A DNA stretch of 64,000 nucleotides, from positions 124,001 through 188,000 of the forward strand of contig NZ_LMSJ01000054.1 in assembly GCF_001428105.1 (NCBI RefSeq), given 5' to 3'. This document shows positions 1 through 64,000 of this stretch, piece by piece. Source of the DNA: Paenibacillus sp. Soil766. Lineage in GTDB: Bacteria; Bacillota; Bacilli; Paenibacillales; NBRC-103111. The notes under the pieces were generated by a model, which ran no database searches, was not told where the DNA came from, and saw nothing but the letters and a program-made list of their open reading frames with translations. Within the stretch, counting starts at the first letter, position 1, and each line of letters opens with the position of its first letter. Made by a program: the position numbers and the translations under genes.

Positions 1-774
1 AGCAAAGATTACAATCAGATTGTGAAGCCTCTTGATAAAGCCATTTCGTTACATCCTGGACATCCGGATTATTCGTTAACTGGTCAAGTGAGTCGAATTG
101 GACTTCTCCTTCAAGTTTATAATCAAATGCAGAAGGAAAACCCGAGTGATCCTACGAAGAGTGAGCCATTCTTCAATCAGGCGCAGGATCTAATGAATCA
201 GCTTCTGAAAAAAGAACCTCATAACCGTGTCGTGGCCATGCAACAGCTAAATATGCTTCTCATCAAGGGGGATCAACAGGCCGCTCTGGATTGGTCAAAC
301 GCTCAAATTCTGAATTACCCTTGGTATATGGATATGTATGAGAAGAGTATCTCACTGAATATTGAGCTAGCTGGACAAGCAAATGGCAAAGGCAATGCAC
401 AGGAGTTCAACACTAGATTAGATAGTGCTCTAGCCACATATAAGGATGTCCTAACTCGTATTGATTCTTTGAAGAACTTGCCGAAAGAACAAGCCCAAGG
501 ACGTGAATTCGCAGTCACTCCATCGATGGCACTCAACATTGGCCAAATCAGCTATATGCGCGGTGATTATCAGGGTGCAGTTGCACTGATTCAACCACAT
601 GTTACTGAGAATATGGATGACCAAGTGAACCGCCTATTAATCCGCTGGTATCTAGCCATTTTGCAAAAACAAGGTACGCTAGATCAAGCATTAATGAATA
701 AATTAATTGCGAAGGATCCAAATGAGAAGCAAAGTGTTGATGCGATTGTTGCAGCTGTTTTTCCAGCTAAATAG
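1..774 (+). CDS. TPR-type protein, C-terminal part (5' end outside window)
   Basis: The reading frame is open from base 1, so the true start lies upstream; a GTG at 22 is internal. About 257 residues are visible. They are helical and rich in Ala, Leu and Gln, with degenerate tetratricopeptide-like repeats (for example LDWSNAQILNYPW and GDYQGAVALIQPH). No membrane segment or catalytic motif is visible. Similar TPR tails are found at the C-terminus of O-antigen-ligase/Wzy-like membrane proteins in Paenibacillus. That is a possible identity but it cannot be shown, because the membrane part is not in the window. A TPR scaffold role is the safe reading. Confidence 0.6.
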   Translation, partial: SKDYNQIVKPLDKAISLHPGHPDYSLTGQVSRIGLLLQVYNQMQKENPSDPTKSEPFFNQAQDLMNQLLKKEPHNRVVAMQQLNMLLIKGDQQAALDWSNAQILNYPWYMDMYEKSISLNIELAGQANGKGNAQEFNTRLDSALATYKDVLTRIDSLKNLPKEQAQGREFAVTPSMALNIGQISYMRGDYQGAVALIQPHVTENMDDQVNRLLIRWYLAILQKQGTLDQALMNKLIAKDPNEKQSVDAIVAAVFPAK

Positions 775-777
775 AGA

Positions 778-806
778 GGGTGCCACAGAGATGTGGCGCC
801 TTTTTT
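778..806 (+). terminator. Intrinsic terminator after TPR gene
   Basis: The arms GGTGCCAC and GTGGCGCC (one G-T pair) enclose a six-base loop and are followed by six T. It lies four bases after the stop codon. Confidence 0.85.
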
Positions 807-812
807 GGTACG

Positions 813-863
813 CAAAAAAAAGCAAAAGAAGCTACAACCATCAAGGATGGGATAGCCTCTTCT
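813..863 (-). terminator. Intrinsic terminator after SNF2 gene
   Basis: On the minus strand an imperfect hairpin (AGAGGCTATCCCATCC against TGGTTGTAGCTTCTT, loop TTGA region) precedes an eight-base T run. It converges with the plus-strand terminator next to it. Confidence 0.65.
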
Positions 864-878
864 GATACAAACCCGATC

Positions 879-3800
879 TCATTTCTCAATCCACTCACGC
901 CGCAACGCAAAAAGCTCGCGCAGCTCGCTTGTCGACATCTCCGTGACCCAGTTCTCGCCGGTGCCGACGATTTGGTCACTAAGTCCCTGCTTACGCTCGA
1001 TCATCTCGTCGATTCGCTCTTCGAGCGTGCCGAGCGTAACAAACTTGTGCACCTGCACGTTGCGCGTTTGCCCGATGCGGAAAGCACGATCCGTGGCCTG
1101 ATTCTCCACGGCCGGATTCCACCAGCGGTCATAGTGGAACACATGGTTGGCCGCTGTAAGGTTCAACCCCGTTCCTCCTGCTTTCAGCGAGAGGATGAAG
1201 ATATGGCAACGCTCCTCCGCGGGGAGCGTCGCATCCTGGAAGCGCGCGATCATCGCATCGCGCTTAACTGCACTAATCCCCCCGTGCAAGAACTGCACGG
1301 GCTCTCCCAGCGCCTGCGCAAGCGTAGCCTGCAGCAGGTGGCCCATCTCGACGAACTGGGTGAAGATGAGGCAGCTGCCTCCTTCGCTCCTGAGTTCGTC
1401 TATCATTTCAACCAACCGCTCCAGCTTCGCTGAGCGTGCTGTCACTTCAGCCGCGGCGGCGAGTGCGCCGCGCCGCTCTTTTGCCCTCACGCTTGCTCTC
1501 GCACTTTCACTTGCACTCGTACTCGCACTTGCTCTCACGCCTGCACTTGCACTCGCACTCACTCCCGCACCTCCCCTCGCCCCCGCTCCGCCAATCTCCT
1601 TCAAAAATAAACCCGGATGATCGCAAATCTGCTTCAACTTCATCAACGAGGTAAGAATGAGTCCCTTCTTCTCTATCCCACTCGTATCCTCAATCTTCTC
1701 CATCAAGCTTTGAACAACATTCTCATACAACGCCCCTTGCTCTGTAGTGAGGCGCACAAATGCCCTGCCCTCATACTTATCTGGCAAGTCCAACTGAATC
1801 GCTGGATCCTTCTTCAGACGTCTCAGCAGGAATGGCCTTATCAAACGCTGTACACGCTCCGTCAATTCCTTAGCGCCATCCCCATTCTTCTCGATCGGAC
1901 CTACATACTGTCGGTTAAAATGAGTCAGCGTCCCCAGATATCCTGGGTTCACAAAGTCAAAAATCGACCACAACTCGGTCAATCGATTCTCAATCGGCGT
2001 GCCGGTCAACGCAATACGCTGACTCGCTTCTAACTTACGAATTGCCTGCGATTGCTTCGTGTACACATTCTTGATATTTTGCGCCTCATCCAAGCACAGC
2101 GTATCCCATGTAACGCTCGACAGCTCCTCTTCATCCAACTGTGCGAGATTGTAGGACGTTATCACCAAATCAGCATCACCAAGCGATGCTTCAAAAGCTT
2201 CCCCTTTTGCCCGCTGCGCACCATAATGAAGTTGAATCTGGAGGCTTGGTGCGAAACGAGTGAGCTCCTTCTGCCAGTTACCAAGCACAGAGGTTGGACA
2301 TATGAGCAACGACGGTTTTGATTTTGATTTTGATTTTGATTTTGGTTTTGTTACTGCTCCTGCTTCTGCACCTGCTTCTGATCTTTCCCCTGCTTCAGTT
2401 CTTGCCCCTCTCTGCTCCTTCACCTTCAACAAATATGCAATAAACTGAATGGTCTTCCCGAGCCCCATATCATCTGCCAGACACCCGCCTAGTCCCATAT
2501 TACGCAGGAAAAGGAGCCACGACACCCCTTGCACCTGATACAGTCTAAGCTCAGCACACAAGCCCTCAATGTTCGCCACAAGCGGAATAGACTTGGTCTG
2601 ACCCAACTGTTTCAACAAACCACGAAGATGACTATTAAGTTCTACCTTGACCTCCAAAGGTTTAGCCCTCTCGTCACCCTCCGCCGCGATACCTTCCTCA
2701 TCTTCTAACAGATGCATTTCCAACACATCCCGGAAGGACAGGCCCTTCTTCCTTTCAACCTGCTTCATCGCATCGCGAATTTGTTCCAAATACGCTGGAT
2801 CCAGTTGCACCCATTTACCTCGGATGTAGATCAAGCGCTTCTTTTCCAATGCCAATTGTCCAAATTCTTCCTCGGATAAATCTACGCCGCCTAGTGCCAC
2901 TCGCCAATCAAATTGCACGATCTGATCCATGCCAAACATCGCTTTGCGCGTTGAGCCTACGGAGCTTTTGATTTTCGCCTTCAATTGAGGACGACTCATT
3001 TTCTGTATCTCTTCCCACCACGATGGTAAAAAGACAGAAATTCCCGCCGCCACAAGCTGCAGACTCGATTCGATTAGGAACGTCCAAGCAGCTTCATCAG
3101 ACAATTGATCGATGATTTTACCTGGTTGATACGCACTCTCAAGCTCGGGCAGCATTCGCAAAACTCGTTTCGTCTGTTCATACAGCTTATCGGCAATATC
3201 TGACTGCCAAGCAAGGGGGATCTCACCTACCAACACATTGCCCGTTGAGCTGAACTCTACGAATCGGTTCGCATCCCGGCGATCCTGGGCAATGAAACGC
3301 AGACGCCAATCGGCTGCGTTATCCTTCGCTGTCGTCGTCCCGTCGACATAGGTTTCGGCATAGGGTTCTACAAGCTGCACACAAATTCGATAAGGCGTAT
3401 CGTCGTCATCAGTCCATCCAATCGCTAGGAGCCAGTCCTCTTCCTTCATCCAGGACGCTTCAGACAGCACAGCATCAAACCCTCGGGCATTAACTTGCAG
3501 CAACCTATGCGCTTGAACTAAGCCATTCCACACCGGAGATAGTGCGAAATCCACATCAGTCTCTAGCAGCTCTTCAACAATTCGGCTGAACCAACTCTGC
3601 CAAAAGCTTTCCTGAAAAGCCCCATTACAAAGCTCCCTAAACCTCTCAACGTGCCCCGTTGGCACTCTAAGCTTCCAACCAGTTTTCCCTTCACGCCAGA
3701 GCTCGTAAGAAGGCAAATACCAGCCAGCATCGATCGCTTCACTTAGAAAAATCGCCCCTTTTTGCAGCTCAGTAAACCCCTCTTCCCAAGTTAAACGGCT

Positions 3801-4049
3801 ATGTAGAAGCACACCTGGTGCACGCAAATAATCCAATGCCATAACTGGAGATAATTCGATCGCATCCCCATATGGAATTCGAGTCACTTCCAGCCCCGTC
3901 CCATAGAATGAGCGCTCATGCCAGGCAAAAAGCAGCTTGCGCAGTATATATCCAGGAACCATGTTCGCTTGCTCTGTTTCTCCATACACGGCAAAACTCC
4001 CCGAAGGCAGCCTTTGAATTCTCAAATGAATCGGTGCCAAAGTCATCAT
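879..4049 (-). CDS. SNF2-family DEAD/DEAH-box helicase
   Basis: This is a 1056-residue Swi2/Snf2 ATPase that probably translocates on double-stranded DNA. The first ~450 residues match the layout of bacterial SNF2 helicases with an associated N-terminal domain. The core shows Walker A DDMGLGKT near residue 530, DEAQ near 653, the TGTPIENR block, and motif VI DRAFRIGQ near 990. The ATG overlaps the stop of the upstream SWIM gene, so the two are translationally coupled. Two low-complexity insertions are odd: a Lys-Ser hexamer repeat near 566-579, just after motif I, and an Ala/Ser/Gly-rich stretch near 820-860, between the two RecA lobes. Both fall where loops are expected, so the enzyme is probably intact. 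The cellular role is unknown. Confidence 0.93.
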   Translation of the reverse strand: MMTLAPIHLRIQRLPSGSFAVYGETEQANMVPGYILRKLLFAWHERSFYGTGLEVTRIPYGDAIELSPVMALDYLRAPGVLLHSRLTWEEGFTELQKGAIFLSEAIDAGWYLPSYELWREGKTGWKLRVPTGHVERFRELCNGAFQESFWQSWFSRIVEELLETDVDFALSPVWNGLVQAHRLLQVNARGFDAVLSEASWMKEEDWLLAIGWTDDDDTPYRICVQLVEPYAETYVDGTTTAKDNAADWRLRFIAQDRRDANRFVEFSSTGNVLVGEIPLAWQSDIADKLYEQTKRVLRMLPELESAYQPGKIIDQLSDEAAWTFLIESSLQLVAAGISVFLPSWWEEIQKMSRPQLKAKIKSSVGSTRKAMFGMDQIVQFDWRVALGGVDLSEEEFGQLALEKKRLIYIRGKWVQLDPAYLEQIRDAMKQVERKKGLSFRDVLEMHLLEDEEGIAAEGDERAKPLEVKVELNSHLRGLLKQLGQTKSIPLVANIEGLCAELRLYQVQGVSWLLFLRNMGLGGCLADDMGLGKTIQFIAYLLKVKEQRGARTEAGERSEAGAEAGAVTKPKSKSKSKSKPSLLICPTSVLGNWQKELTRFAPSLQIQLHYGAQRAKGEAFEASLGDADLVITSYNLAQLDEEELSSVTWDTLCLDEAQNIKNVYTKQSQAIRKLEASQRIALTGTPIENRLTELWSIFDFVNPGYLGTLTHFNRQYVGPIEKNGDGAKELTERVQRLIRPFLLRRLKKDPAIQLDLPDKYEGRAFVRLTTEQGALYENVVQSLMEKIEDTSGIEKKGLILTSLMKLKQICDHPGLFLKEIGGAGARGGAGVSASASAGVRASASTSASESARASVRAKERRGALAAAAEVTARSAKLERLVEMIDELRSEGGSCLIFTQFVEMGHLLQATLAQALGEPVQFLHGGISAVKRDAMIARFQDATLPAEERCHIFILSLKAGGTGLNLTAANHVFHYDRWWNPAVENQATDRAFRIGQTRNVQVHKFVTLGTLEERIDEMIERKQGLSDQIVGTGENWVTEMSTSELRELFALRREWIEK
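1485..1590. repeat. Degenerate Ala-Ser hexanucleotide repeat inside SNF2 gene
   Basis: The plus strand reads as units of the type GCACTT/GCACTC/GTACTC in loose tandem. These encode alternating Ala and Ser on the minus strand. The same unit occurs in the molybdopterin-binding gene at 11361-11450. Confidence 0.75.
2314..2350. repeat. GATTTT hexanucleotide repeat inside SNF2 gene
   Basis: About six consecutive RTTTTG units (four perfect ATTTTG) encode a Lys-Ser run on the minus strand. Because the unit is six bases, changes in copy number keep the reading frame. Confidence 0.85.
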
Positions 4050-5620
4050 GGTATCAAATTCCCTTTCCGCAACTCCTCCGTGAAGGCACGATACTTAGCG
4101 TATTGTTTCACGATTTGACCCAAGTACGCTTCGAAACGAGAGGTTAGCTTCAGCTTTTTATAAGCAGCCGCTAGTTTCTTCAAAAGCTTAATCGCTTGTA
4201 TATAATCGGGACGATTTTTCCTCTGAATGAATGCTTCAATCGCGTGATGATAGATCGGCAGGAGAAAGCGAACATTTGTTTTCTCGACGAGTTTGAGCTG
4301 CGCAGTATCGATGTGTTCCGTAGTTAGACCCAAAAGGAGACAGAGATCCGCCCATTCCTGGTACTCACCTTTCGATAGCAGGAATTTCGCATAGTTATCG
4401 TAGCTTGTTGGTAAAAGTGAAATCATGACCTCCCGCTGCTCTTTCTCTACATCTCGCTGTTCCGCTGCCAAACGCCAGTAATGCAAAAATTCATTTGCAT
4501 ACACTCGTTCGTTCCACGCCATCTCCGGTTTTAGCCACCTCAACCAAGTCAACAAACGATCCCACTGGCTCTCAAAGACGAATCCATTCAAATAATCGAA
4601 CCAATAATCTGGTTCAATTTCAAACTTCCCATTATCTGCTCTTTCCCAGGCATTCTCATCTTCACTTCGGCTAATATCCAAATGAATAGAACCGAGAGTA
4701 GCGACTTGATGCGCTTGTTGACTCGCTTCCGAATCTGCAAGCAGCTGCCTGAGCCTCGTTGTTTCTAACGCTAACATGTCCTCATCCTGAAATAGCTGTG
4801 ACCATAACAGCTTATACAAATCAAGCCAATCATAGAGATACAAGCCTGATCCATTCTCGCAAATGTCAGCCAAATAAGCCGATAAATCCTTCACATGTCC
4901 ACCATATTGCTTGTATGCCCTACTAACATCCAGTACGTGAAGGGTCGCTTCTAATTGCTCACGGGCATGCCTCAAGACACGTTTGACATAATAGTTCGTA
5001 TTTTGATAAAAATCATACGTAATCGCTTTCGATCCCGCCATCGTATCACATAGCTTGATCACATATAAGGCAACTTGAACGTCATATAAACCTCGAATGG
5101 TAGGTTCCCATGTGTCCGCCAGTTTATTGAGCTCTCTCCAGGCACGGAGACAAACTTCCTCAAGGCTAAATGCATTATAAATCTTGGCATTACCATATTG
5201 TTTATGAAAATAAGTCAACCATTTCTCACAGCTATCTGTCGGCTCCGGTAGCTTATTCGCTTGTTTGGTTTTGCTTGGCATATCCAGCGGTAACTGCTCC
5301 ACCTTCATTTTACCTAATCGAAGCTCCTCTGGATCATATCCCATTTGCTTCGCAACCTGAAACAGCACAGCAGCCATATGCTTACAATTGTAGCCATATG
5401 GGCAAGTACAACTACTCCTTGAAAAAGACTTGAGATCCAAAGCAACTTTGTATCGGCTTGTTCCATCAGCCCTTGCTTTTATAATCGAGGTGCCTTCCAC
5501 TTGAACATCTCTTACAGCACCCTCATTGAAATAAGCCCAACCTCTCGCTAGGATCACTTTATCAAATTCAGAACGTAATCGTTTTATCCAAAACGGCCAA
5601 TCAATTTCTAACTCTTGCAT
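4046..5620 (-). CDS. SWIM zinc-finger domain protein
   Basis: This protein of about 524 residues carries the SWIM motif CTCPYGYNCKH (CxC...CxH) around residues 70-78, a zinc-binding fold associated with DNA or protein binding. The rest is helical, with many Trp and Leu, and has no other recognised domain. I prefer the ATG at 5620 because GGGGGA lies eight bases upstream. A TTG at 5641 in the same frame would add seven residues. The stop overlaps the ATG of the SNF2 gene. SWIM proteins are repeatedly found next to SNF2 helicases, so the pair probably works together on DNA, but the reaction is not known. Confidence 0.88.
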   Translation of the reverse strand: MQELEIDWPFWIKRLRSEFDKVILARGWAYFNEGAVRDVQVEGTSIIKARADGTSRYKVALDLKSFSRSSCTCPYGYNCKHMAAVLFQVAKQMGYDPEELRLGKMKVEQLPLDMPSKTKQANKLPEPTDSCEKWLTYFHKQYGNAKIYNAFSLEEVCLRAWRELNKLADTWEPTIRGLYDVQVALYVIKLCDTMAGSKAITYDFYQNTNYYVKRVLRHAREQLEATLHVLDVSRAYKQYGGHVKDLSAYLADICENGSGLYLYDWLDLYKLLWSQLFQDEDMLALETTRLRQLLADSEASQQAHQVATLGSIHLDISRSEDENAWERADNGKFEIEPDYWFDYLNGFVFESQWDRLLTWLRWLKPEMAWNERVYANEFLHYWRLAAEQRDVEKEQREVMISLLPTSYDNYAKFLLSKGEYQEWADLCLLLGLTTEHIDTAQLKLVEKTNVRFLLPIYHHAIEAFIQRKNRPDYIQAIKLLKKLAAAYKKLKLTSRFEAYLGQIVKQYAKYRAFTEELRKGNLIP

Positions 5621-5680
5621 GTGACTATCCCCCGTTACCAATCAACATCCTTTCCTTATTATATAATTAACTCCCCTAAC

Positions 5681-5722
5681 AAAAAACACCCCCCGCCAGA
5701 ATCATTGATTCTTGGTGGGAAG
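5681..5722 (-). terminator. Terminator after cotD-like gene
   Basis: On the minus strand a stem built on AGAATCA/TGATTCT, extended by a G/C-rich stem with one bulge, is followed by TTTTTT. It lies ten bases past the cotD stop. Confidence 0.7.
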
Positions 5723-5731
5723 TGCTTAGTG

Positions 5732-5974
5732 TTACTTCCTGAGCATACCTTGATGCGGATGCGGGTGTGTGCCACAATACTCATCGGTTTCGGTACACGT
5801 ATACACATGCTCATAGACCGGTACACAGTGATGACGATTCACAATTTGGATTGGATGAATAACTTGAACCTTTTGTGGGTGGTAGAAATCTCTAACTACT
5901 CTTTCTGGATCTGTCATTATCGGGTCAGCAGGTGGACACTGAAATTGTTTTCCTTGGTTGGGTTGTAAAGCCAT
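5732..5974 (-). CDS. cotD: CotD-like spore coat protein
   Basis: This is an 80-residue protein rich in His, Pro, Tyr and Cys. It has the CotD-type segment HPQKVQVIHP, then NRHHCVPVYEHVYTC and a tail THPHPHQG. CotD proteins are inner spore-coat components made in the mother cell. The ATG at 5974 was chosen because GAGGAG lies ten bases upstream and the family start fits. The longer frame to 6082 has no such site. A sequence resembling a SigK -10 (CGTATACTA against CATANNNTA) is centred about 35 bases upstream of the ATG, but no convincing -35 was found. The gene appears monocistronic. Confidence 0.75.
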   Translation of the reverse strand: MALQPNQGKQFQCPPADPIMTDPERVVRDFYHPQKVQVIHPIQIVNRHHCVPVYEHVYTCTETDEYCGTHPHPHQGMLRK

Positions 5975-6166
5975 GAATACGTCAACTCCTCTGTTAGTTT
6001 GAGATAGTATACGTCTAACCCTAGTCCAGAGAGTGTACCAATGCCTATCTTTCCGATAAATGGGCTGATACGCATGGGCCAAGCAGACAAATGTCCAAGC
6101 AGACTGGCGATAGTCAGGCTATGTGGCGAGTACCTAGTAGTAAACAAAAGTGAATTTATGTTATCG

Positions 6167-6195
6167 TTCACAGTCTGGGAATTAGGCTGTATAAT
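6167..6195 (+). promoter_or_regulatory. SigA-type promoter for the coiled-coil gene pair
   Basis: A -35 TTCACA and a perfect -10 TATAAT are separated by 17 bases. The -10 is about 65 bases before the first gene. Confidence 0.75.
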
Positions 6196-6259
6196 TAGGA
6201 ACAGGAGCTTGTCACACTTAGACATGAAGCTAAAGAGAACTTAAGAAGAGGTGATGGAT

Positions 6260-6520
6260 ATGGAAGAACTATTGCATAAAATAATGTTGCAACTTGAAAC
6301 CATGGACACTAGACTAGAATCTATGGACGCTAGACTAGAAAACGTGGAAACAAAAATTGATCGTATTCAGCTAACTTTAGACTCACATCATATCGAAAAT
6401 ATCGAATCTGATGACCGTCTCCTTGAAGCAATTCACACAACCAATGACCGCTTAGACTTTCAAAGGAACAAGATCTCCAAAATCGAAGAAGACGTAATCT
6501 TACTGAAACAAAAACATTAG
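6260..6520 (+). CDS. Small coiled-coil protein, function unknown
   Basis: This is an acidic, Leu/Ile-rich protein of about 86 residues predicted to be one long coiled coil. It contains a near-perfect heptad duplication (METMDTRLES / MDARLENVET). It has no membrane segment, signal peptide or recognised domain. The ATG at 6260 has GAGGTG seven bases upstream; ATG 6254 and GTG 6251 are alternative starts. It is followed after 17 bases by a second coiled-coil gene of the same size and build, and the two share the promoter at 6167. The products may form a hetero-oligomer. The heptad pattern resembles the tails of some phage and Bacillales hypothetical proteins, but I do not recognise the family. 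Confidence 0.75.
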   Translation: MEELLHKIMLQLETMDTRLESMDARLENVETKIDRIQLTLDSHHIENIESDDRLLEAIHTTNDRLDFQRNKISKIEEDVILLKQKH

Positions 6521-6537
6521 GAAGGGATGATAAGCAC

Positions 6538-6807
6538 ATGAGTGAGCAAATATTAATTCAAATTTTAGAAGAAATAAAAACTGAACAAAAGAAAACGAAT
6601 GAGCGATTAAATTCAATTGAAGCTTTCGTATCCGACATACCACTAATTAGACAAGCAGTCCTAGAAACCAGAGAAGATGTCAAACAACTAGAAGTAGTTC
6701 AAAGACATTTATTGACAGAACATCATACATTCGCGCACCATTTTAACGTAATCGATAAACAACTCGTTGATCACGCAATTGAAATCGACAAGTTAAAAAA
6801 CAGATAA
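6538..6807 (+). CDS. Small coiled-coil protein, partner of preceding gene
   Basis: This is an 89-residue protein with an N-terminal helix (MSEQILIQILEEIKTEQKK), then a heptad-rich region ending in ...IEIDKLKNR. Its size and build match the upstream neighbour, which points to duplication and divergence. The start has AGGAAGGGATGA ahead of it. No transmembrane or catalytic feature is visible. It is the last gene of the two-gene unit, with a terminator directly after the stop. Function unknown. Confidence 0.78.
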   Translation: MSEQILIQILEEIKTEQKKTNERLNSIEAFVSDIPLIRQAVLETREDVKQLEVVQRHLLTEHHTFAHHFNVIDKQLVDHAIEIDKLKNR

Positions 6808-6813
6808 CTCCGT

Positions 6814-6835
6814 AGCCCCATTGGGCTTTTTATTT
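6814..6835 (+). terminator. Terminator of coiled-coil operon
   Basis: AGCCC-CATT-GGGCT is followed by a T-rich tract. The stem is short but well placed, seven bases after the stop codon. Confidence 0.65.
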
Positions 6836-6901
6836 TCACAAAATTAGAACATATGTTCCATTCCTGAAAATATATATTTGAATCGCCATTTAAGCAAACA
6901 G

Positions 6902-6925
6902 AAAAAGACCCCCGAAGGAGTCTTT
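6902..6925 (-). terminator. Terminator of groESL
   Basis: On the minus strand AAAGACTCC-TTCG-GGGGTCTTT runs into TTTTTC. A second hairpin, GAAGCTC-GTTA-GAGCTTC, lies between it and the groEL stop. Confidence 0.8.
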
Positions 6926-6958
6926 CTCTCTGCATGCGCAGAAGCTCTAACGAGCTTC

Positions 6959-8602
<1,644 letters not shown>

Positions 8603-8661
8603 CTAATTAAAAACCTAGATTAATGGGTAATACGTAAAGCCGATCTATATGCTGCTCTAAC

Positions 8662-8943
8662 TTAGGCTAATACAGCGAGGATGTCGCTTTCGCGCAAGAT
8701 CAACAGTTCGCGGCCTTCGTATTTCACTTCAGTTCCAGCGTATTTGGAGAAAATGATGCGGTCGCCTTCGCTTACTTCAAGCGGAACACGTACGCCATCT
8801 TTCAACGCGCCAGCGCCAACGGCTACAACTTTACCTTCTTGTGGTTTTTCTTTAGCTGTATCTGGCAGCACGATGCCACTTGCTGTAGTCTCCTCTTTCG
8901 CAACGGCTTCAATGATAACTCGATCACCTAACGGTCTGATCAT
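8662..8943 (-). CDS. groES: Co-chaperonin GroES (10 kDa)
   Basis: This is a 93-residue GroES that starts [14 protein letters not shown]. It carries the mobile-loop region [16 protein letters not shown] and the C-terminal SDILAVLA. It caps the GroEL chamber. The ATG at 8943 has AGGAGG nine bases upstream; the longer frame to 9060 would read through the CIRCE element and is rejected. It is the first gene of groESL. Confidence 0.98.
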
Positions 8944-8993
8944 GGAAAAATAGCCTCCTTTAGAAAATTGGTCTTGGGTATATTTCTTTGTTA

Positions 8994-9020
8994 TTAGCAC
9001 TCGAATGTGTTTAGTGCTAA
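8994..9020. promoter_or_regulatory. CIRCE operator (HrcA site)
   Basis: TTAGCACTC - nine bases - TAGTGCTAA matches the CIRCE consensus with one change (T for G at the first base of the right arm). It lies between the -10 and the groES start. Confidence 0.93.
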
Positions 9021-9031
9021 CAACATCTCTT

Positions 9032-9060
9032 ATGATACTCATTCTGGGAGTAATTTGCAA
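9032..9060 (-). promoter_or_regulatory. groESL SigA-type promoter
   Basis: On the minus strand TTGCAA - 17 bases - TATCAT sits immediately upstream of the CIRCE element, the usual arrangement for HrcA-repressed groE operons. Confidence 0.8.
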
Positions 9061-9140
9061 GTCCTTTTACACATTTTTCATTCTTATGGACACCCCCCTC
9101 ATTCTACCCAAATGATAACCAAATATTCCCTCTGCGAATG

Positions 9141-9171
9141 AAAAAAAATAGCCCACCATGAAGGCGGACTC
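9141..9171 (-). terminator. Terminator after tatC
   Basis: On the minus strand AGTCCGCC-TTCAT-GGTGGGCT (with G-T pairs) is followed by eight T. Confidence 0.75.
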
Positions 9172-9186
9172 TGTTCAACCATTTCC

Positions 9187-9942
9187 TTATTTCGGACCAA
9201 ACTCCAGTTCCCAAGCGGCATCATTCGCAAGCTGCTTGCGATAAATGAAGCCCGACATAAAGACACTGAATTCATATAAGATAATGAGCGGAACCGAAAC
9301 TAATATCGCTGAAATCGCATCTGGCGGCGTAATAACGGTCGCTAGAATGACCATCAGCATGTAAGCATATCTTCTTAACTTGTGCAGGCGCTTCGGATTC
9401 AAGAGCTTAATCTTCGTGAGGAACATCACCACAATCGGCATCTCAAACACACAGGCCAACGGAAGTAGGATGTTAAACATAAAGGTAAAATACTGCGCAG
9501 CGCCATACATTTCTGTGATTTCTAGGCTTTTGCTAATCGACGAAGTAAAATAAAACGCCATCGGGAAGACAACCCAATACCCGAAAGAAAGTCCCACTAA
9601 AAAGAGCAAAAACGCGTAGGGCACATAGATAAGAGAAGCCTTTTGCTCCGTCTCCCGCAGCCCCGGCTTAACGAAAGCCCATATATGGTACAGGATGACT
9701 GGTAATGTAATAAGAAGACCGACTGCTAAACCAAAATTCATATACAACCGCAAGGCATCCCAAGGAGAGAACACGTTCCAACCAATGCCATCTGCTGGTG
9801 GGATACTTTTCAGATACCGAATGACAGGTTTAGCAGCAACGAGCCCACCCACCATGCCAATGACCAGAACGACTAATATCCACATGATTCGCTTGCGTAA
9901 CTCACCAAGATGCTCTACAAGAGACATTTCTTCACTTCTCAA
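9187..9942 (-). CDS. tatC: Sec-independent protein translocase TatC
   Basis: This is a 251-residue, six-helix membrane protein. It carries the TatC signatures HLGELRKRI at the N-terminus (binding of the twin-arginine signal), FSPWDALRLYMNFG, FVKPGL and the late ATVITPPDAIS segment. It receives folded twin-arginine substrates and, with TatA, moves them across the membrane. The TTG start at 9942 has AGGTAGGTGAA upstream; ATG 9927 is an alternative that removes five residues. It follows tatA after a 71-base gap that contains a small CAGCC/GGCTG hairpin. Only one tatA and one tatC are seen here, the minimal Gram-positive system. Confidence 0.97.
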   Translation of the reverse strand: MRSEEMSLVEHLGELRKRIMWILVVLVIGMVGGLVAAKPVIRYLKSIPPADGIGWNVFSPWDALRLYMNFGLAVGLLITLPVILYHIWAFVKPGLRETEQKASLIYVPYAFLLFLVGLSFGYWVVFPMAFYFTSSISKSLEITEMYGAAQYFTFMFNILLPLACVFEMPIVVMFLTKIKLLNPKRLHKLRRYAYMLMVILATVITPPDAISAILVSVPLIILYEFSVFMSGFIYRKQLANDAAWELEFGPK

Positions 9943-10013
9943 CCGATTTCACCTACCTAATCTAGTGCATACAGCCTCAAGGCTGAACCACTTCTTAATC
10001 TGCCTATCAAAAA

Positions 10014-10547
10014 TTAATCCGGTAACCGCCGGGAATGGCCTGTATTGCCTGACTGCTGCGCTGGCGCCGGGGTAGGGGCCGAGGCTTGTGCAGGAGCGGA
10101 GGACAACACATCGCTGTCTGCTTGAGGAGCTGCCGCTTGGGCGGCCGTCCCAGTAACATGGACAACCTCTGAAGACTTGTTAGATACGAAAGTCACTGCA
10201 GGTTTCGCGGTAGGTGAGCTAATTGATAGAGCCTCCACTTTACTCTCAACTTCAGCGTCTATCGAGCCTTTTTCTAACCGCGACGTTGTAGGAGTAGTCT
10301 CAGAAACGTCAACGGTTGCAACCACGCTAGCTACCTCAACAGGTGTAACCGGGTCAGCTGTAATTGGCGTTTTGGATGTTACCTGAGCTTTGGGCTCGTC
10401 ACTCATGAGTTCATTCGTCGCTTGCTTGAAATCTCTTAACGTCTTACCCAGCATTCTGCCGATCTCCGGGAGCTTTTGTGGTCCGAAGATGACAAGAGCA
10501 ACGACGGCAATCAATAAGAGCTCGGTAAATCCTATATTTTGAAACAT
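10014..10547 (-). CDS. tatA: Tat translocase subunit TatA with long C-terminal tail
   Basis: The first ~55 residues are a canonical Tat[20 protein letters not shown] membrane helix, [11 protein letters not shown] hinge, and an amphipathic helix [13 protein letters not shown]. The product is about 177 residues, whereas Gram-positive TatA proteins are usually 55-90. The extra ~110 residues are Thr/Val/Ser-rich and end in an Ala-Pro-Gln stretch ([14 protein letters not shown]) with no domain. The ATG at 10547 was chosen because GGAGATGA lies upstream and the start fits the family. The ATG at 10562 would overlap that site. It is in line with the Mo-cofactor genes upstream and tatC downstream. Confidence 0.93.
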
Positions 10548-10605
10548 GGACTTCATCTCCATTATGTAATGCGTTATGAATCAAAGAAAGTAAAGTAAAT
10601 CTCTT

Positions 10606-11712
10606 CTAGCATTGATAAAATCCGCCGTAGCCCATCTCCGTGATGTCACTACGCACGATCTCTTCGCCTGCGCAGATGCGCGGCAGCAGCACATCAAAGG
10701 ACGTGTACGGGTCGTGCATCACACAACCCGGCAGGCCCATAATCGGCAGCTCGCCTAGGTAGGCGATCATCAGCATCGAGCCCGGCAGCATCGGCGTGCC
10801 GTAGCTGACCACGCGGGCGCCGGCCGCCTTGATCGCACCCGGCGTGCGATCATCCGGGTCCACGGACATGCCGCCCGTGACCAACACCAGATCCACGCCT
10901 AGCGCCTGCAGCGCGTGGATCTCACCCACGATCGCTTCGCTGTCGTCCAGCGCGAAGCGTTGGTCCACAACCTGGGAGCCGAGCTGCGCGACCTTCTCTT
11001 TCACAATCGGGCCGAATTTATCCTTGATTCGGCCCTTGAACACCTCGCTGCCCGTTGTAATAACGCCGACGCGCAGCGCTCGAAACGGCTTCACCTCGAG
11101 TAAGGTGAAGCCCTCTTTACGTCGAGCCGCGGCTAATCGCTCGACGGCCTCAACCTTCGCTTCGTCGACGATCAGCGGGATCACCCGCGTACCGACCAGC
11201 GAAGCGCCGGCCTGAACGACCGTGTTGCTGCGAATCGTCGACAACACGACTTCATCGATGGCGTTCACGCTGTCGACGAACGCCTTATCGATCTTCACCA
11301 AGCCGTGAATCTCCGATTTCACGTTGACTTTGCCCTCATGCGGATCAGTAAGCTTGAGATACGCACTTGTACTCGCACTTGCACTTGTACTTGCACTTGC
11401 ACTTGCACTCGCACTTGCACTCGCACTTGTACTTGCACCTGTACTCGCATCCATGCCCACAATAGCCCGCGCCATGCGCAAAGCAGCCTCATCCTCATGG
11501 AGATAGCCCGGCTGCAGCTCCATCACATAAATATGCTCCTTACCGATGCTCAGCAGGGCAGGAATATCCGCTTCCGTCACCTGATGACCTTTGCGGAACA
11601 GACGGCCTTTGAACTCGCCTGGCAGAATCTGCGTGAGATCATGCGGAAGTATCATGCCGATCGCATCTTCCACTTTCACCTCGCGCAGCATAGAAGAGAT
11701 ATGCTCTTTCAC
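10606..11712 (-). CDS. Molybdopterin-binding protein (MoeA/MoCF-biosynthesis domain)
   Basis: This is a 368-residue protein whose C-terminal ~200 residues form a molybdopterin-binding (MoCF biosynthesis) domain: VGVITTGSEVFKGRI, then LVTGGMSVDPDDRTPGAI and LPGSMLMIAYLGELPIMGLPGC. The family acts in or senses molybdenum-cofactor synthesis. It is shorter than true MoeA and may be a paralogue. The GTG start overlaps the moaB stop (GTGA), so translation is coupled. Residues ~87-117 are a run of Ala-Ser dipeptides encoded by a hexanucleotide repeat. It falls between the N-terminal part and the conserved EGKVNVKSEIHGLVKID segment and is unlikely to be ancestral. Confidence 0.9.
   Translation of the reverse strand: MKEHISSMLREVKVEDAIGMILPHDLTQILPGEFKGRLFRKGHQVTEADIPALLSIGKEHIYVMELQPGYLHEDEAALRMARAIVGMDASTGASTSASASASASASASTSASASTSAYLKLTDPHEGKVNVKSEIHGLVKIDKAFVDSVNAIDEVVLSTIRSNTVVQAGASLVGTRVIPLIVDEAKVEAVERLAAARRKEGFTLLEVKPFRALRVGVITTGSEVFKGRIKDKFGPIVKEKVAQLGSQVVDQRFALDDSEAIVGEIHALQALGVDLVLVTGGMSVDPDDRTPGAIKAAGARVVSYGTPMLPGSMLMIAYLGELPIMGLPGCVMHDPYTSFDVLLPRICAGEEIVRSDITEMGYGGFYQC
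11361..11450. repeat. Ala-Ser hexanucleotide repeat inside molybdopterin-binding gene
   Basis: About fifteen units of the form GCACTT, GCACTC, GTACTT or GTACTC lie in tandem and encode alternating Ala/Thr and Ser on the minus strand. The unit is the same as in the SNF2 gene at 1485-1590. Confidence 0.9.
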
Positions 11713-12200
11713 CCGTGATCGCCTTCTTTGCCTGTCAGAATCCCAAGCGCATGAGGAAGTTGATCAATAATCGCCATCAAATTCTCTTGAACACCCTTCG
11801 GGCTGCCAGGCAAATTAATAATCAGCGTGCGTCCACGAATCCCAGAAACGGCTCTAGAAAGCATGGCTTTCTTCGTTTTTTGCATCGAGATCATGCGCAT
11901 TGCTTCAGCAAAACCTGGTGCAACTCGATCAATCACGTTGAGCGTTGCTTCCGGTGTGACATCTCGCGGAGCCAGACCTGTTCCGCCTGTTGTTAATATT
12001 AAATCAGCTTGATAATAATCAGTCATTTCGATTAACGAAGCCATAATTTCGTCCATCTCGTCTGGGACGACCCGATACTCAATGATCTCGCCTTGAATTT
12101 CCTCTTCAATGAGCTCGCGGATTACCTGAGCGCTAGTGTCTTCTCGTTCTCCTCGGTAACCGCGGTCACTGGCTGTCAAAATCGCAACTTTCCAGTGCAT
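11709..12200 (-). CDS. moaB: Molybdenum cofactor biosynthesis protein MoaB/MogA type
   Basis: This is a 163-residue single-domain MoCF protein that starts MHWKVAILTASDRGYRGE. It has TTGGTGLAPRDVTPEA and the NLPGSPKGVQENL motif, both typical of the MoaB/MogA family that adenylylates or binds molybdopterin. It overlaps the next gene by four bases. It lies ~107 bases downstream of moaC, and all three Mo-cofactor genes share orientation with 5-formyl-THF cyclo-ligase and tat, which suggests a single transcript. Confidence 0.95.
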   Translation of the reverse strand: MHWKVAILTASDRGYRGEREDTSAQVIRELIEEEIQGEIIEYRVVPDEMDEIMASLIEMTDYYQADLILTTGGTGLAPRDVTPEATLNVIDRVAPGFAEAMRMISMQKTKKAMLSRAVSGIRGRTLIINLPGSPKGVQENLMAIIDQLPHALGILTGKEGDHG

Positions 12201-12306
12201 CCTTCGTCACCTCTCCCTTGTTCACTGAATGAGATTAACCCACTAACCTGCGTGACACGCAAAACCTTACCCGATATCGATATGTTGGCGCTGGTTCATA
12301 GTCACA

Positions 12307-12810
12307 TCACTCTTTCTTGTCTTGCCTGTGAAAATCCCCGTTTTTACCGCCCGTTTTCATAACAAGCAGGGTCGAGTTAATCACCATATCTTTCTCTACA
12401 GCCTTGCACATGTCGTACACGGTCAATGCCGCGGCAGAAACAGCCGTCAGGGCTTCCATTTCTACTCCTGTAGGACCTGTTGTACGCACAGTTGCTTCTA
12501 TGTATAGTTCATTGATGCCATTATTCGAAAACTGAATATCAACCCCAGTTAAAGCAATGGGATGGCACATTGGTATCCAGTCGGACGTCTTCTTAGCGGC
12601 CATAATGCCAGCCACTTGAGCCACCGCGAGGACGTCGCCTTTTTTCATTTTACCCTGAAGGATTAAATCAAGCGTGTCCGACTTCATTAATAAGGTAGAG
12701 CGAGCTGTCGCTGTGCGCTTCGTCTCCTCTTTATCCGATATGTCGACCATTCGCGCTCGTCCCTGCTCATTAAAATGCGTCAATGGTGAAGAATCGGGCA
12801 CTGCAATCAC
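12307..12810 (-). CDS. moaC: Cyclic pyranopterin monophosphate synthase MoaC
   Basis: MoaC makes cyclic pyranopterin monophosphate from the MoaA product, the first committed step of molybdopterin synthesis. The protein has [13 protein letters not shown] near the N-terminus, [33 protein letters not shown] and [19 protein letters not shown], all family hallmarks. Its length (164-167 residues) is normal. GTG 12810 and GTG 12801 are both possible; the second has GAGGTG at a better distance. It starts only a few bases after the cyclo-ligase gene. No moaA or moaDE is in the window. Confidence 0.97.
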
Positions 12811-12817
12811 CTCTATA

Positions 12818-13450
12818 TTAGGTTTCTGTTTTGAACACCATCTTACTTTCGGTTACGATACCATCCACTCGGAAATCATGCCAAGAAGAGGGAACAGCAG
12901 GAATCAATTGATTATCGAAAGCAGCTGCAACGGCAAAAGGTCTTTTCAAACCGCGCGCAGCGAATAACTGCATAAAGCGATCATAGAAGCCGCCGCCATA
13001 CCCTAAGCGACCGAAGTCCAGATCAAATGCTAACCCCGGCACCACAATCATCGAAATCGTGCCCAAATCATGTTCAATAGGAACATCACTACGTGGCTCT
13101 CTAATCCCATAAGCACCACTTTCGAGGTCCTCATAACGGCTTATGATGTGCAAGTTCATCGTTTTCGTATCTGCCACTACTTTCGGTATCAATACACGAA
13201 TTCCCTGCTGCCAGCACCATTCCATTAATGGGGCAACGTCAGGTTCCGAACGGAAAGGCATATAGCTCATCAGCGTAGGCTGAGAATTGGACGGTATTGG
13301 TCCCTGTTCAAACAGCTTATCCGAACACAGCTTCACCATTCTTTGATTGATTAGTTGTTGCTTCTCCTCACGGATCTCGGCAACAATCGAAGCACGTCGT
13401 ATTTCCATTTCCTTGCGTAATTCTATTTTCCGCTCTCGGATGTTCATCAT
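12818..13450 (-). CDS. 5-formyltetrahydrofolate cyclo-ligase
   Basis: This is a 210-residue enzyme that converts 5-formyl-THF to 5,10-methenyl-THF using ATP. It carries the signature [14 protein letters not shown] near residue 165, [11 protein letters not shown] for substrate binding, and an N-terminal Arg/Lys-rich helix ([13 protein letters not shown]). ATG 13450 or 13447 could be used. It is the first gene of the minus-strand run moaC-moaB-moeA-like-tatA-tatC and is divergent from the ABC-F gene. Confidence 0.95.
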
Positions 13451-13531
13451 AAGCTACAGCCCTTCCTAGCGAGGAGTGGTTTCCCCCATTTTAACATAAA
13501 TAAAGTAAAAAACTATACTCGTACCAGAGAC

Positions 13532-13571
13532 CCTGCTGAATGACCTATATTTCAGGTCTAAATTAAGCAGG
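13532..13571. promoter_or_regulatory. Two-tier inverted repeat between divergent genes
   Basis: CCTGCT/AGCAGG encloses GACCT/AGGTC around a seven-base loop. It lies in the 239-base gap between the cyclo-ligase and ABC-F genes. It may be an operator or a transcript hairpin; its role is unknown. Confidence 0.4.
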
Positions 13572-13689
13572 CGTTGCCCCCATTCTTCGTGTATACTAAT
13601 GATTTGATGGGATTGAAACAGCGACCGAAGGTCAACTTAATTAGGTTCTTACATTAATATGTATCTATAACGCAGGAGGTAGCAGCAAC

Positions 13690-15645
13690 ATGCTATTACA
13701 AGTTTCTAACATATCCAAAAGCTATGGGGTACGCTCTGTACTCTCTAATATAACGCTTCAAATTGAAAATCGGGAACGCATCGGACTCGTCGGTGTCAAT
13801 GGTGCCGGGAAGTCTACCCTTCTTCAAATCATTGCGGGTGAGATGTCATATGACAGCGGTGATCTTTTTAAAGCGAAGGAAACTAAGATCGGATATTTGA
13901 AGCAAAACAGTGGTCTCAACACGGATAAATCCATCTGGAACGAGCTTCTTAGCGTGTTCAGTTCACTATTGGACACAGAACGCGAACTGCGTGAGCTGGA
14001 AGCCCTAATGGCTGATCCTGACCTCATCTCCGATGAGAAAAAGTATGAAACCACCATGAATCGGTATGCGCTTCGCTCCGAATGGTTTCGTGAACATGGC
14101 GGCTATGAAATTGAGGCCAAGATTCGTGGTATTTTGCACGGGATGGGCTTTGGACAGTTCGCACCAGAGACCTTGGTCAACACCCTCAGCGGAGGGCAAA
14201 AGACGAGATTGGCTCTAGCTAAAATGCTGCTGGAAGAACCCGATCTGCTCATGCTAGATGAGCCTACCAACCATCTGGACATCGCCACATTGACATGGCT
14301 CGAAGGCTATCTGCGCGGCTACCCTGGTGCGATTCTCGTCGTTTCACATGACCGCTATTTCCTTGATGCTTTGGTGACGTCCATTTACGAGATTGAACGC
14401 CATGCCTCCAAGAGGTATACAGGCAATTATTCCCGTTTTATTGAGATTAAAGAAGCGAACTATGAAATAGAATTGAAACAGTTTGAAAAACAGCAGGAAG
14501 AAATCTCGAAATTAGAGGATTTTGTGCAGCGCAACATTGTGCGTGCCTCTACGACGAAGAGAGCGCAATCCCGCCGCAAGCAACTGGAGAAAATGGACCG
14601 TTTGGACAAGCCCATGGGTGATTTGAAACGTGCCTCGTTCACTTTTGAAATTGAACAAACTTCTGGGAAAGAAGTGTTGCAAGTTGACCGACTATCGCTT
14701 TCGTATGATGGCCGAAATCGTCTACTCGACGGAGTCTCCTTCCAGCTTCGCCGTTCCGAAACCGCAGCGCTTATCGGGCCTAATGGGGTCGGGAAATCCA
14801 CCCTGCTCAAAACTTTAATCGGTGTCCACAAGCAAGACGCTGGTACGTTCAAATGGGGTGCCGGTGTCACGATCGGCTATTACGATCAAGAGCAGAAAGG
14901 CTTGAATCCGTCCAACAGCGTGTTGGAGGAAGTGTGGAACACATATCCCCATTTGGAAGAAGCGCGTATCCGCACGGTGCTTGGCAGCTTTCTGTTCAGC
15001 GGCGAAGACGTATTCAAGAAAATTGCTGCATTAAGCGGCGGTGAAAAAGCCCGTGTCTCCCTCGCTAAGCTCATGCTTCAGAAGGCCAACGTATTGATTC
15101 TCGATGAGCCTACCAACCATTTGGACTTGTATAGTAAAGAAGTGTTGGAGTCCGCTTTGATGGATTACGAGGGCACCCTGCTATTCATCTCCCATGACCG
15201 GTATTTCCTCAATAAAATGGCAGAGAGCATGCTTGATCTGCAAAAGGATGGCTTAACCACCTATCTTGGCAACTATGATGACTATGTGGAGAAGAAAGCT
15301 GAGCTTGCTGAAATGGAAGCGAAGCGTCTGGCCAAAGAGGCGGAGAAGAAATCTGCCGGAAATCCCACTTTTGCTGCCGCGGTGAAAGCTGAGCCTTCTG
15401 GTGGTGGCAGTTACGAGGCGGACAAGGTGGCTAAGCGTGAAGAACGCAGTCGTCAGCGGAAGCTAGAACAGCTAGAGCTCGATATTGCTCGACTTGAAGA
15501 AGAAGTGACAGCACTTGAGGTTGAGCTAGCGGATCCCGCTGTGTATAACGACTATATGCTTGTTCAGGAGAAAACGGCCGAGGTTGATAAGCGTAAAAGT
15601 TCGCTGGCGGCATGTTATGAGGAATGGGAAGTTTTATTGGCTTAA
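13690..15645 (+). CDS. ABC-F family ATPase (YdiF-like)
   Basis: This is a 651-residue soluble protein with two ABC domains and no membrane segments. Walker A GVNGAGKST lies near residue 37 and GPNGVGKST near 363. Signature motifs are LSGGQKTR near 166 and LSGGEKAR near 445, each followed by LDEPTNHLD. The inter-domain linker is the Arg/Lys-rich helical P-site tRNA interaction motif (SRRKQLEKMDRLDKP). The C-terminal ~60 residues form a coiled coil. ABC-F proteins act at the ribosome. By its place between the tsa/leuA region and moaC it resembles B. subtilis YdiF, a housekeeping member, rather than an antibiotic-resistance factor. AGGAGGT lies ten bases before the ATG. Confidence 0.95.
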   Translation: MLLQVSNISKSYGVRSVLSNITLQIENRERIGLVGVNGAGKSTLLQIIAGEMSYDSGDLFKAKETKIGYLKQNSGLNTDKSIWNELLSVFSSLLDTERELRELEALMADPDLISDEKKYETTMNRYALRSEWFREHGGYEIEAKIRGILHGMGFGQFAPETLVNTLSGGQKTRLALAKMLLEEPDLLMLDEPTNHLDIATLTWLEGYLRGYPGAILVVSHDRYFLDALVTSIYEIERHASKRYTGNYSRFIEIKEANYEIELKQFEKQQEEISKLEDFVQRNIVRASTTKRAQSRRKQLEKMDRLDKPMGDLKRASFTFEIEQTSGKEVLQVDRLSLSYDGRNRLLDGVSFQLRRSETAALIGPNGVGKSTLLKTLIGVHKQDAGTFKWGAGVTIGYYDQEQKGLNPSNSVLEEVWNTYPHLEEARIRTVLGSFLFSGEDVFKKIAALSGGEKARVSLAKLMLQKANVLILDEPTNHLDLYSKEVLESALMDYEGTLLFISHDRYFLNKMAESMLDLQKDGLTTYLGNYDDYVEKKAELAEMEAKRLAKEAEKKSAGNPTFAAAVKAEPSGGGSYEADKVAKREERSRQRKLEQLELDIARLEEEVTALEVELADPAVYNDYMLVQEKTAEVDKRKSSLAACYEEWEVLLA

Positions 15646-15654
15646 AATAGAAGG

Positions 15655-15684
15655 AGTCCATGTCAGTTGACATGGACTTTTTTG
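15655..15684 (+). terminator. Terminator after ABC-F gene
   Basis: AGTCCATGTC-AGTT-GACATGGACT is perfect and is followed by TTTTT. Confidence 0.92.
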
Positions 15685-15843
15685 TTGTGGAATCGCGGAT
15701 CGAGGAGGTCGGGTTGCTGCCCTGTGGACAAGTTCACAAAATGTTCAAAGTTACCCACAGAAGCAGCAGATTCCCTCTACCTTGCCTTGATAACTTCTTC
15801 CGAAACCGTTCAACCTCTCCTGAAAGAGCTCGAAAGAGCTCTC

Positions 15844-16107
15844 TTATGCACAAAAAAATAATGACGAATTGTTCCGATAATTTAAACTAATCTTTGGGAG
15901 ACCCCGTTTTGTTATACACAACGTTATCCACAGAAAATGGGAGGCATTTTCCGCCCCCCATCCCCCTTTTTTCTATCTTTCCACAAGGTTATCCACATTA
16001 TCCACATTTTCTTGTGAAAAAGTTATCCCTGTTACACACCCTTTAAAAAGGTTGATATCTCGGGTTTTCTTTAAGTTATACACATTGTACACAGGGGTTG
16101 TGCATAA
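15844..16107. other. DnaA-box cluster
   Basis: Seven exact matches to TTATNCACA lie within 264 bases: 15844, 15912, 15924, 15989, 15998 and 16076 on the plus strand and 16099-16107 on the minus strand. One-mismatch copies occur at 15723 (minus), 15751, 16085 and 16122 (minus). Two boxes (15989 and 15998) are directly abutted. No dnaA, dnaN or AT-rich unwinding stretch is adjacent, so it looks like a non-origin cluster that titrates or delivers DnaA. The whole 15646-16176 gap holds no gene. Confidence 0.85.
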
Positions 16108-16176
16108 CCTTGCTCACAAGCTGTGTATATATCTAAGTTTTCTTACAATTTAGCTGCAACGGACGCAAACTGTCGA

Positions 16177-17748
16177 TTACGAAGCTGTTATGACCGTCTC
16201 CGCTCCATCGGACTTCACACTATTTTGCATCCGAATCGCTTGATTACAGGCCGATATGAACGCTTTGGCTACTGCAACAAGGACATCTTGGTCGATCCCT
16301 GTGTTCTTGTATGTCTGGCCGTCAACGGAGATCGTGACCTCGGCTTCCCCGGTTGCTTTCTCACCTGTGGACAATGAGTGCAGTTCAAGATCTGAGAACT
16401 CCACGTCCATCGGAATGGCTTGCTGTAGACAATGCACGATAGCCTCGATCGGTCCTTCTCCAGTGCCGGAGTATACACTTTCTGTGCCCGTCTGATTATT
16501 TCTGACTGAAACGGAAGCAACGCGATTGCGATCACTGCTCGAAATAACCTGCATATGCGACAGTGTGAACGGCTCCATTTGCCCATCAACCGTGCTGCCT
16601 ACAAGCTCCATCAGTTGGTCGTCAGTGACCATTTTCTGCTCATCGGCTACTTCTTTGAAACGCGTATAAAGTGTATCTAGTTCCTCGCCTGTAAGTTCGA
16701 TGCCGAACTGGCCTACTCTGTGCTTCAGTGCGTGGCGACCTGAGTGCTTGCCAAGGATAATCATGGAGCGTGGGATGCCCAGCTTTTCTGGATCCATAAT
16801 TTCGTACGTATTGCGGTTTTTCAGAAGTCCATCCTGATGGATGCCCGCTTCATGTTGGAAAGCATTGCGACCAACAATCGGTTTGTTGTAGGCAATGGGG
16901 AAGCCCATGATGCGGCTAACCATTTTGGATGTATTAAAAATCTCACTCGTCACAATGCCCGTTTCCACGCCCATCGTATGCTTGCGGGTCTCAATCGCCA
17001 TAACCAGCTCTTCAAGGGAACAGTTACCGGCACGCTCACCAACACCGTTCACCGTCACTTCCACATGCGTGACGCCTGCGGCAATAGCCGCCAGACTGTT
17101 GGCAACGGCAAGACCCAGATCATTATGGCAGTGGGCGCTATACTCGACTGTATCGCCGCCTCTTACACTTTGACGCACTCTGCGGAACATCGCGCCATAC
17201 TCTTCAGGAAGTGCATAGCCTACTGTGTCGGGGATGTTCAGAATCGTGGCACCTTCCGCGATGACTGCTTCCAGTACTTCAAAAAGGAATTCATCTCCTG
17301 TCCGCGTCGCATCCATCGGCGAAAATTCGATCCGATCGACGAATTGCTTCGCATAGCCGACCATGGCGCGAGCCATCTCCACCACCTGCTGGCGCGATTT
17401 GCGCAGCTGGAAATCCAGGTGGATGTCCGACGAGGACAGGAACATGTGAATACGTCTGGATGCTGCGTCTTGCGTAGCTTTGACCGCTGCATCGATGTCG
17501 GCTTTCATAGCGCGGGCGAAGCCGCAAATCTCGATGCCTTGCAGCTCGCGTGAAATCTGCTGCACCGCTTGGAAATCGCCAGGACTTGAGATCGGGAAGC
17601 CTGGCTCAATGGTGTCGATGCCCATAATAGCAAGTTGTCTCGCGATGCGAATTTTCTCCTCCGGGTACAGGGATGCGCCCGGCGCTTGCTCACCGTCACG
17701 AAGTGTTGTATCAAAAATGCGAATGCGTCGATTGGTATTGTTTTCCAT
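16177..17748 (-). CDS. leuA: 2-isopropylmalate synthase
   Basis: LeuA condenses acetyl-CoA with 2-oxoisovalerate, the first committed step of leucine synthesis. The 523-residue protein starts MENNTNRRIRIFDTTLRDGEQAPG (catalytic Arg-Asp). It has the metal-binding HCHNDLGLAVANS and NGVGERAGNCSLEE, then a C-terminal LeuA allosteric dimer domain from about residue 400. The ATG at 17748 has TAGGAGGAATAACC upstream; the frame to 17847 lacks such a site. It stands alone, without leuBCD or ilv genes. Its leader is unusual: two leucine T-boxes in series and a 62-bp tandem repeat. Confidence 0.95.
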   Translation of the reverse strand: MENNTNRRIRIFDTTLRDGEQAPGASLYPEEKIRIARQLAIMGIDTIEPGFPISSPGDFQAVQQISRELQGIEICGFARAMKADIDAAVKATQDAASRRIHMFLSSSDIHLDFQLRKSRQQVVEMARAMVGYAKQFVDRIEFSPMDATRTGDEFLFEVLEAVIAEGATILNIPDTVGYALPEEYGAMFRRVRQSVRGGDTVEYSAHCHNDLGLAVANSLAAIAAGVTHVEVTVNGVGERAGNCSLEELVMAIETRKHTMGVETGIVTSEIFNTSKMVSRIMGFPIAYNKPIVGRNAFQHEAGIHQDGLLKNRNTYEIMDPEKLGIPRSMIILGKHSGRHALKHRVGQFGIELTGEELDTLYTRFKEVADEQKMVTDDQLMELVGSTVDGQMEPFTLSHMQVISSSDRNRVASVSVRNNQTGTESVYSGTGEGPIEAIVHCLQQAIPMDVEFSDLELHSLSTGEKATGEAEVTISVDGQTYKNTGIDQDVLVAVAKAFISACNQAIRMQNSVKSDGAETVITAS

Positions 17749-17831
17749 GGTTATTCCTCCTAAGGTATGCCCGTGAGGGCTGTGAATTTGTATGGCGTGT
17801 CGCCTGGTCATGATCAATCCACCTGCTGTAA

Positions 17832-18150
17832 GCGTGATTTTCATCACTACTGTGGTGAATTAGCTGGGTTTTGCAGGTTTCCCCTTCTGTAGTGATGTTT
17901 TTCATCACTATGATGGTGAATTGGGCCTGATTCGGCGCTTTTTCCCTTTTGTAGTGATGTTTTTCATCACTATGATGGTGATTTGAGCTGGATTCGGCGC
18001 GTTTTCCCTTCTGTAGTGATGTTTTTCATCACTACGATGGTGATTTGGGCCGGATTCGGCGCGTTTTCCCTTCTGTAGTGATGAAAAACATCACTATGAT
18101 GGTGAATTTCGCTTATTGAGCCGCATAAGAAATGTTTTTCATCACTAGGC
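17832..18150. repeat. 62-bp tandem repeat with hairpin core, in leuA leader
   Basis: The hairpin AGTGATG-TTTTT-CATCACT begins at 17891, 17953, 18015 and 18077, exactly 62 bases apart, and a conserved unit (ATGATGGTGA..TTCGGCGC..TTTTCCC) fills the spaces. Degraded partial copies flank it at ~17839 and ~18132. In the copy at 18077 the loop is AAAAA instead of TTTTT, so the hairpin is inverted. The array lies between the proximal T-box terminator and the leuA ribosome binding site. Confidence 0.92.
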
Positions 18151-18218
18151 GCGCAATAGGTGGGGAGAGACTTGTGAATCTGTATGGAAAGTGGCTGCAG
18201 CGCACTTTGCCACAGACG

Positions 18219-18505
18219 ACAAAAAGACCCATCATCTCCACATAAGAGACGACAGGTCTTCACCCAGCGCGGTACCACTCTTGTTGACTCCGTTAAGGAG
18301 CCCACCTCAGATATAGCCAGCAAGTTGCTCGCTACATCACCTGATCACGGAGGTTATCCGTTCATCCCTAACAGCTGTACAACAGCCGATCAGGATGACC
18401 GCTTCCAAGCGAGTTCGGGGCGTTCTCGGTCTGCGTCGCATCAACCCGCAGCTTTCTGTACCAGAGACATGAAGCCCTTACTACTCTTGTTCATCGCGTT
18501 ATTTA
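18219..18505 (-). ncRNA. T-box riboswitch, proximal, leucine type
   Basis: The minus strand shows a Stem I start with AGAGTAGTAAGG, a specifier loop reading GAACTCGC (CTC, Leu), the T-box sequence AGAGTGGTACCGCG at about 18270-18283, and a terminator AGACCTGTCGTCTC/GGAGATGATGGGTCT followed by TTTTT. Uncharged tRNA-Leu would stabilise the antiterminator and let transcription proceed to leuA. It is the second of two consecutive T-boxes. Confidence 0.92.
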
Positions 18506-18543
18506 TATGTGTTGGTCTAGTCAAAGTTTGTTTCAGAACAACC

Positions 18544-18824
18544 AAAAAAGCCTGCCATCTCTATAAAAGAGACGACAGGCTTGAACCTTCCGCGGTACCA
18601 CTCTAATTGATCCGAGCTATTACACTCGAAACCACTCATGTACCTGATCACGGGGGTCAACCGTCAAGACCTACTTGGGTGCTGGATCCTTGGCATCCTA
18701 ATCAGTCCTACCGCTCCCGGGCGAGTTCAGGTGACGTTTCGTCTGTGCTTTCACCAAATGCACAGCTCTCTGAGCGAAACTGATCATGCCTTACTATTCC
18801 CGTTCGTTGCGTTTGAAAGTATTG
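18544..18824 (-). ncRNA. T-box riboswitch, distal, leucine type
   Basis: The minus strand shows GGGAATAGTAAGG at the Stem I base, AGAGAGC then GGTGAAAGC in the upper stem, a specifier loop GAACTCGCC (CTC, Leu), the T-box AGAGTGGTACCGCG at about 18590-18603, and a terminator AAGCCTGTCGTCTC/GAGATGGCAGGCTT followed by TTTTTT. It lies directly ahead of the proximal T-box and shares its specifier, so the two probably act in series. Confidence 0.93.
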
Positions 18825-18830
18825 ATTGTG

Positions 18831-18859
18831 ATTATAGTATGTACATTTTGCAAAGTCAA
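18831..18859 (-). promoter_or_regulatory. SigA promoter of the leuA leader
   Basis: On the minus strand TTGACT - 17 bases - TATAAT lies just before the distal T-box. This is a near-consensus promoter. Confidence 0.9.
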
Positions 18860-18860
18860 T

Positions 18861-19103
18861 ACACATATCTGAAAATTTATTTATTCAGCCGCAGAAGTGG
18901 ATATAGTTCGATTTTACCTGCTTATGTGCGACTACTGGCGGAGATTAGCGTCAATAGTTCGATTTCCCCCACTTAAAACGCCCTCAATCAGCTGTTACCC
19001 TGAGAATCGGCTAATTAGTTCGGTGAAATCGAATTAATCGACCATCTGGGGCCGCTAGAGTCAATTTAGTTTGGCATTTTCTAACTAATAGCCTAACAAC
19101 CAT
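18861..19103. other. Intergenic DNA without a gene; repeated short motifs
   Basis: ATAGTTCGATTT occurs twice (about 18903 and 18954) and AAATCGAA lies in inverse orientation near 19026. This resembles degenerate copies of a dispersed intergenic repeat. No ORF, terminator or RNA is supported here. Confidence 0.4.
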
Positions 19104-20174
19104 TTACCACTCTTCCAACTTCAGTTGTGGCTCAGCTTTCAATTCCATGGAGTCAAACTCCTGCTTGTCCCACTTGAGAAAAGCGGCGGCGCCAATCATC
19201 GCCGCATTGTCCGTGCAGAGCCGGTGCGGCGGCACCAGCAGCGGCACACCCAGCTGCTCGCAGCGCTCGGCGAGCCTGCTGCGCAGCCCCTTGTTCGCGG
19301 CGACTCCGCCCGCGAGCAAAAGCTGTTTCGCGCCGTATTCCTTCACGGCGCGACTTGCCTTCTCCACAAGCACGTCGATGACGGATGCTTGGAAGCCCTT
19401 GGCAATCTGCGCGACCTGAACGGTTTCGCCGCGCATCTTGCTTTGGTTGACGACGTTCAGCACCGCGGATTTCAATCCGCTAAAGCTGAAGTCGTAGGAA
19501 TCTGCCTCGAGCCAGGAGCGAGGCATTTTGATTTCGGAATCGGCTTCCTGTGCAAGCCGATCCACGTGCGGGCCGCCCGGGTAAGGCAATCCCATTGCCC
19601 GGGCAATTTTATCATAGGCCTCGCCGGCCGCATCATCGCGCGTACGCCCAATAATACGGAACTGGCCGGGGCCTTCGAGCAGAATGAGCTCGGTGTGTCC
19701 GCCGGACACGACGAGCGAGATCGAAGGATACACCAGCTCATGCACAAGCTGGTTCGCATAAATATGTCCCGCGATATGGTGGACACCAATCAGGGGGAGG
19801 TCTAAGGCGCAAGCGAGCGCTTTGCCCGCGACGACGCCAACGAGCAGGGCCCCGATTAATCCGGGGCCTTCGGTTACCGCAATGGCGGAGAGCTCATGGA
19901 GCGAAACTCCCGCTTCTATGACGGCTTCCTCCAGCATCCATGTGATCGATTCCACGTGCTTTCGGGAAGCTACCTCAGGCACAACGCCGCCATAGCGTTG
20001 GTGCGTTTCGATCTGGCTGGAAATCACATTCGAACGAATGATTTTCCCATTTTCAACAATGGCCACGGAAGTCTCGTCGCAGCTCGTTTCAATGGCAAGA
20101 ATATACACGGGCTTTGTTGTTGAGGTGTTGAATTGTTTATCCTGTTGCATCTGTTCATTACTCACACTTATCAC
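19104..20174 (-). CDS. tsaD: tRNA N6-threonylcarbamoyladenosine transferase TsaD
   Basis: TsaD transfers the threonylcarbamoyl group to A37 of ANN-decoding tRNAs. The 356-residue protein has ASKHA-fold motifs: ILAIETSCDETSVAI near the N-terminus, EGPGLIGALLVG, the iron-binding HHIAGH, VSGGHTELIL, and PPHRLCTDNAAMIGAA near the C-terminus. The GTG at 20174 gives a ~24-residue leader before the conserved core, so a later start is possible. It is the last gene of tsaE-tsaB-rimI-tsaD and partners with TsaB and TsaE. Confidence 0.98.
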   Translation of the reverse strand: MISVSNEQMQQDKQFNTSTTKPVYILAIETSCDETSVAIVENGKIIRSNVISSQIETHQRYGGVVPEVASRKHVESITWMLEEAVIEAGVSLHELSAIAVTEGPGLIGALLVGVVAGKALACALDLPLIGVHHIAGHIYANQLVHELVYPSISLVVSGGHTELILLEGPGQFRIIGRTRDDAAGEAYDKIARAMGLPYPGGPHVDRLAQEADSEIKMPRSWLEADSYDFSFSGLKSAVLNVVNQSKMRGETVQVAQIAKGFQASVIDVLVEKASRAVKEYGAKQLLLAGGVAANKGLRSRLAERCEQLGVPLLVPPHRLCTDNAAMIGAAAFLKWDKQEFDSMELKAEPQLKLEEW

Positions 20175-20187
20175 CTATTTGAAAGCC

Positions 20188-20691
20188 TCAGTCGCTGAGA
20201 CTATCCTTTCTACGATTGGGCAGATCTGCCCACATAACGACAGCGTCCTCGCGATTATCTGTATAATAGCCTCTACGCACACCAACGGAGCGGAAGCCTA
20301 ATTTCTCGTATAAATTTTGTGCCACATAGTTCGAAGTTCTCACTTCAAGGGTGATGCGGATAGCACCTAGGAATGCAGATGTTTTCATCAACTCGCGCAG
20401 GAGTCTTTCTCCAAGCTTGCGTCCACGGTAGGTATCCTTTACAGCAATGTTGGTAACATGTGCTTCCTCCATGATGAGCCACATGCCGCCATAACCCGCG
20501 ACTTCCCCTTGAATGTCCATGATCATATAATGGGCAAACTGGTTGTTCGTCAACTCATTCTCAAACGCTCCTCGTGTCCAAGGTGTCGTGAAAGCTTCCT
20601 GCTCGATCTCGACAATAAAAGGAATGTCCTCCATGGTCATTGAGCGGAATACCAATGAATTTTCTATGGCATGCGGCTGTCTCTGTTCCAT
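20188..20691 (-). CDS. rimI: Ribosomal protein S18-alanine N-acetyltransferase (RimI-type GNAT)
   Basis: This is a 167-residue GNAT acetyltransferase with the acetyl-CoA loop DTYRGRKLGERLLRELM and the RimI-type C-terminal segment NYVAQNLYEKLGFRSVGVR. The N-terminal EIEQEAFTTPWTRGAFENE is the conserved substrate-binding region. It sits two bases after tsaB and 13 before tsaD, the usual arrangement in Bacillales. The family acetylates protein N-termini, classically S18. The actual substrate here is inferred. Confidence 0.95.
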   Translation of the reverse strand: MEQRQPHAIENSLVFRSMTMEDIPFIVEIEQEAFTTPWTRGAFENELTNNQFAHYMIMDIQGEVAGYGGMWLIMEEAHVTNIAVKDTYRGRKLGERLLRELMKTSAFLGAIRITLEVRTSNYVAQNLYEKLGFRSVGVRRGYYTDNREDAVVMWADLPNRRKDSLSD

Positions 20692-20693
20692 GA

Positions 20694-21503
20694 TTATTGT
20701 TCCCCTTTCTTCGTCTGCAGACCGGCCAACAGATTAGCTTCCGCCTCTGGAAGCCTTGTGTAATTCGGCACAAATGAATGAACGTCAGCCTTCTCGCCTC
20801 GCGCTAATCTTGGATTAGCCAACAAGCCGATGTATTCCGCTTCGATGCGATAGGGAACCACGCTCACATGTCCCGCAAAATCCTTCGTAAACAGCTCCAA
20901 CTCCGCCGCAAATCCCGTGGTTTCACCGACGAATAGAATGTGATCTGGCGCTAAGCTGCTAGCTTGCAAGAGAATCTGCTCCGTCCACGCCCCGACAACT
21001 CGAATGCCATCAGGCAACACTTCATGCCAAGTCGCATCAGGCTCTCTTGCTTCTGTAACAGCTGTCGCCCCTTCATAAGCATACACAGCCGTAAAAGCCT
21101 GCTTACGTCTCCCATCCATAAGAGGAACAACCCATGTTAAACCGGCAGTTATATAGTCGTTCTGCACAGAACCACCGATTGCCATTGCCTCTAAACTAGA
21201 GACGCCAATTACGTCTAGTCCTAGAGACCATGCAAATGTTTTGGCTACTGAAACAGCAATCCGGACACCAGTATACGAGCCTGGGCCCTGCCCGGCAGCA
21301 ACAGAGCGCAGGTCTCTCGGCTTCATGCCTAAGCGAGTTAATAAATCTTGAATGTGAGGAAGCAATCCCAATGAATGATTCCGTTCTGCATGGGAGCTAA
21401 TCTCCCCAAGGAGATGTCCATTTTCCAAAATGGCGACTGTCATTGCCGATGTCGAGGTATCGATCGCCAAGCATCGTCCTGTATTATTCATTCGTTCCGT
21501 CAT
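20694..21503 (-). CDS. tsaB: t6A biosynthesis dimerisation protein TsaB
   Basis: This is a 269-residue ASKHA-fold protein starting with CLAIDTSTSAMTVAIL and carrying AAGQGPGSYTGVRI, the TsaB signature. It lacks the HxxxH metal site of TsaD, as expected for the inactive partner that scaffolds TsaD and TsaE. The start lies inside the end of tsaE (20-base overlap), so expression is coupled. The C-terminal region (AEYIGLLANPRLARGE) is typical. Confidence 0.97.
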   Translation of the reverse strand: MTERMNNTGRCLAIDTSTSAMTVAILENGHLLGEISSHAERNHSLGLLPHIQDLLTRLGMKPRDLRSVAAGQGPGSYTGVRIAVSVAKTFAWSLGLDVIGVSSLEAMAIGGSVQNDYITAGLTWVVPLMDGRRKQAFTAVYAYEGATAVTEAREPDATWHEVLPDGIRVVGAWTEQILLQASSLAPDHILFVGETTGFAAELELFTKDFAGHVSVVPYRIEAEYIGLLANPRLARGEKADVHSFVPNYTRLPEAEANLLAGLQTKKGEQ

Positions 21504-21990
21504 GTAAATGTCCGTTCTCCTTCATCTGTACACACCAGCTCTCGTACGGCGAACCATGCGGAGTCAAGTGAAATACGCGAGTATGATCAACCTCTTGGGT
21601 GATCGTAATACTTAATCTGTCCGGCGGCAGCAGATCCTCAATTAAACTCGACCATTCGATAAGTGTAACGCCTGCCCCATAGAAGTAGTCCTCTAATCCC
21701 AACTCATCTGCTTCTTCTTGCGAAATACGATACATATCCATATGGTAGAAAGGAAGCCCAGCTCCCTCGTATTCTTTGATAATGGTAAATGTAGGCGAGT
21801 TTACGTGCTCTGAAATCCCCATCGCTCTAGCGAAGCCTTGCGAGAATCTCGTTTTGCCAGCACCCAAATCTCCATCTAGTGTTATAACCGCCCCTGGCTG
21901 TAGATATGTTGATAATAGGATTCCCAGTTTATCCGTATCTGCTTCATGCTCAGACTGGAACGTAAATGTGGATTGAGCCAATGATCTCAT
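21484..21990 (-). CDS. tsaE: t6A biosynthesis ATPase TsaE
   Basis: This is a 168-residue P-loop protein with Walker A GDLGAGKTRFSQG near residue 40, SPTFTIIKEYEG, the YHMDMYRI block and TLIEWSSLIEDLLP. TsaE powers the TsaBD complex. It is the first gene of the four-gene unit and overlaps tsaB by 20 bases. A SigA-type promoter lies about 30-60 bases upstream. thiL, which precedes it in B. subtilis, is absent. Confidence 0.97.
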   Translation of the reverse strand: MRSLAQSTFTFQSEHEADTDKLGILLSTYLQPGAVITLDGDLGAGKTRFSQGFARAMGISEHVNSPTFTIIKEYEGAGLPFYHMDMYRISQEEADELGLEDYFYGAGVTLIEWSSLIEDLLPPDRLSITITQEVDHTRVFHLTPHGSPYESWCVQMKENGHLHDGTNE

Positions 21991-22021
21991 CCCTTTCTTT
22001 CCGCGTACGCGTGCTGCTTCT

Positions 22022-22051
22022 ATTATAGTCCTCGCTAGCAGGTGACAGCAA
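22022..22051 (-). promoter_or_regulatory. Promoter of tsaE operon
   Basis: On the minus strand TTGCTG - 18 bases - TATAAT lies ahead of tsaE. Confidence 0.7.
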
Positions 22052-22156
22052 CCTGTCTATCCAAATAAACGGCTCCGCCGCCCTACTTGGACGTGAACAT
22101 GTGAAACATATCATTTCTTTATTTATGAAATCCTCATCCGAAAATTTGCGAAATTA

Positions 22157-22193
22157 GGAAAAGCCCTCCCCGATTCAGCAATCGGAGAAGGCT
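22157..22193 (-). terminator. Terminator after SASP-H gene
   Basis: On the minus strand AGCCTTCTCCGAT - six-base loop - ATCGGGGAGGGCT (with G-T pairs) is followed by TTTT. Confidence 0.85.
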
Positions 22194-22211
22194 ATTTTGC
22201 CCAAGCGGACT

Positions 22212-22394
22212 TTAGTGTACCTCTTCAAGCTCCTTAGCTGGGACCACACGAGCATCTGCGGGATTTCCTTCCGCATGTATTTTGACGAGACCTTTTCCAG
22301 CATCTACACTGTCAATCCAGACAGCAACCCCGTTAAGATCAACGTCAATTTTCTCATGGGCAGCTAAAATTTCCTGAGCGCGGTGAACATTCAT
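22212..22394 (-). CDS. sspH: H-type small acid-soluble spore protein
   Basis: This 60-residue protein matches the SASP-H family: MNVHRAQEILAAHEKIDV at the start, a central VAVWIDSVD, and an end of RVVPAKELEEVH (compare the SspH C-terminus VPVNSLEEI). H-type SASPs are minor forespore proteins packed in the spore core. The ATG overlaps the stop of the upstream 61-residue gene (ATGA). A rho-independent terminator follows. Forespore (SigG) expression is expected from the family. Confidence 0.9.
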   Translation of the reverse strand: MNVHRAQEILAAHEKIDVDLNGVAVWIDSVDAGKGLVKIHAEGNPADARVVPAKELEEVH

Positions 22395-22576
22395 GGTTCA
22401 TCCAGTACGGATTCCGGATATTCCATCGTATCCGTGGTTGAGTGTTCAATTAATCCACCCTGCATGGTGACGTTACCGCCTCCAAGCCCCTCATTAATCA
22501 TACGATCAATGTCCATATAACAATCATCCCTATCTTCATTGTTCGTATCTTGCGACAGATTTGATTCAGATGCCAT
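22391..22576 (-). CDS. Small acidic protein coupled to SASP-H, function unknown
   Basis: This is a 61-residue acidic protein, MASESNLSQDT..., with a central DDCYMDIDRMINEGLGGG and an end EYPESVLDEP. The ATG at 22576 has AAAGGAGGG upstream; the longer frame to 22636 does not. The stop overlaps the sspH start, so the two are co-translated and this is probably a spore protein as well. A CATGCTA at 22609-22615 on the minus strand resembles a SigG -10, but its -35 is weak. I do not recognise the family. Confidence 0.8.
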   Translation of the reverse strand: MASESNLSQDTNNEDRDDCYMDIDRMINEGLGGGNVTMQGGLIEHSTTDTMEYPESVLDEP

Positions 22577-22669
22577 CCGTAATCCCTCCTTTGGTTCGCT
22601 ATTTGGGCTAGCATGTTGCATTAATAACCTTTCCAATCTCTCCGTTAACCATTCTCTTAAATGGCTGCC

Positions 22670-22699
22670 GTATAAAGGCAGTGTTACAGGAGAATACTA
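22670..22699 (+). promoter_or_regulatory. Possible SigG promoter of ku
   Basis: GTATA - 17 bases - GAATACTA resembles the SigG consensus (gYATR, CATnnTA) with one mismatch in the -10, 35 bases before the ATG. B. subtilis ku is a SigG gene, which fits. This is tentative. Confidence 0.4.
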
Positions 22700-22733
22700 G
22701 TACAATTACGTATGTTGGGGAGGAGTGCTATCT

Positions 22734-23615
22734 ATGCATACCGTGTGGAAAGGTGCGATTAGCTTCGGACTCGTTCATGTTCCTGTCAAAATGTTTTCGG
22801 CCACAGAGGATAAAGATATATCTATGCGCTATATTCACAAAACTTGTATTACCCCGCTGTCCTATGTGCGAAAATGCCAGACTTGCGAGAAGGAAGTAGA
22901 GTGGGAGGAAATTTCGAAAGGGTACGAGTTTGAGCCCGGTCGTTTTATTCTTTTTGAAAAGGACGAACTGGAGGAAATCTCCGGGGAAGCGAACAAGGAA
23001 ATTAAGATTTTGGACTTTGTAAATTTAACCGATATTGATCCCGTGTATTTCCAAAAAACTTACTACCTTGGCCCCGGCGATACCGGCGCTGGCGCCTACA
23101 TGCTTCTGCTTGATTCCATGCGTCAGACTGGTAAAATCGGAATCGCCAAAGTGTCGATCCGCTCCAAAAGCTCACTAGCCGCTATCCGTGTCATTGACAA
23201 TTGTCTCGCCATGGAAACCATCTTCTATCCGGATGAGATTCGCCCGATTTCGCAAGTACCTAACCTTCCCGAGAAGGTTACCGTGAATGAGCGGGAGATG
23301 GAGATGGCAAAAATGCTGATCAATCAGCTCTCCACCCCTTTCGAACCTGAGAAATATAAGGACGAGTACCGCGCTCGCTTACTGGATGCGATTGAGCATA
23401 AAGTAGCAGGTGAAGAAATTCAGTCTGCACCTGAAGTGCAAAAAACAAGCGTCATCGACCTCATGGCTGCGCTTCAAGCCAGCTTGAACGCGACGAAACC
23501 GTCCGATGGCAAAATAACACTTGGCGCGGATGCTTCCGTGACCGAAGCGACAACGACCGAGAAGAAGCCCGCGGCGAAACCCCGCGCAAGAAAAACAAAA
23601 GAACCAGTTACGTAA
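22734..23615 (+). CDS. ku: Non-homologous end-joining protein Ku
   Basis: This is a 293-residue bacterial Ku starting MHTVWKGAISFGLVHVPVK, the canonical N-terminus. It has YIHKTCITPLSYVRKCQTCE, YYLGPGDTGAGAYMLL and MEMAKMLINQLSTPFEPE. The lysine-rich C-terminal tail (KPAAKPRARKTKE) is typical and helps DNA threading. Ku forms a homodimeric ring on double-strand ends and recruits LigD. GGGGAGGAG lies eight bases before the ATG. The ligase and polymerase partners are separate genes at 28.0 and 30.5 kb. Confidence 0.97.
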   Translation: MHTVWKGAISFGLVHVPVKMFSATEDKDISMRYIHKTCITPLSYVRKCQTCEKEVEWEEISKGYEFEPGRFILFEKDELEEISGEANKEIKILDFVNLTDIDPVYFQKTYYLGPGDTGAGAYMLLLDSMRQTGKIGIAKVSIRSKSSLAAIRVIDNCLAMETIFYPDEIRPISQVPNLPEKVTVNEREMEMAKMLINQLSTPFEPEKYKDEYRARLLDAIEHKVAGEEIQSAPEVQKTSVIDLMAALQASLNATKPSDGKITLGADASVTEATTTEKKPAAKPRARKTKEPVT

Positions 23616-23623
23616 TAACAATA

Positions 23624-23664
23624 AAAGTGCCCTGACTTGGATTCCAAGATAGGGCACTTTTTTT
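23624..23664 (+). terminator. Terminator after ku
   Basis: AAGTGCCCT and AGGGCACTT enclose an inner CTTGG/CCAAG stem and run into seven T. Confidence 0.92.
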
Positions 23665-23710
23665 CAACTAGTGTGCGCGGCATGGGCCGAGTGAGCTTGA
23701 CTTGGGTTGG

Positions 23711-23760
23711 CTTAGCTTAGCTTAGCTTAGCTTAGCTTAGCTTAGCTTAGCTTAGCTTAG
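23711..23760. repeat. Ten tandem CTTAG pentamers
   Basis: Fifty bases of perfect CTTAG repeat lie between ku and the ger operon. Degenerate CTTGG/TTGAC pentamers flank it from about 23690 to 23810. The period of five would not preserve a reading frame. Confidence 0.95.
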
Positions 23761-23815
23761 CTTGGCATGGGTGACTTGGGTTGACTTGACTTGGTTTGAG
23801 TTGGGTTGCACTTCT

Positions 23816-24024
23816 AACTGTAAAAACTACAGCTAAATCCAATCAAATCCACCGATTTCCCAATTAGATGGATTTCCTATCCAGTTATTTCACATCCTCC
23901 GTCCCCACTCGCTACTCCACTCCCATCCATTCACTCCTCTATCCCTACTCTCTATTCTACTCCCTTCCATTCACTCCTCTATCCCCACCCGCTTCTTCAA
24001 CCAATTCCCCGGTCCTCTAATCCC
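23816..24024. other. Intergenic DNA: repeat fragment and 40-bp direct repeat
   Basis: ATTAGATGGATTTCCT at 23863-23878 is identical to the reverse complement of 60274-60289. A C/T-rich stretch then repeats with a 40-base period (TCCATTCACTCCTCTATCCC at about 23926 and 23966). No gene is seen. Confidence 0.6.
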
Positions 24025-25134
24025 TCAGCCCCGTGGTGTCAATTTCAGCTTCCTATGCCTCAACAGCGCCAGCATGAGCAGAAGCACAGGCAACACAACC
24101 ATAAAAATTGGAAAAATGTACGGAACAGCAATTTTCAGAGGGAATATGATCGTAATCTCCTCATAATTCACAGGTATGAAGGTTAAGAGCATCACAACGA
24201 GAGCGGTTATCCAGGTGACGATTTTCCAATTACTAATACCCAATAGTTGTGTCGTGCCATAACTCGCTACAAATAAATACAACCCTAATTTGGTAAATAT
24301 ACTCATGATCCAGATGGTGACGACTATCGCATCCAGATTCTCAATAATGCCACCAATGGAAATAGAACGGACGATCATGAGCATGGGATAGGGATAACCC
24401 GCAGCGACATATGGACCGAACATCAGGATGCTGACGATCATCGATAGCACCGTTAGTAGACCTGAGAGCATGACGCCGCTAATGGCATATCGGATTGTGT
24501 TCTTCCGCTTACTAACAAATGCGATCAACATCATGATCATTATGCAATCTCCCAAGAATGCGGCTGTCGGGAGCGCCCCTTTCATAAGGATCATCATGTC
24601 ATTATCCGAATAAATCGGAAGCAGTCGATCCCAATTCATTTGATTAATGCCCAGAAACATGGGACCTAGCACACAAAGCAAAATAATTGGTCCTGTAATC
24701 TCACAAATGCGCGCCAACACACCAACGCCATGCAATGTAGGGTACAAGACGACAAGAAGCATCGGTATCTGAATGACATAGAGCGGGGTTTTGGGCATAA
24801 TGGTTCCCGTTATGAATAAGCTGAATTGTCTCAAAATCACGGTAAGTATGACAAGCCATACTAGGATGAAGAGGGCTGAAATCAAGCCACCCAGCCATTT
24901 GCCCAACAGAAGGCGATTAAATTCGACTACGGTCAACCCAGGGAACAACATACTGAGTTTTCCACATATATAGGCAATGAACATCCCTGCTAATGTCGCG
25001 ATTATGATCGAAATCCACGCATCCTGTTTGGCGATTTGAGCTGCAGGAGCAATCGTGAGAAGAATCGTCATAATAATTTGCATGCTAACCATCATCCAGA
25101 ATATTTGCCGGTTTGATAATTCCATATCACTCAT
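24025..25134 (-). CDS. Germinant receptor B subunit (GerAB/GerKB family permease)
   Basis: This is a ~369-residue integral membrane protein with about ten hydrophobic helices, of the spore permease (APC-fold) family. It begins MSDMELSNRQIFWMMVSMQI, the usual SxxQ start region, and ends in a basic tail RHRKLKLTPRG. B subunits are thought to bind the germinant. ATG 25134 was chosen because AGGTGGGG lies upstream; GTG 25146 would add four residues. It is the last gene of a gerAA-gerAC-gerAB operon. The A-C-B order is less common than A-B-C. Confidence 0.93.
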   Translation of the reverse strand: MSDMELSNRQIFWMMVSMQIIMTILLTIAPAAQIAKQDAWISIIIATLAGMFIAYICGKLSMLFPGLTVVEFNRLLLGKWLGGLISALFILVWLVILTVILRQFSLFITGTIMPKTPLYVIQIPMLLVVLYPTLHGVGVLARICEITGPIILLCVLGPMFLGINQMNWDRLLPIYSDNDMMILMKGALPTAAFLGDCIMIMMLIAFVSKRKNTIRYAISGVMLSGLLTVLSMIVSILMFGPYVAAGYPYPMLMIVRSISIGGIIENLDAIVVTIWIMSIFTKLGLYLFVASYGTTQLLGISNWKIVTWITALVVMLLTFIPVNYEEITIIFPLKIAVPYIFPIFMVVLPVLLLMLALLRHRKLKLTPRG

Positions 25135-25152
25135 TGATGACCCCACCTATCT

Positions 25153-26304
25153 CTACTGACCGGTCATGAAAGGAAAATTCGATATGCCTGGTCTCTGAAT
25201 GGTGCTTTTCACTTCCAGTTGAACGTCCATCGTTGGAAAGATGGTGCTCCAATTCGCCTTGGCTTGCTTCCATTCCCGTGGATATTTTTTATGAAAAGCC
25301 CGTGCAAAGCCGAGCACATCAGCCTTTTGATCATTTTGTAATTGTTGCAACGTGTCCCTCAAAATTTCCTTAATCTTTTTATCAAACGGCTCTTCTAACC
25401 TTCTCATATTGTCAGAGCCGTCAGCGAGGAGAAGCTCGGTCGAGTTTTGAACGACATCCGCTTCTAAGTCCAATTGTACGGTCATTTTCCAAATACCGTT
25501 ATCAATCGAAGGATGCAGATGGAGATCCGTGGTAATGATTTTGATCACGACTTTCCCACCCGCTTCATGTTCCGTGAGCGTAATATTACGACCCAGATCT
25601 TCATGAATAAACAATCGAATCCCCATTTGTTCATCACGAGTGAGAAAACAAGCAAGTTTCCCCTCTTTAATCACCGACATTCCTTCTACGGTCAGAATCG
25701 TTTTTTTAGTTTGATTCGTGATCAATTTGCTCTTATTCGCAACTGGCAGCAGGAAGGCACCGGATTCTCCACTTAACACTTCCTCTATGTCATGCATGGT
25801 AGCAGAATGTATCAATGGCTTCTGCGATAGTTTAATTAAAGTTTCATAGGTATTCGGATCATTCTGGGCTTCTAACAGTTCCTTAGCTGTTCCTCTGCAT
25901 ATAAAGAAATTAGCCTGTTCCCGCGGTTGGATATCCCTGAATAAGAAATCGAAATCATCAAACATCCCGCTCCTAGCCAGTTCTTCCCCGAAGAAATAAG
26001 CTTTGGCATGCCCCCAAGAGAAATAGCGTGGAAACTTCTTTTGCAATTCCGATAACGCATCTGGCATGGAGTTTCCTTTGGTCGATACCGTGTACACATT
26101 ACCTTGTCCAGCACCCCCTTCTGCGGCAGAAGCAGCAGGATTCGGTATGAAGACTTGAACCGTCACTTCTATTTCTTCCTTCGAGATCTTGTCGATTCCC
26201 GCAGCAATGATAAAAGCCATATCGTTCACCTCGACACGGTCCCAACAACCTGCTAAGAGAAGGACGCACAGTGAAAGAATAGGAACGGATACGAATCTCC
26301 TCAT
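25153..26304 (-). CDS. Germinant receptor C subunit (GerAC family lipoprotein)
   Basis: This is a ~383-residue lipoprotein with signal sequence MRRFVSVPILSLCVLL and lipobox LLAGC, then the family start WDRVEVNDMAFIIAAGIDK. The C-terminal domain (YPREWKQAKANWSTIFP) is typical of GerAC. The start at 26304 follows AGGAGGTG. It sits between gerAA (19-base gap) and gerAB (18-base gap) and would be anchored on the outer face of the spore inner membrane. Confidence 0.94.
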   Translation of the reverse strand: MRRFVSVPILSLCVLLLAGCWDRVEVNDMAFIIAAGIDKISKEEIEVTVQVFIPNPAASAAEGGAGQGNVYTVSTKGNSMPDALSELQKKFPRYFSWGHAKAYFFGEELARSGMFDDFDFLFRDIQPREQANFFICRGTAKELLEAQNDPNTYETLIKLSQKPLIHSATMHDIEEVLSGESGAFLLPVANKSKLITNQTKKTILTVEGMSVIKEGKLACFLTRDEQMGIRLFIHEDLGRNITLTEHEAGGKVVIKIITTDLHLHPSIDNGIWKMTVQLDLEADVVQNSTELLLADGSDNMRRLEEPFDKKIKEILRDTLQQLQNDQKADVLGFARAFHKKYPREWKQAKANWSTIFPTMDVQLEVKSTIQRPGISNFPFMTGQ

Positions 26305-26323
26305 AACAAGCACCTCCTACCGC

Positions 26324-27850
26324 TTATTTCTCATTCCGTTCATCCGAATGTTCGCGCTGCCTTTTCAAATTATGGTTGTCAGCGTAAAAGGCAGGACGTG
26401 TATTCATTTTGCTAATGGGCGCTCGAAACAAAACATCTTTGATTCCTTTGGGATAAATCGGGGCAAATGGCGCCAAATAAGGGACACCGAAAGAACGGAG
26501 AATACACAGATGACTAATGATTAACAGCAACCCCAGAATAAGACCAAACAAACCTAAGATGCCAGATAGAATCATTATTGGAAAGCGAAGCATTCGTAAG
26601 GAGATCCCTGCTGAATATTGCGGCATCATGAACGAAGAAATACCCGTAATCGCCACAACCATAACCATTGGAGCCGATACTAAACCTGCTTGAATAGCCG
26701 CTTGTCCAATGACGAGGGCGCCAACAATACTGACGGCAGAACCCACTTGCCTAGGCAGGCGAACACCCGCTTCCCGCAAAGCCTCGAAAGTAACTTCCAT
26801 GATCAACGCTTCGACCAAGGCCGGGAAAGGAATTTCCTCCCGAGATTTAGCAACACGAAGCAACAGCGTAGTAGGAACCATTTCATGATGAAACGTTAAC
26901 ACAGCCACATAGATCGCCGGAGCCAACATGGCAATGAGGAAAAAAGTATATCGCAGCCAACGAATGAGACTCCCAATTAGGAAACGCTCATAATAATCTT
27001 CAGGCGATTGCATGAGGGACCAAAAAGTAGTTGGAGCAATGAGAGCAATAGGCGTATTATCCGTAATAATAACAACGCGGCCTTCTAACAAGCTCGCTAC
27101 AGCCACATCAGGGCGTTCCGTTGTTTGTACTTGAGGAAATGGCGAATAAATATTATTCTCAATCATTTCCTCGATGTATCCGCTCTCAAGCACTCCATCC
27201 AGCTTAATTTGGGAGAGTCGCTCCGAGACCTTACTTATGATGTCTGGTTTGGCAATCCCCTGTACATAGGCCATTGTGACATCTGTTTTCGAATAATTGC
27301 CAAGGGTGAAAGAAACGAATTTCAATGCGGGGGTCTTTAACCTTTTTCGAATCAAGGAAGTATTCACTATTAACGACTCTACGAAGCCCTCGCGTGGACC
27401 ACGGACAACAGACTCTGCTAATGGCTCTTCTACTGCCCTGCCTTCAAATTGAGATAACTCAATGGATAATGCTCCTGCGATCGTGTCTAAGAGTAACACC
27501 ACTTTACTTCCAAGCACTTCATTGATAACTTCACCAAGGATACACAGTTCTTTATAATCTGAGACCGAAATGCAGTTCATCACTTTGTCCATGGATTCAA
27601 CCGTTTCTGCGCTAGCTTTCTTAAGCGGTTCAAGCACATGTCCATCGAGCAACTCTACATTCACCATGCCCCGTAAATAGAGGACGTATGCCTGCAGGCC
27701 GCACTCCAGATCTATCGACGAGAACACAACATCAGCACAAGCCGTAAATATGGTTTGCAAATGAAGGATATTCGAGGAAAGCTCAGTTGACACGGGGATA
27801 TGAAAGACTTCTTTATCTATACTCGGATCCTCCGGAAAAGGTTGATACAT
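26324..27850 (-). CDS. Germinant receptor A subunit (GerAA family)
   Basis: This is a 508-residue protein with a large soluble N-terminal domain, five or so C-terminal membrane helices and the family motifs VVRGPREGFVESL, SPFPQVQTTERPDV and PFPALVEALIMEVTFEALREAG. A subunits form the oligomeric channel-like part of the receptor in the spore inner membrane. GGGGGAG lies before the ATG at 27850. It is the first gene of the operon. The germinant cannot be deduced. Confidence 0.95.
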   Translation of the reverse strand: MYQPFPEDPSIDKEVFHIPVSTELSSNILHLQTIFTACADVVFSSIDLECGLQAYVLYLRGMVNVELLDGHVLEPLKKASAETVESMDKVMNCISVSDYKELCILGEVINEVLGSKVVLLLDTIAGALSIELSQFEGRAVEEPLAESVVRGPREGFVESLIVNTSLIRKRLKTPALKFVSFTLGNYSKTDVTMAYVQGIAKPDIISKVSERLSQIKLDGVLESGYIEEMIENNIYSPFPQVQTTERPDVAVASLLEGRVVIITDNTPIALIAPTTFWSLMQSPEDYYERFLIGSLIRWLRYTFFLIAMLAPAIYVAVLTFHHEMVPTTLLLRVAKSREEIPFPALVEALIMEVTFEALREAGVRLPRQVGSAVSIVGALVIGQAAIQAGLVSAPMVMVVAITGISSFMMPQYSAGISLRMLRFPIMILSGILGLFGLILGLLLIISHLCILRSFGVPYLAPFAPIYPKGIKDVLFRAPISKMNTRPAFYADNHNLKRQREHSDERNEK

Positions 27851-28029
27851 TCATAACTCCCCCTTTCATACGCACATTCATTTAGGTATTGTTATGCTCT
27901 CAAACTCACATGGCTATTCAGTTGTTACCAACGCAGGGGTATTTTAACAGACTGACCATGGCATCTTGCTTGAAAGAACCTAAATTGGTGAAGACTGGTA
28001 GGATAATGACTATAAAGGGGTTATGACCG

Positions 28030-28974
28030 TTGGATTTTAAACCAATCCTCCCATTTGAGCCCATTAGCACCAATGAATGGCCAGTTGGCACTCATTTTAC
28101 GAGCCAAATCAAGTGGGATGGAGTAAGAATGCTGCTGTACTTCGATGGAAGTACGACCAAATTAATCAATCGCAGAACCAATGATCGAACTCTGCAATAC
28201 CCGGAGTTAACGAATCCACAGGCGTTCTGTTCAGCAAAATCGGTTATTTTGGATGGAGAAATTATCGCACTATCCGATGGCAAACCTTCATTCTATGAAA
28301 TCATGAAACGCGACAGCGCTAGGAAGTCCAGCACAGTGACACGAGCCATGGGGCAAGTCCCCATCACATTCATGGTCTTTGATATCCTCTATTTAAACGG
28401 AGAGTGGTTACTACATTTGAGTCTGAAAGAAAGACAAAATAGGTTGGCATCCATAATGAAACCGAACCACTTAGTCCAACTCGTCACCAATCATGATGAT
28501 ATGGAAGCACTCTTTACGATTGTGAAGCAGCATGAATTAGAGGGCATTGTGATTAAGGACCTAACTAGCAGCTATGTCATCAACGGTAAGGATAAGCGAT
28601 GGCTGAAGAAAAAAATTTTCAAGGATCTCTATGCCGTCGTATGTGGTGTTACCTATAGAGGCAAGATCGTTAATTCCCTTATTTTAGGCTTATATGATGA
28701 TCAGGGGCAGTTATGGTATATTGGCCACGCGGGTACTGGCAAACTTACTGTGAAAGACTGGCAACATGTGACAGAGATCGTTCAAAGCATGACGACGCTA
28801 GAGCGTCCTTTTATCAATGAACCCGAACGGTCAAAAGAAGCGGTTTGGATAACTCCCCAACTCGTTGTGAAAGTAAGCTATATGGAATGGACACACAACA
28901 AAACATTAAGACACCCGAGCATACAATCTTTCATCAACATAGATAGCCAAGTATGTAACTTCAATCAGAATTAG
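28030..28974 (+). CDS. ATP-dependent DNA ligase (LigD ligase-domain homologue)
   Basis: This is a 314-residue ATP-dependent ligase with the adenylation motif IKWDGVR; Lys28 is the expected nucleotidyl-lysine. It also has motif III VFDILYLNGEW, motif IV EGIVIKD and motif V WLKKKIF. The OB-fold follows (YIGHAGTG...). This corresponds to the ligase half of LigD as a stand-alone protein. The start is TTG with AAAGGGG nine bases upstream. It probably seals ends held by Ku, and the polymerase partner lies 1.6 kb downstream on the same strand. Confidence 0.93.
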   Translation: MDFKPILPFEPISTNEWPVGTHFTSQIKWDGVRMLLYFDGSTTKLINRRTNDRTLQYPELTNPQAFCSAKSVILDGEIIALSDGKPSFYEIMKRDSARKSSTVTRAMGQVPITFMVFDILYLNGEWLLHLSLKERQNRLASIMKPNHLVQLVTNHDDMEALFTIVKQHELEGIVIKDLTSSYVINGKDKRWLKKKIFKDLYAVVCGVTYRGKIVNSLILGLYDDQGQLWYIGHAGTGKLTVKDWQHVTEIVQSMTTLERPFINEPERSKEAVWITPQLVVKVSYMEWTHNKTLRHPSIQSFINIDSQVCNFNQN

Positions 28975-28994
28975 TTCGCTCGCCCACTTATGAT

Positions 28995-29034
28995 AATGCA
29001 GACAAGGGATTAATTCCCTAATCTGCATTTTTTT
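28995..29034 (+). terminator. Terminator after ligase gene
   Basis: AATGCAGA and TCTGCATT enclose an inner AGGGATTAATTCCCT and are followed by a T run. Confidence 0.9.
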
Positions 29035-29069
29035 ATTTTATAACTCGCTTCATCCATCCCCTCCAAAAA

Positions 29070-29108
29070 TTAATATCTATACAGACATCCATAAATTTGA
29101 GATATTAA
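29070..29108. promoter_or_regulatory. Inverted repeat upstream of arsB-like gene
   Basis: TTAATATCT - 21 bases - AGATATTAA is a perfect 9-bp inverted repeat ending 37 bases before the ATG. It could be an operator, but no ArsR gene is nearby. Confidence 0.4.
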
Positions 29109-29145
29109 CAATCGACATTGATTTGCTGTCTGCTAGGAGGACACC

Positions 29146-30438
29146 ATGATTTATTTAGCTATTATCATCTTTTTACTAACGATTACTTTCGTTATTTGGC
29201 AGCCGAAAGGCTTAAGCATTGGTTGGTCAGCATCAGCAGGAGCATTGCTTGCCCTCGCTTTCCAAGTCGTTTCGCTGCAAGATGTCGCCACAGTTACAGG
29301 TATCGTGTGGAACGCAACGCTCGCTTTTGTCGGCATTATTGTGATCTCCATTATCTTAGACGGGATCGGCTTCTTCGAATGGTCCGCGCTCCACATGGCG
29401 CGCTTGGCCAAAGGCAATGGAAAGCTCATGTTCGTCTACGTGATCCTGCTCGGGGCAGCGGTTTCGGCATTTTTTGCAAACGATGGTGCTGCCTTAATCC
29501 TTACACCGATCGTATTGGCCATGGTCCGAGCTATGAAATTGCCGGATGCTGCCATTCTCCCGTTTATTATGGCGAGCGGCTTTATCGCGGACACCACGTC
29601 ACTACCATTTGTCATTAGTAATTTGGTAAACATTCTTTCAGCGGACTTTTTCGGGATCGATTTTGTCACCTATGCAAGCCGGATGTTCGTGACGAGTCTG
29701 TTCTCGTTAGGCGCAAGCTTATTGGTTCTCTACCTTTATTATCGCAAACAAATCCCTGAGAGCTTTGATATCGGGGAGCTGAAACATCCCTCTGAAGCGA
29801 TTAAGGATCCAGGGCTGTTCCGCTTGTCCTGGTTGATTCTCAGCATTTTACTAGTTGCCTATATTTGCAGTGGATTTATCCAAGTTCCTGTTTCCCTGCT
29901 CGTTGGGGCTACCGCAATTGGCTTCCTCATTGTAGCTGGAACGAGCGCCGTGATGGATACCAAAAAGATTGTTAAGGAAGCTCCGTGGGCAGTGGTCATC
30001 TTCTCCATCGGGATGTATGTGGTAGTCTATGGGCTTAAAAATGTCGGACTTACGGATGCGCTTGGAGAACTTATCGATATCATTTCTGGTGAAGGGCTTT
30101 TTGTTGCCACGATAGGTATGGGATTCCTTGCGGCGGTTCTTTCCTCGATCATGAACAATTTGCCGACTGTGCTAATTGATGCTTTAGCCATTCAAGGTAC
30201 ACAAACCGAGGGCATCCTCCGAGAAGCTCTGATTTACGCCAATGTTATCGGGACCGATCTGGGGCCAAAAATGACGCCTATCGGATCGCTAGCCACTCTG
30301 ATCTGGTTACATGTGCTTGCCAAAAAAGGGGTGAAAATCACGTGGGGCGTTTATATGAAAGCTGGCGTGATCCTGACGATCCCCACCTTACTTATCACGT
30401 TAATCGGTTTGTACCTGTGGTTGCAGGTTATATCCTAA
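29146..30438 (+). CDS. ArsB/NhaD-type transporter (arsenical pump-like)
   Basis: This is a 430-residue membrane protein with about 11-12 helices of the ion-transporter superfamily that includes ArsB. It has [18 protein letters not shown], the [11 protein letters not shown] segment and [20 protein letters not shown], which match ArsB. The family exports arsenite or antimonite by proton exchange, but the substrate is unproven here. No arsR, arsC or arsA is next to it. It lies between the two LigD-type genes. AGGAGG is seven bases before the ATG. Confidence 0.88.
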
Positions 30439-30529
30439 TTTGCGGTCCGCTTTTGCGTGCCTCCGTTTGAGAACCTCTCGCCTAGGAAATAATTGTGAAT
30501 AAAAGCTCAAAAGGAGCGATTCCAAGCCT

Positions 30530-31420
30530 ATGGCATTCAAAGCAGAGAAAGCTAAACTTCTCGTAGAGGGCAACGAGTTAACAATTACGAACCCGAATAA
30601 GCCGCTTTGGCCTGATTTAGGCATCACGAAGGCAGATTATTTGACGACTTTAAGTGAACTCTCGCCCTACCTCCTGCGGTACTGCCGCAATCGCCATTTA
30701 ACGACGATTCGATTTCCGCACGGGTATGATGACAAGTCCTTTTATCAGAAAAATGCCCCCGATCCTGTGCCAAGCTTCGTTAATTTAGCGCCGTTAGATG
30801 GCATTAACTACGTGAATTTAGATTCTCTATCTACACTCATATGGCTTGGGAATCTGACTTGTTTAGAATTTCATCCTTCCTTCCATTACATCGGGAAGAC
30901 GGATCCAGCAGAATGGCTGATTGATATCGATCCAACCTTGGAGGAAGAACCCCGTATCATGGAGGCTGCTCTTATCATTGGTGAAGTGCTGGACTCGCTG
31001 CGTATTCAGTCGGTTCCCAAAACCTCTGGTGCAACAGGCGTACAAATTTACATTCCAATTCAACCTGGTTATACGTTCGAGGAGCTCCGAAGTATTGGAC
31101 ATTTCATCGCGACCTATGCGGTTAGGATGAACCCGAAGCTGTTTACCATTGAGCGCTTCAAGAAAAATCGTGGTGATAAGATTTATATCGACTACCTCCA
31201 GCACTGGTATGGAAAAACACTATCTGCCCCCTATACGCCGCGCGCCAAAAAAGACGCAACGGTTTCAACACCTTTGCTTTGGAAAGAGGTAGAGCTTCGC
31301 CCAAGCATTCGCGAGTTCAATCAACTAACCATCATGAATCGATTACGAACCTACGGAGACCTGATTGACCGTGTTCCACCTCAAAATTTGAATGCTATTC
31401 TAGCCAAATTAAAAGAGTAG
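30530..31420 (+). CDS. LigD-type DNA polymerase/primase domain protein
   Basis: This is a 296-residue archaeo-eukaryotic primase-type polymerase, as in the Pol domain of LigD. It has LTITNPNKPLWPDLGITK at the start, SFYQKNAPDPVPSF, the catalytic WLIDIDPT (DxD), VPKTSGATGVQIYIP (phosphate binding) and a C-terminal PYTPRAKK segment. It probably fills gaps and adds nucleotides at ends during joining. It is the counterpart of the ligase at 28.0 kb. No nuclease (PE) domain was found in the window. Confidence 0.95.
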   Translation: MAFKAEKAKLLVEGNELTITNPNKPLWPDLGITKADYLTTLSELSPYLLRYCRNRHLTTIRFPHGYDDKSFYQKNAPDPVPSFVNLAPLDGINYVNLDSLSTLIWLGNLTCLEFHPSFHYIGKTDPAEWLIDIDPTLEEEPRIMEAALIIGEVLDSLRIQSVPKTSGATGVQIYIPIQPGYTFEELRSIGHFIATYAVRMNPKLFTIERFKKNRGDKIYIDYLQHWYGKTLSAPYTPRAKKDATVSTPLLWKEVELRPSIREFNQLTIMNRLRTYGDLIDRVPPQNLNAILAKLKE

Positions 31421-31446
31421 TTCTAATTAGAACTACTCTTTTTTTA
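31411..31446. terminator. Terminator shared by polymerase gene and convergent cls
   Basis: AAAGAGTAGTTCTAATTAG... is a perfect symmetrical palindrome ending in seven T on the plus strand. The stop codon of the polymerase gene lies within it. Confidence 0.9.
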
Positions 31447-32880
31447 TCAAAATAAAGGAGATAACAATCGCGCAATCCTCTCTTTTCTTTTTTCACCCGG
31501 CGACCTCATCTCAAATTCAGTTAGTGTAACTTCCGTGCACGCCTCCAAATCCATTAAGAAATCGCTCTCCAAGCGGGAAATCACCTTTCCGTCAAACATC
31601 ACGGCATTCAATTCGAAGTTACTGAAAAAGCTGCGCATATCCACGTTGGCCGTACCCACAGTCGCCATGATGTCGTCCACGATAATCACTTTGGCATGAA
31701 TAAACCCTTTCCGATACAAATAAAATCGAACGCCTATCTGTAATAATTCCTTCAGGTAGGACTTTGACGCGTATTGGACAATGGTGGAATCCGCCTTGAA
31801 TGGAAGAATGATACGCACATCAACACCACTGACCGCAGCAGCTTTGAGAGCCATCGTGATGCTGGGATCAGGAATGAAATAAGGCGTTGTAATCCAAATT
31901 CGCTTCTTCGCTGCAATCAATCCCGCAAAATACATTTCCTGAATGGCATCCCATCTGGTGTCAGGACCACTAGAAATAACTTGAACGAACGAAGGCTCCT
32001 GTTCGGAATGAACGGGATAATAACGCTGTTCCCCCAAGCTTTCCCCACTAACGAAAAACCAGTCCGTCAGAAAGGTGCGCTGCAAATCATATACCGCGTC
32101 TCCATGCAGCATGACGTGCGTATCTCGCCAGAAACCAAGCTGAGGATTCCCACCAAGGTATTCATCCCCAATGTTAATGCCCCCAACGAAACCAACCAAG
32201 CCATCCACAACCACAATTTTGCGATGGTTCCGATAATTCAACCGTTTATCAAAGAAAGCAATCAATGGCTTTAGGAAAGGCTCAACAGCAATACCTGCAC
32301 ACTTCAATGAAGTAATGTAAGCCTTAGAAAGTGTGTGACTGCCCACACCATCGTAAATAACCCTTACAGTTACCCCTGCTTTCGCTTTCGCAATCAATGC
32401 ATCAAGAAATCTCCTGCCAATCACATCATCGCGAATTGTATAAAATTCGAAGTGAATATGATCGCGGGCCCTCCCTATCTCTTCAAGCATCGCTTCGTAC
32501 GTCACCTCAGCATTCGTCAGTACGTCAACTCGGTTCAGTACGGTAATCGGTGCATGAGGCACCTGACGCAGCCAATCTCGCAGACGCTGCTCTCCCTGTA
32601 AGAAGCTATCTTCGCCCTTTTTGGAATCAAATCCGACTTTGTTTGGAGCGCCCTGGAGCCTGAATTTATCCGTGTTATCGCTGCTATGACCATGAACTTT
32701 CTTCCGACGTGCGTATTCCCTTGCAATGAAATAATACATAAAAAATCCAATAATTGGTAAGATAAACAGAATACTAAGCCATGCTATAGATTTGGCAGGC
32801 CTTTTATATTCACAAATTAATATCGTAGCTGCCTGAAAAATAAATAACAACAGTATAAGAATGATCCATAACAATTGCAC
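31447..32880 (-). CDS. cls: Cardiolipin synthase
   Basis: This is a 477-residue enzyme with two N-terminal membrane helices (PLDc_N type, KRPAKSIAWL) and two HKD phospholipase-D motifs: HRKIVVVDG near residue 220 and HAKVIIVDD near 400. It joins two phosphatidylglycerol molecules into cardiolipin. GERRYYP-type and TPYFIPDPS segments are typical. Several cls copies are normal in Bacillales, and spore-associated forms exist. Its position beside two ger operons is suggestive only. It is transcribed alone. Confidence 0.95.
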   Translation of the reverse strand: MQLLWIILILLLFIFQAATILICEYKRPAKSIAWLSILFILPIIGFFMYYFIAREYARRKKVHGHSSDNTDKFRLQGAPNKVGFDSKKGEDSFLQGEQRLRDWLRQVPHAPITVLNRVDVLTNAEVTYEAMLEEIGRARDHIHFEFYTIRDDVIGRRFLDALIAKAKAGVTVRVIYDGVGSHTLSKAYITSLKCAGIAVEPFLKPLIAFFDKRLNYRNHRKIVVVDGLVGFVGGINIGDEYLGGNPQLGFWRDTHVMLHGDAVYDLQRTFLTDWFFVSGESLGEQRYYPVHSEQEPSFVQVISSGPDTRWDAIQEMYFAGLIAAKKRIWITTPYFIPDPSITMALKAAAVSGVDVRIILPFKADSTIVQYASKSYLKELLQIGVRFYLYRKGFIHAKVIIVDDIMATVGTANVDMRSFFSNFELNAVMFDGKVISRLESDFLMDLEACTEVTLTEFEMRSPGEKRKERIARLLSPLF

Positions 32881-33070
32881 CAGCTCCTATCCCTACATCA
32901 GCATGCTGAGATAGCTTTTGCCAATGACTTTGACGCTATACCTTTTCTTACCAACAAAACTTGTACAAATAAAATTTTCCAACTTTCGTAATAAAATCCT
33001 GCTCTTTCGCAGAACATAATCTACGCATTCTTATTTCTTCATCTTGATCATGGCAGGAGGTGCCTCTCGC

Positions 33071-34750
33071 GTGGCCAAAACACCAAAATATTTGATGAAA
33101 AGCATCCTGCAAAGCCGGAAACCCGCACAATCCAGCGAAGGCAATCCTCCTTCTGCGTTGGATCAAGCGCTCAATACCCACTTTATCGAAGATCTAAAGA
33201 AAACTAAGCTCTCACTGCTCCTAGACGAGAATCATAAATTCATTAAAGACATGTTCCAGGAATGCTCCGATGTCGTGGTCAGAGAATTCGAAATTGACCC
33301 CCATATCCCAGCGCTGCTTCTCTTCGTAGATGGTCTAACCAACACGCAGCTTCTGAACGATACGATGAAATCACTCATGCTGATCGGAGGCGGAGAAACC
33401 TCCATCGAGCGCATCGCTAATGTCATTTTGCCGGTATCACAAACGCAGATTTCCGATAACTACGGAGATTTGCTGACTTCTGTGCTTGGCGGTGATGCTG
33501 CGCTGCTCGTTGAGGGGAATGCCAAAGCCATTCTGCTCGGCATCCGTGGCACGGAGAAACGTTCCGTTGGCGAACCGGAGACAGAAACCGTCGTACGCGG
33601 GCCGAAGGAAGGCTTCGTAGAGAGTATCCGGACGAACACTTCCATGATTCGCCGCAAGTTAAAGACACCTAAACTTAAGATGAAGTCCATGAGTGTCGGC
33701 AAAGAAAGCAATACGAATCTTGTCATTTGCTATATGGATGACTTGGCTATGCCTTCCTTGATTGAAGAAGTTGTCAAACGACTAGAGCAAATCAAAATTG
33801 ATGCTATTTTGGAATCAGGAATGATCGAAGAACTTATACAAGACAATGCCTATTCGCCGTTTCCACAAATGCAATATACGGAGCGCCCTGACGTCGTTGC
33901 TTCCGCCCTCCTTCAAGGACGCGTTGCAATTCTAACAGACGGAACCCCCTTCTGCCTCATCGTTCCTTTCGTATTCATTCAAATTATGCAAACGAGTGAA
34001 GACTACTATGAACGATTCCAGATTAGCACACTATTACGTCTGCTTCGTTATGTCTTCATGTTCCTGTCGTTAACGACGCCAGCGCTGTATGTGGCTATAA
34101 CAACGTACCATCAAGCACTACTACCAACAGCATTGATGCTCAGCATAGCTGCCTCTCGGGAAGCTATTCCGTTCCCATCCGTCGTTGAGGCCTTCATTAT
34201 GGAAATCACATTTGAAGCCCTGCGAGAAGCTGGCATCCGACTTCCCAAAGCGGTTGGCTCCGCTGTTTCTATCTTAGGTGCGCTCGTTGTAGGACAAGCT
34301 GCCGTCCAAGCTGGAATTGTATCGGCACCTATGGTTATTGTCGTCTCGATTACAGGCATTGCTTCCTTCACCATTCCACGATTTAATGGTGCGATTGCTA
34401 TTCGAATGCTGCGCTTCCCTATTCTCGTTGCCGCATCCATCTTCGGATTCTATGGTATCTTTTTCTCTTTAATGATTCTGATCGGACACATGGCAAATCT
34501 CCGCTCCTTCGGAGTTCCCTATTTATCCCCCGTCGGCCCCCTATCCGCTCCGGATATGAAGGATGTTCTTATCCGTGTCCCATGGTGGCAAATACAGAAA
34601 CGTCCCGAGTTTATGGCTGTTCAAGATAACACCAGTCAGAGTAGTGAACTGCCGATGCAGATCAAGAAATCAGGAGGCTTAGATGGCAGTAACATAGATC
34701 ATGTACACAAAGCCAGTAAGGAGGAGCAATCAAAGAATGATACATCCTAA
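33071..34750 (+). CDS. Germinant receptor A subunit (GerAA family), second operon
   Basis: This is a ~559-residue GerAA protein with an N-terminal extension of about 50 residues relative to the first copy. It has VVRGPKEGFVESIRTNTS, SPFPQMQYTERPDV and PFPSVVEAFIMEITFEALREAG. The GTG start at 33071 is preceded by GGCAGGAGGTG; the ORF to 33044 is longer but lacks a site. It is first in the operon A-C-2TM-B. The last bases overlap gerAC by 14. Confidence 0.95.
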   Translation: MAKTPKYLMKSILQSRKPAQSSEGNPPSALDQALNTHFIEDLKKTKLSLLLDENHKFIKDMFQECSDVVVREFEIDPHIPALLLFVDGLTNTQLLNDTMKSLMLIGGGETSIERIANVILPVSQTQISDNYGDLLTSVLGGDAALLVEGNAKAILLGIRGTEKRSVGEPETETVVRGPKEGFVESIRTNTSMIRRKLKTPKLKMKSMSVGKESNTNLVICYMDDLAMPSLIEEVVKRLEQIKIDAILESGMIEELIQDNAYSPFPQMQYTERPDVVASALLQGRVAILTDGTPFCLIVPFVFIQIMQTSEDYYERFQISTLLRLLRYVFMFLSLTTPALYVAITTYHQALLPTALMLSIAASREAIPFPSVVEAFIMEITFEALREAGIRLPKAVGSAVSILGALVVGQAAVQAGIVSAPMVIVVSITGIASFTIPRFNGAIAIRMLRFPILVAASIFGFYGIFFSLMILIGHMANLRSFGVPYLSPVGPLSAPDMKDVLIRVPWWQIQKRPEFMAVQDNTSQSSELPMQIKKSGGLDGSNIDHVHKASKEEQSKNDTS

Positions 34751-35915
34751 GCAGCGCATTGGGATGGTGGTAACCTTAACCTTACTACTCTCCACCACTC
34801 TACTAACAGGTTGTTGGGATCGTACGGAGACCAATGACGTCGCATTTGTACTTACTTCATCGGCTGATTTAGAGGATGACGGCAGATATCGTGTTACTTA
34901 TATGTTCCCTCTCCCCGGTTCCATGGGTGGAGCTAGCGGCGGCGGTGGCGGCACCGCTGGAGGTAAAAGCTATTACATCGATTCCGAGGTCGGGACCACC
35001 TTCCGCGATGCAGTCAGTAAGCTTCAAATGCGTATGTCTAGACGCATCTTTCTCTCACACCGCAGAACGATCGTCATTGGTGAAAAACTAGCGGAAGCTG
35101 GCATCACTTCCTTGTTCGATGTTCTTCCGCGTTCACCAGAGAATCGGATGACGAGCTACTTGATTGTAACCAAAGGCAAGGGCTATGACCTCCTGAATGC
35201 TGAGCCGAAGTTCGAGCGTTTTCCTGCTGAAGTCATTCGTGAGTTAACCAAGTCTCGCAATGCCATGCCTACAACAATGAAGGATGTTGGGATGTCCTTA
35301 AGTTTTAATAGTGATCCTATCATGAGCTATCTGGAACCTCGAGATAGTCAAGTCTCTAAAGATCCTTCCCATGAAATCCAATTCGTTGGCTATGGGCAGT
35401 TCAAAGGGGATAAGATGGTTGGCATTTATAAAAAGAAAGAAGCATCGGGGCTTTTGTGGCTCCGAAATCAAGTGAAAGAGCAGCAACTCACATTCTCCAT
35501 CGAGAAAGGCAAAAATATTTCCATTGGCGTTATCGGCGGCAAGACAGCCATAACGCCTAAGCTCCTGAAGGATAAAGTTATGTTCAATATTATCGTAGAT
35601 GCTCGAGGAGCTGTGCGAGAGGACCTGTCTGATGAGGATTTGTACAATTCCGATATCCTTCACAAGATTGAAACGAAATTCGCAGAACAAATCAAACTAT
35701 CCATACTTGCAACGATTAAACAGATGCAAAAGGAAGGCACGGATTCGGCTCAGCTTGGTCTCATGGTTTGGAGAACATATCCTCAGAAGTGGAACGAGCA
35801 ATTCGGCAAGGATTGGGAGCGCTATTTTAAAGACGCCGAATTCAATATTGTAGTGAAAGCCTCTATTCCTGATACCGGTGTGATTAACCACAACGTAACC
35901 AAAGGAGGGCTCTAG
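34737..35915 (+). CDS. Germinant receptor C subunit (GerAC family lipoprotein), second operon
   Basis: This is a ~392-residue lipoprotein with signal segment VVTLTLLLSTTLLTGC (lipobox LTGC) followed by WDRTETNDVAFVLTSSAD. A Gly-rich loop (GGASGGGGGTAGGK) lies in the position where other GerAC proteins have a short loop. AAGGAGGAG lies nine bases before the ATG at 34737, inside the end of gerAA. Its C-terminal segment WNEQFGKDWERYF is typical. Confidence 0.94.
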   Translation: MIHPKQRIGMVVTLTLLLSTTLLTGCWDRTETNDVAFVLTSSADLEDDGRYRVTYMFPLPGSMGGASGGGGGTAGGKSYYIDSEVGTTFRDAVSKLQMRMSRRIFLSHRRTIVIGEKLAEAGITSLFDVLPRSPENRMTSYLIVTKGKGYDLLNAEPKFERFPAEVIRELTKSRNAMPTTMKDVGMSLSFNSDPIMSYLEPRDSQVSKDPSHEIQFVGYGQFKGDKMVGIYKKKEASGLLWLRNQVKEQQLTFSIEKGKNISIGVIGGKTAITPKLLKDKVMFNIIVDARGAVREDLSDEDLYNSDILHKIETKFAEQIKLSILATIKQMQKEGTDSAQLGLMVWRTYPQKWNEQFGKDWERYFKDAEFNIVVKASIPDTGVINHNVTKGGL

Positions 35916-35918
35916 TCG

Positions 35919-36149
35919 ATGGATGGGATCTTCGTCATCAGCTTTCTCAGCATGTTGATCGGTTCCTTCCTCATGGATCGCAAAGTGCTGCGCCGGGCGA
36001 AAAAAGGGAACAAAATAACCTATGGTCTTACCATTGGAATAATCCTTCTTTTTCTCACAATGAAATATTTCCACATGAGTATACCGATGCCCGCTTATTT
36101 TTTCGTACAAAAGGTTTCTCCATGGCTCATCCGAGTTCTTGGCATATAA
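35919..36149 (+). CDS. Small two-helix membrane protein, germinant-receptor D-subunit candidate
   Basis: This is a 76-residue protein with two hydrophobic segments (about residues 4-20 and 34-50) joined by a basic loop MDRKVLRRAKKGNK. It sits between gerAC and gerAB of the second operon. Small 2-TM 'D subunit' proteins are known in some Bacillus ger operons and modulate receptor response. Assignment here is by position and topology, not by sequence match. It overlaps the gerAB frame by up to 28 bases. Confidence 0.7.
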   Translation: MDGIFVISFLSMLIGSFLMDRKVLRRAKKGNKITYGLTIGIILLFLTMKYFHMSIPMPAYFFVQKVSPWLIRVLGI

Positions 36150-37540
36150 GTAGAAAGGTGGTGTTTATCATCGATAATAAGCAAGTCATTAACCAACGTC
36201 AGTTGTCGTGGCTAGCTTCTTCCATAGTCACCAGCGGAGGCATCCTCACGTTGCAAAATGAATTAATTCGCATTAATCAAATGGATGCTTGGTTCAGCTA
36301 TTTAATTTCCATTCTTTATGTATTCCTGACTGCTGGTTTCTTTGGTTATATGGTAAAGCTATACCCTAATAAGAACATTTTTGAAATATCCAAAGAAATA
36401 TTAGGTCAATGGCTCGGCACCTGTATCAATCTACTCATTTTGTTTCATTTCTGGCAGATTGTCGTTCGTGATATTTCCTCCGTATCTAGATTTAGTTCTA
36501 CACTTTTACTACATACAACACCTTTGGAAATTCTAATATTACTTAACTGTTTGTTACTTATTTATTTTGGAAAAACAAGTGTAGAGGTCATAGCACGTGT
36601 AAATGACCTGTTCTACCCCCTTTTTGTCATAACAACGATGATCATGCCACTGCTCTTATCAAACGAATTCTTTCTGCGGCTCACGACGCCTTTGCTAACG
36701 ATGCCTATACAGAACTGGACGGCAAGTTCCATTCTGACTCTCGGGAGTGCTGGGGATATTTTCATTCTAGGCGCATTTCTTCATATGCTGTCCAATGCCA
36801 ATCACGTTCGTTCAGCTATTCGACATGGCTCCTTGCTCGGTTTTTTCCTACTTACACTTATACTCTTCGCTATTATTGCCGTGCTTGGCCCTAAGATGCC
36901 TGCAAGCTTCTCATATCCTAGCTATAACCTGGTTCAAACGATTCATGTCACTGATTTCCTAGATCGACTTGATCTTGTCATGCTCATGATCTGGTATCCC
37001 ACGGTCACGTCTAAAATAGTAGCCATTTACTTGGCACTCCTGCTCGGCATTAGTTCCCTTTTTAATGAACGAAATTATCCGATGATTAACAAACCTATCG
37101 CATTGCTAATAGCACTAAGCACATGCCTTTCTTTCAAAAGCACCACCGAGCTGCTCTCCTTCTCCAACTTCAGCTCACCGGTTATTGTTTTGGCTTATCA
37201 GCCCTTCATCATGGTCCTCCTCGTTGTCATTGGGTATCGGAAGAAACAGAAATTCCCGGATGCTTTTCCCGATTCCTCTGGAGGAACTCACGTCATGAAG
37301 GATCCCAAACAAAATTCAGGTAAATTTAGCCAACGCATGACCTACACGCAATGGCTATGGGGAGGAAATCTGGTTTTGGTCATTTGCGTTGCGTTTGTTC
37401 TACTTGGTCTTATGTTGGGTGAGAAATCTACGATGATTGGTATGATTTGTGCGGTAGGCTTCGGCAGTTGTTTAATTCTGGCGAACTTGACCACCTATAT
37501 GGAACTTACCAAACTGAAGCAAGCCGAAAGCAGTAACTAA
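36122..37540 (+). CDS. Germinant receptor B subunit with extended C-terminus
   Basis: This is a GerAB-family spore permease starting near FIIDNKQVINQRQLSWLAS. At 472 residues it is about 100 longer than the ~365-370 typical of the family and of the first copy. After ten permease helices and a basic linker (YRKKQKFPD...) it adds about 95 residues with two further helices (WLWGGNLVLVICVAFVLL and TMIGMICAVGFGSCLIL) and a hydrophilic end. The true start is uncertain: ATG 36122 has AAAAGG upstream, and GTG codons at about 36158-36163 are alternatives. No terminator was seen after it, except that of the opposing gene. Confidence 0.88.
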   Translation: MAHPSSWHISRKVVFIIDNKQVINQRQLSWLASSIVTSGGILTLQNELIRINQMDAWFSYLISILYVFLTAGFFGYMVKLYPNKNIFEISKEILGQWLGTCINLLILFHFWQIVVRDISSVSRFSSTLLLHTTPLEILILLNCLLLIYFGKTSVEVIARVNDLFYPLFVITTMIMPLLLSNEFFLRLTTPLLTMPIQNWTASSILTLGSAGDIFILGAFLHMLSNANHVRSAIRHGSLLGFFLLTLILFAIIAVLGPKMPASFSYPSYNLVQTIHVTDFLDRLDLVMLMIWYPTVTSKIVAIYLALLLGISSLFNERNYPMINKPIALLIALSTCLSFKSTTELLSFSNFSSPVIVLAYQPFIMVLLVVIGYRKKQKFPDAFPDSSGGTHVMKDPKQNSGKFSQRMTYTQWLWGGNLVLVICVAFVLLGLMLGEKSTMIGMICAVGFGSCLILANLTTYMELTKLKQAESSN

Positions 37541-37591
37541 TATGAACTGCTGACGTGAAATTCGATTTGGAGGAATGCTTATAACGAAATT

Positions 37592-37619
37592 AAAAAAGCA
37601 CCCGCCTCAGCAGGTGCCT
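37592..37619 (-). terminator. Terminator of parM-like gene
   Basis: On the minus strand GGCACCTGC-TGA-GGCGGGTGC (with G-T pair) is followed by TTTTTT. Confidence 0.85.
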
Positions 37620-37625
37620 TGTAAG

Positions 37626-38717
37626 TTAAACAGGAATTGATTGATTTAAACGACTTTTCGCGACCTTCAAGTAGCCGTTAACGTTTAAGAATTCACTATC
37701 GTTCGTGAAACGCAATTTCATTGCTCCTGCGGCGTCTTGGATATACGGCTTCAGTGCCGTTGCACCGCCACCAATTACGTAAAAGCATTGAATATCTGGG
37801 CATTTGCGCCAGCGTTTCTTGATCATTTCCACCATGCGTACGGCAGCACGACGGAAATGCAGATCTACGATAGGCCGAATATCGACTTGGCCTTCTCCAG
37901 GAAGCTGAATCGTAAATTGACGATTCTTCACACGTTGCGCAAGCTTCGCTCGGCTTGGGAACAAGTGACCGTAAGCATCTTCAACGTCACGAATAATTCC
38001 ATCCAAATACGTAGCAATACCGATCTGCTCACCATGGCTGAAATGGTTGTCAATCGCCATCCGTTTGATGACAGGGAAGTCCGTCGTCAAGGCACCAATT
38101 TCGCAAACGCCTATGCAGCCATTGTATATTTCTTCGTCTTTGACCTGCAAGCTGTCATGTGTTGCCATATGAAACATGGCCGCAGCACCTTCAATGGAGA
38201 CAGCTACTTTGCGGATCGAAACTTTAATTTTACGATTATGGAACTGTGGAGTGGAAAGGAATGTCACTTCGTGCTCACCTAGAAGTCGATGTTCGAATGT
38301 CTGACTGTATTTCGGGAAAGAACGAACAGGCAAGCCCGTACCCAATGTGTATTCAACTTCGTCAACGTTGCCGTAGCCAGGGTTAGCTGCTTGATTCGTG
38401 AGACCCTGATAAGCAAGTGCAGTCAGCGCTACAATGAGAGATTGATCCGATAGCGCTTTGTTATCAGTATCTTCCAGCTCTAGGTTATCTTCGTGCTCTA
38501 AGGCAAGCTGCCCCACGAAATAACGTTGATTCCGCTGCGAAAGGCTTGGACTGTAGATAATGACATCCAATGCTTTCCAAGGGGAATCTTCTTCTTGCAA
38601 AATGTGTCTTTCATAGCCCGGCGCTATGATATTCGGAATGACTAATGGTTCTCTAGACCCATCTAGCACCAACTTAATACTATCGTTCCCTATGTCAATA
38701 CCTGCAAGCTTAATCAT
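37626..38717 (-). CDS. ParM/StbA-family actin-like ATPase
   Basis: This is a 363-residue actin-like protein with phosphate 1 GIDIGNDSIKLVL, phosphate 2 VCEIGALTTDFPV and adenosine motif CFYVIGGGATALK. ParM proteins form filaments that segregate plasmids. This copy is in a chromosomal context, without a ParR or centromere repeat, so a non-plasmid role is likely. The ATG at 38717 follows GGAGGCACAC. It is divergent from the M23 peptidase-bactofilin pair, which may be functionally related as cytoskeletal partners; that is an inference. Confidence 0.85.
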   Translation of the reverse strand: MIKLAGIDIGNDSIKLVLDGSREPLVIPNIIAPGYERHILQEEDSPWKALDVIIYSPSLSQRNQRYFVGQLALEHEDNLELEDTDNKALSDQSLIVALTALAYQGLTNQAANPGYGNVDEVEYTLGTGLPVRSFPKYSQTFEHRLLGEHEVTFLSTPQFHNRKIKVSIRKVAVSIEGAAAMFHMATHDSLQVKDEEIYNGCIGVCEIGALTTDFPVIKRMAIDNHFSHGEQIGIATYLDGIIRDVEDAYGHLFPSRAKLAQRVKNRQFTIQLPGEGQVDIRPIVDLHFRRAAVRMVEMIKKRWRKCPDIQCFYVIGGGATALKPYIQDAAGAMKLRFTNDSEFLNVNGYLKVAKSRLNQSIPV

Positions 38718-38850
38718 GTGTGCCTCCACTCCAAATCTACAGCTTTCTGTAATTGTATTAGTACATTCGATTATATACGACAGGATTCCTTCCTACTTTA
38801 GACTCATTTTCCTAGGACTGGCAGGCAGGAATGCAGGTTTTTAGCAAAAT

Positions 38851-39957
38851 ATGACGAATGATGTACAGAACTTCACTTTACCAAATTCAACCATGACAGG
38901 AGTTAATCAAGCCCTTATGAAGCTTAAGTGGAAACCCAAAAAACTGACACTGGTTATCATACCAGACGCAAATCAATCAGTCGTCAGGTTTCGCATTCAC
39001 CATTTAGTAGCCTATACTGCTGCAGCAGGTTTTACCTTGCTCATGCTGATTTCCATATCGATTTACTTCCTACACGCACATACGGTCAAACGGGCAAGTG
39101 ACTTGCAATCGAAGCTAAGCGGTGTAAACCAGCAATGGAGCGCAACCCTAACTTCTAAGAATGAAGCCATCGAACTCTTGCAGAATGAAGTCATTCAACT
39201 GTCCCAGCAAGCTGAACAGATGAAGACGCAGGTCGAAGAAGTAAAAAAGCTAGAGAGTGATCTCAAAACCATTGCTGGCATCGATCACGAACCAAGCAGC
39301 GTCGCCGTTGCAAGCAACTCATCCGCAAGCAAGGCTAAGAAAGATGCCAATCAGCCGACTGTCGGTGAATCTCCCCCTTCAACCGGTGTAGGCGGAAGCC
39401 CCAATCCTGTCTCACAGGATATCATTCTTAAACTAGGTCAAGATACGCTTGCCTCCTTCACTGCGCTCAATGGCGAGGTGCAAGAATTACAAACGAATTT
39501 AACCGCAACCAAACAGAAAGTGGCCGACAAACAGGAGCAGCTTCGCATTACTCCTACGTTGTGGCCAACGAGCACAAAGGTTGTTACTTCCCCTTTTGGC
39601 TATCGATCAGATCCATTTACCAAGATACCCAGTTATCATTCCGGCATTGATTTCGGTGCTCACGAGAATGATCCCGTCTATGCCACTGCTGCTGGTAAAG
39701 TCGTCAGTACAGGTAAGGACATTTACCACGGTAACAACATTGTGATTGAGCATTCCAAGGGCTTACGCACCTGGTATATGCATTTAAATAAAATTGTAGT
39801 TAACAAAGGTGATTCTGTAGAAAAAGGCGGAACGATCGGCTTAGTAGGATCTACAGGCCGAAGCACAGGAGCACATCTCCACTATGAAGTACTCAAAAAT
39901 GGTGAAAGCGTCGATCCCAAGCCTTATCTCAAATCGATTCGAAAGGATGACAACTAA
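38851..39957 (+). CDS. Membrane-anchored M23 metallopeptidase
   Basis: This is a ~368-residue protein with one N-terminal helix (AYTAAAGFTLLMLISISIYF), a coiled coil at about residues 80-145, and a C-terminal LytM domain with SYHSGIDFGAHEND and STGAHLHYEV (zinc and catalytic His). It would cleave peptidoglycan peptides from outside the membrane. The start is uncertain: ATG 38851 has a weak site, and the paralogue at 61983 begins at the position of Met 23 (38917). It is followed one base later by a bactofilin gene. Its paralogue with the same arrangement is at 62.0 kb. Confidence 0.93.
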   Translation: MTNDVQNFTLPNSTMTGVNQALMKLKWKPKKLTLVIIPDANQSVVRFRIHHLVAYTAAAGFTLLMLISISIYFLHAHTVKRASDLQSKLSGVNQQWSATLTSKNEAIELLQNEVIQLSQQAEQMKTQVEEVKKLESDLKTIAGIDHEPSSVAVASNSSASKAKKDANQPTVGESPPSTGVGGSPNPVSQDIILKLGQDTLASFTALNGEVQELQTNLTATKQKVADKQEQLRITPTLWPTSTKVVTSPFGYRSDPFTKIPSYHSGIDFGAHENDPVYATAAGKVVSTGKDIYHGNNIVIEHSKGLRTWYMHLNKIVVNKGDSVEKGGTIGLVGSTGRSTGAHLHYEVLKNGESVDPKPYLKSIRKDDN

Positions 39958-39958
39958 C

Positions 39959-40411
39959 ATGTTCAAAAAGACGAAGAACCTCATGAATCCTAATACAACC
40001 GATACCCTGATTGGGGAGGGAACGAGCTTTGAAGGCCGCATAAAATCAGAGGCAAGTATTCGTATTGAAGGCGGAATTACGGGAGATATCGACTGCGCTG
40101 GTGACGTCATTATTGGCGAGCACGGTGTTGTGAAATCCAATATTTCCGCGCGAGATGTGGTGCTGGCTGGAAGCGTACACGGCAATATCACGACTAAGGG
40201 CAAGCTCACAATTACTTCTACAGGGGCTTTGCATGGCAATATCAGCGCTGCTTCTTTCATCATTGAGGAAGGCGGCGTCTTCCAAGGCAGCAGTAAAATG
40301 GAAACGAAATCGGCCGTGCCTGTACCCGTGCCAAACAACGAGCCTGAATCTGGGAGCCGACCTATTGCCCCGCCTGAAAATATGTACAAAGGCAACACGG
40401 TGGCCATGTAA
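39959..40411 (+). CDS. Bactofilin
   Basis: This is a 150-residue protein with a central beta-helix of the bactofilin family: TDTLIGEGTSFEGRIKSEAS, then repeated GDI/GNI turns (GDIDCAGDVIIGEHG, HGNITTKGKLTITSTG). Disordered N- and C-terminal ends complete it (VPVPVPNNEPES). Bactofilins polymerise into cytoskeletal filaments without nucleotide. GAAAGGATG lies before the ATG and one base separates the genes, so the M23 peptidase and bactofilin are coexpressed. The same pair recurs at 62.0-63.4 kb. Confidence 0.96.
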   Translation: MFKKTKNLMNPNTTDTLIGEGTSFEGRIKSEASIRIEGGITGDIDCAGDVIIGEHGVVKSNISARDVVLAGSVHGNITTKGKLTITSTGALHGNISAASFIIEEGGVFQGSSKMETKSAVPVPVPNNEPESGSRPIAPPENMYKGNTVAM

Positions 40412-40495
40412 CGCCTAACCGCTAGGATTGATCCTTTCCGCATGTTATACTAGTTGGAAATTCATTTCTAACTGATGTAGGAGACACAGGAACTT

Positions 40496-41230
40496 ATGAG
40501 AGAACAATCCATCCTATTTGATCTAGATGACACGTTAGTGCATTGCAATAAATACTTTGACTTTGTGATTGATCAGTTCGTTGATCTAATGCTGACTTGG
40601 TATTCAGGACATGGCCTAACGAAACAGGACATTCGGCAAAAGCAGTTGCAAATCGACCTTGCTGGTATCCAAATTCACGGCTTTATGCCAGAGCGGTTTC
40701 CGCAATCGTTTGTTGAGACTTACCAATGGTTCGCGCAGCACTACAACCGTCCTGTAAGCAGTAAAGAGGTGGACTGGCTCATGCAGCTCGGTCACACGGT
40801 CTACAGTTACACCGTTGAGCCATACCCACTGATGAACGAAACCCTTCTCAAGCTTGGGCAAGCTGGTCACAACTTGTTTCTGTATACAGGCGGAGATGTT
40901 TCAATTCAAATGAAGAAAATCAAGGATGTCGGTCTTGATCAATTTTTTCAGGATCGTATCTTTGTAACCGTCCATAAAACACGTGAGTTTATGAATACAT
41001 TGATGCAGGAAAAGCAATTTGACCGAGATCACACATGGATGATCGGCAACTCGATCACAACGGATGTTCTACCAGCGCTCCATGCAGGTATCCATGCAAT
41101 TCATATCCCCGTCGCTGATGATTGGGTCTTTAACAATGGGACGATCGACGTCACGCCAAAGGGCGCATTTTACCAACTGCCTTCCCTGCTGGAAGTACCG
41201 GAGGCCATCGAATCGTATATCAAGAAATGA
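40496..41230 (+). CDS. HAD-family hydrolase
   Basis: This is a 244-residue haloacid-dehalogenase-type phosphatase: motif I SILFDLDDTLVHCNKY (nucleophile Asp, DxD), motif II YTGG, and motif IV GNSITTDVLPALHAGI. The large cap between motifs I and II is helical, with many His and Trp. A likely substrate is a small phosphorylated metabolite; none can be named. AGGAGAC lies before the ATG. A bidirectional terminator follows. Confidence 0.9.
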   Translation: MREQSILFDLDDTLVHCNKYFDFVIDQFVDLMLTWYSGHGLTKQDIRQKQLQIDLAGIQIHGFMPERFPQSFVETYQWFAQHYNRPVSSKEVDWLMQLGHTVYSYTVEPYPLMNETLLKLGQAGHNLFLYTGGDVSIQMKKIKDVGLDQFFQDRIFVTVHKTREFMNTLMQEKQFDRDHTWMIGNSITTDVLPALHAGIHAIHIPVADDWVFNNGTIDVTPKGAFYQLPSLLEVPEAIESYIKK

Positions 41231-41296
41231 GAATACCTCTATCGAAGCCATTCAAAGATGAGCGACCGCGTTAAGAGGTAGGTTTTATCGCCAATA

Positions 41297-41347
41297 AGAA
41301 AGAACGATCCCCCGGTTTAAGTTGCACCGGAAGGATCGTTCTTTTTT
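41297..41347. terminator. Bidirectional terminator between HAD gene and ABC permease
   Basis: AAGAACGATCC/GGATCGTTCTT encloses an inner CCGG/CCGG pairing; T runs lie on both sides, with a longer run on the plus strand. Confidence 0.88.
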
Positions 41348-41348
41348 G

Positions 41349-42296
41349 TTAAGCCGCGACATCACGTCTGCGGAATATTTCCCAGGAAAGTACATTGAAT
41401 AATAAGAAGTAGCACACAAGCATTGTGATGGAGAATCCCAACGTCATTCCCTCCGCTAGCGGCTGCCCCTCTAGATACTGAGTGAGATCCGTATTCGCGA
41501 ATAGAAAATAATTCCCCCAAGTATACCGCAAAAACAATAATGTAATCACTTGGCCAGCGAACATAATGAAAATGCTGAGGCCGATCGCAAGTGAAGCACT
41601 ACGAAACACGGTCGAAATCATAAACGCTAGTGTAACAATCATCACGAGTTCGATTAATTTAAGTCCGTACGTCGCTAACACATAGAACAGCATGTTGTTC
41701 TCTTGCACCTGCCCTGCGGCATTCACCGTTAAATGCGGAAGACTCAGCCGATCGAAGCCATATGAAAAGCCGTTCACAAGCAGGGCTGTGATGAACAAAA
41801 TGACCAGTAAGGTAGCTGCAAAAATGAGTGTTGTCAGATACTTCGACAATAAGATCTTCGACCGACTAGCAGGACGAATGAGCAGCAGCTTGATCGTTCC
41901 CCAAGTAAACTCCCCAGCTACCATATCTCCGGCAATAATGACTGTAAAGAGCGTAACCACAATAATCAACCCAGAAGCCGTGAGCATACCTTCCCATAAT
42001 GTGTTATCAATCGGTGGGTAATTGTGATCCAGCATGTATTGCGAAAGCGCACTTTGTTCCCGCATCTGCTTCTTAAAATTTTCTGGAATATCCGGATTTG
42101 CAAGCTCTGTCTTATTGTGTTCAATCGTTTCTGAAGCCCTTATTTTCCAGCTGTCATCATTGTTGTTCATATTGGAATGCGATAACACACCCGTAAGCAC
42201 GACAATGACAATTAACAAGACCACTAGTATCCATGTTCGAAGCCGACTATAAATCTTCATATGCTCATTCTTGATGAGATTAAGCAATAGGATCAC
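41349..42296 (-). CDS. ABC-2 type transporter permease
   Basis: This is a ~312-residue membrane protein with an N-terminal helix (WILVVLLIVIVVLTGVL), a ~60-residue extracytoplasmic loop (...NNNDDSWKIRASETIE...), and five more helices. It has FTWGTIKLLLIRPASRSKILLSKYLTT, the usual ABC-2 permease segment. The start is uncertain: GTG 42296 or TTG 42287 (better site). It overlaps the ATPase gene by 17 bases. Together they form an exporter; such pairs are often linked to lantibiotic immunity or cell-envelope stress, but the substrate is unknown. Confidence 0.92.
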   Translation of the reverse strand: MILLLNLIKNEHMKIYSRLRTWILVVLLIVIVVLTGVLSHSNMNNNDDSWKIRASETIEHNKTELANPDIPENFKKQMREQSALSQYMLDHNYPPIDNTLWEGMLTASGLIIVVTLFTVIIAGDMVAGEFTWGTIKLLLIRPASRSKILLSKYLTTLIFAATLLVILFITALLVNGFSYGFDRLSLPHLTVNAAGQVQENNMLFYVLATYGLKLIELVMIVTLAFMISTVFRSASLAIGLSIFIMFAGQVITLLFLRYTWGNYFLFANTDLTQYLEGQPLAEGMTLGFSITMLVCYFLLFNVLSWEIFRRRDVAA

Positions 42297-43215
42297 TTCC
42301 TGTCATTTCTAAAAATTGATCTTCCAACGACTTCATTGTTTTGCGGATGCCATACACGGAAATCCCTGCCTCTACGAACTGTTTATTCAACGAGGCTATC
42401 TCTTGTTTATCGAGATCCATTACAAGTTCGGCATCTATAACTTCCACGCGATAGCCTTGAGTTGAGGCTACCTTCACTGCTTGTTCAATCGCATCCACCT
42501 CGTAGACGACCCGTTGCTTGCCATCCTCCTGAGCATATTCCTTAATAAGTCTAACATCAACTAATTTCCCATTCTGAATAATGGCCACACGATCACACAT
42601 CAGTTCCATCTCCGCTAGCAAATGTGAAGAAACGATCACTGAAATTCCTTCATCGCGGGTAAGCTTACGCAAATGATCTCGAAGCTCCCGTATGCCAGCA
42701 GGGTCCAACCCATTGGTCGGCTCGTCCAAAATCAGAACCGAAGGCTTATGTAGCAGCGCTTGTGCGATGCCTAATCGTTGTCTCATCCCAAGAGAATAAG
42801 TCTTAACCTTGTCATGAATGCGATTCTGCATTCCAACAAGATCAATGACCTGCCCAATCCGATCCTCGTCAATTCCTGGAATCATCCTTGCGTAATGGAG
42901 CAAATTCTTATAACCAGTTAGAAATTTGTACATCTCTGGATTTTCTACAATCGCACCAATATGACGAATGGCTTGCTCAAAATGGGTCCGAATCGAATAC
43001 CCGCCAACACGGATATCCCCCTCGGAAATCGACATTAGTCCAACCATCATACGGATGGTTGTCGTTTTGCCCGCGCCATTCGGCCCGAGAAATCCGAACA
43101 CCTCGCCGCGCGGTACATCGAAACTCAGCTTATCAATAATGGTCTTAGAACCAATTCGTTTGGAAATATGATCCACCTGTACGATGGGCGTAACAACTTC
43201 TTGTGATGCTGACAT
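42280..43215 (-). CDS. ABC transporter ATP-binding protein
   Basis: This is a 311-residue ATPase with Walker A GPNGAGKTTTIRMM near residue 43, signature YSLGMRQRLGIAQ and Walker B LILDEPTNGLDPAG. The C-terminal ~90 residues form the extra domain common in drug- and lantibiotic-type ABC exporters. It is the first gene of the two-gene operon with the ABC-2 permease. The two-component genes diverge from it, and a 14-bp palindrome in the gap may be a shared operator. Confidence 0.95.
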   Translation of the reverse strand: MSASQEVVTPIVQVDHISKRIGSKTIIDKLSFDVPRGEVFGFLGPNGAGKTTTIRMMVGLMSISEGDIRVGGYSIRTHFEQAIRHIGAIVENPEMYKFLTGYKNLLHYARMIPGIDEDRIGQVIDLVGMQNRIHDKVKTYSLGMRQRLGIAQALLHKPSVLILDEPTNGLDPAGIRELRDHLRKLTRDEGISVIVSSHLLAEMELMCDRVAIIQNGKLVDVRLIKEYAQEDGKQRVVYEVDAIEQAVKVASTQGYRVEVIDAELVMDLDKQEIASLNKQFVEAGISVYGIRKTMKSLEDQFLEMTGSDPIA

Positions 43216-43290
43216 TCGACATCCCCCCTCTTTTTTTAACCAATATAATCCAATCCTAGCTTACTTTTGCTGTCATGCCTAGAGATTTTT

Positions 43291-43304
43291 CAGTCATATG
43301 ACTG
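43291..43304. promoter_or_regulatory. Palindrome between divergent ABC exporter and two-component genes
   Basis: CAGTCATATGACTG is a perfect 14-bp palindrome about 73 bases before the histidine kinase start. A TACAAT sits 35 bases downstream of it. It could be the binding site of the adjacent response regulator; this is speculative. Confidence 0.4.
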
Positions 43305-43376
43305 CGCTCACTATGGCTTTCCTCTAATTTTATGTACAATGGTAAAATACGAACTGTTAGTTAAAGGAGCTCATCT

Positions 43377-44579
43377 ATGATCCAAAGAAGACCGTGGCAC
43401 GGTGTAGAGTGGTCACTGTTTATCGTCTTGACCGGCGCTGCACTGCTTGGTTTACTGTATAGCTGCCTTCACATCTATGAACAACCATTCTCCCACATCC
43501 TGTTAACCATATTGGCCATTTTACTCTCTTATGGGGCGCCTTTTCTATTCTGGCGACCCCACTACATTAATCCGACATGCTATCCGATTGCTGTTCTCCT
43601 AACCGGCATCCCCCTGCAAATTTATTTGGCTTGGATGGAGCAGGATGCCTTACTTACCATTAATTGCCCAATTATGGTCATTGGATTCCTCACCGATCGA
43701 AAAAATGCTTGGTGGACCGCTCCCATCTTCATGTTGGGCATGCCGATGACTTACTTTTTCCTTCTACATAGCGGTATGGGAGTCGGACAATTGTTTAGTT
43801 TTATCCTAAATGCCGTTCTCTTCTTCGCAATCGGATTAAGCTTACAACGTGCCGTTACTTCTAACGAGAAGACGGAGAAGCTGCTAGGCGAGAATCAACG
43901 TCAATACCATTTGATCCATGAGCAAAATAACGTCCTTGAGCAGTACGCAAATCAAATTGAGCAGCTTACTTTAGTTGAAGAGCGCAATCGGATGGCTCGG
44001 GAGCTGCATGATACCGTCGGACATACATTTACTTCCGTCATTATGGGCATGGACGCCGTATCGTATTTGATCGAGGTTTCGCCAGAGAAAGCCAAGCAAA
44101 AGCTCGACGTCCTGCGCAATGTGACCAGAGGTGGTCTAGAAGAAGTGCGCCGCAGCATTCATCAGATGGTCCCCCAAGAGGGTGATATGCTGTTATCCCA
44201 GCAATTGTTACGACTTGCCAATGAATTTGCCCTGCACACGGGGACACAGATTCACTTCACGACGATTAGTGACGAGTTCGAAATTCCCAAACAAACGATG
44301 CTCTCATTAATTCGCTGTCTGCAGGAATCACTGACGAATGCCAAGCGACATGGGAAAGCAGCATCTATCGAAATTGTCCTAACTTATGCCGATGACCAAA
44401 TTTCCCTTCGCATTGAAGATGATGGGATAGGTACCGATCAATTGAAAATGGGCTTCGGTATTACCGCGATGCAAGAACGGATAACGGCGCTGCAAGGCAC
44501 CTTGCAAGTACGCTCCTTGCCAGAGAAAGGGACCGTTGTCCATTGTATTATTCCTGTCAAACGTTTTCCTACCTTTTAA
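43377..44579 (+). CDS. Sensor histidine kinase (NarL/DesK-type, HisKA_3)
   Basis: This is a 400-residue kinase with about five N-terminal membrane helices, a coiled-coil linker, a HisKA_3 dimerisation domain (EERNRMARELHDTVGHTFTS, His phosphorylation site) and an HATPase (NAKRHGKAASIEIVL, EDDGIGTDQL). It would phosphorylate the LuxR-type regulator encoded 78 bases downstream. The sensory signal is not evident. The stop codon lies in a 9-bp tandem repeat. It is divergent from an ABC exporter that it may control. Confidence 0.95.
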   Translation: MIQRRPWHGVEWSLFIVLTGAALLGLLYSCLHIYEQPFSHILLTILAILLSYGAPFLFWRPHYINPTCYPIAVLLTGIPLQIYLAWMEQDALLTINCPIMVIGFLTDRKNAWWTAPIFMLGMPMTYFFLLHSGMGVGQLFSFILNAVLFFAIGLSLQRAVTSNEKTEKLLGENQRQYHLIHEQNNVLEQYANQIEQLTLVEERNRMARELHDTVGHTFTSVIMGMDAVSYLIEVSPEKAKQKLDVLRNVTRGGLEEVRRSIHQMVPQEGDMLLSQQLLRLANEFALHTGTQIHFTTISDEFEIPKQTMLSLIRCLQESLTNAKRHGKAASIEIVLTYADDQISLRIEDDGIGTDQLKMGFGITAMQERITALQGTLQVRSLPEKGTVVHCIIPVKRFPTF

Positions 44580-44606
44580 ACCTTTTAAACCTTTTAAACC
44601 TTTTAG
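44571..44606. repeat. Four 9-bp ACCTTTTAA units across the kinase stop
   Basis: ACCTTTTAA occurs at 44571, 44580, 44589 and (as ACCTTTTAG) 44598, with degenerate copies to about 44635. The first unit contains the last two sense codons and stop of the kinase gene, so it probably arose by duplication of the gene end. Confidence 0.92.
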
Positions 44607-44657
44607 ACCTATTGTAAACCATATAAACCCTTTAAATAGCTATGAGGAGGATTCGCT

Positions 44658-45347
44658 ATGACTGTAAACCAAGCTCCGCTCAAACTGCTCCTGGTCGATG
44701 ATCAGGATTTGATACGTGAAAGTTTACACATTGTACTGGGTATGGACCCCGATATTGAGGTCGTCGGTTTAGCCGAAAACGGGCATGTTGCCGTAAAACT
44801 AAGTGAAGAAGTGCAACCCGATGTCGTACTAATGGACATTCATATGCCGATTATGGATGGCGTTGAGGCTACACGTCAGATTAAAGCTCGCTGGCCGCAT
44901 ATACGCGTCATCATTTTGACCACTTTCCAGGAAATTGGCTATGTTGTTGATGCACTTAGTGCAGGAGCTGAAGGCTACTTACTCAAAGCCATTCACCCCA
45001 AAGATCTAGCGACTGGGATTAAATGGGTTCATCAAGGCGGCACCTTAATACCGCATGATATTGCCAAAATGCTCGTTCAGCAGGCGCGTGATGGTGGAGG
45101 TGGCGGTGGCGGTTCCTCTGAGGAAAAGGAAGAGAGCAGTGTTCGTGCAGAGACTTATGGCCTCAGTGAACGTGAGTTGCAGGTGCTACACAGCATCGCC
45201 GACGGCCTCAATAATCGTGAAATCGCCGAGAAGCTTTTCTTGTCCGAGGGTACTGTGAAAAACTATATCTCCAACATCTACTCTAAATTGGACGTCCGAG
45301 ACCGGGTTCAAGCTTCGAAAAAAGCGCATGATGAAGGGATTCTGTAA
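44658..45347 (+). CDS. LuxR/NarL-family response regulator
   Basis: This is a 229-residue regulator: receiver domain (KLLLVDDQDLIRESL, phospho-acceptor Asp in PDVVLMDIHMP, near residue 57), then a Gly-rich linker (a seven-glycine run followed by SSEEKEE), then a LuxR helix-turn-helix (LSERELQVLHSIADGLNNREIAEKL, SEGTVKNYISNIYSKL). It pairs with the kinase upstream. AGGAGG lies nine bases before the ATG. Confidence 0.96.
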   Translation: MTVNQAPLKLLLVDDQDLIRESLHIVLGMDPDIEVVGLAENGHVAVKLSEEVQPDVVLMDIHMPIMDGVEATRQIKARWPHIRVIILTTFQEIGYVVDALSAGAEGYLLKAIHPKDLATGIKWVHQGGTLIPHDIAKMLVQQARDGGGGGGGSSEEKEESSVRAETYGLSERELQVLHSIADGLNNREIAEKLFLSEGTVKNYISNIYSKLDVRDRVQASKKAHDEGIL

Positions 45348-45493
45348 GCGAGAGGTCATTTCATGAGTAAAAATTGTAGAATCCGATCATGCGTTGATAG
45401 GATGGAAGTTCCATAACAGTCCTCTGCTCCAGCCGAATACATGGATTTTATGTAGTTAATGTGAATTTGAAGAACACCATTCTGACGTGCAAC

Positions 45494-45531
45494 AAAGACC
45501 GCTCTTCATCTAAGAAGAAGCGGTCTTTATT
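45494..45531. terminator. Bidirectional terminator between response regulator and coiled-coil gene
   Basis: AAAGACCGCT/AGCGGTCTTT with inner CTTC/GAAG pairing; weak T tracts on both sides. Confidence 0.75.
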
Positions 45532-45540
45532 GTCACGATG

Positions 45541-46017
45541 CTATTCGAAGAGCTTCTCAAGAAACCCCTTTTTTCTTTTGCGAATCTTACTATAGCTCTT
45601 TACTCTAGAGAATGGTAGGGACGTTTCTTCCGCTGGCGAAGGATGGCTAAGATCCCCGCTGAAGTTGACTTCCTCTGATATAACTGGCGTATGTTGAAGC
45701 TCCATCTTCTGTTCTTGATTCGCCGCATTCTGATGGACAACAATGGTATTAACCAGCTGCTCATGGAGTTTGTTCTCAAGCTGGTGCCTACATAGTCGCA
45801 GAAATTGCTCTTGCTGACTATTCTGGAGTTCAAACTGCTCATGAAGTTGCATTTGGAGCTCTTCTACCTGCTTGGAAAGACGCATAACAGCCTTTTGCAA
45901 AGAATTCAGATCCTGCCCCCTGAGCGGTTCAACCAGCTCACACTCGTCCGCGAATTCCTCATTCCCTGCTAGTAGTGCCTGTAGCTCCGCTGGTGTTAAG
46001 AAGTCATCCTGCTTCAT
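45541..46017 (-). CDS. Coiled-coil protein with FliM-like N-terminal motif
   Basis: This is a ~158-residue protein. Its N-terminus MKQDDFLTPAELQALLAG resembles the short peptide of FliM/FliY (LSQ-DEIDALL), a docking motif for CheY-type receivers. Then come an acidic segment, a coiled coil at about residues 45-105 (Gln, Glu, Leu-rich) and a basic tail SYSKIRKRKKGFLEKLFE. No enzyme domain is seen. GGAGGAAAG lies before the ATG at 46017; the frame to 46080 lacks a site. I do not recognise the family. It may link to a receiver domain, but this rests on one short motif. Confidence 0.75.
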   Translation of the reverse strand: MKQDDFLTPAELQALLAGNEEFADECELVEPLRGQDLNSLQKAVMRLSKQVEELQMQLHEQFELQNSQQEQFLRLCRHQLENKLHEQLVNTIVVHQNAANQEQKMELQHTPVISEEVNFSGDLSHPSPAEETSLPFSRVKSYSKIRKRKKGFLEKLFE

Positions 46018-46160
46018 GTGCTTTCCTCCATCCCGTACATCTTGCGTCCATGCTTGGACTTCCTTTCTCCTATTGTACATGAGATTTCGGAAATGTTCAC
46101 GTTTATTAGTCTAATGAGCCGAACCAACTGATGGGCTAGGGCTAGCCACTAGTAACTCCC

Positions 46161-46982
46161 TCAATTCATAAGTCCCATAAACTTTCTAAAAAATTGACCT
46201 TTGTCCCCAATCTTTGTCTTCGCATAAACTTTTTTCAGCATATTACGTACTGTGCCCTCTGTAATCCCCATGTTGTTGGCAATTCGTAATGCACTCTGGT
46301 TAGACAACCACCCATACGCAACTTCTCTTTCTCTTGGCGTTAATTTATACATTTGAAACTGCTTGTCTACGATTTCTCTTTTTATCTCAGGATTAAATTG
46401 CTTGTATTTATTCAGCCCTTCTTTCACAATTCTCTCGACCAATACACATGCAAGACTAACTTCCACCCCCTTCTTCATTGACAAATCCAGATAACCGATA
46501 ACCTGGTCGTTAACTCTAATCGGGTGACAAATACAAGTCCAATCCGAGAATATTTCCAAACTATGATCGGTCCCTTCAACAACCGCTGATGAACCTGTTT
46601 GCATCGCTAAAGATACGCCATTAATTCCTGCAGTTTGGAGGGCAAATGAACATCCTGGTACAACCTGAAACCGCTCAAGGGCATGAAGAATAGGCTCAGC
46701 CCCTTCAATATGAATAGCTGTGCCTTCTGAATTGGTCAGTATGAAAAAATGCGTGAATGAAATGGCATGCGAGATCGCTCTCATTTCCTCTCGAATCAGC
46801 ATCTCATAGTCTTTGCATACAACAATACGCTTAGCATCTAAATTATATGGCAATGTTGAAGTGGATGTATCCACTCCGAAATCAGCTACTAGTTCTTGTA
46901 ATTTATTAATCTCACTTCTAGGTAGATCATTACTATGAATCCAGGTTTTCAAGTTCGTATACACCTCTGTAAAAACACTCAC
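46161..46982 (-). CDS. GAF-like domain transcriptional regulator with LuxR helix-turn-helix
   Basis: This is a ~273-residue regulator. The middle region (PGCSFALQTAGINGVSLAMQTGSSAVVEG) matches the GAF-type segment of AcoR-like activators, and CHPIRVNDQVIGYLDLSM follows. The C-terminus is a NarL/LuxR HTH (YKLTPREREVAYGWLSNQSALRI, ITEGTVRNMLKKVY). It probably binds a small ligand and controls transcription. The GTG at 46982 was chosen because GGAAGGAG lies eight bases upstream. It overlaps the stop of a 54-residue ORF as GTGA, so it is the last of three chained ORFs. Confidence 0.87.
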   Translation of the reverse strand: MSVFTEVYTNLKTWIHSNDLPRSEINKLQELVADFGVDTSTSTLPYNLDAKRIVVCKDYEMLIREEMRAISHAISFTHFFILTNSEGTAIHIEGAEPILHALERFQVVPGCSFALQTAGINGVSLAMQTGSSAVVEGTDHSLEIFSDWTCICHPIRVNDQVIGYLDLSMKKGVEVSLACVLVERIVKEGLNKYKQFNPEIKREIVDKQFQMYKLTPREREVAYGWLSNQSALRIANNMGITEGTVRNMLKKVYAKTKIGDKGQFFRKFMGLMN

Positions 46983-47143
46983 AGAACATACTCCTTCCAC
47001 GATTTAGACTCCCTACTCGTATACGCGATAAAACCACTCTTATATGTCGACTCAAAAAGTTCCTCTGCATTCTTTTCTATTTCGTGCAACGAATACCGAT
47101 GATACCTCAGGTAGAACACACGTTGAAACCAGTCCCGGTTCAT
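46979..47143 (-). CDS. Small protein (54 aa) coupled to LuxR regulator gene
   Basis: The frame starts ATG at 47143 (MNRDWFQRVFYLRY...) and runs to a TGA at 46979-46981 that overlaps the regulator's GTG. The product is basic and aromatic in its first half (WFQRVFYLRYHRY), then acidic (HEIEKNAEEL), then ends KSWKEYVL. The regulator's ribosome binding site lies inside it. It has no clear site of its own and would depend on re-initiation from the 8-residue ORF just before it, which it overlaps as ATGA. No family is recognised. Confidence 0.6.
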   Translation of the reverse strand: MNRDWFQRVFYLRYHRYSLHEIEKNAEELFESTYKSGFIAYTSRESKSWKEYVL

Positions 47144-47166
47144 TTAAAATCAGATAGGTGTTTCAT
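47140..47166 (-). CDS. Eight-residue leader ORF of the LuxR operon
   Basis: ATG AAA CAC CTA TCT GAT TTT AAA TGA (MKHLSDFK) is preceded by AAGAGGAGAG six bases upstream, the best ribosome binding site of the region. Its stop overlaps the start of the 54-residue ORF. It may be a leader peptide. Alternatively, a frameshift or sequencing error may have split one longer gene. Confidence 0.45.
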   Translation of the reverse strand: MKHLSDFK

Positions 47167-47217
47167 CGTACTCTCCTCTTAACCATCACCTGAAAATAAC
47201 AGCTAATCTACATCAAA

Positions 47218-47250
47218 TTGTAAACAAAGTTATTTGCAATAAGTTTACAA
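47218..47250. promoter_or_regulatory. Inverted repeat/operator overlapping -35 of LuxR operon
   Basis: TTGTAAAC - 17 bases - GTTTACAA is a perfect 8-bp inverted repeat. On the minus strand the left end reads into TTTACA - 17 bases - TGTTAT, a possible promoter. This suggests a dimer-binding operator. Apart from the small ORFs, the gap 47167-47328 holds no gene. Confidence 0.55.
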
Positions 47251-47328
47251 CACCGAATTATACCGAATATCCCTCGGAAATATTGTAGAACAATGTCGAT
47301 TATAGCCTGTGGAATCCTAAATTTGCAT

Positions 47329-47366
47329 AAAAAAAGATCAATTCCTCCTTAAGAGGAAATTGATCT
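47329..47366 (-). terminator. Terminator after copper-amine-oxidase-domain gene
   Basis: On the minus strand AGATCAATTTCCTC - loop - GAGGAATTGATCT (one bulge) is followed by seven T. Confidence 0.85.
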
Positions 47367-47384
47367 CTATTCTCTACTCTTTCA

Positions 47385-48554
47385 TTATTGGATAAACGCC
47401 ATCGACAAATGAATATTGTCCGCTATTTTCCACGTACCATCCGCTTGCTTCTTCAGAACAGTAATGCCGTCCGCATTGAAGTTTCTAAATTCTGGGCCGC
47501 TTACTTTCTCATTCTTGCTTTTAATTCGGACATATACCTCTTTCTCGCTGGCTTTAGTAATCTTCACACTGGTGAAGGTCGCTTTGAAGTCAAATACGGC
47601 GGCGAGCTGCTTCCATTGCACCGATTTCTGAGAGAGGTCGGGGTACGAGCTGTCATATTGAGCTAGGAGACTTTCAAAATCTTCCTTCTCAGACAGAACA
47701 CGATCTTTCTCAATCACTGCCAGAATTCTAGCTTGCTCATCGGCGGATAAAGTAATCGCTTCTTCTTTGTATTGATCTGCTTTCAAATAATCAATTGTGT
47801 TAATGATCGTTTGACTGGTTTTCCATTCGCCATCGACACGTCTTAGCTGCGCCACCGCGTCAATCTGGTTATTTTCAAATGCAGGTCCCGTGACTTTCGT
47901 CGTCTTTTGTGTAAAAGCAACACTGGCCTGATCTTTGTCCACCTGAACTGTATCGCTGACTTTGAGATCATAGGCCAAGTCGTATAAAGCAAAGGCTTGC
48001 TCATAGATGGCTTTCGTATTCTCGTAACCAGGTGTTGCCGGATCAACCGTAGCTACCATCGCAACCGCATCTTCACGAACACTAGCATCCAACTGCCTCT
48101 GCAACACATGCTTAATTTGTTGCACAGTATCTGCAATGTATACGGTTCGGCTTAATCCATCCCAACTTACTTCACGCCCAGATGCTTCCCCAACAAATCG
48201 AAGCGGAATGAAGGTCACATTGTCCTTAATGACAGGTGCTACCTCTAGCTCATATGCCTTGCCGTTCATCGAAACGGTGTTGCTGCCAATAACGAGCTTT
48301 ACGTTGAGCTTATCACTGCTGCCAGTCACTTCTTGCTTGGACTCATCCCACGCTACCTTCAGACCTAACGCTTCAAAAGCCGTACGGAACTGTACCAACG
48401 TATTGCCAGCTGTAATAAATGGCTGTACCTCAAAGGATAAAGCCTTATTGTCGACGAGCACCTTAATACCTTGATCTCCCTCTGCTGCGCTAACCCCGGC
48501 CACCCCTGTAAGTAATGAAATACCTAACATACCTGATACGATCCACTTTTTCAT
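47385..48554 (-). CDS. Secreted protein with copper amine oxidase N-terminal-like domain
   Basis: This is a ~389-residue secreted protein with signal peptide MKKWIVSGMLGISLLTGVAGVSA and AEG following. Residues 30-130 hold a copper-amine-oxidase N-like domain (GIKVLVDNKALSFEVQPFI, FRTAFEALGLKVAWDE, FIPLRFVGEASGREVSWDG), which Paenibacillus uses as an extracellular stalk or wall-binding module. The remainder has repeated WKTSQTIINT/WKIADNIH segments like SnoaL/NTF2-type domains. GAAGAG lies before the ATG. It follows the S41 protease by five bases and is probably cotranscribed. Confidence 0.88.
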   Translation of the reverse strand: MKKWIVSGMLGISLLTGVAGVSAAEGDQGIKVLVDNKALSFEVQPFITAGNTLVQFRTAFEALGLKVAWDESKQEVTGSSDKLNVKLVIGSNTVSMNGKAYELEVAPVIKDNVTFIPLRFVGEASGREVSWDGLSRTVYIADTVQQIKHVLQRQLDASVREDAVAMVATVDPATPGYENTKAIYEQAFALYDLAYDLKVSDTVQVDKDQASVAFTQKTTKVTGPAFENNQIDAVAQLRRVDGEWKTSQTIINTIDYLKADQYKEEAITLSADEQARILAVIEKDRVLSEKEDFESLLAQYDSSYPDLSQKSVQWKQLAAVFDFKATFTSVKITKASEKEVYVRIKSKNEKVSGPEFRNFNADGITVLKKQADGTWKIADNIHLSMAFIQ

Positions 48555-48559
48555 AATTA

Positions 48560-50062
48560 TCACTCTTCTTTCTTAACATGTAATTGCAAATTATGGTCCT
48601 CTGTCGTCCACGACAAAGCGGGAAGCTGCTCTTGAAACGCTTCAAGCCTAATCCAGCTCATCCCATCACTTAGGAAAGCATCCCCTGTCATTGTGGAGGA
48701 AACGGAAACGGGATAGCTAGTAGTTGAGATTTTGGATTTAATCGATACAACGCGGTTAACTCCGTCCCAGTTAATATCCCCCTCGGCTAAAGCCGCCAAT
48801 AGACGTGCTGGCACGTAGTAACTTTCTTTTATTTTTTTGAATGGAATGTTCACTGGCCAATCGACTCCGTTGACTTGGGTCAATGTATCGGTAAGCTTCA
48901 AATCCAATTGGGGAGTCCCTAACGCAAGCATCGCCCGTATCAGAGGCTCGATCTCACCGTTCACTTCTATGTCTGGCTTAATCCCTACATCATTGACCTC
49001 GTGCTTCTCTGGTGTAAGCCACTCCATACTGGTGACCTTAAGCGATCCGCCGCTAATCAGCGGGAATATCTGTTGCGCCACTCCCTTGCCATAGGAGCGG
49101 GTACCAATGATCGTTGCGAGCTTATGATCCTGCATAAAACCTGCGAACATCTCAGAGGCGCTTGCACTATCCTCATTCATTAGAATGATCGTAGGCAAAT
49201 CTAACCGCTGCCCGTCCTTAATTTCCAATGGTTTAGGTTCCGACGCACCTTGCTTCTTTTCAAACATGAAGATCCCATTCTGTATAAAATGTCCCGCCAA
49301 CTTCTTCGCAATCTCTATGTAACCACCGCCATTATTGCGTAAGTCAATAATTAAAGAAGTCATTCCTTTTGATTGTAAGTCGGTCAATGCTTTGGCAAAC
49401 TCAATTTCGGTGTTCCATGCAAAGGTATATAAAGCGATATAACCAACTTTCCCTTCAAGCAAATGGTGGGCACTAATAGGAAATTGCATCTGTTTAAAAG
49501 TAATTGTGATCACTTTATTTTCGTCGCTGCGTAAGATCTTAAGCGTAATAGTATCACCCTCTTTTTTGCCTACAAAAGCTTTCGTTAGCTCACCTATCGT
49601 TAACGCAAGCTCCTGCTGCTCACCAAGGGCTACCAAGTAATCTCCGGCTTGGAGTCCCGACTGCTCGGCAGGTGTTCCAGGGTATACTTGATTTATATAA
49701 ATGCCTTTGTCATTTGTTGCAATACGAAATCCTAAACCTACTGCTTGGCCGTTGACCGCATTCTGGAATGCACTTGCTTTGGCAGGTTTGTAATACTCGG
49801 TGTAGGGATCGTCCAGCGAATCGATCATACCTTGTAGAGCAGCATCCAATAGTTCATCCTGAGTCGCACCGCTTATGTTCAAGGAGCTGAGAAGACTCAA
49901 CACCTCATCGAAACGATAGGTTGCCTGGGATTTAGTAACTTTAGCTGGATTAGCGGAAATAGTGTCATCGTTCGCTTCTGCAGCGTTCAACGTAGATGGA
50001 GTGATCGATAGTGTTAAAGATAGACTTGCTATAACGAGGAACATCTGATATTTCCACTTCAT
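48560..50062 (-). CDS. S41-family C-terminal processing protease with PDZ and stalk domain
   Basis: This is a 500-residue exported protease. It has signal peptide MKWKYQMFLVIASLSLTLS, a PDZ domain near residues 100-170 (YINQVYPGTPAEQSGLQAGDYL), and the peptidase S41 core (MTSLIIDLRNNGGGY, catalytic Ser in MNEDSASASEMFAGFM, Lys in RSYGKGVAQQIFPL). The C-terminal copper-amine-oxidase-like domain (YVPARLLAALAEG) matches the neighbour downstream. It is thought to cut proteins outside the membrane. The product overlaps functionally with the next gene, as both carry the same domain. Confidence 0.92.
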   Translation of the reverse strand: MKWKYQMFLVIASLSLTLSITPSTLNAAEANDDTISANPAKVTKSQATYRFDEVLSLLSSLNISGATQDELLDAALQGMIDSLDDPYTEYYKPAKASAFQNAVNGQAVGLGFRIATNDKGIYINQVYPGTPAEQSGLQAGDYLVALGEQQELALTIGELTKAFVGKKEGDTITLKILRSDENKVITITFKQMQFPISAHHLLEGKVGYIALYTFAWNTEIEFAKALTDLQSKGMTSLIIDLRNNGGGYIEIAKKLAGHFIQNGIFMFEKKQGASEPKPLEIKDGQRLDLPTIILMNEDSASASEMFAGFMQDHKLATIIGTRSYGKGVAQQIFPLISGGSLKVTSMEWLTPEKHEVNDVGIKPDIEVNGEIEPLIRAMLALGTPQLDLKLTDTLTQVNGVDWPVNIPFKKIKESYYVPARLLAALAEGDINWDGVNRVVSIKSKISTTSYPVSVSSTMTGDAFLSDGMSWIRLEAFQEQLPALSWTTEDHNLQLHVKKEE

Positions 50063-50137
50063 TTTGATAGCTATCTTCCTCCCACTCTGAAAAAGTTAAC
50101 ATTCATTTCCATTGTAAAATACTACTTTAATTATTGA

Positions 50138-50159
50138 CCATATCCCAAATGGGATATGG
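50138..50159. promoter_or_regulatory. Inverted repeat upstream of S41 gene
   Basis: CCATATCCC-AAAT-GGGATATGG is a perfect 9-bp inverted repeat upstream of the S41 start and just after the gltD terminator. It may be an operator or a transcript hairpin. Confidence 0.5.
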
Positions 50160-50163
50160 CAAC

Positions 50164-50204
50164 AAAAAAAACTGCTTGCAGGTAACTTCCTACCTGTAAG
50201 CAGT
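50164..50204 (-). terminator. Terminator after gltD
   Basis: On the minus strand ACTGCTTACAGGTA - loop - TTACCTGCAAGCAGT is followed by seven T. Confidence 0.9.
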
Positions 50205-50215
50205 CAATAACAATC

Positions 50216-51700
50216 TTATGGTAAATTCGATGATCCCATCAAGAACCGATCCACTTCACGCGCAACGGCACGGCCTTCGTTGATCGCCCATACCACGAGG
50301 CTTTGCCCGCGGCGCATGTCGCCAGCAGCGAAAACGCCTTCTACGTTCGTCGTAAACTTCCCGTAATCCGCTTTCGCGTTGGAGCGCTCGTCTTTGGCTA
50401 CGCCGAGTTGATCTAGAACAGTGTTCTCTGGTCCCGTGAAGCCCATCGCAATCAACACCAGCTGCGCTGGATAAACCTTCTCGCTGCCAGGTACTTCAAC
50501 CGGCACGAACGCGCCTTTGTCATTCTTTTGCCACTCGATCAGAACCGTATGCAACTCTTTCAAGTTGCCGTTCTCATCCCCCACGAATTTCTTCGTGTTG
50601 ATCAAGTACGTCCGCGGATCTTCACCTTGAAGGGCAGCTGCCTCTTGTTGACCGTAGTCCACTTTCAACACCTTCGGCCATTCCGGCCATGGGTTGTTCG
50701 CTGGACGTGTTTCCGGTGACTTCGGCATGATCTCGAACTGCGTCACACTCTTACATTTATGACGGATAGAAGTACCCACACAGTCAGTACCTGTGTCACC
50801 ACCACCGATGACAATCACATCTTTGCCTTCGGCAGAAATGAATTCACGATCGGCATGCTCGGAATCGAGCAAGCTCTTCGTGTTCTTGCTCAGGAATTCC
50901 ATCGCCAGATGTACGCCGCCGAGCTCACGACCCTCGATCGGTAGATCGCGGCCCTTCGTAGCTCCGCCGCACAAGACGATGGCGTCGAATTCCTCTTGCA
51001 GCTTCTCGATCGGATAGTTCACACCAACGTGTGCCCCAGTGATGAAGGCTACGCCTTCCGCTTCGAGCAGATCTACACGGCGCTGGACATACTTTTTGTC
51101 CAGCTTCATGTTCGGGATACCGTACATGAGCAAGCCGCCAACGCGGTCTGCCCGTTCAAATACGGTAACCCAATGCCCTGCTTTGTTCAGCTGCGCTGCT
51201 GCCGCAAGCCCGGAAGGACCTGAACCCACAACCGCAACCTTCTTCCCTGTGCGCGTTTCCGGCGGTTCAGGCTTGATCCAGCCTTCATCGAAGCCTTTGT
51301 CGATGATAGCTTTTTCAATGCTTTTGATCGTAACCGGCGTATCCTTCAAACCTACGGTACAAGAGCCCTCACAAGGCGCTGGACACACACGGCCTGTAAA
51401 TTCCGGGAAATTATTCGTCTTATGCAGACGATCTAAGGCTTCGCGCCATTGACCGCGATACACGAGATCATTCCATTCTGGAATGAGGTTGTTCACCGGG
51501 CAACCAGCGGCCATGCCGCTGATTAATGACCCTGTGTGGCAGAAAGGGATCCCACAATCCATACAACGGGAGCCTTGTGTTTGTAATTTATCTTGCGTAA
51601 GTGGTGTCGCAAACTCTTTCCAATGGCCGATTCGGACCAGAGGAGAAGCTTCGGATGCCACTTCACGAGCATGTTCTATAAAACCGGTTGGTTTACCCAT
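50216..51700 (-). CDS. gltD: Glutamate synthase (NADPH) small subunit
   Basis: This is a 494-residue flavoprotein that delivers electrons from NADPH to the large subunit. It has the N-terminal iron-sulfur region ([12 protein letters not shown]...[19 protein letters not shown]), the FAD motif [14 protein letters not shown] and the NADPH motif [36 protein letters not shown] lies near the C-terminus. It follows gltB by 26 bases, a standard gltBD operon. No gltC regulator is adjacent. Confidence 0.97.
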
Positions 51701-51726
51701 TTACGTTTAATCCCTCCTGAGTTTCG

Positions 51727-54700
51727 TTAGTTTCCACCGACACGGGAAACATCTCTCATATTCGCCTCGAAAGCAACCATGACCGCTTCTTGTTGGCTAA
51801 GTCCGGAGCGTTTCACCTTCTCGATAGCATCAAACATCCGTTTGTAGTCCTTCGGTATAACTTTCACGAACTTCCAAACGTACTCATCCCAGTGCTGAAT
51901 TACCCGGTGGGCAACGCTGCTATCCGTAAATGTAGCATGATGCTGGATCATCGTTTTCAATTCATTCATCTCATACGTTTCTTCCAGCTGCTCCAAGTAA
52001 ACCATCTCTTTATTCACTTTGCTTTGGAAGTCACCCTTCTCATCCAAAACGTAAGCGATACCGCCGGACATACCAGCAGCAAAGTTCCGTCCTGTTGAAC
52101 CAAGAACAACAACACGACCACCTGTCATGTATTCACAACCATGATCGCCAACACCTTCAACGACGGCACGAACACCACTGTTTCTTACACAGAAGCGCTC
52201 GCCCGCGATACCACGGATATAAGCATCTCCATCTGTAGCACCGTAGAAAGCCGTATTTCCAATAATAACGTTCTCTTCCGGTACAAAAGCGGACTTGCTC
52301 GATGGGAAAATGGCCAGCTTACCGCCGGACAATCCTTTTCCTACGTAGTCATTGGCATCTCCTTCTAGGGAAAGTGTGATCCCTTTCGGAACGAAAGCAC
52401 CGAAGCTTTGACCAGCTGAGCCTTCAAAATGAAGACGGATCGTATCGTGCGGCAAGCCTTCCACACCGTGACGGCGTGTCACTTCGCTACCCACGATCGT
52501 TCCGACAACGCGGTTCACGTTCGTAATCGGCAGAATCGCATGTACATGCTCTTTGCGCTCGATCGCCGGCTCACAAATTTCAAGCAACTTCGTCACATCA
52601 AGGGAGCGATCTAAGCCGTGATCTTGCTGCATGGAGCAGAAGCGACCAACTTCTGCGCCCATGTCTGGTTGGTGCAAGAGCGGAGATAGATCAACGCCTT
52701 TGGCTTTCCAATGCTCGACCGCTGGCTTGGATTCCAAGATATCAGTACGTCCAACCATCTCTTCGATCGTGCGGAAGCCAAGTTCTGCCATCATCTCTCG
52801 CACATCGTTGGCGATGAAGGTCATGAAATTCACAACATGCTGCGGATCTCCAGCAAATTTCTTGCGAAGCTCCGGATTTTGCGTAGCGACCCCAACCGGA
52901 CATGTGTCCAAGTGGCAGACGCGCATCATCACGCAGCCGATCGTAATTAGTGGTGTCGTTGCGAAGCCGAACTCCTCGGCACCGAGCAAGGCAGCTATGA
53001 CAACGTCGCGCCCTGTCATCAGCTTGCCGTCCGTCTCGACGACGATACGGCTGCGCAGGTTGTTCAGTACGAGTGTCTGATGCGTCTCCGCCAGACCGAG
53101 CTCCCACGGCAGTCCCGCGTGACGAATACTCGTCTGCGGTGACGCGCCTGTGCCTCCGTCGTAGCCGGAGATGAGGACAACGTCCGCTTTCCCTTTGGCT
53201 ACGCCGGCAGCGATTGTGCCAACACCCACCTCGGATACCAGCTTAACGCTTATACGTGCCCGCGGGTTGGCATTCTTGAGATCGTGGATCAGCTCTGCAA
53301 GATCCTCGATCGAATAAATATCATGATGCGGCGGCGGCGAAATCAACCCTACGCCTGGCGTAACACCGCGAACCTCGGCTACCCAAGGGTACACCTTGGT
53401 ACCTGGGAGCTGACCGCCCTCGCCGGGCTTCGCGCCCTGCGCCATCTTGATCTGAATCTCGTCAGCATTGACGAGATAATGGCTCGTGACGCCGAAGCGG
53501 CCGGACGCCACCTGCTTGATGCTGCTACGGCGAAGATCGCCGTTCGCATCCGGCGTGAAGCGCTCCGGATGCTCGCCGCCTTCGCCGGTGTTGCTCTTGC
53601 CGCCGATGCGGTTCATCGCGATCGCGATGGTCTCATGCGCTTCTTTGGAGATGGAGCCGTAGGACATGGCTCCTGTCTTGAAGCGCTTGAAGATCGATTC
53701 GATCGGCTCAACCTCTTCGATCGGAATCGGTGTGCGCCCCCCCTTGAAGCTCAGCAGTCCGCGTAGCGCCATATATTTCTCGTCTTCACGTTTGACGAGC
53801 TTACTAAAGTTCTTATACATGCCGTAATTATTGGTGCGAACAGCAGATTGCAAGGCATGCACCGTTTCTGGCGTATAGATGTGATCTTCCCCGTCTCTGC
53901 GCCATTGCAAGTCGCCGCCTGTATCCAGCACACGATCGCGTCCCGCTTGCTCAGAGAACGCACGGCTGTGACGCATTAAGGCTTCCTTTGCAACCATTTC
54001 AATACCGATACCACCCACTGGCGTATACGTCCAAGTGAAGTAGCTATCTACCAGCTCTTGGCTCAAGCCGATCGCTTCGAAAATTTGCGCCCCGCGATAG
54101 CTCTGAATGGTAGAAATCCCCATTTTGGCTAACACTTTGACTACACCCTTCGTAACAGCTTTGATGTAGTTATAGATCGCTTTCTCGTGATCAACGCCAA
54201 CTAGCTGCTTACGCTGAATCATGTCATCTAACGTTTCTAGCGCCAGATATGGGTTGATCGCGCCTGCGCCATAGCCGAGCAATAACGCAAAATGGTGCAC
54301 TTCACGCGGTTCACCAGACTCGACAAGCAAGCTAACTTTCGTACGCGTGCCTTGACGAATCAGATGGTGATGCAAGCCTGAAGTTGCGAGAAGTGCCGGA
54401 ATCGGCGCCTTCGCACTATCCACGCCACGGTCTGAGAGAATGATCAGCGTAGCGCCACCTTCGATCGCTTGATCGGCAGCCACATACAAATCTTGCATTG
54501 CACGCTCAAGCCCAGCCGTACCAGCCGATGCTTCAAAAAGCGTGGACAAGGTAACTGTTTTGAAGCCATCACGCTGAATATGGCGCAGCTTTGCAAGCTC
54601 TTCATTGGACAGGAAAGGCGATTTCAACCGAATTTGACGGCAGCTCTCTGGCTCAGGCTTAATCAGGTTGCGCTCTGGCCCAATCGTGGTGCCCTGCGCG

Positions 54701-56319
54701 GTAATAATTTCCTCAAAGTTCGCATCAATTGGCGGATTCGTTACTTGTGCGAATAATTGTTTAAAATAGTTATAAAGCAGCTGCGGACGATCCGAAAGCA
54801 CCGCCAGTGGCGCATCCGTTCCCATGGAACCGATCGGATCCACACCTGTTTTGCCCATAGGCTCAAGGGTCTTACGCAGTTGTTCGAAGGTATAACCAAA
54901 TGCTTGCTGGCGCTGTAGAATGGTATCATGGTCAGAACCAAGAACAATTGGCGCATCTTCGAGATCCTCTAGAGAAACGAGATGCTCATTCAACCAATCC
55001 CGATACGGCTGCTCGCTAGCGATGCCGCTCTTGATTTCATCATCCGTCACGATGCGGCCTTCTACGGTATCGACAAGCAGCATACGTCCCGGTCTCAGAC
55101 GGTCTTTGTACAAAATACGCTCAGGCTCGATATCCAGCACGCCAACCTCGGATGCAAGCACGATGAAATCGTCCGTCGTTACATAATAACGAGAAGGACG
55201 CAAGCCGTTACGATCGAGAATCGCACCGATTTGACTGCCATCTGTGAAAGCAATCGCTGCAGGACCATCCCACGGCTCCATCAAGGTGCTGTGATATTCG
55301 TAGAATGCCTTTTTATCATCATCCATACCTTCATGTTTGGACCACGGTTCTGGCACCATCATCATGGCAGCATGCGGTAAGGAGCGTCCAGAGAGCATCA
55401 GAAACTCTAGTGTATTATCAAACATTTGAGAGTCGGAACCATCGGTATCAATAACAGGAAGAATGCGTTTGAAATCTTCACCAAATAATTCGGAGTCACA
55501 CATCGCTTGACGCGCGTGCATCCAGTTGACGTTGCCACGAAGTGTATTGATCTCACCATTATGAATCAAATAACGGTACGGATGCGCGCGTTCCCAACTT
55601 GGGAACGTATTGGTACTGAAACGGGAGTGAACAAGCGCTAGGGCAGATTCTACCTTCTCATCTTGCAATTCCACGTAGTATGCATCCACTTGCTCAGGTG
55701 TTAACATTCCTTTATATACAATTGTTCTGCTAGACAAGCTAGAATAGTAAAATTGCGATCCCGGATGGGATAGTTTGATAGCGTTTTCAGATAATTTTCG
55801 AATCATGTATAGCTTGCGCTCAAAATCAAGATTCGTCGCCGTATCTGCGCTTTGGCCGATAAACACCTGACGAACATACGGTTCAGCAGATATGGCAGAA
55901 TCCCCCAACGAACTGTTATTTGTTGGAACGGTTCTCCATCCAAGAAATTGCTGCCCTTCTTGTTTGACTATTCGCTCAATAGTACTTTCACAAGCTTGAC
56001 GCGCCTCTAATTCTTGAGGCAAATACACCATACCTACGCCATAACTGCCTGCAGTTGGAAGTTTGATGTTCTCTTGTTCACAGGCGGATTGAAAATACAT
56101 GTCTGGAATTTGCATCAAAATCCCTGCGCCATCTCCCGTATTCGGATCAGAACCTTGCCCGCCGCGATGATCCAAATTGCAAAGTACACGAAGCGCTTGC
56201 TTGACGATGGCATGAGATTTGACACCCTTGATATTGGCAACAAAGCCTATACCGCAAGCATCATGCTCATTCCTCGGATCGTACAATCCCTGTTTGGGAG
56301 GTAATCCATTAATAGTCAT
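51727..56319 (-). CDS. gltB: Glutamate synthase (NADPH) large subunit
   Basis: This is a ~1530-residue enzyme converting glutamine and 2-oxoglutarate to two glutamates. The class II amidotransferase domain starts at Cys22 ([14 protein letters not shown]), after a 21-residue propeptide that is cleaved off. The FMN synthase domain and the 3Fe-4S cluster ([15 protein letters not shown], near residue 1135) follow, then the C-terminal beta-helix ([21 protein letters not shown]). The ATG at 56319 has AGAAAGG nine bases upstream; a TTG at 56328 is less likely. No frameshift is seen along its length. Confidence 0.98.
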
Positions 56320-56503
56320 GTTGTGCAACCTTTCTTCCCTCGTTTTTCGCTGGACTTTGTTAAACGCCTGCTTTAAAGTGTTAAAAAGTAAAAATTCACT
56401 GCTTCATATTTCGACTACATCCGCAATAAGTAGAGGAAATATTCTCAATATTTTTTATATTATATTAACACTTGGGTTCCTATAGTTCAATTTAAAAATA
56501 TTT

Positions 56504-56525
56504 AAAATGAAAAGGTTTTCATTTT
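56504..56525. promoter_or_regulatory. 22-bp palindrome upstream of gltB
   Basis: AAAATGAAAA-GG-TTTTCATTTT is a perfect palindrome 185 bases upstream of gltB and 169 before the HD gene. It lies in a 374-base gap (56320-56693) that is otherwise AT-rich and without a gene. It could serve as an operator for either divergent gene. Confidence 0.55.
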
Positions 56526-56693
56526 AATAGAGTCGCCAGTTGAATCATATTGTAAAGGCATGATCAATTATCTTATTTCCTATATAAGTACGACAGGCTG
56601 TGCATGTGATAGCAAACTTTCTATGTTTCATGCTATGATAGCTAATACCGCTAGAACATACATCCAGATTCCACATCTTAGGAGGAGCTCTGT

Positions 56694-57671
56694 TTGAGTA
56701 TACAGCATACTTTTGGGGACGGCATGATTAGTGAGCCTCTTTATCAATGGCAGCTAGAAGCTCATCCGGTTGAAATTGAGCTTTTCCGCTCAAAGCCGGT
56801 ACGCCGCCTGAAGTTTTTACATCATTTCGGAGCATCTGCTCTATTTTCACCACTCACACATTCACGTTTCGAACATACGGTTGGCGTTTGGTCACTCATG
56901 GCTCACTTTTGCCCAGAAGAACCTCATCTGCGCATTGCGGCACTGCTCCATGATATCGGGCATCTGCCTTTCTCCCATGCGGTTGAGCGGACTCTTGGGT
57001 ATAATCATCATCGTCAAACCGAACAGTTAATCGGGCAAGGTGTCATCGCAGATATTTTGATTAAACACGGCATTTCACCGCGGGCTATTATGGATATTTT
57101 GAAACAAGCAACACCGCTAACGAACCCGTCAACGGTTCTTGGACTCGATCACTTGGATAGCTTCCTGCGCGATACTTACTATGCGGGTCGTCAGACGCTG
57201 CCGCCTTCGGAATTAGTGAAAGGACTTCGCTTACGCGGACCCTACATAGAAGCGGATGAGGCTTCTGCCACGGCGCTTATTGATGCTATTGTTGAAGAGC
57301 ACCGACTCATCCTGCACCCGCAGTTTCTAGCTATGGATGCGCTACTAGCGAAAGCAACGGCACATCATTGCGAAGCAAACCCAGGCATGAAGGATCGAAT
57401 CCCCGCGCTCATGGATCATGAATTGATTCAGGAGCTGCTGCAGAGCAATAATGAGACGGCTCGTGATACGATTCATGTGCTCATGTATGAGCCTCATCGC
57501 ATTCAAATTACACAAGAACCCGTGCCAGGCAGCATCGAAGTTAAGATCGGGAAGGTTTACAAGAAACAACCGCTAATTGGCGACAAACTCGCCTCTGAAG
57601 TTAGCTTTCAAGCCGCTGTGAAGCTGGCTGAGCTGGATAGCATGGCCGCAACTTATTTTTTCACCATATAA
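56694..57671 (+). CDS. HD-domain phosphohydrolase
   Basis: This is a 325-residue HD hydrolase with the metal-binding HSRFEHTVGVWSL (first His), LLHDIGHLPFSHAVE (HD) and a later LDHLDSFLRDTYYAG. It resembles SAMHD1/YwfO-type nucleotide-phosphate hydrolases. The substrate is probably a (d)NTP or signalling nucleotide, but that cannot be shown. The start is TTG after GGAGGAG. A thymidine kinase gene follows by 26 bases. Confidence 0.92.
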   Translation: MSIQHTFGDGMISEPLYQWQLEAHPVEIELFRSKPVRRLKFLHHFGASALFSPLTHSRFEHTVGVWSLMAHFCPEEPHLRIAALLHDIGHLPFSHAVERTLGYNHHRQTEQLIGQGVIADILIKHGISPRAIMDILKQATPLTNPSTVLGLDHLDSFLRDTYYAGRQTLPPSELVKGLRLRGPYIEADEASATALIDAIVEEHRLILHPQFLAMDALLAKATAHHCEANPGMKDRIPALMDHELIQELLQSNNETARDTIHVLMYEPHRIQITQEPVPGSIEVKIGKVYKKQPLIGDKLASEVSFQAAVKLAELDSMAATYFFTI

Positions 57672-57697
57672 ACATCCGCAGAAGGGACTGTCCCAGC

Positions 57698-58273
57698 TTG
57701 GCAAAATTGTACTTTCGTTATGGCACGATGAATAGCGGTAAATCGATTGAAGTCTTACGCGTTGCTCATAATTATGAGGAACAGGGCAAAAAGGTACTTC
57801 TCCTCACTTCCGTTATGGATGACCGCTTCGGTGTCGGTAAGGTCGCTTCCCGCATCGGTATGCAAAAAGGAGCCATCGTCGTAGACGAACATTTGGATAT
57901 GGTCGCTTTAGCGCAGACCGAGCGCCCGAATTGCATCCTGGTCGATGAGGCTCAGTTCTTGAACAAAGCCCAAGTCTCTCAGTTGATTGAAGTCGTCGAT
58001 GAGCTGGATATTCCCGTTATCGCTTATGGGCTTCGCGCTGATTTCATGGGACAATTATTTGAAGGCAGCAATGCACTTTTGGCTGTGGCTGATACAATCG
58101 AGGAAATTAAAACCGTTTGTTGGTATTGTGATAAAAAGGCGATCATGAATATGCGTTGTAAAGACGGCGTTCCTATCTTCCATGGTGAGCAGATCCAGAT
58201 CGGCGGGAATGAAAGCTACGTTCCTGTATGTCGCAAATGCTATGCATCCAAGAAGAAAACAGATCACATCTAG
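57698..58273 (+). CDS. tdk: Thymidine kinase
   Basis: This is a 191-residue type II thymidine kinase with P-loop FRYGTMNSGKSIEVLR, Walker B ILVDEAQFLN, the lasso region YGLRADFMGQLFEGS, and four zinc-binding Cys (CWYCDKKA, CRKCYASK). It phosphorylates thymidine for salvage. The TTG start at 57698 has AGAAGGGA somewhat far upstream. It follows an HD hydrolase and precedes the glycosyltransferase closely. Confidence 0.97.
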   Translation: MAKLYFRYGTMNSGKSIEVLRVAHNYEEQGKKVLLLTSVMDDRFGVGKVASRIGMQKGAIVVDEHLDMVALAQTERPNCILVDEAQFLNKAQVSQLIEVVDELDIPVIAYGLRADFMGQLFEGSNALLAVADTIEEIKTVCWYCDKKAIMNMRCKDGVPIFHGEQIQIGGNESYVPVCRKCYASKKKTDHI

Positions 58274-58308
58274 GATGGATATGGTATTTACAAAGAAAGG
58301 TGAGTTCC

Positions 58309-59487
58309 TTGCGTAAAAAACGGATTTTGCTATTATCTGAGGGCTTCGGGAAAGGACATACACAAGCTGCTCATGCGCTGTCTGGCGAGCTTCGACAATC
58401 CTCGTCAGACATGATTACCCGCGTGATTGAGCTTGGCGCTTTTTTACATCCTACCTTAGCACCTTGGGTCTTCTCGGCATACCGCCGCACGGTGACTTCA
58501 CAACCTAGACTCTATGGTATGCTGTATCGAAATCACTATGATAAAAGGCCGAGCCGTGTAGCGAGTCTTGTGCTGCATCGCATCTTTTACTCTCAGGCGA
58601 AAGCGGTTATTAAGCAGTTGAAACCGGATTTGATCGTCTGTACGCACCCGTTTCCAAATATTATTGTCTCTAGATTAAAACGCGCAGGACTGAATGTACC
58701 TCTCTTCACCGTGATCACCGATTACGATGTTCATGGGACGTGGATCGACTCCGCTGTAGATAAATATTTGGTATCCACTCCCCTTGTTAGAGACCGTCTC
58801 TTAGACTGCGGCGTCCAGGACAAGCGTATTGAGGTGACAGGAATTCCTGTTCACCCCAATTTCCGCAAAGCTCATAGCAAGGAACAAATTCGGCAGGAAT
58901 TCGGACTCAAAGCCATGCCTACGGTCATGGTTATGGGCGGCGGTTGGGGTGTTTTTAAAAAGGAAGAAAAGGAAGAGCTGCTGACCTATCTGGCAAGTTG
59001 GAGCAGGGATATTCAGCTGCTGATCTGTCTGGGCACCAACGAAAAAGCGCGACTCCAGCTGCTGGAGGAGGACGTTTTCCGTCAGCCGAATGTCCATCTT
59101 ATTGGCTATACCACCGAGATTAGCAAGCTGATGGATATCTCCGATTTGCTGATTACTAAGCCGGGCGGGATGACCTGTACAGAGGCAATGGCCAAAGGTA
59201 TCCCCATGCTGTTCTACAGCCCGATTCCTGGACAAGAAGAAAAGAACTGCACTTATTTTCAGGAAAATGGGTACGGTCAGCGCATCACATCTGTCGCGAT
59301 GATTGACCACTGGTTTAAACTGCTGCTCGAGCAATATCCCGAGCTTGCAAAGCGGAGAACTGACATCTGTGATGAGCAGAATGAGGAAGAACGAAGCTGT
59401 GCAACAGCGATCATTGCGTACCTAGAGCAGTCGGATAAACGTTCCTATATTCAGGCATCATCAAAAACACCGCTCATACAATGGTAG
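58309..59487 (+). CDS. Glycolipid glycosyltransferase (MGDG synthase/UgtP-like)
   Basis: This is a ~392-residue GT28-type enzyme: the Gly-rich start KRILLLSEGFGKGHTQAAHAL, FPNIIVSRLKRAG, VITDYDVHGTW, and the donor-binding C-terminal MGGGWGVFKKEEK and TKPGGMTCTEAMAKG. It resembles diacylglycerol glucosyltransferases that transfer sugars to diacylglycerol. The TTG at 58309 has GAAAGGTGAG upstream. Its stop lies in the loop of a strong hairpin that covers the next gene's ribosome binding site. Confidence 0.93.
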   Translation: MRKKRILLLSEGFGKGHTQAAHALSGELRQSSSDMITRVIELGAFLHPTLAPWVFSAYRRTVTSQPRLYGMLYRNHYDKRPSRVASLVLHRIFYSQAKAVIKQLKPDLIVCTHPFPNIIVSRLKRAGLNVPLFTVITDYDVHGTWIDSAVDKYLVSTPLVRDRLLDCGVQDKRIEVTGIPVHPNFRKAHSKEQIRQEFGLKAMPTVMVMGGGWGVFKKEEKEELLTYLASWSRDIQLLICLGTNEKARLQLLEEDVFRQPNVHLIGYTTEISKLMDISDLLITKPGGMTCTEAMAKGIPMLFYSPIPGQEEKNCTYFQENGYGQRITSVAMIDHWFKLLLEQYPELAKRRTDICDEQNEEERSCATAIIAYLEQSDKRSYIQASSKTPLIQW

Positions 59488-59510
59488 TATCCATTGTGAG
59501 GGCGGTGTTT
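59465..59510 (+). promoter_or_regulatory. Strong hairpin masking the next gene's ribosome binding site
   Basis: Twenty bases (59465-59484) pair with 59491-59510 with one mismatch around loop TAGTAT. The 3' arm contains GAGGGCGGTG, the apparent ribosome binding site of the gene at 59515. Only a short T stretch follows, so it may be a weak terminator or a translation regulator. Confidence 0.7.
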
Positions 59511-59514
59511 CGTT

Positions 59515-60015
59515 ATGAATCCCATTCACCGATTCGGCAAGCAGGCTATTTTTGCTTACTTAGTAATCTGGTTTGTCGGCAGCCTATGGATGATGGCCGT
59601 GATTGGAAGCGCATCTTTCGAACGCAAGATAATGGGGATTGATTTCGCCATCTTTCATGAGTATGCCATCTTTGGCTTCGCAGGATCACTAGGTGGTGCT
59701 TTATATGGTCTGCGCATGTTCCACGAGCATTATCAAGAGTTGACCACGCAGTGGATCTACTGGTATCTCATGCGGCCTGTGCTTTGCTTCGGCTCTGCGA
59801 TCATCACCATTATTCTATTCGAGAGTGGCATTATGCTTCTGCAAGTAGATGACTCGATGTCCGCGCGTATCAGCATCGCCTTTCTGACCGGTTACGGCTA
59901 CGGGAAGTTTATGGAAAAGCTGCGTGATCTAACTTCGACGTTCTTCAATGGTAAGAATACGAATGGGACGAACGGTAATGGGAATGGAAACGGGAGTGAT
60001 ACGCCTACGAAGTGA
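59515..60015 (+). CDS. Membrane protein with Asn-Gly repeat tail, function unknown
   Basis: This is a 166-residue protein with about four helices (AIFAYLVIWFVGSLWMMAV, YAIFGFAGSLGGALYGL, VLCFGSAIITIILFES, RISIAFLTGYGYG), which resembles the YtrH family by size and layout. The last ~18 residues are a run of Asn-Gly/Thr-Gly dipeptides encoded by AAYGGN hexamers. The ATG follows GAGGGCGGTG, which is locked in the hairpin described above. It may be cotranscribed with the glycosyltransferase. Confidence 0.78.
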   Translation: MNPIHRFGKQAIFAYLVIWFVGSLWMMAVIGSASFERKIMGIDFAIFHEYAIFGFAGSLGGALYGLRMFHEHYQELTTQWIYWYLMRPVLCFGSAIITIILFESGIMLLQVDDSMSARISIAFLTGYGYGKFMEKLRDLTSTFFNGKNTNGTNGNGNGNGSDTPTK

Positions 60016-60055
60016 GTGGGTCTGTGGCGTTGCAGGGTTAGTGGGCGAAGCATAT

Positions 60056-60131
60056 CCCAACGCGGGCAAATCCTGGGCGCGCGTTGGGTCGCCGACGCAT
60101 GGCGGCGGTCAAACCCCATGCGACACCGTCG
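60056..60131. other. Structured, GC-rich intergenic segment
   Basis: CCCAACGCG (60056-60064) pairs with CGCGTTGGG (60080-60088). Downstream, CGCATGG (60096-60102) pairs with CCATGCG (60116-60122), within an outer CCGACG/CGTCGG. No coding frame is supported. It could be an unannotated RNA or a gene remnant. Confidence 0.45.
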
Positions 60132-60165
60132 GAGATGACGGACTGCACCCGAATAACTGGAAAAT

Positions 60166-60326
60166 CTCCATCTATTTATTTCTAAATCAACTACAAATTG
60201 GGCTTAGATGTAAATAGTACAGTTAATTCCGCCAAATTGGAGCCTTTCAACAACTATCGGCTCATTTAGCTACAGGAAATCCATCTAATCACTGAAAACA
60301 CGAAAATTCGGCCGAAATAGATGGAG
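60166..60326. repeat. 161-bp element with 12-bp terminal inverted repeats
   Basis: CTCCATCTATTT (60166-60177) and AAATAGATGGAG (60315-60326) are perfect inverted ends. Inside lies AGGAAATCCATCTAAT (60274-60289), also present in inverse orientation at 23863-23878. This suggests a dispersed intergenic element. The rest of 60327-60555 has GTGCTGACG-type short repeats and no gene. Confidence 0.65.
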
Positions 60327-60557
60327 GAAATCCATTTATCATGCTGTGGGAGTGAGTTTGTGCTGACGAGTGATGATGGTGATGATGGTGAATGTGTGCT
60401 GACGTGTGCTGACGCTGAATGTGGTGCATGTTTCGGTAAATGGTGCGGTACCGAGTGGATGGATGGCTGAGTAGCAGAGTTGTTGTGTTCTATGAGTAGA
60501 CACTGCTGTGTGATGCGATACGGTGGCGCGTAGTTGAGGTGAGTATCCGGAAAGCAA

Positions 60558-60597
60558 ACAAAAAGCCACCGCGCGAAGACAGCCGCGGTGGCTTTTT
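60558..60597. terminator. Bidirectional terminator before Ycf48-like gene
   Basis: AAGCCACCGCG/CGCGGTGGCTT is perfect, with T runs on both strands; it serves the minus-strand gene ending at 60601. Confidence 0.9.
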
Positions 60598-60600
60598 GCT

Positions 60601-61791
60601 TTAGGGTGCATCGAACGTATGCACCTTATTCCAGTTCACACCACCGCTGCGGGTGGTGTACATGACGCTCGGCTGCTCATTGTCATTCGTGATGAGCCAG
60701 CCGCTATTCGCGTCTGCCATGCCCAGCAGCAGCTCGCCATACCCGGTGAACGACTCCGTGCCGTTCACCCAGGTCTTGCCGCCGTCCTTCGTCCAGCCGA
60801 CGGAGTTCGGCTTGTCGCACGCCGGGCAGCTGCCGCCCATGAACGCTACGTCGGTGTTCACGACGTAGAGAGGGCCGGGCTTCGAGCCCGTGTTCTTCGG
60901 CCCCGTGTTCTCCCCCATAGGGAAGCCAGGGGCCGGTCCTCCACCAGCTGTGCTGTTCACCAGCACGGTCTGCCAGGTCTTCCCGCCGTCTTTCGTGTGA
61001 AACAGCGAATATGATGTTTGGGTCATCCCCGATTCACCAATCAGCTCGATCCACGCGTCATCCACACCAGCGGAACGAATGACGTTACCTGTCAATGTCG
61101 CCACGGTTGGGCGTGACATGACGGACTTCCAATTTTGCCCGCCATCCTGCGTTCTCAAGACCTCGATCGTGTCTTTCACTTGCCGAATGGCCCAGCCGTT
61201 CTTGACATCATGGAAATAAGCATCCCCTTGTATACCCACAGGTACAGGAAGTTTTGCCCATTTAACTCCACCATCCACAGTCTGGGCATTGCCGCTAAAA
61301 GCTTCCTGCTTCGATACGAAGTGAAGGAATGCTTGGGTAGGAACGGTACCGACTGTCGACCAATGGGCACCGCCGTCATGCGTACTTAACAGCTTCCCCG
61401 TTCCTGCATCTGTTGCCCACGCATCCTGATCATTCAAGGCAAATAGCTGCCCCACCTCACCAATGTCCGTGTATTGCACCTTCCACTTCCCGCCACCGTC
61501 ATCGGTATGAGCGATCCACCCTTTGCCGCCAATCCAGCCCTTCCCAGCATCCGCTAGCCTCAGTGCAGTTATCCCTTTCATAAGAGACGTTGATCCCTCG
61601 CTGCCTCTGGTCGGCACGGTTGTAGGATCAGCTCCAGGTGTCGCAGGGGTTGTTGTTGGCTTCGTCTCCGCCACAGCACTCGAAATCGGTGTTTCCGAAA
61701 CCGTCACATTACCACTTGTCTGTCCGGAAGATTTACACCCTGTTAAGGCGAAACTTGTTATCGCTAACAGCAGCAGTGTTCTTTTTAACAT
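60601..61791 (-). CDS. Lipoprotein with Ycf48/BNR-like beta-propeller
   Basis: This is a ~396-residue lipoprotein: signal peptide MLKRTLLLLAITSFALTGC (lipobox LTGC) and a Ser/Thr/Pro-rich spacer. About six BNR-like repeats follow with the pattern TxDGGxxW (HTDDGGGKWKVQY, STHDGGAHWSTVG, RTQDGGQNWKSV, HTKDGGKTWQTV, TKDGGKTWVNG, TRSGGVNWNKV). These resemble photosystem-stability factor Ycf48/HCF136 folds, but the organism need not be photosynthetic. The ATG at 61791 has AAGGGAG eight bases upstream. Function unknown. Confidence 0.9.
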   Translation of the reverse strand: MLKRTLLLLAITSFALTGCKSSGQTSGNVTVSETPISSAVAETKPTTTPATPGADPTTVPTRGSEGSTSLMKGITALRLADAGKGWIGGKGWIAHTDDGGGKWKVQYTDIGEVGQLFALNDQDAWATDAGTGKLLSTHDGGAHWSTVGTVPTQAFLHFVSKQEAFSGNAQTVDGGVKWAKLPVPVGIQGDAYFHDVKNGWAIRQVKDTIEVLRTQDGGQNWKSVMSRPTVATLTGNVIRSAGVDDAWIELIGESGMTQTSYSLFHTKDGGKTWQTVLVNSTAGGGPAPGFPMGENTGPKNTGSKPGPLYVVNTDVAFMGGSCPACDKPNSVGWTKDGGKTWVNGTESFTGYGELLLGMADANSGWLITNDNEQPSVMYTTRSGGVNWNKVHTFDAP

Positions 61792-61982
61792 CATCATTAC
61801 TCCCTTCACTTCTATGTGTAGTTGATACTTCATTGACGTTATTCAAGATGGAAAAGTTGAACTTACTTCCTAACATCTTCCCCCATTTTCCGAGAAAATA
61901 GGCATGACTCACCCCCATTTGGAATACAATCGTAAACAAGAAGGGGGACTTTGTTACGGAAAGGGAAAGGGAGGAGGATCTG

Positions 61983-62999
61983 TTGAAATTCATTTGGGGC
62001 AAAAAGGAACTCACCTTCATGATCATTCCGGGTGCCAACCGCCATACCGTAAGATTCAAGCTTCCGCACAGTAGTCTCTATATTGTGCCAAGTGTACTCC
62101 TGCTTGTTGGGATTGGTTTTTTGGTGACGATTTACCTCATGAATACCCATTCTCATCAAACTCGAAACAGCATGCAGCAAGCTTTCGATGGACAAGAACG
62201 TCAATTGGTTGATCAAATTACACATAAAACAAGTGAAATTGAGCAGCTGCAGATTGATTTGATTGATCTGGCTCAGCAGGCCGAAGAATTTAAGGTAAAG
62301 CTAGAAGAAATCAAGAAAATAGATCATGTCATAGAGCTCATGAGTCAGCCAGAAGGCACAAACGGGACAAGCAAAAAAGTCGCAAGCACCCCGAGCACTA
62401 AGCCCGTGAATGGAACGAATGTTGATGTTGGCGGCATCGATGTACCTATCACTACGGATGATGTATCTACCCTCGTTAGCGACACCAAGCAAGGGCTCTT
62501 TTCCTTAGTTGGCGATATTAATGCGCTCCTCATCAATCTAAATGAATCCGAAGCCAAAATTAAAGAAGCTGAACACTTACGCAGTATTACGCCTACACTA
62601 TGGCCCATCGCCTCTCACAGCATTACCTCCGGCTTCGGCATCCGCATTGATCCTTTTACATTCAGGCCCTCCATGCATACAGGCTACGATATCGATGGTG
62701 AGTACAATGATCCCGTCTACGTAACTGCCGCAGGTAAAGTCATTGCAGTGGGCTATGATGGCGAGTTAGGCAACTATATTATCGTTGATCACGGCAGGGG
62801 CATTGAAACGGAGTATATGCATTTGAATAAAATATTGGTAAAACGCGGAGAATCTGTAACAAAAGGTCAGCATATCGGTCTTGTTGGTTCTACTGGACGC
62901 AGCACGGGCTCCCATCTTCATTATGAAGTTCATAAAAACGGTATCCAAATTGACCCTAAACCATATCTCATTTCAGATCGAAAGGATGAACGCAAATGA
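61983..62999 (+). CDS. Membrane-anchored M23 metallopeptidase, second copy
   Basis: This is a 338-residue protein with the layout of the copy at 38.9 kb: N-terminal MKFIWGKKELTFMIIPGAN, one helix (SLYIVPSVLLLVGIGFLVTI), a coiled coil (IEQLQIDLIDLAQQAEEFK), and a LytM domain (SMHTGYDIDGEYND, STGSHLHYEV). The TTG start has GGGAGGAGG five bases upstream. It overlaps the following bactofilin start by four bases (ATGA). It is a paralogue of the first copy. Confidence 0.95.
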   Translation: MKFIWGKKELTFMIIPGANRHTVRFKLPHSSLYIVPSVLLLVGIGFLVTIYLMNTHSHQTRNSMQQAFDGQERQLVDQITHKTSEIEQLQIDLIDLAQQAEEFKVKLEEIKKIDHVIELMSQPEGTNGTSKKVASTPSTKPVNGTNVDVGGIDVPITTDDVSTLVSDTKQGLFSLVGDINALLINLNESEAKIKEAEHLRSITPTLWPIASHSITSGFGIRIDPFTFRPSMHTGYDIDGEYNDPVYVTAAGKVIAVGYDGELGNYIIVDHGRGIETEYMHLNKILVKRGESVTKGQHIGLVGSTGRSTGSHLHYEVHKNGIQIDPKPYLISDRKDERK

Positions 63000-63448
63000 T
63001 TGGAAGCTCGAAGTTGAAACGAATCGATACGAAAACAACAGACACATTGATTGGAGCCAGTACGATCTGTGAAGGCAAAATAATGACCGAAGCCAGCCTT
63101 CGCATTGAGGGTCAAATGAACGGTGACATTGAATGTGCTGGTGACATTACGATTGGTGAGAACGCTGTCGTTCAATCAAATATCCATGCACGCGATGTGA
63201 TCGTAGCCGGCAAAGTGAAAGGCAACATTTATACCAAGGGCAAACTGATCGTGACAAGCTCAGGGGTCTTGATTGGAAATATTGATGTGCGGTCCTTCAT
63301 TATCGAGGAGGGTGGCATCTTCCAGGGAAGTAGTGCGATGAATGCAGCTGCGGTGCAGAATGATAAAAGCGGAGGCGGCAAAGTCATCGATGCCAAAGCG
63401 CATAAGCAGCAAAAAAGTGAGCAACAAGCTGCCTCTGGTGGGAGCTAG
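62996..63448 (+). CDS. Bactofilin, second copy
   Basis: This is a 150-residue bactofilin: TDTLIGASTICEGKIMTEAS, then GDIECAGDITIGENA and KGNIYTKGKLIVTSSG, with a disordered Gln/Lys/Ser-rich tail. It has the same length as the first copy (150 residues). Translation is coupled to the M23 peptidase by an ATGA overlap. The pair reproduces the 38.9-40.4 kb module, so it arose by duplication. It probably forms a filament that positions the peptidase. Confidence 0.96.
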   Translation: MIGSSKLKRIDTKTTDTLIGASTICEGKIMTEASLRIEGQMNGDIECAGDITIGENAVVQSNIHARDVIVAGKVKGNIYTKGKLIVTSSGVLIGNIDVRSFIIEEGGIFQGSSAMNAAAVQNDKSGGGKVIDAKAHKQQKSEQQAASGGS

Positions 63449-63463
63449 AGCAGCATTATATAC

Positions 63464-63512
63464 AAAGAGCTCGTCTTCATCCGCCTGTGGCGGGTGCGAC
63501 GAGCTCTTTCTC
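63464..63512. terminator. Bidirectional terminator between bactofilin and solute-binding gene
   Basis: AAAGAGCTCGTC/GACGAGCTCTTT (12 bp) with an inner CCGCC/GGCGG stem; A/T runs on both sides are short. Confidence 0.8.
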
Positions 63513-63524
63513 ATTCCCCTAATT

Positions 63525-64000
63525 TCATTTGCCAGCTTTCACTTCGGCCAGCATAGAGAGATCCACGAACCGGCTGAGATCCAGATCCTCTGGCTTAATA
63601 CCTTTGATGTATCTAGCGCCGATAGACACCTTCGCCATCTCTTCCATCACTTTGACATTAACGTCAGTGGTCAGCTTGAGGCGGCTAAGCGAGGCTTTAA
63701 TCAAGCTTTTGTCCATGCCCTTGCCGCTGTATTGTTTCAGCTGGTTATTAATCAAATCATAGGCTTGATCAGGACTGTTCAGAATGAATGCAATACCGTC
63801 CAGATTCGCCTTGATCGCGCCCTTCACGATGTCACGATGCTTGGCGATAAACGTATCGCTAGCCACCATAATCACAGTTGGATAGTCGCCATTGTTAGGC
63901 GGGATCGCCTGCCAATCGGCAACGACTTTACCGAGCCCAGCCTTCTCAATCTGGGTTCCCCATGGTTCAGGGACTAAAGCTGCATCAATTTCTTTCTGAC
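63525..64000 (-). CDS. ABC transporter substrate-binding protein, aliphatic sulfonate/NMT1-type (3' part)
   Basis: The frame is open to the window edge, so the start is outside. About 157 C-terminal residues are visible: EIDAALVPEPWGTQIEK, then DYPTVIMVASDTFIAKHRDIVKG and IKGIKPEDLDLSRFVDLS. This is the pattern of the SsuA/NMT1-like family that binds aliphatic sulfonates, taurine, nitrate or thiamine precursors for import. The substrate cannot be fixed from this part. The gene is convergent with the bactofilin. Confidence 0.85.
   Translation of the reverse strand, partial: QKEIDAALVPEPWGTQIEKAGLGKVVADWQAIPPNNGDYPTVIMVASDTFIAKHRDIVKGAIKANLDGIAFILNSPDQAYDLINNQLKQYSGKGMDKSLIKASLSRLKLTTDVNVKVMEEMAKVSIGARYIKGIKPEDLDLSRFVDLSMLAEVKAGK

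Follow-up and report, generated by a model that had tools for sequence, protein, structure and literature searches.

The presence of seven exact copies of the DnaA-box motif TTATNCACA within 264 bp of a Paenibacillus contig raises the question of what purpose such an array might serve outside a replication origin. The window, i.e., the whole 64,000-nucleotide stretch of DNA that was analysed, derives from the draft genome of a Paenibacillus closely related to P. plantarum, P. qinlingensis, and strain Soil750. The boxes occupy positions 15844-16107, in a gap flanked by an ABC-F gene and leuA, whose 3′ ends face each other across it (gene order ydiF > cluster < leuA < tsaD), and beyond leuA follow tsaD, rimI, tsaB, and tsaE. 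A first-pass annotation of the sequence had noted seven sites, two of them abutting, and all were found: they start at 15844, 15912, 15924, 15989, 15998, and 16076 on the plus strand and at 16099 on the minus strand. The locus comprises the following features:

13690-15645, plus strand: ydiF-like ABC-F ATPase gene, left flank, 3′ end facing the cluster (ribosomal protection-like ABC-F equivalog NF000355, 503.8 bits; position equals that of ydiF in relatives)
15655-15683, plus strand: ydiF terminator, an inverted repeat plus T run (10-pair stem at 15655-15678, listed on the other strand; T run seen directly in the sequence)
15646-16176, no strand: non-coding gap carrying the DnaA-box cluster, devoid of ORFs of at least 100 aa and of Rfam matches above the gathering score
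15844-15852, plus strand: DnaA box TTATGCACA, recent, absent from most relatives
15912-15920, plus strand: DnaA box TTATACACA, conserved
15924-15932, plus strand: DnaA box TTATCCACA, conserved, a 12-bp step after box 15912
15989-15997, plus strand: DnaA box TTATCCACA, first member of the abutting pair, conserved
15998-16006, plus strand: DnaA box TTATCCACA, second member of the abutting pair, following directly, conserved
16013-16021, minus strand: one-mismatch box TTTTTCACA, conserved
16076-16084, plus strand: DnaA box TTATACACA, conserved
16085-16093, plus strand: one-mismatch box TTGTACACA, abutting box 16076, mostly conserved
16099-16107, minus strand: DnaA box TTATGCACA, inverted, proximal to tsaD/leuA, conserved
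16177-17847, minus strand: leuA, right flank (NF002086, 679.8 bits; TIGR00973), which in this lineage has come to lie between cluster and tsaD
19104-20174, minus strand: tsaD (gcp; TIGR03723, 434 bits), whose 3′ side bears the cluster across the phylum

Chance clustering of the boxes is ruled out by simulated counts and permuted motifs. The composition model predicts 0.02 exact sites for the 531-bp gap, and the maximum per simulated gap was two (20000 simulations); five additional one-mismatch sites are present in the same gap. Across the whole window, nine exact sites were counted versus 2.2 expected, a number that was reached in none of 100 shuffles. The two sites outside the cluster are located at 30494 and within ydiF at 15540; the latter (15540-15548) constitutes an eighth exact DnaA box in the 3′ part of that gene, 300 bp off the cluster. 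Several boxes within ~300 bp, above chance and with dnaA and dnaN elsewhere, characterize the array as a DnaA-box cluster outside oriC. A non-coding RNA was also considered for the gap; its one hit in Rfam, to SR1 (minus strand), reached 28.6 bits compared with a gathering score of 45 and was taken as chance. Elsewhere in the window, at 10606-11712, low-complexity DNA gives rise to a predicted protein with a long Ser-Ala repeat (SASASASA).

The first-pass annotation had pointed to a DnaA-box cluster at gcp-ydiF in B. subtilis, and such a cluster is indeed on record (PMC4447404). The B. subtilis region described as "downstream of gcp; downstream of ydiF" (region 4) harbors 10 sites and is one of the ten regions that DnaA binds most strongly in vitro, with a Kd of 0.15 uM in the presence of ATP and 0.33 in the presence of ADP; at 55 nM DnaA, ATP led to the recovery of 16x more DNA (PMC4447404). 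As judged from gene order, the cluster in the window is the positional counterpart of this region: in both cases a DnaA-box array resides in the gap between a convergent ydiF and the tsaD side, at an origin-proximal chromosomal position in relatives. The Paenibacillus cluster differs in that it is separated from tsaD by leuA and ~1.2 kb and in that it has seven exact boxes, two of them abutting, as predicted DnaA-binding sites. In Saccharibacillus spp., ydiF, cluster, and tsaD follow one another directly, and leuA is missing at this place there and in B. subtilis-like genomes, as anticipated by the suggestion that the position of the cluster had been retained despite the insertion of leuA. The direct order tsaD-cluster-ydiF, joining the tsaD 3′ side to the ydiF 3′ end, recurs in other families, and among 80 named ydiF loci most of those that reach far enough carry boxes downstream of ydiF. 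The B. subtilis clusters at ywcI/vpr, ywlC, yydA, trmE/jag, and sda/yqeG likewise consist of several boxes outside oriC; no counterparts of these were detected among the close box pairs of the Paenibacillus genome.

A survey of close-pair box patterns in that genome revealed further clusters on contigs C24, C32, and C4. Box clusters outside the window are found between an hpf-like gene and a flagellar (fliS-like) region (L095:11614-11697), near a PAP2-like gene (L096:9468-9522), and upstream of a tadA-like gene (L097:6028-6097), the last with ychF and prfA ~2 kb away. In some complete relatives, clusters that look homologous occur no more than a few hundred kb from dnaA. A 32-33-bp module, TTATACACA-(T)TTGTACACAGG-GTTGTGNATAA, is common to two clusters of this genome, at G000:C24:65245-65277 and at window positions 16076-16107, which suggests that one cluster was copied from the other or that the arrangement is favoured.

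The distribution of the boxes beyond the genus was assessed in 83 loci downstream of tsaD from the same class (48 families; the 82 with tsaD inside were counted) and in 20 loci from 20 families of other classes of the phylum, a sample that favoured genomes with long contigs. In the class, the first 500 bp past the tsaD stop contain 4.34 boxes/kb versus 0.12/kb further downstream; in the other classes, the corresponding values are 3.30 and 0.09/kb. Over the 48 class families and the 20 others, this amounts to a ~36x difference in density. At least three boxes within 400 bp occur somewhere in the locus in 30 of 48 class families and 9 of 20 other-class families, while 200 permuted motifs yielded at most 3 loci with at least three (first 65 loci); together with the simulations, these figures place the box density far from that of random AT-rich DNA, one of the comparisons on which the first-pass annotation had staked its reading. 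In 200 class genomes, 85 copies of the abutting pair TTATNCACATTATNCACA were counted (reversed control: zero); 31 of the 85, against ~0.5 expected, lie within 10 kb of tsaD, and 24 of these within 1 kb. Outside the class, ydiF is mostly missing and the neighbour, as read from its first residues, is a radical-SAM-like, Lgt-like, or other gene. Since the neighbour changes in this way, the deep anchor of the cluster is the tsaD 3′ end and not ydiF: the conserved position proposed earlier was thus kept, but it belongs to tsaD and not to the tsaD-ydiF pair, and it extends to other classes. The counterpart of the B. subtilis "sink" is found at tsaD in most sampled families of the phylum and looks ancient and selected. 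In the literature searched, no earlier description of its phylum-wide conservation and phasing was found.

The cluster probably represents a high-affinity DnaA sink whose boxes are arranged for cooperative binding and which restrains initiation. We infer that DnaA, mainly in its ATP-bound form, would bind the array cooperatively in Paenibacillus and that the protein held there would be withheld from oriC, so that initiation would be delayed or buffered. The replication fork would copy the cluster soon after initiation, and the resulting doubling of sinks would help to prevent early re-initiation. Of the two roles raised in the first-pass annotation, titration of DnaA is thus the probable one, and handing DnaA on is speculative, no sign of it having been found here. 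Removal of six clusters outside oriC from B. subtilis caused early initiation, an effect described as strong only with all six gone (PMC5295017, PMC13220808, each with reference to Okumura 2012). In 31 genomes, the distance between dnaA and tsaD or the cluster spans 6-28% of the chromosome (median 13%), and in four complete genomes of the genus the cluster lies 10.9-13.4% from dnaA (the genome under study being a draft), a distance that may mirror conserved gene order and does not constitute independent functional evidence.

Orientation and spacing of the boxes bear on how such a sink might be organized. Near tsaD, 172 boxes point against the direction of tsaD and 38 along it, and the inverted box is commonly the one nearest to tsaD, as is the case in the window. 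Same-strand neighbours tend to be spaced by multiples of 10.5-10.75 bp (n=87, R=0.61, p=0.0002), also when values above 15 bp are each counted once (n=37, R=0.46, p=0.0006). The period was derived from the class loci and checked in held-out loci fetched later, which gave p=0.001 over the full set of spacings, p=0.053 when restricted to spacings above 15 bp, and p=0.0001 at 15-80 bp, a range picked afterwards; phasing was present there up to ~80 bp and weak beyond. At oriC, a single inherited value of ~105 bp dominates the spacings, rendering them uninformative as a phasing comparison. The phasing puts neighbouring boxes on one helical face, which suggests that DnaA molecules contact one another, a reading whose strength is limited by shared ancestry of the spacings. 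A passive sink needs none of these features: helical phasing, fixed polarity, and a recurrent abutting pair would also fit a structured nucleoprotein complex that alters the state of DnaA by hydrolysis, nucleotide exchange, or filament remodelling, as a counterpart of E. coli datA/DARS. The conserved anchoring at a single locus and the strong preference of the B. subtilis counterpart for ATP-DnaA favour this reading as well. Like the cluster, datA and DARS1/2 are non-coding, contain DnaA boxes, and have a conserved location relative to oriC (PMC4585315). They differ in acting on the nucleotide state of DnaA with IHF or Fis. B. subtilis has no known regulator of DnaA nucleotide state and is devoid of IHF, and the phasing is also favoured by cooperative binding alone; a state-altering complex is unlikely.

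It appears decidedly improbable that the boxes control transcription of a flanking gene, as in the sda type. An uncharacterised, apparently exported ORF of ~740-860 aa (L026:12192-14648, L105:6366-8597, L149:8678-10894) has the cluster immediately upstream in many families; in many relatives it is located between cluster and ydiF and points away from the cluster. Outside the class, other genes pointing away from tsaD take this place. The ORF has no NCBIfam match; its weak sulfatase-like Pfam match stays under the cut-off. In the window, however, the cluster sits between two converging genes, and the one promoter-like match equals the level of shuffled sequence. Moreover, the downstream gene varies by lineage (unknown ORF, ydiF, leuA, radical-SAM-like, Lgt-like), and several members of the genus have lost it while retaining the cluster. 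Control of the adjacent ORF as sole function was rejected because the ORF is missing in the genome under study and in seven of 24 relatives (G006, G008, G012, G018, G019, G021, G022) in which the cluster is present; the cluster is also retained in G003, where the ORF is interrupted by a stop, and in G002, where only a partial match remains.

The gene order around tsaD is conserved in itself, and the boxes might thus be chance or relict AT-rich sequence retained by synteny. This is highly improbable in view of how the cluster has evolved. The block is kept in 24/24 relatives of the genus, the outcome of another test that the first-pass annotation had set for itself. In an alignment of 33 Paenibacillus rows, 0.86 of the box letters are identical versus 0.65 outside the boxes. 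Six of the seven boxes are near-invariant in their fixed letters whereas their surroundings drift, and in four of these six conserved boxes the N position is variable (0.21-0.79). Conservation of fixed letters together with a free N is the footprint expected of selection for DnaA binding, which contradicts passive hitchhiking, and none of the 200 permuted motifs gave anything comparable. None or one box was found in 12 of the 48 class families, the tsaD-ydiF neighbourhood being intact in some; families f26, f28, and f3 (the survey's own labels) have tsaD near ydiF but no cluster. The fact that synteny can be retained without boxes argues against passive carriage of the boxes by gene order, and it also means that some lineages can do without the cluster.

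A second or ancestral replication origin is an exceedingly remote prospect, even though the cluster contains seven exact boxes compared with four upstream of the genome's own dnaA, since neither dnaA nor dnaN adjoins the gap and the B. subtilis clusters are described as inhibitory sinks for which use as alternative origins is unlikely. As the first-pass annotation had held, the cluster lies away from both genes; dnaA resides on another contig (C41) and has no exact box between it and dnaN. The box layout of this region (L103:8930-10762) is shared with the complete relatives G003 and G015, unlike most sampled Bacilli. The encoded DnaA carries GGRDHTTV in domain IV.

How replication is timed in Gram-positive bacteria lacking Hda, SeqA, or datA is the question that these observations address. 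A single DnaA sink that had kept its place at the same gene throughout the phylum would hardly be a dispensable copy. A tentative and rather doubtful reading is that the tsaD-linked cluster might be an ancient control site of the phylum, at which a defined, phased DnaA complex would set the level of active DnaA. If true, B. subtilis would possess a functional analogue of datA that has so far passed for one of six redundant sinks. The conserved polarity and spacing of the boxes give testable predictions by which a structured complex could be told apart from passive titration.
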